Of a stretch of 27,039 nucleotides of DNA, positions 1-27,039 are shown in pieces. The stretch covers positions 1-27,039 of the forward strand of contig CAKUAM010000022.1 of NCBI GenBank assembly GCA_934636305.1, in the 5' to 3' direction. A program made the translations under genes and the position numbers. Within the stretch, counting starts at the first letter, position 1. Each line of letters begins with the position of its first letter. The notes beneath the pieces were generated by a model. That model searched no databases. It was not told the origin of the DNA and saw only the letters and a list, made by a program, of their open reading frames with translations. The DNA comes from an uncultured Oscillospiraceae bacterium (GTDB lineage: Bacteria; Bacillota; Clostridia; Oscillospirales; Oscillospiraceae).

Positions 1-117
1 GCAAGGCTTCGTTTCGGAAGCTTTGATTCCGACGAGGGTCCGGGGGAAATCGGAATCCCCCGGGCTCCTCTTTCTTTATCATACTTTCTTTCTCGGAGAG
101 GCGAGAAAGAAAGTATG
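1..117 (-). repeat. Dispersed intergenic repeat, copy A (window-truncated)
   Basis: Read on the minus strand this stretch holds, in order, a 16-bp perfect stem-loop (arms 80-95 and 102-117), a GC-rich stem-loop (40-47 with 56-63) and a 37-bp block at 1-37. The block matches the reverse complement of 19504-19540 at 35 of 37 positions. The same order of parts occurs on the plus strand at 19415-19553. The first ten bases are half of a GAAGCCTTGC/GCAAGGCTTC hairpin seen complete at 19531-19553 and 19718-19740, so this copy continues beyond the window. No protein is encoded. It resembles REP/REPIN-type intergenic repeats in structure, but I cannot name the family. Confidence 0.8.
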
Positions 118-235
118 AACGTCGTGCTCCTTCTGGCAGGACAAAAGGAAAATGCTGAAGTATCGCTTCCATACGGCATTCTCTCCGTCAGACATGCAAT
201 CAAAAAAACAGTTCCATTATAACTCTTCGTATCTC

Positions 236-284
236 TTGACAGCGTAACATTGTTATGTTATTATTGCGTCGTAACAGTGTTACG
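236..284 (+). promoter_or_regulatory. Promoter with two dyad operators upstream of the yhbD-like gene
   Basis: A consensus -35 TTGACA (236-241) is followed after 17 bp by TATTAT (259-264). A near-palindrome, CGTAAC-ATT-GTTATG (243-257), fills the spacer between the two hexamers. A perfect one, CGTAAC-AGT-GTTACG (270-284), covers the expected transcription start and runs up to the Shine-Dalgarno AAAGGAG. The dyads start 27 bp apart. This layout fits repression by a dimeric regulator. The adjacent gene encodes a MerR-like helix-turn-helix protein, so autorepression is the simplest inference. Confidence 0.75.
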
Positions 285-298
285 AAAGGAGCCTGTGC

Positions 299-688
299 AT
301 GGAAGAAGATCTGATATCCAAAAAAGCCCTTCTTGCGGCATACCACATTTCCTATGGCGCGCTCTATCGCTGGAAACGAATGAACCTGATTCCGGAATCC
401 TGGTTTCTTCGTAAATCGACCCCGACCGGACAAGAGACATTTTTCCGCCGTGACCAGATCTGCCCGCGTGTCGAGCTCATTCTGGAGAACAAGGAGCGCG
501 TCTCGCTCGAAGCGCTGGCTGCAGAGCTTGCCGGACAAAAGCAGGCATCTGCAGCAGAGCGAAAGCTGATTGTAGAAACAAAATATGGGACGAAGCAATA
601 CCCACTGGACGAGATCCTGCATGTCTATCTTGCTGAGGGTAAAAAAAACGTGGAGATTCTGGAGCATTTAAAGGAGGAACCAGTATGA
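299..688 (+). CDS. YhbD-like (DUF4004) MerR-type HTH protein
   Basis: A 129-residue protein. Its N-terminal half (about residues 5-60) reads as a MerR-like winged helix: [20 protein letters not shown], then a proline-containing turn and FFRRDQI. The C-terminal half is charged and helical. It resembles Bacillus YhbD, which also sits directly upstream of bactofilin genes. The ATG at 299 is preceded by AAAGGAG at a spacing of 8. Its stop overlaps the bactofilin start by 4 bp (ATGA), indicating translational coupling. The two dyads in the promoter suggest it controls its own operon. No cofactor-binding domain is visible, so the signal is unknown. The family assignment is from recognition of the sequence, not a search. 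Confidence 0.75.
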
Positions 689-1485
689 GCGAACACATCG
701 ATATGAAAATTTCCGGCGCGAGCACAATGCCGGGCGGTGAATACGGCACAGTCAGCATCAGCGGCGCAGGCAAGGTGCATGGAAATCTAAAGTGTGAGGA
801 GCTGCGCTGCTCCGGCGCGTCTAAAATTCTTGGTGATGTGGATTGTTCCGGCGAAATCCACACCAGCGGTGCTACGAAGGCAGCCGGCAGCGTCCACTGC
901 GGCAGCCTGTCATCGTCCGGCGCATTTTCGGCAGAGGCAGCGCTGCAGGTGCAGACGCTTGCATCTGTTTCCGGCTCTCTGCAGGCAGCGGGTGCAGTTT
1001 CTGCGGATGAGCTTCGCGCCTCCGGCAGCCTGGACGCGGGCAGCGTGCACTGCCGGACCTTCCAATCCTCCGGCTGCTGCAAAATAGCCGGTGATCTGGA
1101 GGCAGAGACAGTCGTTCTGACCGGCGCAGCCACCATTGCCGGACTTCTGAACGCGGAAACGGTCTCCATCACACCGAACCGTGCCATTGAGATCGGCGCC
1201 ATCGGCGGCAGCCGCATCCAGATCCTGCGCCACTCCGCCGGCTTCTTTCTTCATGATCTTTTGCCCTCCAGCATACAGCGCGCAAGGATCGACTCCATTG
1301 AGGGTGACGAGATTGATTTGGAATACGTTGAAGCACAGATCGTCCGAGGACGGAACGTACGCATTGGGCAGGGCTGCAGAATTGGCTGCGTCGAGTATAC
1401 GGAAAGCCTGCATGCAGACGCGGGAACCGTTGAGAAAAGCATGCAGACTGGTAAGGAATCGACCGCTCTTTCCGAAGAATTGTAA
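685..1485 (+). CDS. Bactofilin-family polymer-forming cytoskeletal protein
   Basis: A 266-residue protein made largely of short repeated segments ending in SGA or SGS (for example MKISGAS, VSISGAG, LRCSGAS, IHTSGAT). This is the pattern of the bactofilin (DUF583) right-handed beta-helix, whose members self-assemble into filaments at the membrane. In Bacillus the equivalent YhbE and YhbF follow yhbD, and they have been linked to flagellar assembly. This protein is longer than many bactofilins, with a repeat-rich core to about residue 165 and a further strand-rich tail with [20 protein letters not shown]. The start at 685 has AAAGGAGG at 668-675. It overlaps the upstream regulator by 4 bp. Only one bactofilin is present here. 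Its role in this organism (shape, motility or spore) cannot be read from the sequence. Confidence 0.85.
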
Positions 1486-1512
1486 ATATTTCTTAACTTT
1501 TCAGCAAATGAT

Positions 1513-1541
1513 TTGATTCCTGTGTCAACTTGTGATAGAAT
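1513..1541 (+). promoter_or_regulatory. Sigma-A-type promoter for the phosphodiester glycosidase gene
   Basis: TTGATT (1513-1518), a 17-bp spacer, then TAGAAT (1536-1541), with TGA directly before the -10 giving an extended -10 element. Transcription would start near 1548, about 30 bp before the ATG at 1580, which has GGAGAG at 1569-1574. There is no clear terminator between the bactofilin gene and this promoter. Confidence 0.6.
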
Positions 1542-1579
1542 GGCGTAGAATGTGAATTTATTGATACTGGAGAGATACC

Positions 1580-2932
1580 ATGGCACAGCTGAAACTCTTT
1601 GGTTCGACCGGCGGCGCGCGCGTCGCTGCGAAGTCCAAAAGGCAAAAAAAGCAAAAGGTAAAAAAGCCCCTCAAAACGCTTGCGATCTGGCTGACAGTCA
1701 TCGCATGTCTGGAGGCACTCTATTTCTTCTGCGTATATTCTACCAACCCATTCATTGCCCAGTGGCGCACCATCTATATCAACACCGCCATGGACACCAT
1801 GACGCACCAGTGGCTGGCGACAGCCTTCATCCCCAAGGATGTCATTGATGAGGTCCGCTATGAATACGGCCTTGTCAAGGCCGCAACCGTCGGCAAGGAA
1901 TCCACCTGGGGCAAAACGGAGGATTCTGCGTCCGATACCCAGACGCCAGCCAACAACAATGTCACCCACATTGACGCCAACATCACGCACGGCGACGATG
2001 ACAAGCCGGACGACACCCTGACGCCGGAGGAGCTGGAAAAGCAGGCGCAGGAAGCCTTCTACGAAACCTTCTGGGAGCTTGACCGCAGCACGATGGAGGC
2101 ATATCTGGCCGAATACCCGGACAAACTGGCAAATGGCTGGGATCATATTTACATCAATGAGGCCGGCTTCGACGACAGCGGCACCTCCATTCAGACGACC
2201 TTCGGCGAGCAGGTGCTGGCCATCGACGCGCAGAACAGCATTCTGCTGGTGCGTGTGACCGGCAGCGGCTACCGCGGCGTGCTGGCCGTCGGTAAGAATC
2301 CGTCCCGTCTTTCCATCGAAATGGCTTCTACGCTCGGCTCCGCCGGCCAGCTCTCCGGCACCATTGCCGAGGCACATAACGGCGTGCTTGCCATGAACGC
2401 CAACGGCTTCCTGGATCCCGGCGGCAACGGCAATGGCGGTCTGCTCGCCGGCTACAGCATGTCCAACGGCACTGCCTACGGCGACCACTTCACAGCCTAC
2501 GCCTACAAGCGGATCGAGCTGCATGAGGACAATCTGTTCTACATCAAGGATGCGCTGTCCCCTGTCGGCGAAGGCACCACGGACGCCGCTGAGTTCACCC
2601 CCGCGCTTATCATCGACGGCGTGAAGGTGATGGACGATTATTGGACCGGCCAGCAGCCGCGCGCCTGTATTGGTCAGTCGGACAAGCATGAAATTCTGAT
2701 GCTGGTCATTGAGGGCCGGTATCCGCTCGATGGCATTCTCGGTACAAGCGTCAATGAATGCTCCGAGATTCTGCTTCGGCATAACTGCATGCAGGCCATC
2801 AACCTTGACGGCGGTTCGAGCGCCATGCTCTGGTTTGACGGGGAATATGTCACGCAGTCGTCCTCGTCGCCGCTGCGCTATACGGGCGGCCGTCCGCTGC
2901 CCAACGCATGGGTGTATAAAAAAGCAGAATAA
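1580..2932 (+). CDS. Membrane-anchored phosphodiester glycosidase (NAGPA/DUF2233 domain)
   Basis: A 450-residue protein with a very basic N-terminus (about residues 10-33), then one membrane helix (about 35-57, TLAIWLTVIACLEALYFFCV). An acidic, Thr- and Asp-rich linker follows (about 110-150). The C-terminal half is a phosphodiester-glycosidase domain with the family signatures CSEILLRHNCMQAINLDGGS and SSAMLWFDG near residues 393-420, and a closing PLPNAWV. The family includes the human uncovering enzyme NAGPA and bacterial proteins linked to exopolysaccharide. The expected role is hydrolysis of sugar phosphodiesters outside the cell, perhaps in wall polymers. It is a single gene with its own promoter and the terminator at 3028. 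It may serve the polysaccharide locus next to it, though that is inferred from position only. Confidence 0.85.
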   Translation: MAQLKLFGSTGGARVAAKSKRQKKQKVKKPLKTLAIWLTVIACLEALYFFCVYSTNPFIAQWRTIYINTAMDTMTHQWLATAFIPKDVIDEVRYEYGLVKAATVGKESTWGKTEDSASDTQTPANNNVTHIDANITHGDDDKPDDTLTPEELEKQAQEAFYETFWELDRSTMEAYLAEYPDKLANGWDHIYINEAGFDDSGTSIQTTFGEQVLAIDAQNSILLVRVTGSGYRGVLAVGKNPSRLSIEMASTLGSAGQLSGTIAEAHNGVLAMNANGFLDPGGNGNGGLLAGYSMSNGTAYGDHFTAYAYKRIELHEDNLFYIKDALSPVGEGTTDAAEFTPALIIDGVKVMDDYWTGQQPRACIGQSDKHEILMLVIEGRYPLDGILGTSVNECSEILLRHNCMQAINLDGGSSAMLWFDGEYVTQSSSSPLRYTGGRPLPNAWVYKKAE

Positions 2933-3027
2933 TTTGTACGGCCGGGCCAACAGTGCTGCATAGTCTGAACGAAGGTTTTCCAAGATTTCTGACATTGGCA
3001 CCGCTGCCGCTTCACAAATGTAAAAAC

Positions 3028-3062
3028 AAAAGGTACGTCCTGATTTTGAGGACGTACCTTTT
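3028..3062. terminator. Bidirectional intrinsic terminator
   Basis: The 13-bp perfect arms AAAAGGTACGTCC (3028-3040) and their complement (3050-3062) enclose a 9-base loop. T-runs lie on both sides, so it can end the plus-strand glycosidase transcript and the converging minus-strand GNAT transcript. Confidence 0.9.
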
Positions 3063-3098
3063 TGCATTTGTCTGTCAGCCAGTGCAGAATACTATGTT

Positions 3099-3659
3099 TC
3101 ATTCTGCCAGCCTTCGGTCGGTATTACCGGCGGCTGGACACTCCTGCAGTACCTTCTCTGCCACAAGATAGCACCCGCCATCCGGCTGCGGCTTTTCATC
3201 AAGAACTGCGAATCCATTTTTCAGCCAGAAATGCGTGGACTGGGGATTTCCCTTGTCAATGCCCAGCCGCACCGCTGCAAATCCAAGTGTTTTGAGCTCG
3301 GCCAGCAGCTCCACGATGATCCTGGAACCGATCCCCTTCCCCTGTGCGTCGGCGCGCATCATAAAAAAGCCGATATACGCAATCTCAGCCTCCGGATATC
3401 CGTCAATAAGGTCCAGTACCGCGAGCAGTCCCGCATCATCAAACAGCCCCACATAATACTTCTGCTCCGCTGTTGTTCCCGGCGGCAGCGCACGGATATC
3501 CTCCGCGATTCTCTCCCGCTGTGCGCAGCTGGTCTGCACGCTGTACTTGTAAAACAGCGGATTGCCGCACATAAGATCAAAAATTGCCGGCACATCTGCT
3601 TCTTTCAGCCGACGAACCTGATGCGTCGGAGCAAGCCTGGACAGCACAATTGCGTGCAT
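3099..3659 (-). CDS. GNAT-family N-acetyltransferase
   Basis: A 186-residue protein with a standard single GNAT domain. The acetyl-CoA pyrophosphate loop is visible as ADAQGKGIGSRII (the Q/RxxGxG/A motif) near residue 105. Upstream strands YYVGLFDDAGLLAVLDLIDGYP and IAYIGFFM are typical, as is the later FWLKNGFAVLDEK. It is the last gene of the minus-strand operon and lies 1 bp after the glycosyltransferase. The start at 3659 is preceded by AAAGGGGG about 12 bases upstream. The substrate is unknown. Location suggests either a sugar or amino-sugar acetylation linked to the surface polymer or an unrelated passenger. Confidence 0.85.
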   Translation of the reverse strand: MHAIVLSRLAPTHQVRRLKEADVPAIFDLMCGNPLFYKYSVQTSCAQRERIAEDIRALPPGTTAEQKYYVGLFDDAGLLAVLDLIDGYPEAEIAYIGFFMMRADAQGKGIGSRIIVELLAELKTLGFAAVRLGIDKGNPQSTHFWLKNGFAVLDEKPQPDGGCYLVAEKVLQECPAAGNTDRRLAE

Positions 3660-3660
3660 C

Positions 3661-4809
3661 TCAGAGCAGCCCCCTTTTCTCCAAAAGTTCGCACATCTGC
3701 GCCACGCGGCTGTCCCACGAGCAGCTGCGCCCGGCCTCCATGCGTGCGGAAATTTTCTCCGGCTGCGCGTCCGTCAGGGATTTCTCGCACGCAGCAATAA
3801 ATTCCTCCGGACTGTCCGCAATCTCGATAAGCGGCGCGTACTGCAGGATCTGATCCGGCTGCTTCGTCGATACAATGGGGCGGCCGGTTGCCAGATATTC
3901 ATAGAATTTCAGCGGGCTGACATCCTTGCTGAGATCACTTTTGGCAAACAGGTTCAGGCACGCGTCAAAATGCGCCAGGTACTGCGGCAGCTGCTCATTG
4001 GGCTTGAGCCCCAGAAAATGTACGTTCTTCATACCATGCAGCGCCGTCAGATCCACCCCGGGCTTTTCCTTCCCAATGAGCACAAAGCTCCAATCCGGGC
4101 GGGCCTTTGCTGCTGCCTCGAGATAGTCATACTCAATGCAGTTCTGCAGCGCGCCGACAAAGCCGAACACCGGATGCGGAATATCCTGCAGATCCTCCGG
4201 CACCGGCTGCGGCTGCGCCGCCTGGGCGAAGCGCTCATAATTTGCGCCGTTGGGAATCATCACGGTATCCGGCTGCGCCGCCCGCAGGCGCTCTGCCAGC
4301 GCATCCGCCGTGGCAAACGTCATATCTGTCTTTTTTGTAAGCTCCAGCTCCATTGCATCAACGAGCTTTGGGTCCATCAGTCCGCCGTAGGCCGAATGCC
4401 GATCCACGCAGTCATATACCAGCCCTGTGTGCGGCACAGAATCGACCAGATCAACACTCACCGGCGAGTAAACCCAGAGCAGCGCATCCGCAAAGCCATG
4501 CGCGGCCATTTTTTTACGCACAAAACGTGCCATCCGCTTCTGGTTGAGGCGGTTAATCCAGCGGAATTTATAGAAAAAAGGCAGAACGGGCGGCAGGCTG
4601 TAGACCGTGATATTCTCCTGCGGATGCACGCCAGGCTCCCTGAATTTTTTCAGCAGCGGACGTGCCGCAGGATCCTTCATCGGTGCAAGATACGAGACGG
4701 ACGGGTCAAAATAAAGGATCTGCGCATCCGGAATCCGGCTCATCACCTGCTGCTTGCGCGTCGGAATGGGATACCACGGCGAGGTGGCCAGACATACGAT
4801 TTTTCTCAT
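3661..4809 (-). CDS. GT4-type glycosyltransferase (TuaH-like)
   Basis: A 382-residue cytoplasmic glycosyltransferase with a GT-B fold. The N-terminal half has LVYDCVDRHSAYGG (about residues 128-141), a signature of TuaH-like enzymes of teichuronic-acid type polymers. The C-terminal nucleotide-sugar half has VFGFVGALQN, VLIGKEKPGVDL and SPLKFYEYLATGRPIVST, the usual GT4 donor-site loop with its acidic residue. The start at 4809 overlaps the stop of the fusion gene by 4 bp, so the two are translationally coupled. The donor and acceptor cannot be told from sequence. Context points to wall or surface polysaccharide synthesis. Confidence 0.85.
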   Translation of the reverse strand: MRKIVCLATSPWYPIPTRKQQVMSRIPDAQILYFDPSVSYLAPMKDPAARPLLKKFREPGVHPQENITVYSLPPVLPFFYKFRWINRLNQKRMARFVRKKMAAHGFADALLWVYSPVSVDLVDSVPHTGLVYDCVDRHSAYGGLMDPKLVDAMELELTKKTDMTFATADALAERLRAAQPDTVMIPNGANYERFAQAAQPQPVPEDLQDIPHPVFGFVGALQNCIEYDYLEAAAKARPDWSFVLIGKEKPGVDLTALHGMKNVHFLGLKPNEQLPQYLAHFDACLNLFAKSDLSKDVSPLKFYEYLATGRPIVSTKQPDQILQYAPLIEIADSPEEFIAACEKSLTDAQPEKISARMEAGRSCSWDSRVAQMCELLEKRGLL

Positions 4810-7016
4810 GCATTCTCCTCCAGCAGCCGTCTGGCGGCCGCTTCATTTTCCTCGGCAAGCTGCTGCAGCCGCCCGGTGGAGTACGGCTCTGCCGTCTGCA
4901 TGGCGCTTGTCACCAGCGCGCAGAGCCTGTCCTTTGTAACATCCGCAAGCTCCATGCAGTGCTTCTGCCCCAGATAGGCCATAAAGCCCGTCACCTTCGG
5001 ATCATAGGACACCGCCACCAAGGGCGCGCCGACCGACGAAGCAAAAATCAGCGCATGCAGACGCATGGACACGATCAGCTGCATTTTTTTCATCATGCCG
5101 ATGGTCAGCTGCTCATCCTGCGGAGCCGGGAGCACCGCCGTCCGGCATTGGAGCATTGCCGCAGCACGGCGGTTGATCTCCAGATCACGGGAGGGCTCCA
5201 GCGCCACAAAGATTGGCTGCAGGCCGTACTTCTTGTTTACATAATCTGCAGTGTCAACGATTGCCTGCAGATGCGCCTCCAGCCCCTTCCATGGGCGCAG
5301 CACAAACATGGCATATTTCCCATTTGGATCGAGATCATTGCTCAGGAAATAGCTGTCGACCGCACCGGGGGCCGCCGGCTGCAGCAAAAGCGCCGGATCG
5401 GCTGTGACCGTAATGGTGGGCGCGGTAACACCCATGTCGGCAAGCTCTCTGCGCGACAGATCCTCGCGCAGCGTGATCCTGTCCACGCAGCGGTTGAGCA
5501 CGCGCGCGGTATGCGCGCGGTTGGACGCGCCGCTGACCGGGCCAATGCCGCAGCCATACATCATCACGCGGCAGCCCGCCCTGTGCGCCATACGGATGGT
5601 CATGAGATAATAGTTGAGGGAGCGTGTGCTTGTCTCATTCTGAATGAGGCTGCCGCCGCCGGAGACAAACAGCCTTGCCCGGCGCATCAGCGGCAGAAAC
5701 GCAAATGGATTGAACACATGCACCGAGCCGACATGATAGCGCAGTCTTGTCTGCATGGGGTCATGCGACATCACATAGACCGGCATATCCGGGTCAATAT
5801 GCTTGAGCTGCGCCAGAATAGCCTTCAGAATCGCATCATCCCCTGCGTTTCCCTTGCCATAGGCGCCGCAGATGAGTACACCGGATTTCTTTTGCTTCGG
5901 CTGCGCACTGCGGCGCAGAATCGTCTGATAGATCTCGATCTGCTTGCCGACTGTCGCCCGGATGGAGAACTCATGCGAGGCCTTTTCATACAGATTCTCG
6001 CCCAGTTGCTGCCGCATGGCGGCGCTTTCCGCCAGCCGGCCCATACACGCGCCGAGCGCCTTCTCGTCCTGCGGCTCAAAGAGCAGTCCCGTCACGCCAT
6101 GCTCAATAATATACGGGATCCCGCCGACATTGGACGCAATGGTTGCACAGCGCATCCGTGCGCCCTCTGTGATAGCGTATGGGAACGTCTCAGACAGCGA
6201 GGTAAGCGTATTGACATCCAGCGCGTGGTAGAAGCTGTCCATGTCTGTGACCCAGCCCGCGAACACATAGCTCCCCTTCGGGCACGTGGAGGCAGCCAGC
6301 TCCTCGAGCATCTGCCGCTGTTCGCCGTCGCCGGCAATGAGCAGCCGGATATTGGGGTGTGCCTGAATGGCAATGGAAAAGCCGCGGATCAGCGTGGCAA
6401 CATCCTTGACCGGGTCCAGCCGCGCCGCAATGCCGAACACCACGGTGTCCTCCTTCGCCTGCATGCCGACCGACTGCAGATATGCCTGCCGGGTCAGCTT
6501 CGGCTCTGCAGTTGTAAAATCGATGCCATTATAAATTGCGAACATCGTCTGCGGATCGAAGCCCCGGGAAATCAGCAGCTGCGCCATCGCATCGGAAACG
6601 CCGATATGATAATCAAACATCCGCAGCGCAATGGTATTGATGGTGCCATAGGTCAGCCGGTGCAGCGGCCGGCCCAGATAATCCAGCCTGTAGTCGGAAT
6701 GCACCGTCGTGACAATGGGTACGCGGATCTTCCGGCGCAGAATCGCGCCGGTCAGGTTCGCGCGCGCGCCATGGCAGTGGACAATCTGATATCCCTCGCT
6801 GCGGATCATATCCGTCAGCCGTTTGATTGCGCTGCGCACGGAGTCCTCCATGACAAGCGTGTCAATGCCGAGCTTTCGCGCGTCTGCCGCAAACTCTCCC
6901 TCGCGGAAGCACACAAGCCGGACCTGCTCCGTTTTTCCCAGTCCCTGCAGCAGCGACAGCACGTGCGTTTTCGCACCGCCCACATCGCCGCCGGAGATCA
7001 GATGCATCACTTTCAT
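4806..7016 (-). CDS. csaB: Fusion of GT4 glycosyltransferase and CsaB polysaccharide pyruvyltransferase
   Basis: A 736-residue two-domain protein. Residues 1 to about 375 form a GT4 glycosyltransferase: SGGDVGGAKTHVLSLLQGL at the N-terminus, IYNGIDF, FGIAARLDPVKDVATLIRGF, and the donor loop ending SNVGGIPYIIEHGVTGLLF. From about 383 onward is a complete pyruvyltransferase domain: GVLICGAYGKGNAGDDAIL, FVSGGGSLIQNETSTRS, YGCGIGPVSG and RLHALIFASSVGAPLVAVSY. CsaB adds pyruvate ketals to wall polysaccharide, which then binds SLH-domain proteins. The reading frame is continuous, with no frameshift at the join. The expected role is transfer of a sugar and its pyruvylation by one polypeptide. It is first in its operon. 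CsaB is normally a single domain of about 360 residues, so the N-terminal half is an addition. Confidence 0.9.
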   Translation of the reverse strand: MKVMHLISGGDVGGAKTHVLSLLQGLGKTEQVRLVCFREGEFAADARKLGIDTLVMEDSVRSAIKRLTDMIRSEGYQIVHCHGARANLTGAILRRKIRVPIVTTVHSDYRLDYLGRPLHRLTYGTINTIALRMFDYHIGVSDAMAQLLISRGFDPQTMFAIYNGIDFTTAEPKLTRQAYLQSVGMQAKEDTVVFGIAARLDPVKDVATLIRGFSIAIQAHPNIRLLIAGDGEQRQMLEELAASTCPKGSYVFAGWVTDMDSFYHALDVNTLTSLSETFPYAITEGARMRCATIASNVGGIPYIIEHGVTGLLFEPQDEKALGACMGRLAESAAMRQQLGENLYEKASHEFSIRATVGKQIEIYQTILRRSAQPKQKKSGVLICGAYGKGNAGDDAILKAILAQLKHIDPDMPVYVMSHDPMQTRLRYHVGSVHVFNPFAFLPLMRRARLFVSGGGSLIQNETSTRSLNYYLMTIRMAHRAGCRVMMYGCGIGPVSGASNRAHTARVLNRCVDRITLREDLSRRELADMGVTAPTITVTADPALLLQPAAPGAVDSYFLSNDLDPNGKYAMFVLRPWKGLEAHLQAIVDTADYVNKKYGLQPIFVALEPSRDLEINRRAAAMLQCRTAVLPAPQDEQLTIGMMKKMQLIVSMRLHALIFASSVGAPLVAVSYDPKVTGFMAYLGQKHCMELADVTKDRLCALVTSAMQTAEPYSTGRLQQLAEENEAAARRLLEENA

Positions 7017-7160
7017 AATTGAGCCCTCGTTTTGGAATTACCACTTGTTTCTCGCGGTAAAATACAGTAAAATAGGTTGGTCTGCCGGATCCCGGCACGC
7101 AACATATTATACCTGATACGCAAAAGCAAATCAACAGCAAAACTCTCAGGAGGTATCACA

Positions 7161-7625
7161 ATGAAACTGATTGATGAAAAAGGACGCCTGTTCGGGAAGG
7201 TCAACCTGATCGACCTTCTCGTTGTCATTCTGCTGGTCGCCGTTGTGGCCGCAGCTGTCTGGAAGCTGGGCGGGAAAAAGGCCGTGGCCGCGGTCTCGGA
7301 TTCCGGCAAAAAGGCTTCCTTCACCGTTGTATTTGAGGATGTCCAGGCGGATATCTGCACCTTTGCTGAGTCACAGATCGGCAAATCCCTGGTGAATGAC
7401 TCCAAGGTCATCTCTGCAGTCATCTCCGACGTACAGTCGCAGGCCAACGCGTTCACGCCGGGGCACAAGGATCTTTTTATCACCGTAGACGCAGACGTCA
7501 CCTTCTCCGGCAATGTCTACAAGGTTGGCTCGCAGGAGGTTCGCGTCGGCTATGAGTACATTCTCAAGACAAGCGAATTTGAGCTGACAGGCCTTATTTC
7601 CGCGCTGGAGGTCACCGATGGCTGA
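7161..7625 (+). CDS. DUF4330 single-span membrane protein
   Basis: A 154-residue protein starting MKLIDEKGRLFGKVNLIDLL, the typical opening of DUF4330 proteins. One membrane helix (about residues 16-36, LIDLLVVILLVAVVAAAVW) is followed by an extracytoplasmic beta-rich domain of about 110 residues. An in-frame ATG exists at 7077, but the one at 7161 is chosen because AGGAGG lies at 7148-7153 with spacing 7 and because the family begins here. The stop overlaps the next gene by 8 bp. The function is unknown. In other Firmicutes such proteins are found near polysaccharide-export and O-antigen-ligase-like genes, as here. A perfect 6-bp dyad, TGCCGG-ATC-CCGGCA (7083-7097), lies in the intergenic region shared with the divergent operon. 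Confidence 0.75.
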   Translation: MKLIDEKGRLFGKVNLIDLLVVILLVAVVAAAVWKLGGKKAVAAVSDSGKKASFTVVFEDVQADICTFAESQIGKSLVNDSKVISAVISDVQSQANAFTPGHKDLFITVDADVTFSGNVYKVGSQEVRVGYEYILKTSEFELTGLISALEVTDG

Positions 7626-9210
7626 CATGCTGACGTCCAGTCTTTTGTGGCGGGTGCTGCTCGCCATCGGCGGCTGGTTTTCGGCGCTGGCGCATTCCAG
7701 TAAGGTTATTGCCGCCGTTGGGCGCACCTGGCGTGCCAGCCGCGTCCGCGCGTGGCTGATCCGGCGGCTGGCCGCTCCGGATACTCCCACCCGGGAAAGC
7801 CGCGCGGCAAAGCGGTTTGCACGGCTCAATGCGCGCCTGGCTGCAAAAACCTCGCTACGTACCTGCCTGGACAGCTCTTTGCTGGCGCGTATCTGGCGCC
7901 GGATTGTCCGCTGCGGCCAGAACAGCCGCCTGTTTGCGTGGCTGTTCTCCGATGGCCTGCATGGGATTCTTTTGGTTGCGCTGTCCATGTATGTCGTGAT
8001 CGACTACGCGCTGCGTGATCTGCTGGCGGTTCCGGTTTTGTCCTCGTGTTGGGATGAATGCCTGATGATTCTGGCCTTCGGATATGTCATCTATGAGCGT
8101 CTGGGCCGCAGAACGCCGCTGCAGACCGGCTGCAATCCACTTGACCTGCCGGTGTGCATATTCCTTGCTGTGAGCTTTGTCCTCATGAACATCGTCTCGC
8201 CATTCTATTCCATCCAGATTTCCGGCTGGCGCGCCACGGTGCAGTATATACTGTGGTTCTTCCTTGTCACGCGGCTTGTCCATAATGACCGTGACTTTAT
8301 GCGCATCTATCTGGCGCTTGTCATTCTCGCGACGGTCATCGCCCTGCATGGCGTCTATCAGTATATTGCCGCTGTCCCCATTCCCGACAGCTGGACCACA
8401 CACACCGAGACCGCCGTGCGCACGCGCGTCTACTCCATCTTCGGCAGTCCCAATATCATGGGCGATTTCATGGTGATGTTTGCGCCCATGGCAGCCGGCC
8501 TTGCCTATGCCACAAAGAACCGCAAGCTGCAGGCGCTGGCCTGGATCTGTGCGTTCTGCATGTGCTTTGGCTGCCTGTTCACGATGTCCCGCGGCGCGTG
8601 GATGGCGCTGGCGCTTGCTATCGTCGTCTTTGTCCTGCTTGTGGACCGCAGACTTCTGGTGCTGCTGTTTGCCGCCGGATGCGTGGCCTGCACACTGCCG
8701 TTTGTGCGCAGCCGCATCGGCTTCCTGTTTACCTCGGACTTTGCAGAGGCAAACACCTCCGGCGGCCGCGCCGGACGAAAGCTCGTCGCCATGACGCTGC
8801 TCGAGTCCAGAGGCAAGGCAACCGGCGTTGGCCTTGGTATGTTCGGCGGCGCAGTCGCCATGCAGAATCAGGTGCTCGATCATCAGGATTATTTCTACGT
8901 GGACAATTATTATCTCAAGCTGATGATCGAGATGGGCTATGTCGGGCTCGGTGCCTTCCTGGTCACAGTATTTGGCTTCCTGGTCAATGGCTGCCGCGCG
9001 CTCTATCGTACTGCGCAGCAGAAAAAGCAGGGACTCTCCCGTCTGTTCCCACTGTGCGCCGGTATTTTTGCCGGTCTGTGCGGCGTACTGGTGCACTGCC
9101 TGTTTGAAAATATTTTTGAGGAACCCTACATGATGGCCTATTTCTGGACGCTGGCTGGACTGCTGCTGTGGGCTGGCTTCCTGCGTGAGAAGCAGGAGGC
9201 TGCCGCATGA
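7618..9210 (+). CDS. O-antigen ligase / polysaccharide polymerase family membrane protein (Wzy_C)
   Basis: A 530-residue multi-span protein. The first 110 or so residues are unusually Arg- and Ala-rich and probably cytoplasmic. Around ten hydrophobic segments follow. The Wzy_C signature region contains FGSPNIMGDFMVMFAPMAAG and CLFTMSRGAWMALALAIVVF (about residues 278-345). A large loop follows, with SGGRAGRKL and a DYFYVDNYYLKLMIEMGYVG segment, and the last helices end in FENIFEEPYMM. In Gram-negatives the family polymerises or ligates lipopolysaccharide O-chains. In a Gram-positive it more likely polymerises or transfers a wall glycan outside the membrane. It overlaps the DUF4330 gene by 8 bp and the DUF3783 gene by 4 bp, so the three form one translationally coupled unit. 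Confidence 0.85.
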   Translation: MADMLTSSLLWRVLLAIGGWFSALAHSSKVIAAVGRTWRASRVRAWLIRRLAAPDTPTRESRAAKRFARLNARLAAKTSLRTCLDSSLLARIWRRIVRCGQNSRLFAWLFSDGLHGILLVALSMYVVIDYALRDLLAVPVLSSCWDECLMILAFGYVIYERLGRRTPLQTGCNPLDLPVCIFLAVSFVLMNIVSPFYSIQISGWRATVQYILWFFLVTRLVHNDRDFMRIYLALVILATVIALHGVYQYIAAVPIPDSWTTHTETAVRTRVYSIFGSPNIMGDFMVMFAPMAAGLAYATKNRKLQALAWICAFCMCFGCLFTMSRGAWMALALAIVVFVLLVDRRLLVLLFAAGCVACTLPFVRSRIGFLFTSDFAEANTSGGRAGRKLVAMTLLESRGKATGVGLGMFGGAVAMQNQVLDHQDYFYVDNYYLKLMIEMGYVGLGAFLVTVFGFLVNGCRALYRTAQQKKQGLSRLFPLCAGIFAGLCGVLVHCLFENIFEEPYMMAYFWTLAGLLLWAGFLREKQEAAA

Positions 9211-9596
9211 ATACGCCGATTGTACTTGCCATTCATTTCCCTGCGAAAAAGCTTGCCAAGCTGCGCATGGCTGCCATGCGTCTTGGTGCAAAGGTGCGCG
9301 TGGTGGAAAAGTGGGAGTATTTGTCTCCTGTCGGCTCGCTGACCGGCGATCTTGGCAGCTTTGAAAGCTTTTATGACGGTGCGGATTTTTCCGGCGAAAT
9401 GCTTGTCTTTGCGCATTTCGCGGACGAGCACCTGCAGCTGTTTCTGCGGGCTATACGCGCCGCAGCGCTGCCGCCGGTAGCGCTGAAGGCTGTACTGACA
9501 GGCTCAAATATGGGATGGAATGTGCTGGAGCTGCATGATGAGCTTCTGAAGGAGCATACCGCCATGCACGAGGGTACAAGCATTCATAAAGAATAA
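9207..9596 (+). CDS. DUF3783-containing small protein
   Basis: A 129-residue soluble protein. The C-terminal half, MLVFAHFADEHLQLFLRAIR followed by LPPVALKAVLTGSNMGWNVLELHDELLKEH, has the pattern of DUF3783: a short hydrophobic strand, then a helix, then an LKA-V-T-N-W motif. The N-terminal half (HFPAKKLAKLRMAAMRLGAKVRVV) looks like a paired alpha/beta half. No catalytic motif is visible. It starts within the stop of the polymerase gene (ATGA overlap) and ends the polysaccharide operon before the terminator at 9666. The function is unknown. Confidence 0.7.
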   Translation: MNTPIVLAIHFPAKKLAKLRMAAMRLGAKVRVVEKWEYLSPVGSLTGDLGSFESFYDGADFSGEMLVFAHFADEHLQLFLRAIRAAALPPVALKAVLTGSNMGWNVLELHDELLKEHTAMHEGTSIHKE

Positions 9597-9665
9597 TATT
9601 TGCTCGGAGACAGAATAGCGTTAATTTTTTTTGAAAAATTCCATTTGATAAATATCAACAGTTTA

Positions 9666-9695
9666 ACCGCCCCGGGGCAAATGCTCCGGGGCGGT
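9666..9695. terminator. GC-rich terminator between converging operons
   Basis: ACCGCCCCGG (9666-9675) pairs with CCGGGGCGGT (9686-9695) around a 10-base loop that can add a GC pair. TCTTGGTTGTTTG follows on the plus strand and AA(A/T)-rich sequence on the other side. It lies between the 3' ends of the polysaccharide operon and the M56-M23 gene and could serve both. Confidence 0.8.
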
Positions 9696-9721
9696 CTTGG
9701 TTGTTTGTGTAGATTCTAAGC

Positions 9722-11272
9722 TCAGCTGGCAAGCGTCTGCATGGGATCCACGTATTGCCCATCAACAAGCACATCCAGATGCAGATGCGGCCCGACTGCC
9801 CAGCCGGAAGCACCGGTAAGCCCGATCACCTGCCCCTGCTGCACAATCTCCCCTTCTGCGGCAAGACACTGCTGCAAATGACAATAGCTGGTCTGCACGC
9901 CGTTTTCGTGCAAAATCGTGACCATATACCCGTAGGCCACATCATACGTGCTGACTGTTACCGTCCCGGCTGCCACCGCCAGCACAGCACTTCCTTCCTC
10001 TGCCGCAAGATCTACGCCGCGGTGGAATGCCGTCTTGGTCTGTCCATTTTTCGTGGCTATGGGCACCTCGCGCTCCCCATAGCCATCTGTCACGGGAGCG
10101 TCAGCATCTTCCAGCGGGAACACATATGCTGCCGTCTGTCCGGCTGCATCCATGTCCTCGGCATCGGATCTTGCTGCATCTTCGGGCGAGGTGTCCGGTT
10201 CCTCCAGTGCCTGCGGCGTCTGCAGCTCCTCGATTGGCTCGATTGGCGCCGTCTGCGGAATCTCCAGCAAAATTGCCGGCGATTCCTGCTGTAAATCAGC
10301 GTCTGCCCGTCGGCTGTAATTCCCATTCGGGACGGCCTGTGTTGCAAATGCCGTCACAAGCGCAGCGGCAGTGGAAATTGCCGCAATTGTCAGATAAACC
10401 GGTATCTTCTTTGCTTTCATAATTGCACGGATCCTTTCCTCCGCCGCCGGTCTGCCAAACCCGCCGCACAGCGGGCTCACCCTCGCCTGCTGTGCCGCAG
10501 CCGCCAGGAGTGCCGCGGCATAGCCTCTGCGCTGCGCATAGCCCAGACGCCGCAGCACCTGTTCATCGCAGGCAAGCTCCATGTCGCGCCCGGCCAATAT
10601 CATCATGGCCCAGCAAAGTGGGTTCCACCAATACAGGCACAGACACACACTCAGAAGCGCCTTCCGCAGGCAGTCGCCGCGGCGGATATGTACAAGCTCA
10701 TGTGTCAGAATATACAATTGTGCTTCTTCCCCGCCTGGAAACATCTCCGGCAGCAGCACTACCGGACGGAAAATCCCATAGGTCAGCGGCGCACGCGCAT
10801 CCCGGGTATACGCAATGCGAGGGACACGAAGAAGCCCGAATTTCTTCCGCAGCTGCGCCGCGTCCAGCTCAACTGCGGGCGCCGCACTGGAAAACCGGCG
10901 CACCATTCGAAGATACCCGATGAGGATATACACCGCAAGCAGCAGCGTCCCGGCTGCCCAGATCCAGGCCAGAACAGGAATCCGGTGCGCAGTCGGCTGT
11001 GCCGCTGCAGCGGCGGTCGCCGACTGAACGGCGGGAAAAATCGTCAGCTTCTGCGCAGCAGCTGGCATCTCCGCCGAAGCCGAAGGCCGGAACAGGTTCC
11101 AGATGCTCACCGGCGACGGCAGTGCCACCGGCAGCAGAAGCCGCACCGCAGCCAGACACCACAGCGCTGGAAACAGGTGCCTGGGCAGATAGCGCCCAGC
11201 AGTCAGCCGCAGCAGCAAAATCCCGACAAGCAGGCAGCTGCCCCCTGTTACCGCGTATTGGACCCCGATCAT
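9722..11272 (-). CDS. BlaR1-like M56 metalloprotease fused to an M23 (LytM) endopeptidase
   Basis: A 516-residue protein. The N-terminal part has several membrane helices (two near the start, one near 100-120, one near 205-225, one near 285-305). An M56 peptidase domain has the zinc motif HELVH near residue 191 and a following MELACDEQVL glutamate helix near 232. After the last helix comes a Pro/Glu-rich linker (about 315-380). The C-terminus is an M23 domain with HRGVD near 416, YCHLQ and HLHLD near 495, so all expected zinc ligands are present. M56 proteins sense wall damage and trigger cleavage of BlaI. The usual BlaR1 penicillin-binding C-domain is replaced here by a wall endopeptidase. 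The start overlaps the blaI stop by 4 bp. The M23 part is predicted to be outside the membrane. Confidence 0.9.
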   Translation of the reverse strand: MIGVQYAVTGGSCLLVGILLLRLTAGRYLPRHLFPALWCLAAVRLLLPVALPSPVSIWNLFRPSASAEMPAAAQKLTIFPAVQSATAAAAAQPTAHRIPVLAWIWAAGTLLLAVYILIGYLRMVRRFSSAAPAVELDAAQLRKKFGLLRVPRIAYTRDARAPLTYGIFRPVVLLPEMFPGGEEAQLYILTHELVHIRRGDCLRKALLSVCLCLYWWNPLCWAMMILAGRDMELACDEQVLRRLGYAQRRGYAAALLAAAAQQARVSPLCGGFGRPAAEERIRAIMKAKKIPVYLTIAAISTAAALVTAFATQAVPNGNYSRRADADLQQESPAILLEIPQTAPIEPIEELQTPQALEEPDTSPEDAARSDAEDMDAAGQTAAYVFPLEDADAPVTDGYGEREVPIATKNGQTKTAFHRGVDLAAEEGSAVLAVAAGTVTVSTYDVAYGYMVTILHENGVQTSYCHLQQCLAAEGEIVQQGQVIGLTGASGWAVGPHLHLDVLVDGQYVDPMQTLAS

Positions 11273-11625
11273 GTCTCCTGCTCCTCCACAAGTGCGCGCA
11301 GCCGTTCCAGCTCTGTCCTGGAGAGCTTCCGGCCCCGCAGCAAAGACGCCATCAGGAGCTCCGCCGAACCGCCAAAGAATTTATCGACCAGCGTGTCCGC
11401 CTGCTCCTGCTGCGCCTGTTCTCTTGTGATGCATGCATGGCAGCAGAAGCCCGGATCCCGCCGCTCGATTGCCCCCTTTTCTACACACTTTTTAATGACC
11501 GTGTAGGTGGTGTTCTTGTTCCAGCCGGCAAGCTCTGTCAGCTGGAGCGACAGCTCCTTTGCTGTGCAGTCTCCCCTGTCCCACAGGACCTCCATCACTC
11601 TCCACTCGGAATCAAACAGCTTCAT
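11269..11625 (-). CDS. BlaI/MecI/CopY-family repressor
   Basis: A 118-residue repressor. The winged helix covers about residues 1-75 with the family pattern LFDSEWRVMEVLWDRGDCTA, then LQLTELAGWNKNTTYTVIKK and a wing ending near GAIERRD. The C-terminal helices (about 80-118) give dimerisation. Such repressors dissociate or are cut when the partner M56 protein is activated. The next gene, overlapping by 4 bp, encodes that partner. GAAAGGAG (11633-11640) precedes the ATG at 11625. Two dyads directly upstream are the likely autoregulatory operators. Two adjacent cysteines in CCHAC are notable and could bind metal or sense redox, though this is speculative. Confidence 0.92.
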   Translation of the reverse strand: MKLFDSEWRVMEVLWDRGDCTAKELSLQLTELAGWNKNTTYTVIKKCVEKGAIERRDPGFCCHACITREQAQQEQADTLVDKFFGGSAELLMASLLRGRKLSRTELERLRALVEEQET

Positions 11626-11640
11626 CGGTGTTCTCCTTTC

Positions 11641-11693
11641 AGACTATCGCGATCGTCTATATGCAGACTATCACGATAGTCTGCATTTGTCAA
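11641..11693 (-). promoter_or_regulatory. blaI promoter with tandem operators
   Basis: On the minus strand TTGACA (11693-11688) is followed after 17 bp by TAGTCT (11670-11665), with TGA just before it as an extended -10. The dyad 11662-11685 (TGCAGACTATC/GATAGTCTGCA arms) covers spacer and -10. A second, imperfect dyad at 11641-11658 (AGACTATCGC/GATCGTCT) covers the start site and reaches the Shine-Dalgarno. The centres are about 24 bp apart. This matches the paired-operator design of BlaI-type promoters. That BlaI is the binder is inferred. Confidence 0.75.
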
Positions 11694-11722
11694 GCTTTCT
11701 TTTTCCGACCGCATGTCCGCGC

Positions 11723-11753
11723 GGAATCTGGACTTGCTGCCCGGGCATACGCT
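11723..11753 (+). promoter_or_regulatory. Possible sporulation-sigma promoter of sigK
   Basis: CATACGCT at 11746-11753 resembles the -10 of SigE/SigK-dependent promoters (CATACA-T). GGAATCT at 11723-11729 is a weak match to the -35, with a 16-bp gap. Transcription would start near 11760, giving a very short leader before GGAGGTG (11762-11768). No convincing sigma-A promoter is present. This rests on motif resemblance only. Confidence 0.3.
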
Positions 11754-11775
11754 TTTTATGTGGAGGTGAACACGT

Positions 11776-12471
11776 ATGCTCTCAGCTGCAGTATGGCTGG
11801 TACTGAGCAGTATGCTCACATCGCTTCGTATCTCCGGCGGCGGTTCCTTCCCGAAGCCGCTCTCCGCGGAGGAGGAGCGTATGTATCTACAGCGGAGCGC
11901 CGCGGGTGATCTTGAGGCGCGCAACATCCTGATTGAACGCAATCTGCGCCTGGTCGCACACATCATGAAAAAATACTATACACAGTCCGCCGATCAGGAG
12001 GACCTTATTTCCATCGGCACTATCGGGCTTATCAAGGGCATCTCGACCTTCGACGCAAGCAAGGGCGCACGTCTTGCAACCTACGCTGCCAGATGTGTAG
12101 AGAATGAAATCCTGATGTACTTCCGCTCTCTGCGGAAAAGTGCTGGGGATGTCTCGCTCTCAGACTGCATCGAAACCGGCAAGGACGGCAACGCACTCTC
12201 CCTCATGGATGTCCTCTGCTCCGACGAGGATCTGTTTGAGGATCTCAGCACAAGGCAAACCTATAAACGGCTCTATGAGGTCATGGATGAGGTTCTGACC
12301 GACCGGGAACAGATGGTTATCCGGATGCGCTATGGGCTTGGCGGCTGCGCGCCGCTGACGCAGCGCGAGATTGCCGCAAAATGCGATATCAGCCGCTCCT
12401 ATGTCTCACGGATCGAAAAAAAGGCGCTCGCCGCCCTGCAGACCGCCCTGCAGGATTATAAAACGGAGTAG
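11776..12471 (+). CDS. sigK: Sporulation sigma factor SigK (pro-form, uninterrupted)
   Basis: A 231-residue sigma-70 family factor. The hydrophobic N-terminal leader (about residues 1-25, MLSAAVWLVLSSMLTSL) matches the inhibitory pro-sequence of pro-SigK, which is normally removed by the SpoIVFB membrane protease. Region 2 contains ARNILIERNLRLVAHIMKKY and DLISIGTIGLIKGISTFDAS, the latter almost identical to known SigK. The segment ATYAARCVENEILMYFRSLRK is the -10 recognition part. Region 4 ends TQREIAAKCDISRSYVSRIEKKAL. SigK drives late mother-cell genes for coat and spore maturation. The gene is continuous, with no skin-type insertion. The start at 11776 has GGAGGTG at spacing 7. Confidence 0.95.
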   Translation: MLSAAVWLVLSSMLTSLRISGGGSFPKPLSAEEERMYLQRSAAGDLEARNILIERNLRLVAHIMKKYYTQSADQEDLISIGTIGLIKGISTFDASKGARLATYAARCVENEILMYFRSLRKSAGDVSLSDCIETGKDGNALSLMDVLCSDEDLFEDLSTRQTYKRLYEVMDEVLTDREQMVIRMRYGLGGCAPLTQREIAAKCDISRSYVSRIEKKALAALQTALQDYKTE

Positions 12472-12595
12472 TGCTAAGCTTTTCTGCAAACCCCAGAACG
12501 ATACCTTTTTCCATACTGGGTGGAACGGCCCTCACTTTCTTTTACTCTGGCTGCTTCTGATGCTCCGTGCGCGGCACGCACATCCGCCGCAGCCA

Positions 12596-12636
12596 AACAA
12601 CGGCAGAGCTTTCTATGGAAAGCTCTGCCGTTGTTT
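12596..12636. terminator. Terminator shared by sigK and the lysR gene
   Basis: An 18-bp perfect stem (AACAACGGCAGAGCTTTC, 12596-12613, with its complement at 12618-12635) has a TATG loop and flanking A and T runs on both sides. The minus-strand LysR stop codon sits at 12635-12637, touching the stem. It lies about 125 bp past sigK. The bases between hold no other feature I can identify. Confidence 0.9.
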
Positions 12637-13576
12637 ATTGTTCCTCAATCTCCTTCAGCTCCGTCTTATGGAACCACGCGTATAAGTGATGCAGAAACTG
12701 TACCTCAGTTGGCGTCAGCGGATCGCCCCGCCGCTTGATCCAGATCAGCTCTGACTGCGCATCACTCGACTCTGTAACCGGAATGACGCGGATCCGCTTA
12801 TCGCGGAAACAGCCGATAGCCCACTTCGCCACATACAAAATTGCCTCCGACTCCAGCAGGAATTTCTCACACGCGTTGACTGAATTGAAAAAAATCACCT
12901 TATTCATATTGAAATGGTTATCCCGGTTGTCAACAAACAGATCCTGCGTCGCCGCCTCCTCCATATCCAGCACAATCTGCGGGCAGCGCTCCACCTCGGA
13001 AAACAGAAGCGACCGGCGGTGGTAAAACGGCGATGCCGGCCCCACACAGACATAGACGCCGGCATGCTCAATCGAATGGATGCTCAGCCGCTTGCTTTCG
13101 GTATTCCACAGGTATGTCCGGGCATCCGTGCTGCTGCGGACAAGAAGCCCGATATCCGCCCGTCCGTCGAGCACCATGCGTGTGACGCTGCTGCGGTCTG
13201 TCTCCACAAGGTTATAGTGGATGTTCCGGTCCTGGTTCTGCAGATACGTCCGCAGAATCAGCTCGTGAATGAAATCCAGCTGCTGTGACGCCACAAACAG
13301 CCTGGAACGGCCTGGCCCACTGCGTCCGGAGAAGTTGCTTTCCAGCGCGTTGGCTGCCGTCAGAACACTGCGCGCATAGTGCAGAAAGCTTTTCCCCTCA
13401 ATCGTCAGCTCCACCCCGCGCGGCTTACGCAGCAGAAGCTGGACATTAAATTCCTCCTCCAGGCTGCTGATAGCCTTTGTTAAACTTGGCTGACTGATAT
13501 ACAGCTCCTCCGCCGCCTTGGAAATCGATCCGCATTCAGCAATTTTCAACAAATATTCCAGCTGCTTGATTTTCAT
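12635..13576 (-). CDS. LysR-family regulator divergent from the transketolase operon
   Basis: A 313-residue LysR-type regulator. The helix-turn-helix is at about residues 1-60 (MKIKQLEYLLKIAECGSISK, then ISQPSLTKAISSLEEEF), followed by the linker and a substrate-binding domain from about 90. An upstream in-frame ATG at 13648 would add 24 residues. The ATG at 13576 is chosen because LysR proteins begin here and GGAGGGG lies upstream. It is transcribed away from the SDR/transketolase/ADH/GPH operon across a 281-bp gap, the classical arrangement for a regulator of that operon. Its inducer is probably the transported sugar or a metabolite of it, by inference. Confidence 0.9.
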   Translation of the reverse strand: MKIKQLEYLLKIAECGSISKAAEELYISQPSLTKAISSLEEEFNVQLLLRKPRGVELTIEGKSFLHYARSVLTAANALESNFSGRSGPGRSRLFVASQQLDFIHELILRTYLQNQDRNIHYNLVETDRSSVTRMVLDGRADIGLLVRSSTDARTYLWNTESKRLSIHSIEHAGVYVCVGPASPFYHRRSLLFSEVERCPQIVLDMEEAATQDLFVDNRDNHFNMNKVIFFNSVNACEKFLLESEAILYVAKWAIGCFRDKRIRVIPVTESSDAQSELIWIKRRGDPLTPTEVQFLHHLYAWFHKTELKEIEEQ

Positions 13577-13857
13577 CGCCTGATTCCCCTCCCCACACGC
13601 AGAATTTTTGTTTACTTTTACTATATCTGCAGGATCATTTTTTGTCAATCAGCAAAATCATTCCTTTTCGTTATACCCAGGTGATGCAATATGCGTATTT
13701 GTCAGCAGCTTGTATTGGTGATAAACTGCAATTGCAAGCATGAATCGAAGCATAATTTGTGTAATACGCGCAAAATTAACGGTTCATTTGCGGAGCATTG
13801 CAAGCGAAGATATTAAGAAAACGAAATAGCAGAACAACGAATAGGAGGAAGATCTGA
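13577..13857. promoter_or_regulatory. Divergent control region between lysR and the SDR operon
   Basis: An AT-rich stretch of 281 bp, below the GC of its surroundings. It contains a perfect 10-bp palindrome TGCAATTGCA (13727-13736) and an inverted pair GCGTATT (13693-13699) / AATACGC (13763-13769), 63 bp apart. These are possible LysR sites, though either could be chance. AGGAGG at 13843-13848 serves the SDR start. I find no convincing -35/-10 pair, which is common for activator-dependent promoters. Confidence 0.5.
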
Positions 13858-14703
13858 ATGGCAGAATTCTATGACATTTATCCCAAGGATCGCTGGAAAG
13901 ACCCCTCGTACCACCTGATGGACAAATTCTCGCTCAAGGGCAAAAAGGGGTTCGTCACGGGCGGCGGCGGCGGTATTGGCCGCAATGTTGCAGCTGCATG
14001 GGCAGAGGCTGGTGCAGATGTCGCACTGGTGGATATTCCTTCTTCGAAGGAACGTCTGGAGCCTTTGTGCAAGGAAATGTCTGAGCGCTACGGCGTCAAG
14101 ATCATTCCGCTCTACTGCGACGTGTCTGACAAGGCACAGGTCGACAAGCTGGAGGAGGATCTTGTCCGGGAGCTTGGCACCGTGGACATCGCGCACATCA
14201 ATGCGGGTGTTTGCCTGCCGGGGGACGATGTGGACGTTTCGTACGAAACCTGGAAAAAGGTCATTGACATCGACCTGAACGGTGCATTTCTGACTGCACA
14301 GGTCGCGCAGCACATTATGCGCAGGCATAACCACGGCGGCTCGATCATCATGACCTCCTCCCTGTCCGGCTACAATGCAAATTTCATCGGCGGCGGCCCA
14401 TCGCCCGTCTGCACCTATGGTACGGCGAAAGCAGGCATCTCGCAGATGGCACGCTATATGGCTGCTGGCCTCGCCCCCTACGGGATCCGCGTGAACACCA
14501 TCTCCCCGGGTTATATCTGGTCTGGTATTCATGAGGGTGTGATGGACAAGACCGGGCACGACATGTGCCTCGAGGTTGTTCCCATCAAGCGCTTCGGTAC
14601 AACCGATGAGCTGCAGGGCGCGCTTTTGTTCCTCGCAAGCGACGCATCGTCTTACGTGACCGGCATCAATATCCCCATTGACGGCGGTTATTCCATTTAC
14701 TAA
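13858..14703 (+). CDS. SDR-family sugar/polyol oxidoreductase
   Basis: A 281-residue classical short-chain dehydrogenase. The dinucleotide motif is TGGGGGIG (about residues 39-46). An aspartate ends the second strand (ALVDIP), favouring NAD(H). Then come INAGV, the catalytic Ser in MTSSLSGYNA, and YGTAK (about 187-191). The C-terminus ends VTGINIPIDGGYSIY, typical of sorbose/sorbitol/mannitol-type reductases. The N-terminal 25 residues (MAEFYDIYPKDRW...) precede the fold and are longer than in the smallest SDRs. It is first in the operon. Likely substrates are polyols or ketoses, but which one is not visible. An RBS AGGAGG lies 9 bp before the ATG. Confidence 0.85.
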   Translation: MAEFYDIYPKDRWKDPSYHLMDKFSLKGKKGFVTGGGGGIGRNVAAAWAEAGADVALVDIPSSKERLEPLCKEMSERYGVKIIPLYCDVSDKAQVDKLEEDLVRELGTVDIAHINAGVCLPGDDVDVSYETWKKVIDIDLNGAFLTAQVAQHIMRRHNHGGSIIMTSSLSGYNANFIGGGPSPVCTYGTAKAGISQMARYMAAGLAPYGIRVNTISPGYIWSGIHEGVMDKTGHDMCLEVVPIKRFGTTDELQGALLFLASDASSYVTGINIPIDGGYSIY

Positions 14704-14728
14704 TCAAAAGAAAGGATGACTTTCAGAC

Positions 14729-15616
14729 ATGGCCAAAGTTTACATTGAAAATGTGCGTGATCTGGTCGTAAAGGCCGGCGAGATCCGCGAAAAGCTGGCG
14801 CTGGCGACACGCCGCATCGGTAACGTCCATATCGGCGGCCCGATGTCCGCAGCAGACGTCACCACAGCGATCTACTACAAATACATGGGGTTCGATCCCG
14901 ACAATCTCGACGATCCCAACCGCGACCGCTTCATCCTCAGCAAGGGTCACAACGGCATCCTGCTGTTCACGATCTTCTGCGACATGGGCATGTATGACTG
15001 GGATCTGCTGCTCGACACCTACAACACCATCGGTCATCCCTTCGGCGCGCATCCGAACCACAAGCGTGTCAAGGGCATCGAGGTTTCCACCGGCTCCCTG
15101 GGCCATGGCCTGTCCTGGTGCTGCGGCATCGGCCACGCCAACCGCGGCCGTGGGATCAAGTCCCGCATCTGGACGCTGCTGGGCGACGGCGAGATGGAGG
15201 AAGGCTCCAACTGGGAAGCAATCCTCTACGCAGCCTCTCACAAGCTCGACAACATCGTTGCAGTCGTCGACTTCAACCACGCTTCTGCAGCGTATGAGAC
15301 GAACCAGAACCAGCGGTGGGGCGACAAGGGCGGTCCCGAGGGCATGGCAGACTGCTTCCGCGCATTCGGCTGGAACGCAACGGTTATCGACGGCACGAAC
15401 ATGACCGAGATCGACAAGACTCTCGCTGCCCTGCCCGAGGTCACGCTGGACGGCAAGCCCAACGCAATCATCTGCAGCACCACAAAGGGTCAGGGCGTCG
15501 GCTTCATGATGGAGCGTCCGTGCGCATGGCACATCGGCGGCTTCGATGATGACAAGCTGGCTGAGGCCGAAAAGGACATCAAGGAATATACTGCGAAAAA
15601 ACTGGCGGAGGTGTAA
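14729..15616 (+). CDS. Transketolase N-terminal (ThDP-binding) subunit
   Basis: A 295-residue protein corresponding to the N-terminal half of transketolase. The thiamine-diphosphate/Mg motif GDGEMEEGSNWEA begins near residue 152 and runs to DFN near 175. HPNHKRVKGIEVSTGSLGHG carries the conserved histidine of the active site. FILSKGHNGILL is the usual early motif. The gene is intact and about the length of split-transketolase N-subunits. It pairs with the next gene, with which it shares a 2-bp gap. The sequence resembles other split transketolases, including those of sulfo-transketolase and apulose pathways. The C-subunit gives more hints about substrate. Confidence 0.9.
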   Translation: MAKVYIENVRDLVVKAGEIREKLALATRRIGNVHIGGPMSAADVTTAIYYKYMGFDPDNLDDPNRDRFILSKGHNGILLFTIFCDMGMYDWDLLLDTYNTIGHPFGAHPNHKRVKGIEVSTGSLGHGLSWCCGIGHANRGRGIKSRIWTLLGDGEMEEGSNWEAILYAASHKLDNIVAVVDFNHASAAYETNQNQRWGDKGGPEGMADCFRAFGWNATVIDGTNMTEIDKTLAALPEVTLDGKPNAIICSTTKGQGVGFMMERPCAWHIGGFDDDKLAEAEKDIKEYTAKKLAEV

Positions 15617-15618
15617 CA

Positions 15619-16590
15619 ATGGGTGGTTTTACATTTTGCTGCGGTGATATGGGCCCCGTGATGGAGGCCAAGGGCACCGTTACGAACGAAATTCTGGAAA
15701 TGATCGAGGACGATCCCAGAGTATGCTATGTCAACGCTGACGGCACCGGCCGCGGCGGCCGCGTACAGCAGGCCCAGCTCCGGTATCCGGATCGGATCCT
15801 CGACGTTGGTATTCAGGAAATGAACATGGTCACGATCGCTGCCGGTCTCGCCAAGGAAGGCTATCTTCCCTATGTGCAGACGTTTGGTCCGTTCCTGTGC
15901 GTGCGCGCACTCGACCAGATTCACAACGACGTTGCCTACAACGATTATCCCGTGCGCCTCATCGGCACGCACGCCGGCCTTTCTTCCGGCTATGGCCCGA
16001 CGCACAACACGATCATCGAGTTCGGCGTCATGAATTCCCTGCCAAACATGACCATGGTTGCTCCGTGCGACGCAGAACAGTGCAAGAAGCTGCTGCGCAA
16101 GTCTCTCAACTATCCGAAGCCCATCTACATCCGTATTCCCCGCGGCGAGGAGCCCCTGGTTTACGCGAAGGATCATGAGTATGATTACGAGATCGGCAAG
16201 GCCATCGTCATTCAGGAAGGCACGGATCTCAACATCATTGCTACCGGCATGGGCGTTTACAATGCAGTCCAGGCTGCCCGCCAGCTCGAAGAAAAGGGCT
16301 TCAGCGTCGGCGTCATCGACATGCACACCATCAAGCCCATCGACAAAGAAGCCATTGTCCACGCTGCCAAGCTCAGCGGCAACATCATCACCGTAGAGGA
16401 TCACAACATCCTCGGCGGTCTCGGCAGCATCGTTGCCGATACCCTGATGGAGGCCGGTGTTTTTGCCAAGCTCAAGAAGATCGGTGTCCCCGATAAGTTC
16501 ATCGAGTTTGGTTATCCTGAGGAGATCTACCCCTACCTCGGCATGGATGCAAACGGCATCGTGAAAACTGCACTGGAAACCCTGAGATAA
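15619..16590 (+). CDS. Transketolase C-terminal subunit with altered phosphate-site residues
   Basis: A 323-residue protein with the pyrimidine-binding and C-terminal domains of transketolase. The catalytic glutamate is E67 in DVGIQEMNM. GYGPTHNTIIE (residues 124-134) holds the histidine equivalent to yeast His469, and YIRIPRGEE keeps the arginine equivalent to Arg528. Two other phosphate contacts are changed: N23 stands where canonical enzymes have Arg359 (ATR becomes VTN), and ADGTGRGG (40-47) lacks the Ser386 serine. The usual GEDG before the histidine is SGYG. The start has GGAGGTG inside the upstream stop region. The changes suggest an acceptor or donor without phosphate, but my alignment is by eye. 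Confidence 0.88.
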   Translation: MGGFTFCCGDMGPVMEAKGTVTNEILEMIEDDPRVCYVNADGTGRGGRVQQAQLRYPDRILDVGIQEMNMVTIAAGLAKEGYLPYVQTFGPFLCVRALDQIHNDVAYNDYPVRLIGTHAGLSSGYGPTHNTIIEFGVMNSLPNMTMVAPCDAEQCKKLLRKSLNYPKPIYIRIPRGEEPLVYAKDHEYDYEIGKAIVIQEGTDLNIIATGMGVYNAVQAARQLEEKGFSVGVIDMHTIKPIDKEAIVHAAKLSGNIITVEDHNILGGLGSIVADTLMEAGVFAKLKKIGVPDKFIEFGYPEEIYPYLGMDANGIVKTALETLR

Positions 16591-16597
16591 CCCGGCG

Positions 16598-16624
16598 CCG
16601 GAGCGGTGCACCGCACCGCTCCGG
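16598..16624 (+). other. Intra-operon hairpin between transketolase and ADH genes
   Basis: A 12-bp perfect stem, CCGGAGCGGTGC (16598-16609) with its complement (16613-16624), and a 3-base loop, followed by TTTATAAACGG. It is too weak in T-run for full termination. A partial terminator or an mRNA-stability element is plausible. Confidence 0.7.
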
Positions 16625-16657
16625 TTTATAAACGGAAAGAGAAAGGAATGATGCCAC

Positions 16658-17710
16658 ATGAAACAGCTGTTCATTACGTCTGTCCGGGATTTTGAAAAGA
16701 ACACCATGGGCACCGTAGAAATGCGGGAAGTCCCGATGCCCGAACCGGCAGACGACGAGATCCGAATCAAGATCATTTATTCCTCGATCTGCGGATCTGA
16801 CACGCACACCCTGACCGGCCATCTCGGAGAATTCGAGGAAGGTACCAAGGCAATGCTCCCCATGACCTTTGGTCATGAGCTGTCCGGTATCATCGACAAG
16901 GCCGGCCCCAAGGCCGAGGCACTCGGCTATCACGCCGGTGACAAGGTCATCGCTAACTACGCAAAATATTGCTACGCTTGCGAAAACTGCCGCAGCGGGC
17001 ATGAAAACCTGTGCTCCCATGTGCAGTTCTGCATGAACGGCTTCGCCGAGTATGCAGTCTACCATGTCACGCAGGTGCATAAGCTCCCTGAAAATTACGA
17101 TCTGGAGACTGCCGCCCTCATTGAGCCGCTGACCATCGCGCTGGCTGCTGCCGAGCAGGCAAACATCTCCTACGGCAAATCCGTCGCCATCATGGGCGCA
17201 GGCGGCATCGGCCTGATGCTCGTGCAGCTGGCTCGCCTGGCTGGCGCATCGTGCGTCACCGTCTTTGACCTGGTTGAAGAAAAGTGTGAGCTCGCCAAGC
17301 AGCTCGGCGCAGACTATGCCTTTGACCCGCGCAAGGAAGGCGCCATCGACGAGGCCATCAAGGCAGCCGGCGGCCTGTATGACTGCGTGCTCGAGGGCAC
17401 GGGTGTCACCTCTTCCGCTGAGACGGCGCTCAAGCTTCTCGCCCGCAACGGCGACGGCGTGTACTTCGCCATGTACGGCAAGGATCCGTACCTGCAGGTC
17501 AATCTGCATACCGATTTCTATTGGGATCAGAAGCATCTGCATGGTGTCATCATGGGCGCTGGCCTGTTCCCGAAGGCCATCAGGCTGGCCCCGCGTGTCA
17601 ACCTCAAGGCGCTTATCCAGAAGGAACATCCGCTGAGCCGCTATCAGGACGCATTTGCTGACCTCTATACCAAAAAATATGCCAAGATCGTCATCAAGAT
17701 GGACGAATAA
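16658..17710 (+). CDS. Zinc-dependent alcohol/polyol dehydrogenase (MDR superfamily)
   Basis: A 350-residue medium-chain dehydrogenase. The catalytic zinc ligands are Cys in SSICGSDTHT and His-Glu in FGHELSG. The structural zinc loop is YCYACENCRSGHENLC with four cysteines in the C-x2-C-x2-C-x7-C pattern. The dinucleotide motif is GAGGIG, followed by VTVFDL with an aspartate favouring NAD. Relatives act on sorbitol, threonine, butanediol and similar compounds. The gene follows the transketolase pair and precedes the transporter. With the SDR it gives the operon two oxidoreductases, which could do successive oxidation and reduction steps. The RBS is GAAAGGA about 10 bp before the ATG. Confidence 0.88.
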   Translation: MKQLFITSVRDFEKNTMGTVEMREVPMPEPADDEIRIKIIYSSICGSDTHTLTGHLGEFEEGTKAMLPMTFGHELSGIIDKAGPKAEALGYHAGDKVIANYAKYCYACENCRSGHENLCSHVQFCMNGFAEYAVYHVTQVHKLPENYDLETAALIEPLTIALAAAEQANISYGKSVAIMGAGGIGLMLVQLARLAGASCVTVFDLVEEKCELAKQLGADYAFDPRKEGAIDEAIKAAGGLYDCVLEGTGVTSSAETALKLLARNGDGVYFAMYGKDPYLQVNLHTDFYWDQKHLHGVIMGAGLFPKAIRLAPRVNLKALIQKEHPLSRYQDAFADLYTKKYAKIVIKMDE

Positions 17711-17755
17711 CACTACATCCCGGTTCCCATAAAAAAGAGAATGAAAGGGGGCTGT

Positions 17756-17863
17756 ATGGCGTATTTCATTGCGCGATACAGACAAATACTATGTCAAAAG
17801 AAGCTGTTACTACCACTGGGAAATCCGAAGATAAGACTTATTATCACGGCGGTAAGGCCGTAG
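17756..17863 (+). other. Possible 35-codon ORF overlapping the transporter start
   Basis: A strong Shine-Dalgarno-like AAAGGGGG (17744-17751) lies just before an ATG at 17756. That ATG opens a 35-codon frame ending at a TAG (17861-17863), out of frame with the transporter, whose ATG at 17791 has no nearby Shine-Dalgarno. The ORF uses codons that are rare in the neighbours (ATA, AGA, CTA, TTA, AGG), so its product is doubtful. Translational coupling through it would explain how the transporter is started. Confidence 0.35.
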
Positions 17864-19221
17864 CCAGAAAATTCGCATTCGCCTCCGGCGAGCTTGTTTA
17901 CAACCTGCCGTGGATGCTGGTCAGCTCCTATCTAGCCTTCTTCATGACAGACGTTGCACTCATCCCGGCCGGCGCTGTCTCGATTCTGTTCCTGATCTGC
18001 CGTATCTGGGACGCCATCAATGACCCGATGATCGGCTCGTTTGCTGACCGTACCAACACCAAGATGGGCCGCTATCGTCCGTGGATGCTCGGCGGTGCCA
18101 TCGGCCTCATTCCGCTGGTTATCCTGCTGTTCTGGGCACATCCGGACTGGAGCGTCGGCGCCCGTACCGCCTATGGCTGCATCTTCTACTTCATCACCGT
18201 TGTCGCAGCAACCGCATGGAACATTCCCTTCTCCGCACTCAATGGCGTTATTTCCCCGTATCCGCGTGAGCGCGCCTCTTTCTCCAGCTACCGCATTTTC
18301 ATTTCCTCGATCGCCTGCTCCGTTGCAACGGCTATCTTCATCCCGCTGGTCACCAAGTTCTCCGGCACCGAAGGCAACGCTGTTCGCGGCTATCTGCTGG
18401 CAGCGCTCGTCGTCTGCTGCATGGCGATTCCGTTCGTGTTCACCTCGATCCTCGGCACCAAGGAAGTCGTCAAGGCGCCTCCTGCTCAGAAGCAGAAGTT
18501 CCACGCCAAAGAGATGGCTGCCTGCTTTACGAAGAATCCTCCCCTGCTCATCGTGTGCTTTGCATTCCTGGTCTATGGCTTCCTGAACTACGGCCGTATG
18601 ACTGTCGGTATGTACTACTTCACCTATGTCTGGGGCGATGTGAGCCTGTTCACGCTGTATGCGACCGTCAACGGCCTCATCTGCGCAGTGGCAGCCTTCT
18701 TCAGCGCATCTCTCGTCAAGCTTTGCCGCGGCAAGCGCGGCGCGCTGCTGCTGTCCTACGGCCTGAGCTTCGTTCTGAACATCATCCTGTTCTTCCTCTC
18801 CCCGGCTAACGCCTCCTCCACGCTTGTGCTCGTGCTGTTGTTCGGCACCGGCATCTTCAACGGCTTCTGCACCGCTCTGCTGTACGGTATGATCGGCGAC
18901 ACGGTTGAATATGGCCAGTGGAAGACCGGCGTGCGCGCAGATGGCCTCTGCTCCTCCGGCACCAGCTTCGCGCTGAAGCTTGGCGGCGCAATCGCTCCGA
19001 CCATGCTGCTCGCTATGCTCGCAGCCAACGGCTATGTGGAAGGCTCTGCTACGCAGACTGCCGGCGCACTGTCCACCATGAACATCGTTATGAACCTGAT
19101 CCCGGCAATTCTTGCAGTCATCAGCTTCGTGCTGTTCCTGTTCTACAAGCTCGATGCCAAGATGCACGAGCAGATCATCCAGGATCTGAAGGATCGTGGT
19201 CAATACGTTGTAGAAGAATGA
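17791..19221 (+). CDS. GPH-family sugar:cation symporter
   Basis: A 476-residue 12-helix transporter of the glycoside-pentoside-hexuronide:cation symporter family (major facilitator superfamily). Signatures are CRIWDAINDPMIGSFADRTN then KMGRYRPWML (about residues 70-105), and MIGDTVEYGQWKTGVRADGL then CSSGTSFALKLGG near 365-400. It is the last gene of the operon, before the terminator at 19245. It imports sugar or polyol glycosides without phosphorylating them, which fits the absence of a PTS and of a kinase here. The start is uncertain: the ATG at 17791 is the only sensible in-frame start, yet it lacks a nearby ribosome-binding site. The substrate is unknown. Confidence 0.9.
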   Translation: MSKEAVTTTGKSEDKTYYHGGKAVARKFAFASGELVYNLPWMLVSSYLAFFMTDVALIPAGAVSILFLICRIWDAINDPMIGSFADRTNTKMGRYRPWMLGGAIGLIPLVILLFWAHPDWSVGARTAYGCIFYFITVVAATAWNIPFSALNGVISPYPRERASFSSYRIFISSIACSVATAIFIPLVTKFSGTEGNAVRGYLLAALVVCCMAIPFVFTSILGTKEVVKAPPAQKQKFHAKEMAACFTKNPPLLIVCFAFLVYGFLNYGRMTVGMYYFTYVWGDVSLFTLYATVNGLICAVAAFFSASLVKLCRGKRGALLLSYGLSFVLNIILFFLSPANASSTLVLVLLFGTGIFNGFCTALLYGMIGDTVEYGQWKTGVRADGLCSSGTSFALKLGGAIAPTMLLAMLAANGYVEGSATQTAGALSTMNIVMNLIPAILAVISFVLFLFYKLDAKMHEQIIQDLKDRGQYVVEE

Positions 19222-19244
19222 TTTTCATTCTTTCCTCTTTCCAG

Positions 19245-19274
19245 CAGGGGAGCGTCCATCCGGGCGCTCCCCTG
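19245..19274 (+). terminator. Operon-end hairpin terminator
   Basis: CAGGGGAGCG (19245-19254) pairs with CGCTCCCCTG (19265-19274) around a 10-base loop, 24 bp past the transporter stop. The T-run after it is short (TCTTAT). Confidence 0.7.
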
Positions 19275-20184
19275 TCTTATGCTGAAAAATCATATGCCTC
19301 CGGCAGCGCGTCAGAAACATCCTGTACCAGACGGTACATTTCTAAATTTTCAACTCTGCTATGTCTCCGACGGCCCCATCTTTTCTTTCCGATGTCTTTG
19401 AAATGGAATGCACCTTTTCAACATTTTCTTTTTTGTCCCGTCAAAAAAGAAAATATTGAAAAAAGAAAAAAGACGACTGAGGGGATTTCGATTTCCCCTC
19501 AGACTTCGTCGGAATCAAAGCTTACGAAACGAAGCCTTGCGCAGCAAGGCTTCTCAGCGTGTCGAAAAAGTCTTTTCGCCCCGCTGAGACAGTTTTTCAA
19601 GCTTTAAAAAAGTTTGAAAAACTGGTTGATTGAACGCGAAGGGGGCTCTTTGCCCCCTTCACTCTTCCCCTGCTGCTCTATATTCCAACTCTTTTTCATG
19701 GTTTTTTGACAGTCTCCGAAGCCTTGCGCAGCAAGGCTTCTTATTCTGACGCTTTGTTCCTCCTCTTGCGATGCAGACCGCAGGCTGGGTCTGCATCGCA
19801 GAAACCGCTTTGGTTTTCTTGGATCTTTCCCGCGCTGCCTGACAGACCAATGCGAATCCGTACTGCGCAGCAGATTTTGTTGGTAGCACGGATTTTCCGC
19901 AGGAATTGAAACGTAACTGCTATCAGATTTGATACCGAAATGACGGGCGGCGCGTAGTCAGACTCGGTAAGGTGTGTTGGTGCGATGTGATTTCTAACAA
20001 ATCCGTTTGTTACCTAAATTCAGATGCAGGATGCACCAGACGTAACCCAGCGTCCCTTTTCTCCCCCATCTTTTCCGGCAAGGCGGAAAAGATGGGGCCG
20101 CCAGAGGCTAAACAGTGTCACATTCGGCTCAGAGTCCCCCTGACATATTGCAGGACGTCTCTAATACAGAAATCGCTTAAATGA
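19275..20184. repeat. Gene-free hairpin and repeat cluster
   Basis: About 900 bp without a credible gene. Hairpins in order: 19415-19462 (21-bp arms, one mismatch), 19477-19502, 19531-19553, 19590-19624, 19638-19660, 19718-19740, 19767-19800 (13-bp arms) and 20064-20097 (14-bp perfect arms). GAAGCCTTGC-GCA-GCAAGGCTTC occurs twice. A segment near 19370-19386 (GGCCCCATCTTTTC) is the complement of the right arm and flank of the 20064-20097 hairpin, so pieces of one repeat family are scattered here. A nested fold, TGGTGC (19978-19983) with GCACCA (20033-20038) around a 7-bp hairpin at 19995-20012, also lies in it. The short reading frames are shadows of the repeats. Confidence 0.8.
19415..19553 (+). 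repeat. Dispersed intergenic repeat, copy B
   Basis: This has the same order of parts as copy A at 1-117, but on the opposite strand: an A/T-rich long stem-loop (19415-19435 with 19442-19462), a GGGGA...TCCCC stem-loop (19477-19485 with 19494-19502), the conserved block 19504-19540, and a terminal GAAGCCTTGC/GCAAGGCTTC hairpin (19531-19553). The long stem differs in sequence from copy A but keeps its position, so the fold appears conserved rather than the bases. Confidence 0.8.
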
Positions 20185-20222
20185 AAACACCCAGCGGCGG
20201 AAGGCTCCGCTGCTGGGTGTTT
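20185..20222 (-). terminator. Terminator of the ABC transporter operon
   Basis: AAACACCCAGC (20185-20195) pairs with GCTGGGTGTTT (20212-20222), with an inner GCGGA/TCCGC stem. On the minus strand it ends in GTGTTTTCAT. It lies 15 bp past the ATPase stop codon. Confidence 0.85.
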
Positions 20223-20237
20223 CCTGCATTTTATTCT

Positions 20238-21032
20238 TTATGAAAGAAGCATCTTATCATTTGCCTCATCGCTGCAGCTGGCACGCGAGAACATCGCCAG
20301 CAGATCCGGCACCGTGAGCTTTTTCTTCTCCTCACCGGAAATATCCACAACAACTTGTCCGGCATCCATCATAATAAGCCGGTTGCCGTGCGAAATTGCA
20401 TCCTTCATGTTGTGCGTAATCATCAGCGTCGTAAGATTGTGCTCCTGCACAATTCTGTCAGACAGTGCAAGCACCTTTGCCGCTGTACGCGGGTCAAGCG
20501 CCGCCGTATGCTCGTCAAGAAGCAGCAGCTTTGGCTTCTGCAGCGCCGCCATCAGCAGCGTCAGCGCCTGCCGCTGGCCGCCGGAGAGCAGGCCAACCTT
20601 CGCGCTCATGCGATCCTCCAGGCCGAGATCCAGCGAACGCAGCTTCTCCTGATAGCTCTCGCGCTCTGCCTTTGTGATGCCCCATTTGAGCCCGCGCCGC
20701 TGGCCGCGCCGCGCCGCAAGCGCCAGATTTTCCTCGATCTGCATGGTGGGCGCAGTGCCCATCATGGGGTCCTGGAACACACGGCCAAGAAACGCTGCCC
20801 GCTTGTACTCCGGGAGGCTTGTAATATCCGTACCGTCAATGATGATCGATCCGCTGTCAATCTGGAAAGAACCGGCGATTGCGTTGAGCATCGTGGACTT
20901 ACCCGCGCCGTTGCCGCCGATGACAGTCACAAAATCGCCGTCATGGAGCGTCAGATTGAGGCCGTTCAGCGCGGTCTTTGCGTTGACCGTACCGGGATTG
21001 AAGGTCTTGCATACGTTTTTCAGTTCAAGCAT
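20238..21032 (-). CDS. ABC transporter ATP-binding protein (TrpZ-like)
   Basis: A 264-residue ATPase. Walker A is GGNGAGKST (residues 39-47), the signature is LLSGGQRQAL, Walker B is LLLLDEHTAALD, and the switch histidine is in TLMITHNMKDA. The ATG at 21032 is used rather than an upstream one at 21110, because the conserved fold begins MLELKNVCKTF and the 26 extra residues are Arg-rich with no similarity. The start overlaps the permease stop by 8 bp. It is last in the operon and powers the importer formed with the next two genes. This resembles the TrpXYZ-type importers described for aromatic amino acids, but specificity lies in the binding protein. Confidence 0.9.
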   Translation of the reverse strand: MLELKNVCKTFNPGTVNAKTALNGLNLTLHDGDFVTVIGGNGAGKSTMLNAIAGSFQIDSGSIIIDGTDITSLPEYKRAAFLGRVFQDPMMGTAPTMQIEENLALAARRGQRRGLKWGITKAERESYQEKLRSLDLGLEDRMSAKVGLLSGGQRQALTLLMAALQKPKLLLLDEHTAALDPRTAAKVLALSDRIVQEHNLTTLMITHNMKDAISHGNRLIMMDAGQVVVDISGEEKKKLTVPDLLAMFSRASCSDEANDKMLLS

Positions 21033-21954
21033 TGCGTGCGCCCTCCTTCTGCGATTTGCCGCGGAACATCTTGCCCTTCCAATACGGGATGGCGAGGAAC
21101 AGCGCCACAATCAGCGCCGTGATGAGCTTGAGGTCATTCGTGTTCAGACCAAGCTGCAGCACGATCTGCAGGACAAAATAGTAGATGACTGCGCCGATGG
21201 AAACTGCCAGCAGCTTGAGGCCGAAGTTCGTAAACAGCTTGCCAAAGATGACCTCGCCGATAATGACAGCGGCAAGGCCGATGACAATTGCGCCGCGGCC
21301 CATGTTGACATCCGAGGCACCCTGGAACTGCGCCAGCAGCGCGCCAGACAGCGCGACAAGACCATTGGAAAGCATCAGGCCAAACACCACGTTTGCGTTC
21401 GTGTTGATGCCCTGTGCGCGTGCCATGTTCTGATTGGCGCCGGTTGCACGGATGGCACAGCCTTGCTCTGTCCCGAAGAACCAGTACAGCGCGAAGATCA
21501 GCGCCGCCGTGAAGATAATCAGCAGCGGCAGCGGGTTCTGCAGCGAGAGCTCGCGCACATAGCGCTGCGAGACAAGCAGGTTATACTTATCCACACCGAC
21601 GGCCTGGTTGGCCTTGCTCGCCATGATGCGCAGATTGATAGAATACAGCGCCAGCTGCGTCAGAATGCCGGACAGGATTGCCGGGATTCCGCACTTCGTA
21701 TGGAACATGCCTGTCACAAAGCCAGCCAGCATACCGGCTGCAAACGCGCACACAAGCGCCAGCCACGGATTGAGGCCAGCGCGGATCAGCATAACCGCCA
21801 CAGCGCCGCCGGTCGCAAGCGAGCCATCGACGGTCAGATCTGCAACATCGAGGATTCGGTATGTGATATAGACGCCGATCGCCATCAGTCCCCAGATCAG
21901 CCCCTGCGCCGCAGCGCCGGGCAGAGAATTGAGCAGTGCAGAGAGAAAACTCAT
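21025..21954 (-). CDS. ABC transporter permease (TrpY-like)
   Basis: A 309-residue permease with about eight or nine hydrophobic segments. The opening SLPGAAAQGLIWGLMAIGVY and RILDVADLTVDGSLATGGAV are typical of the BPD_transp_2-type permeases that pair with ABC_sub_bind lipoproteins. GTEQGCAIRATGANQNMARA is the cytoplasmic loop that contacts the ATPase. A single permease gene suggests a homodimer. It follows the lipoprotein gene after a 143-bp gap that contains a strong hairpin. The RBS AAGGAGAAGG precedes the ATG. Confidence 0.9.
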   Translation of the reverse strand: MSFLSALLNSLPGAAAQGLIWGLMAIGVYITYRILDVADLTVDGSLATGGAVAVMLIRAGLNPWLALVCAFAAGMLAGFVTGMFHTKCGIPAILSGILTQLALYSINLRIMASKANQAVGVDKYNLLVSQRYVRELSLQNPLPLLIIFTAALIFALYWFFGTEQGCAIRATGANQNMARAQGINTNANVVFGLMLSNGLVALSGALLAQFQGASDVNMGRGAIVIGLAAVIIGEVIFGKLFTNFGLKLLAVSIGAVIYYFVLQIVLQLGLNTNDLKLITALIVALFLAIPYWKGKMFRGKSQKEGARNA

Positions 21955-22040
21955 AAATCCTTCTCCTTGTAGGCTTGCTCCTGCAATCGCGCGGCATCCG
22001 CCGCATATCGGCCGATGGCAGGTTCAAGCGTCGTAATATG

Positions 22041-22073
22041 ACCGGCCGTGGGGTGTTTTTCCCCATGGCCGGT
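22041..22073 (-). other. Intra-operon hairpin between binding-protein and permease genes
   Basis: ACCGGCCGTGGGG (22041-22053) pairs with CCCCATGGCCGGT (22061-22073) except at one position, with a TGTTTTT loop on the plus strand. No T-run follows on the transcribed strand. Such hairpins after a binding-protein gene usually protect its mRNA and lower expression of the permease, which is the likely role here. Confidence 0.7.
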
Positions 22074-22097
22074 GCGAAAAAGCAATATTTGATACAA

Positions 22098-23159
22098 TCA
22101 GCCTTCGATTGCCTCGTAGCCCTCCAGCGGAGTGATGCCAAGCTGTTCGCAGACGGAAGCGTTGTACTTCGGCGCTGCGTCGGTGTATTCAACCGGCATC
22201 TCGGAAATATCGGCTTCGCCCTTGAGGATCTTGGCTGCCATCTTGCCGGTGGTCACGCCAAGGTCATAGTAGCTGATGGACAGCGTTGCAACCCCGCAGC
22301 CTCTGCAGATGCCTTCCTCGCCGCAGATGGCGGGAATGCCTGCCGGGATCAGCACGTTTGCAATTGCCTCGGTGTTGGCAGCGGCGGTGTTATCGGTCGG
22401 AATATAGACAACGTCAACGCTGTCTGCAGCCTTCTGGGTAACAGAGGAAACGTCGTTGCTGTCGGTGAATGCAAACTCCTCGCAGGTGACGCCCTTGGCT
22501 TCCAGCGCCTTGCGGACCTCGTCGATCTGATAGCGGGAGTTCGGCTCTGCAGAGCAGAACAGCAGGCCGACCGTCTTGGTCTCCGGGAACCACTCCAGGA
22601 TCATGTCTGCCTGCGCCTGCAGGTCGGCAAGATCGGAGGTGCCGGAAACGTTGCCGCCGACAGTACCATTAAAATCATCAATGTCAAGCGCCACGCCATA
22701 GGCCGTGATGGAGGTGCCGAGGATGGGAATATCCGCCGTTGCGGAAACTGCAGCCGTCAGAGCCGGCGTTGCATTCGCCATAATGAGGTCAACACCCTTG
22801 GAAACAAAGCCGTTGACAATCGTGCCGCAGTTGACGGAGTCGCCGGAGGCGTTCTGCACGTCAACGGTGACTGCGTCGCCCAGTTCTTCCTTCAGCGCGT
22901 CCACGAAGCCCTGCGTGGCAGCGTCAAGTGCCTCGTGCTGCACCAGCTGGCAAACGCCGACAGTGTAGGTCTTGCCGGACTCATCAGCAGTTTCTGTTGT
23001 ATCCTCTGCCGGTGCGGCGGTGTCGTCTGCAGCTGCCGCGGTATCTGCGCGCTGCTCGGTGGTCGTGGAGGCTGTGTCAGCAGCCGGTGTGCTGCCTGCA
23101 CAGGCTGCAAGCGCCAAAACAAGCGCTGCAGCAAGAAGCATTGCAAGAATCTTTTTCAT
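22098..23159 (-). CDS. ABC transporter substrate-binding lipoprotein (TrpX-like)
   Basis: A 353-residue protein with a lipoprotein signal: basic N-terminus, hydrophobic core and lipobox LAAC with the acylated cysteine at residue 20. A low-complexity Ala/Thr/Asp linker follows (about 21-60), and then a two-lobe domain starting TYTVGVCQLVQHEALDAATQ, with VDVQNASGD, ADIPILGTSITAYGVAL and VVYIPTDNTA. This is the ABC_sub_bind family, of which TrpX is a member. The family binds aromatic amino acids or related compounds; the ligand here is not provable. A short ORF with its own promoter precedes it (23260-23376), with a hairpin between. The RBS AAAAGGAG lies before the ATG. Confidence 0.88.
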   Translation of the reverse strand: MKKILAMLLAAALVLALAACAGSTPAADTASTTTEQRADTAAAADDTAAPAEDTTETADESGKTYTVGVCQLVQHEALDAATQGFVDALKEELGDAVTVDVQNASGDSVNCGTIVNGFVSKGVDLIMANATPALTAAVSATADIPILGTSITAYGVALDIDDFNGTVGGNVSGTSDLADLQAQADMILEWFPETKTVGLLFCSAEPNSRYQIDEVRKALEAKGVTCEEFAFTDSNDVSSVTQKAADSVDVVYIPTDNTAAANTEAIANVLIPAGIPAICGEEGICRGCGVATLSISYYDLGVTTGKMAAKILKGEADISEMPVEYTDAAPKYNASVCEQLGITPLEGYEAIEG

Positions 23160-23203
23160 TATAGTCTCTCCTTTTCATTGTCTGTAAAGCTGAGTTATAT
23201 ACA

Positions 23204-23236
23204 AAGGAGGCTCTGCTGTCACAACAGAGCCTCCTT
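23204..23236 (-). terminator. Hairpin between the short ORF and the ABC operon (possible attenuator)
   Basis: AAGGAGGCTCTG (23204-23215) pairs perfectly with CAGAGCCTCCTT (23225-23236) around a 9-base loop. On the transcribed strand it is followed by TTTGTATATAAC, a weak U-run. It starts 23 bp after the short ORF stop and ends 44 bp before the lipoprotein ATG, where an attenuator or partial terminator would be expected. Confidence 0.65.
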
Positions 23237-23259
23237 CGGATACCGGTAGAATCCTACGA

Positions 23260-23376
23260 TCAGCAGCCAGCCGCCGGACGCTCGTTTGCACCAGAATACA
23301 GGCCCGCAAACTCGTTGCGAGCCTTCATAAAGTAGAAGCCCATCTTCATCGAATATGCAAAGCTCATGTGACGCAT
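23260..23376 (-). CDS. 38-residue aromatic-rich small ORF (leader-peptide candidate)
   Basis: It is too short for usual gene calling. It has a Shine-Dalgarno AAAGGAG with spacing of 6 to the ATG at 23376 and a strong promoter 50 bp upstream. The peptide begins MRHMSFAYSMKMGFYFMKAR and ends ERPAAGC. It contains five Met, four Phe and three Tyr, with a Phe-Tyr-Phe run at 14-16, and no Trp. It could be a leader peptide whose translation controls the hairpin at 23204, or a small protein in its own right. No antiterminator pairing is obvious by eye. I do not recognise it. An overlapping longer frame (23219-23530) starts upstream of the promoter-defined transcript and is less likely. Confidence 0.55.
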   Translation of the reverse strand: MRHMSFAYSMKMGFYFMKARNEFAGLYSGANERPAAGC

Positions 23377-23425
23377 GATAAGCTCCTTTCCGCTGCAGCC
23401 AGCTGATTTCTTTCTGATGTTCACT

Positions 23426-23454
23426 ACTATAAAGCTTTAAATGCGCAAAGTCAA
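23426..23454 (-). promoter_or_regulatory. Promoter of the short ORF and ABC operon
   Basis: On the minus strand TTGACT (23454-23449) is followed after exactly 17 bp by TATAGT (23431-23426). The start site is expected near 23419, giving a leader of about 43 bases before the short ORF. It is the only strong promoter I see between the LysR gene and the lipoprotein gene. Confidence 0.75.
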
Positions 23455-23514
23455 GTGTGAATTTGACAGTTTCTATGAGGTTCCATCTTTCCATTTTGTG
23501 CAAAAGCGGCAAAT

Positions 23515-23540
23515 CCCCGGCAGCACGCATGCTGCCGGGG
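23515..23540 (-). terminator. Hairpin at the end of the second lysR gene
   Basis: CCCCGGCAGCA (23515-23525) and its complement (23530-23540) form an 11-bp stem with a 4-base loop, 20 bp past the LysR stop. On the transcribed strand the following run is only ATTT, so termination strength is uncertain. Confidence 0.65.
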
Positions 23541-23560
23541 AAAAATCATGGAATTTTCGC

Positions 23561-24493
23561 TCAGACGTTGGAAAAATGATACGAATGGCCAAGATCATAC
23601 GTCATCTTATCGCTCTCAGAAATAAAGTCCATAAAGCGGTTTGCTGCCGAGGTCGGCGCAACATCGCGCAGCGTGCACATGCAGACCGAGCGAGGCGGGA
23701 TCTCAAAATCTGTCTTGATCGGTAAAATCACGCCGCGGCCAAGACCGGACTGGGAAAATTCCTCCGTCACGCACGCCACTCCGAGGCCGATCCGCGCCAG
23801 CGCAACGAGCAGATTGTGGGAGCCAAGCTCAATTTCCGGCTTAATGGTGACGCCGTTCTGCTGGAAATACTGCTCGACATACACGCGGGAGCTTGCCTTG
23901 CGTTCCAGCAGAATCAGCGGGAACGATGCAATCTCGTCAAGGGAATGCACATGATCGAAGTCGCAGTCATAGTTCGGCGCCGCGACGAAAATCTGATGCG
24001 TGTCAAAGCAGTGCCGCACACTGTAGGAATCCTTTTCCTTCGGCTCACTGGCAAACGCAATATCCACCTGCCCGGCGTGCAGATAATCGAGCACCATCTG
24101 GCTCGTGCCATTGAGAATGCGGATCTGGATCGCCGGATAATTCTGGTGGAACGCCTCCAGCCGGGACACCAGATACGTTTTGGTTACGGTGTCGCTCGCC
24201 CCGATAATCAACTCGCCCGTCAGCAGCTGCCGCGACTGAGCCAGCTTTTCCTCGCCGCACTGGATCAGCCCCAGGCCGTGCGAAACATAATCGAGCAGCA
24301 TTTTTCCCTCGCTTGTCAGCACCACGCCGCGCGTGCTTCTGGAAAACAGGCGCACCTGCAGCTGCTCCTCCAGCTGCTTAATCGACTGGCTCACGGCAGA
24401 TTGCGAAATATACAGATTCTGCGCCGCAGCGGAGATATTGCCCATCCGGGCGACCTCCTGAAAGACACGGTAAAGCTCCAGCTTGACAGCCAT
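23561..24493 (-). CDS. LysR-family regulator upstream of the ABC importer
   Basis: A 310-residue LysR regulator. The helix-turn-helix occupies residues 1-60 (LYRVFQEVARMGNISAAAQN, then YISQSAVSQSIKQLEEQL). The effector domain starts near 90 with LTGELIIGASDTVTKTYLV, and IRILNGTSQMVLDYLHAGQV and IGLGVACVTEEF are typical of CysB/CysL-like members. GGAGGC lies before the ATG at 24493. It is transcribed with the ABC operon but ends at its own hairpin, and it is divergent from the xpt-guaA unit. Which neighbour it controls is unknown; the ABC importer is more likely than the riboswitch-controlled purine genes. Confidence 0.9.
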   Translation of the reverse strand: MAVKLELYRVFQEVARMGNISAAAQNLYISQSAVSQSIKQLEEQLQVRLFSRSTRGVVLTSEGKMLLDYVSHGLGLIQCGEEKLAQSRQLLTGELIIGASDTVTKTYLVSRLEAFHQNYPAIQIRILNGTSQMVLDYLHAGQVDIAFASEPKEKDSYSVRHCFDTHQIFVAAPNYDCDFDHVHSLDEIASFPLILLERKASSRVYVEQYFQQNGVTIKPEIELGSHNLLVALARIGLGVACVTEEFSQSGLGRGVILPIKTDFEIPPRSVCMCTLRDVAPTSAANRFMDFISESDKMTYDLGHSYHFSNV

Positions 24494-24553
24494 AATTGCC
24501 TCCTGTCATTACTTACATTAATGGTTCTAATCATGGCGATTAAAAACATCTAT

Positions 24554-24582
24554 TTTACTTATCGACATAAGCTGATTATAAT
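24554..24582 (+). promoter_or_regulatory. Promoter of the xpt-guaA transcript
   Basis: TTTACT (24554-24559), a 17-bp spacer, then a perfect TATAAT (24577-24582). Transcription would start near 24589, 35 bp before the riboswitch aptamer. Confidence 0.7.
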
Positions 24583-24623
24583 GGTTGTAATCTGAAAAGT
24601 CCAGCATGAAGTTCATACTGTTG

Positions 24624-24687
24624 CCAATATAGTTCCGGATACATGGCCCGGATGTCTCTACCGCAGCGCCACAGCTGCGACTATTGG
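24624..24687 (+). ncRNA. Guanine-class purine riboswitch aptamer
   Basis: P1 pairs CCAATA (24624-24629) with TATTGG (24682-24687). P2 pairs TCCGG (24634-24638) with CCGGA (24648-24652); its loop ends ATGG. The J2/3 strand GTCTCTACC (24654-24662) matches the family GTTTCTACC with one change. P3 pairs CGCAGC (24662-24667) with GCTGCG (24674-24679); its loop GCCACA offers CC to pair with GG of loop 2. J3/1 is ACTA, with the cytosine that selects guanine rather than adenine. Both loops are shorter or altered relative to the common CCGTAAA form, so covariance models may score it low. It controls xpt, as in Bacillus. Confidence 0.82.
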
Positions 24688-24692
24688 AAGTT

Positions 24693-24731
24693 CGCACACG
24701 CAGAGAGTTTTTCACTGCGCGCGGCTTTTTT
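24693..24731 (+). terminator. Riboswitch-controlled terminator
   Basis: CGCACACGCAG (24693-24703) and CTGCGCGCGG (24715-24724) form an imperfect GC-rich stem followed by seven T (24725-24731). It lies just after the aptamer and before the xpt RBS. Ligand binding is expected to favour this stem and stop transcription, the usual OFF mode for guanine riboswitches. Confidence 0.75.
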
Positions 24732-24784
24732 TCATTGGCAGCAAAGAATTTTGCTGTCTTTTATTATTGTTTTTGGAGGAAGCT

Positions 24785-25363
24785 ATGCAGGAACTGAAAG
24801 ATCGCATCGTCAAGGAGGGCAAGGTTCTGCCCGGAAACATTGTAAAAGTCGACGGATTTCTCAACCATCGCGTCGACTGTGCGTTCATGGGACGCATCGC
24901 AGATGAATTTAAAAAGTTTTTTGATCTCGACAACGTAGATCTTATTCTGACCGCAGAGGCCAGCGGCATTGCTCTTTCCGCAATCTGTGCATTCCGGTAC
25001 GGCAAACCCATGGTATATGCGAAAAAGGCCAAGAGCGACAACATCGAAGGCGGCCTGTATCAGAGTGAGATCTTTTCTTATACCTATAAAAAGAAGGTCA
25101 CGCTGCTCGTCTCCAAGGAGTGGATCCACCCCGGCGACCGTGTGCTTGTGATTGATGATTTTCTTGCCCGTGGCGAGGCGCTGCGCGGTCTGTGCGAAAT
25201 TGTGCAGGCAGCGGGAGCCGAGCTGGTCGGCATTGGCTGCGCCGTGGAAAAGGGCTTCCAGGGCGGCGGCGACAAACTGCGCGCAGCCGGCGTCAATCTG
25301 CATTCGCTTGCGATTATTGAGAGCGCAGAGCCGGGCAACATTGTATTCCGGGAGGGCACGTAA
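24785..25363 (+). CDS. xpt: Xanthine phosphoribosyltransferase
   Basis: A 192-residue enzyme that converts xanthine and PRPP to XMP in purine salvage. The opening [20 protein letters not shown] matches Bacillus Xpt closely. Further matches are [17 protein letters not shown] and the PRPP-binding loop [15 protein letters not shown] (about residues 117-131). The ATG at 24785 is used because GGAGG is 6 bases upstream (24775-24779) and the family starts here; an in-frame ATG at 24767 would place the RBS inside the gene. The stop overlaps the guaA ATG by one base (TAATG). Its product XMP is the substrate of the next enzyme, which explains the pairing. Confidence 0.95.
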
Positions 25364-26898
25364 TGGAAACCGTACTCATTCTGGATTTCGGTGCACAGTA
25401 CAGCCAGCTCATCGCCCGCCGCGTGCGTGAGCAGAACGTCTACTGCGAGGTAAAGCCGTGCACGATCTCTGCCGCAGAGATCAAGAAGCTCTCCCCTATC
25501 GGCATCATTTTGTCCGGCGGCCCGCAGAGCGTGTATGAATCTGTTTCCCTGCGCGTGGAACCCGCGCTTTTTGAATTGGGTATTCCTGTTCTTGGCATCT
25601 GCTATGGATGCCAGCTGATGGCCTATACGCTCGGTGGCACTGTTGCAGCAGCGACGGAAGCGACCGCCAGAGAGTATGGCAAGACGCAGACCGAGTTTGA
25701 CACGGACTGCGCCCTGTTCCACGACCTGCCCGCCTCGTCCGTGACCTGGATGAGTCACGGCGACTATATCTCGCATGTCCCGCAGGGATTTCAGGTAGCA
25801 GCCAAAACCGCCGTCTGCCCGACGGCGGCCATGGCATGCCCTGAGAAAAAGCTTTACGGCGTTCAGTTCCATCCCGAGGTACAGCATACCGTACAGGGCA
25901 GCGAAATTCTGCATCGGTTTCTCTATTCTGTCTGCGGTGCCAGCGGCGATTGGACCATGGCGGACTATCGCCAAACCGCCATCCGCTCCATCCGTGAAAA
26001 GGTCGGCTCTGGCCGCGCGCTGCTTGCGCTGTCCGGCGGTGTCGATTCCTCTGTCGCAGCTGCGCTCATGGCAGAGGCCATCGGCAGCCAGCTCACCTGC
26101 GTCTTTGTCGACCACGGCCTCATGCGCAAAAATGAGGGCGACGAGGTGGAGGCCGCCTTCGGCAAGTGGGATATCAACTTCATCCGTGTCAACGCGGAGG
26201 AGCGTTTTCTCACCAGGCTTGCCGGTGTGACAGATCCGGAAACCAAGCGGAAGATCATCGGCGAGGAGTTTATCCGTGTGTTTGAGGCCGAAGCCAAGAA
26301 AATCGGCGCTGTCGATTATCTTGTACAGGGCACCATCTACCCGGACGTGATTGAATCCGGTCTTGGAAAGTCTGCCGTAATCAAGAGCCATCACAATGTC
26401 GGTGGTCTGCCGGATTATGTCGACTTCAAGGAGATCATTGAGCCGCTGCGCATGCTGTTTAAGGACGAGGTTCGTCAGCTTGGCCGCGAGCTGGAGCTGC
26501 CGGAGTATCTGGTCATGCGCCAGCCCTTCCCCGGCCCCGGTCTTGCCATCCGTGTTATCGGTGATATCACCAAGGAGAAGCTGGACACGCTGCGCGACGC
26601 AGACTTCATTTTCCGCGATGAAATTGCCAAGGCCGGGCTTGACCGCAGCCTCAGCCAGTATTTTGCCGTGCTTACCTCTATGCGCTCTGTCGGCGTTATG
26701 GGCGATGGCAGAACGTATGACTACACGCTTGCGCTGCGCGCCGTCAATACGAGCGATTTCATGACAGCCGATTGGTCCCGTATCCCCTATGACGTGCTCG
26801 ACCGCATCTCGGTCCGTATCGTCAACGAGGTCCGCGGCATCAACCGTATCTGCTACGATATCACCAGCAAACCCCCTGCAACAATCGAGTGGGAGTAA
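25363..26898 (+). CDS. guaA: GMP synthase (glutamine-hydrolysing)
   Basis: A 511-residue enzyme that aminates XMP to GMP with glutamine and ATP. The class I glutaminase domain (about residues 1-190) has [15 protein letters not shown] with the nucleophile cysteine near residue 80 and HPE in QFHPEVQ. The ATP-pyrophosphatase domain has [16 protein letters not shown] near 222. The C-terminal dimerisation part has [15 protein letters not shown] and ends [17 protein letters not shown]. The length is normal. It is co-transcribed with xpt behind the riboswitch, so guanine represses both salvage and synthesis of GMP. No anomaly is visible. Confidence 0.97.
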
Positions 26899-26913
26899 TT
26901 CCGAAAACGCCGG

Positions 26914-26939
26914 AAGCCTGCATGAATACAGGTTTTTTT
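26914..26939 (+). terminator. Terminator after guaA
   Basis: AAGCCTG (26914-26920) pairs with CAGGTTT (26929-26935), including one G-T pair, and is followed by a run of seven T in all (26933-26939). It lies 15 bp past the stop codon. From here to the window end (27039) I see nothing else I can name. Confidence 0.85.
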
Positions 26940-27039
26940 GTCCGTCAATATGGCTCGTGATGCTGGATTGATACTATTTTCTCAAATCCGGCACTCCGAG
27001 AGAATGATTCCAAAATGACAAGCAAAACCGTCCTGCTGA

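Follow-up and report, generated by a model that had tools for sequence, protein, structure and literature searches.

A predicted steroid-17,20-desmolase operon of the mixed desEABCD type in an uncultured Oscillospiraceae bacterium

The five genes located at positions 13858-19221 of contig CAKUAM010000022.1, analysed here over 27,039 nucleotides (hereafter the window), most probably form an operon for glucocorticoid side-chain cleavage, of the mixed desEABCD type, a reading to which we assign a probability of about 0.9. Judged by protein identity and tree, this is the already described steroid-17,20-desmolase operon, and the undescribed sugar or polyol route proposed in the initial annotation is wrong. 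By its gene content, the layout is the seldom reported mixed one, predicted to combine both known types of cortisol-reducing enzyme.

Gene content and layout of the operon

An ORF check of the window bore out the arrangement first described, i.e. five intact genes on one strand behind a divergent LysR gene. The first, desE (13858..14703, plus strand), encodes a 281-aa SDR protein assigned by homology as a 20-beta-hydroxysteroid dehydrogenase (HSDH). It is followed by desA (14729..15616, plus strand; 295 aa, PF00456) and the adjoining desB (15619..16590, plus strand; 323 aa, PF02779 and PF02780), which by homology encode the N-terminal ThDP-binding and the C-terminal subunits of a steroid-17,20-desmolase and which belong to the desmolase clade. 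desC (16658..17710, plus strand) encodes a zinc alcohol dehydrogenase of 350 aa, a 20-alpha-HSDH by homology, 80 % identical to that of locus L001 and 73 % to that of L008. By homology, both 20-HSDH genes are thus present. The last gene, desD (17791..19221, plus strand; 476 aa), encodes a melibiose-type symporter (GPH family/MFS_2; TIGR00792, 333 bits for a cut-off of 231) and putative steroid importer, 83 % identical to that of L001.

The adjoining divergent regulator gene, lysR (12635..13576, minus strand), encodes a 313-aa LysR-type protein (PF00126 and PF03466) from a likely ATG start, the mechanical ORF running from 13648; this protein is the probable controller of operon induction. Alignment of the upstream regions revealed a candidate operator/promoter element, ATTTGT-N15-GTGWTA, spanning 27 bases (13697..13723, plus strand; 161 to 135 bases upstream of desE) and common to the window, L001, L002 and L005, the same four loci from which the motif was derived. 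An AGGAGGA-type ribosome site lies 5' of desE in the window and in Agathobaculum desmolans alike.

The order lysR-desE-desA-desB-desC-desD is identical in L001 (protein identity 69-92 %, the lowest value being that of LysR). The desABCD operon of Clostridium scindens ATCC 35704 (PMC3735941) likewise comprises, in the order of the window, a split transketolase, a zinc alcohol dehydrogenase with 20-alpha-HSDH function (67 %) and a Na+/melibiose-type symporter but, by the published descriptions available, lacks desE, which the window has. Gene content and order name are identical to those of the mixed desEABCD operons reported with SSTDhunter, i.e. 2 of 44 operons (PMC12876203), and the window operon might itself be one of these two.

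Relatedness of DesAB and variation of the accessory genes

In a tree of joined DesA and DesB sequences, the window and A. desmolans fell within a clade of 12 rows (SH-aLRT 100), and the distant operons were placed outside it. Members of this clade are MAGs and genomes from quite different taxa. No C. scindens DesA or DesB sequence was identified among the relatives matched, and the link to an enzyme of demonstrated activity is therefore made through A. desmolans and published identities; DesA of C. scindens, A. desmolans and C. cadaveris are reported to be 81-82 % identical to one another (PMC5408610). The GPH transporter family is named for sugars, which would suit a route in which the dehydrogenases make a free ketose that the transketolase splits. 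Such a route is highly improbable given that the five Des proteins are 80-92 % identical to those of L001, that DesE, DesA and DesB are 87-90 % identical to those of a known cortisol-cleaving species, and that the distant operons lie outside the clade.

The closest described relative, Agathobaculum (Butyricicoccus) desmolans ATCC 43058 (L002), has an operon in which a divergent lysR is followed by desE, desA and desB, as in the window (87, 90 and 88 % identity for DesE, DesA and DesB, and 52 % for LysR), and for this strain desmolase and 20-beta-HSDH activities are reported (PMC5408610). Unlike the window, this desEAB operon lacks desC, and desD, intact in the window, is reduced to its last 105 codons, starting 75 bases 3' of desB; residues 372-476 of the window DesD are 73 % identical to this remnant. 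The flanking DNA showed no similarity between the two (blastn, E 1e-4). Because the end of desD persists just 3' of desB, desEAB of A. desmolans appears to derive from desEABCD by deletion. No mention of this remnant was found in the available portions of the des-operon literature.

What stays constant across the clade is desAB. The HSDH genes vary, since neither desE nor desC lies nearby in 7 of the 12 rows (one of the seven, L003, being cut off just upstream of desA). This pattern bears on the possibility that the operon serves mainly as a C20 epimerase, in which DesC and DesE would convert 20-alpha- into 20-beta-dihydrocortisol via cortisol and cleavage by DesAB would be minor. Two intact HSDH genes within one operon, an arrangement reported for 2 of 44 operons (PMC12876203), and the reported equilibrium of the A. 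desmolans 20-beta-HSDH, strongly toward the 20-beta alcohol (about 98 %; PMC5408610), would fit such a function. We nevertheless consider it very unlikely, as desAB lies between the HSDH genes with the compared catalytic positions kept, and stays constant in the clade where the HSDH genes come and go.

That the desmolase acts on a different steroid, or on a ketol resembling one, with cortisol as a side substrate, could be suggested by the taxonomic breadth of the clade and by L008 (Pseudomonadales), in which desAB-desC adjoins a P450 and a TonB receptor. This too is most improbable: the closest relatives that have been characterised act on cortisol, and the substrates given in the available literature are all 17,21-dihydroxy-20-ketosteroids or their C20 alcohols.

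Active sites and proposed pathway

For DesE, identity to the Bifidobacterium adolescentis enzyme (6m9u) was 58.6 % (163 of 278 aligned residues), and A. desmolans DesE, purified as a 20-beta-HSDH (PMC5408610), is reported at 57.8 % to the same protein (PMC13348027); by these values, the two appear about equally distant from it. The DSYK active-site tetrad described as a DesE feature in desmolase strains (PMC5408610) is present in the window protein (D139, S168, Y187, K191). Its Asp occurs in L001, L002 and L009 and also in the distant L016, and the tetrad was therefore rejected as a unique DesE marker. DesC aligned without gaps to PDB 4oh1, taken as the C. scindens 20-alpha-HSDH DesC (PMC13348027), with 235 of 350 residues identical, i.e. 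only 67 % to its characterised relative.

The active site of a transketolase sits between subunits. In the alignment with E. coli TktA, 13 of the 17 active-site positions compared were unchanged in the window, including the catalytic glutamate, Glu67 of DesB (TktA Glu411), as had been proposed from the sequence. The canonical phosphate-binding set, which we take to be Arg358, Ser385, His461 and Arg520 (E. coli numbering), corresponds in the window to Lys, Gly, His and Arg, i.e. two of the four retained, one conservatively substituted and one lost. His118 and Arg175 are the retained pair, as first noted, and Gly46 confirms the absence of a Ser386 equivalent. The assignment of Asn23 to the Arg359 position, on the other hand, was a misalignment: MAFFT places Lys18 there, and a separate phmmer alignment sets Lys18 opposite an Arg of the split transketolase 6yaj. 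Lys occupies this position in 10 of the 12 clade rows (Arg in the other two) and in 120 of 120 close relatives among the matches listed. The positive charge is therefore retained, and the pocket has lost less than was first supposed. Ser is the sole loss in the window, and Ser is still present at the Ser385 position in 3 of the 12 clade rows, which weakens the idea of a stripped phosphate pocket; as far as these residues indicate, the DesAB pocket may be compatible with a sugar-phosphate acceptor.

DesB is altered at two channel positions, Gly46 (Ser385) and Tyr125 (Asp469; E. coli TktA numbering). In E. coli transketolase, both positions are reported to have been engineered for acceptance of non-polar aldehydes, Ser385 being replaced by bulky Tyr or Phe; the likeness is positional, as DesB carries small residues at Ser385. 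The accessible des-operon literature yielded no mention of these changes. Tyr125 was rejected as a desmolase-only marker: Tyr also occupies this position in 19 of the 69 split transketolases that are more distant, although not in any of L012-L036, and Leu stands there in clade row L011. The best solved match for both subunits was the two-subunit transketolase of Carboxydothermus hydrogenoformans (PDB 6yaj, 6yak), far more distant than the Des proteins (203.8 and 164.9 bits). A literature search for 'split transketolase' found no paper.

In agreement with the initial annotation of the operon, no sugar kinase, sugar isomerase or aldolase family was matched among the 16 window proteins scanned. 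The kinase or isomerase that, according to that annotation, stands beside the split transketolase in sulfo-transketolase and apulose-4-phosphate systems was hence absent from this set, and neither occurred in the neighbourhood of desAB in L003-L011 (20 ORFs, 16 of which had a Pfam match). No kinase would be needed, because the donor of the known enzymes is an unphosphorylated ketol. The proposed unphosphorylated ketose substrate was to that extent right, but in the known enzymes the ketol is the C17-C20-C21 side chain of cortisol and no sugar.

In the pathway that we propose, the steroid would be imported by DesD. DesE (20-beta) and DesC (20-alpha) would interconvert, with NAD(H), the C20 ketone of cortisol and 20-beta- or 20-alpha-dihydrocortisol, as shown for their relatives. 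DesAB, as a ThDP-dependent split transketolase, would attack the C20 ketone of the 17-alpha,21-dihydroxy-20-keto side chain, release a C19 17-ketosteroid (11-beta-hydroxyandrostenedione from cortisol) and keep the two-carbon ketol on ThDP until it is taken by an acceptor. Relatives are reported to cleave the side chain; that they do so by transketolation, and what the acceptor is, are put forward as hypotheses in the literature available. Of the roles first given to the dehydrogenases, making the ketone from an alcohol is possible in principle (20-dihydrocortisol to cortisol), while reduction of a shortened aldehyde found no support: characterised relatives of both act on cortisol C20, and cleavage yields a 17-ketone.

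Significance for the des operon family

The finding is mostly the correct identification of known biology. We tentatively suggest, at somewhat less than even odds, that desEABCD is ancestral for this gut desmolase branch, desEAB of A. desmolans having arisen by loss of desC and most of desD; that the mixed form enables its host to reclaim 20-alpha- as well as 20-beta-dihydrocortisol as substrates of the desmolase; and that DesB became a steroid enzyme partly through replacement of Ser385 by Gly, Val or Ala and of Asp469 by Tyr, the two positions engineered in TktA.

The desD remnant would set a direction for the evolution of the operon. The host GuaA shares only 75 % identity with the A. desmolans protein, and its best match among 295 genomes sampled from the order of A. 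desmolans reached 78 %; a complete mixed operon in such a host further supports movement of the des set between gut genomes. The mixed operon is also a natural system in which to compare both 20-HSDHs, and steroid recognition by a transketolase can be put to the test by simple mutation of the two DesB residues. Operons of this type convert cortisol into androgens by removing its two-carbon side chain, and the cleavage product of prednisone is reported to be able to promote prostate cancer cell growth (PMC12876203).

Gene content and predicted function

The five open reading frames listed in the initial annotation (13858..19221) were all recovered, on one strand and downstream of a divergent LysR gene, and were assigned with Pfam and NCBIfam to the SDR, transketolase N part, transketolase C part, zinc alcohol dehydrogenase (ADH) and GPH symporter families. 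The lack of a kinase, isomerase or aldolase was likewise borne out in so far as none of the 16 window proteins scanned matched a family of sugar kinases, sugar isomerases or aldolases. The identity of the operon was indicated by solved-structure matches of the zinc ADH and the SDR. The former matched PDB 4oh1 over its full length (552 bits; 235 of 350 residues identical, gap-free), a structure taken as DesC, the 20-alpha-hydroxysteroid dehydrogenase (HSDH) of Clostridium scindens ATCC 35704 (PMC13348027). The latter matched 6m9u (376 bits; 163 of 278 aligned residues identical) and 6ow4 (374 bits), the second of which was taken as DesE, the 20-beta-HSDH of Bifidobacterium adolescentis (PMC13348027). 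The genes are named here desE, desA, desB, desC and desD.

In C. scindens, the desABCD operon was reported to be induced about 1,000-fold by cortisol, DesC to be a 20-alpha-HSDH and desD to encode a symporter-like, putative cortisol transporter; side-chain removal by transketolation was proposed for desAB, which might feed the two carbons into the pentose phosphate pathway (PMC3735941). DesAB of this species has been described as a heterotetramer recognising cortisol and 11-deoxycortisol (PMC7996314). In the window, DesD would import a steroid, DesE and DesC would control the C20 oxidation state and DesAB would cut the bond between C17 and C20; we infer these activities, the transport and the acceptor from sequence.

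The desEABCD type is already published: 44 operons were reported as 15 desEAB, 18 desABCD, 2 mixed desEABCD and 9 truncated (PMC12876203), the only paper returned by a full-text search of open-licence PMC papers for 'steroid-17' and 'desEABCD' together. The window operon is a new member of this type, or possibly one of these two.

The stretch separating lysR from the first des gene held ATTTGT-N15-GTGWTA with an identical 27-base span in all four loci compared, the motif having been chosen from the alignment of these same loci without shuffle control; conserved upstream elements have been reported in the corresponding region (PMC5408610). Elsewhere in the window, a BlaI-like repressor (PF03965) adjoins an M56 peptidase protein also bearing an M23 peptidase domain (9722-11625, minus strand), a Sigma-70-family factor (regions 2 and 4) lies immediately past lysR (11776-12471, plus strand), and a second LysR gene lies upstream of an ABC importer set (20238-24493, minus strand; PF04392 binding protein, PF02653 permease, PF00005 ATPase).

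Closest relatives and a desD remnant

One genome per species was scanned with the transketolase C part, giving at least 586 stretches, at least 576 of them encoding a relative, of which the best 80 were retained (L001-L080). The second-best was Agathobaculum desmolans ATCC 43058 (L002), a species for which cortisol side-chain cleavage has been reported (PMC5408610). A clostridial MAG contig (L001) carried all six genes in the window order (LysR 69, DesE 89, DesA 92, DesB 90, DesC 80 and DesD 83 % identity), and A. desmolans shared LysR (52 %), DesE (87 %), DesA (90 %) and DesB (88 %). A tree of joined DesA and DesB was built by a quick method with SH-aLRT support, without bootstrap, from the window sequence and those of 79 retained loci (L079, without DesA match, was left out). 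It joined the window, L001 and A. desmolans in one group (SH-aLRT 100), nested in a set of 12 (SH-aLRT 100).

L002 gave no match to DesC. DNA similarity between the window and L002 ends with desB (16590) and returns over the last 319 bases of desD (18904-19222). There, 75 bases past the desB stop, A. desmolans carries a 105-codon C-terminal desD remnant (L002:7048-7362), an uninterrupted frame corresponding to DesD residues 372-476 with 73 % identity to the window. On the simplest reading of this single genome, the A. desmolans operon would descend from a desEABCD form by loss of desC and the greater part of desD; alternatively, the mixed operon may have arisen by fusion and a partial copy may then have passed to A. 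desmolans.

The window and L001 matched by blastn (E 1e-4) at 12693 to 13587 (lysR) and 13857 to 19192 (desE to desD), without extending further, L001 covering about 3 kb past lysR and no more than about 0.4 kb past desD. Window GuaA was 75 % identical to its A. desmolans counterpart and 67 % (over residues 1-317 only) to the one in the L001 genome, against 80-92 % for the Des proteins. With this one housekeeping gene as yardstick, these values are compatible with horizontal transfer, which has likewise been inferred in earlier work (PMC12876203).

DesAB active site

Window DesA and DesB were compared with E. coli TktA at 17 active-site positions. Thirteen were the same (His26, His66, His100, Asp155, Glu160, Asn185, His261, Glu411, Phe434, Phe437, His461, His473 and Arg520), and four were changed: Ile187 to DesA Ala185, and Arg358, Ser385 and Asp469 to DesB Lys18, Gly46 and Tyr125, respectively. 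Across the 12 clade members, the Arg358 position held Lys (10) or Arg (2), the Ser385 position Gly (6), Ser (3), Val (2) or Thr (1), and the Asp469 position Tyr (11) or Leu (1). The Leu belongs to L011, an Eggerthellales MAG on a long branch within the clade. Among the 120 DesB matches listed of 6467, all at least 75 % identical, these positions held Lys in all 120; Gly in 82, Val in 33, Ala in 4 and a gap in 1; and Tyr in 119 and Asp in 1. In the 69 loci L012-L080, Arg was kept in 42 and Ser in 44, and the Asp469 position held Gly (24), Tyr (19), Asp (16), Ala (7), Met (2) or Ser (1), none of the Tyr falling in L012-L036.

Ser385, Asp469 and Arg520 have been treated as active-site residues of E. 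coli transketolase (PMC3657141, PMC10787763). In this enzyme, the D469Y exchange raised activity on propionaldehyde to 8-fold and reversed the enantioselectivity (PMC3657141). Aromatic aldehydes gained access to the site through changes at S385 and D469, with D469T producing a hydrophobic surface (PMC10787763). Taken with the residue comparison, these engineered variants indicate that DesB departs from the sugar transketolases where changes are known to favour non-polar substrates, the likeness being positional only. A limited literature search met no earlier account of this channel comparison or of the desD remnant.

Variable partners of desAB

Within the clade, desE and desC occurred together in two of the 12 members (window, L001), desE without desC in two (L002, L009) and desC without desE in one (L008), both being absent nearby in the other seven (L003-L007, L010, L011; the L003 contig ends within desA). 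Given this distribution, desAB is the constant part of the clade and the HSDH genes are its variable partners. In L008, a Pseudomonadales MAG, desAB (60 and 66 %) and desC (73 %) adjoin a cytochrome P450 and a TonB-dependent receptor (L008:3373-10746) and may represent a steroid side-chain cleavage locus from outside the gut.

Outside the clade lie L014-L036, among them loci of Clostridium magnum (L015), C. carboxidivorans (L016) and C. ljungdahlii (L017). Of these 23 loci, 16 combine the two transketolase parts (DesB 44-48 %) with an SDR and a zinc ADH, and seven have a GPH-type permease as well. The free-ketose route that the initial annotation proposed for the five window genes would be better sought in these loci than in the window.
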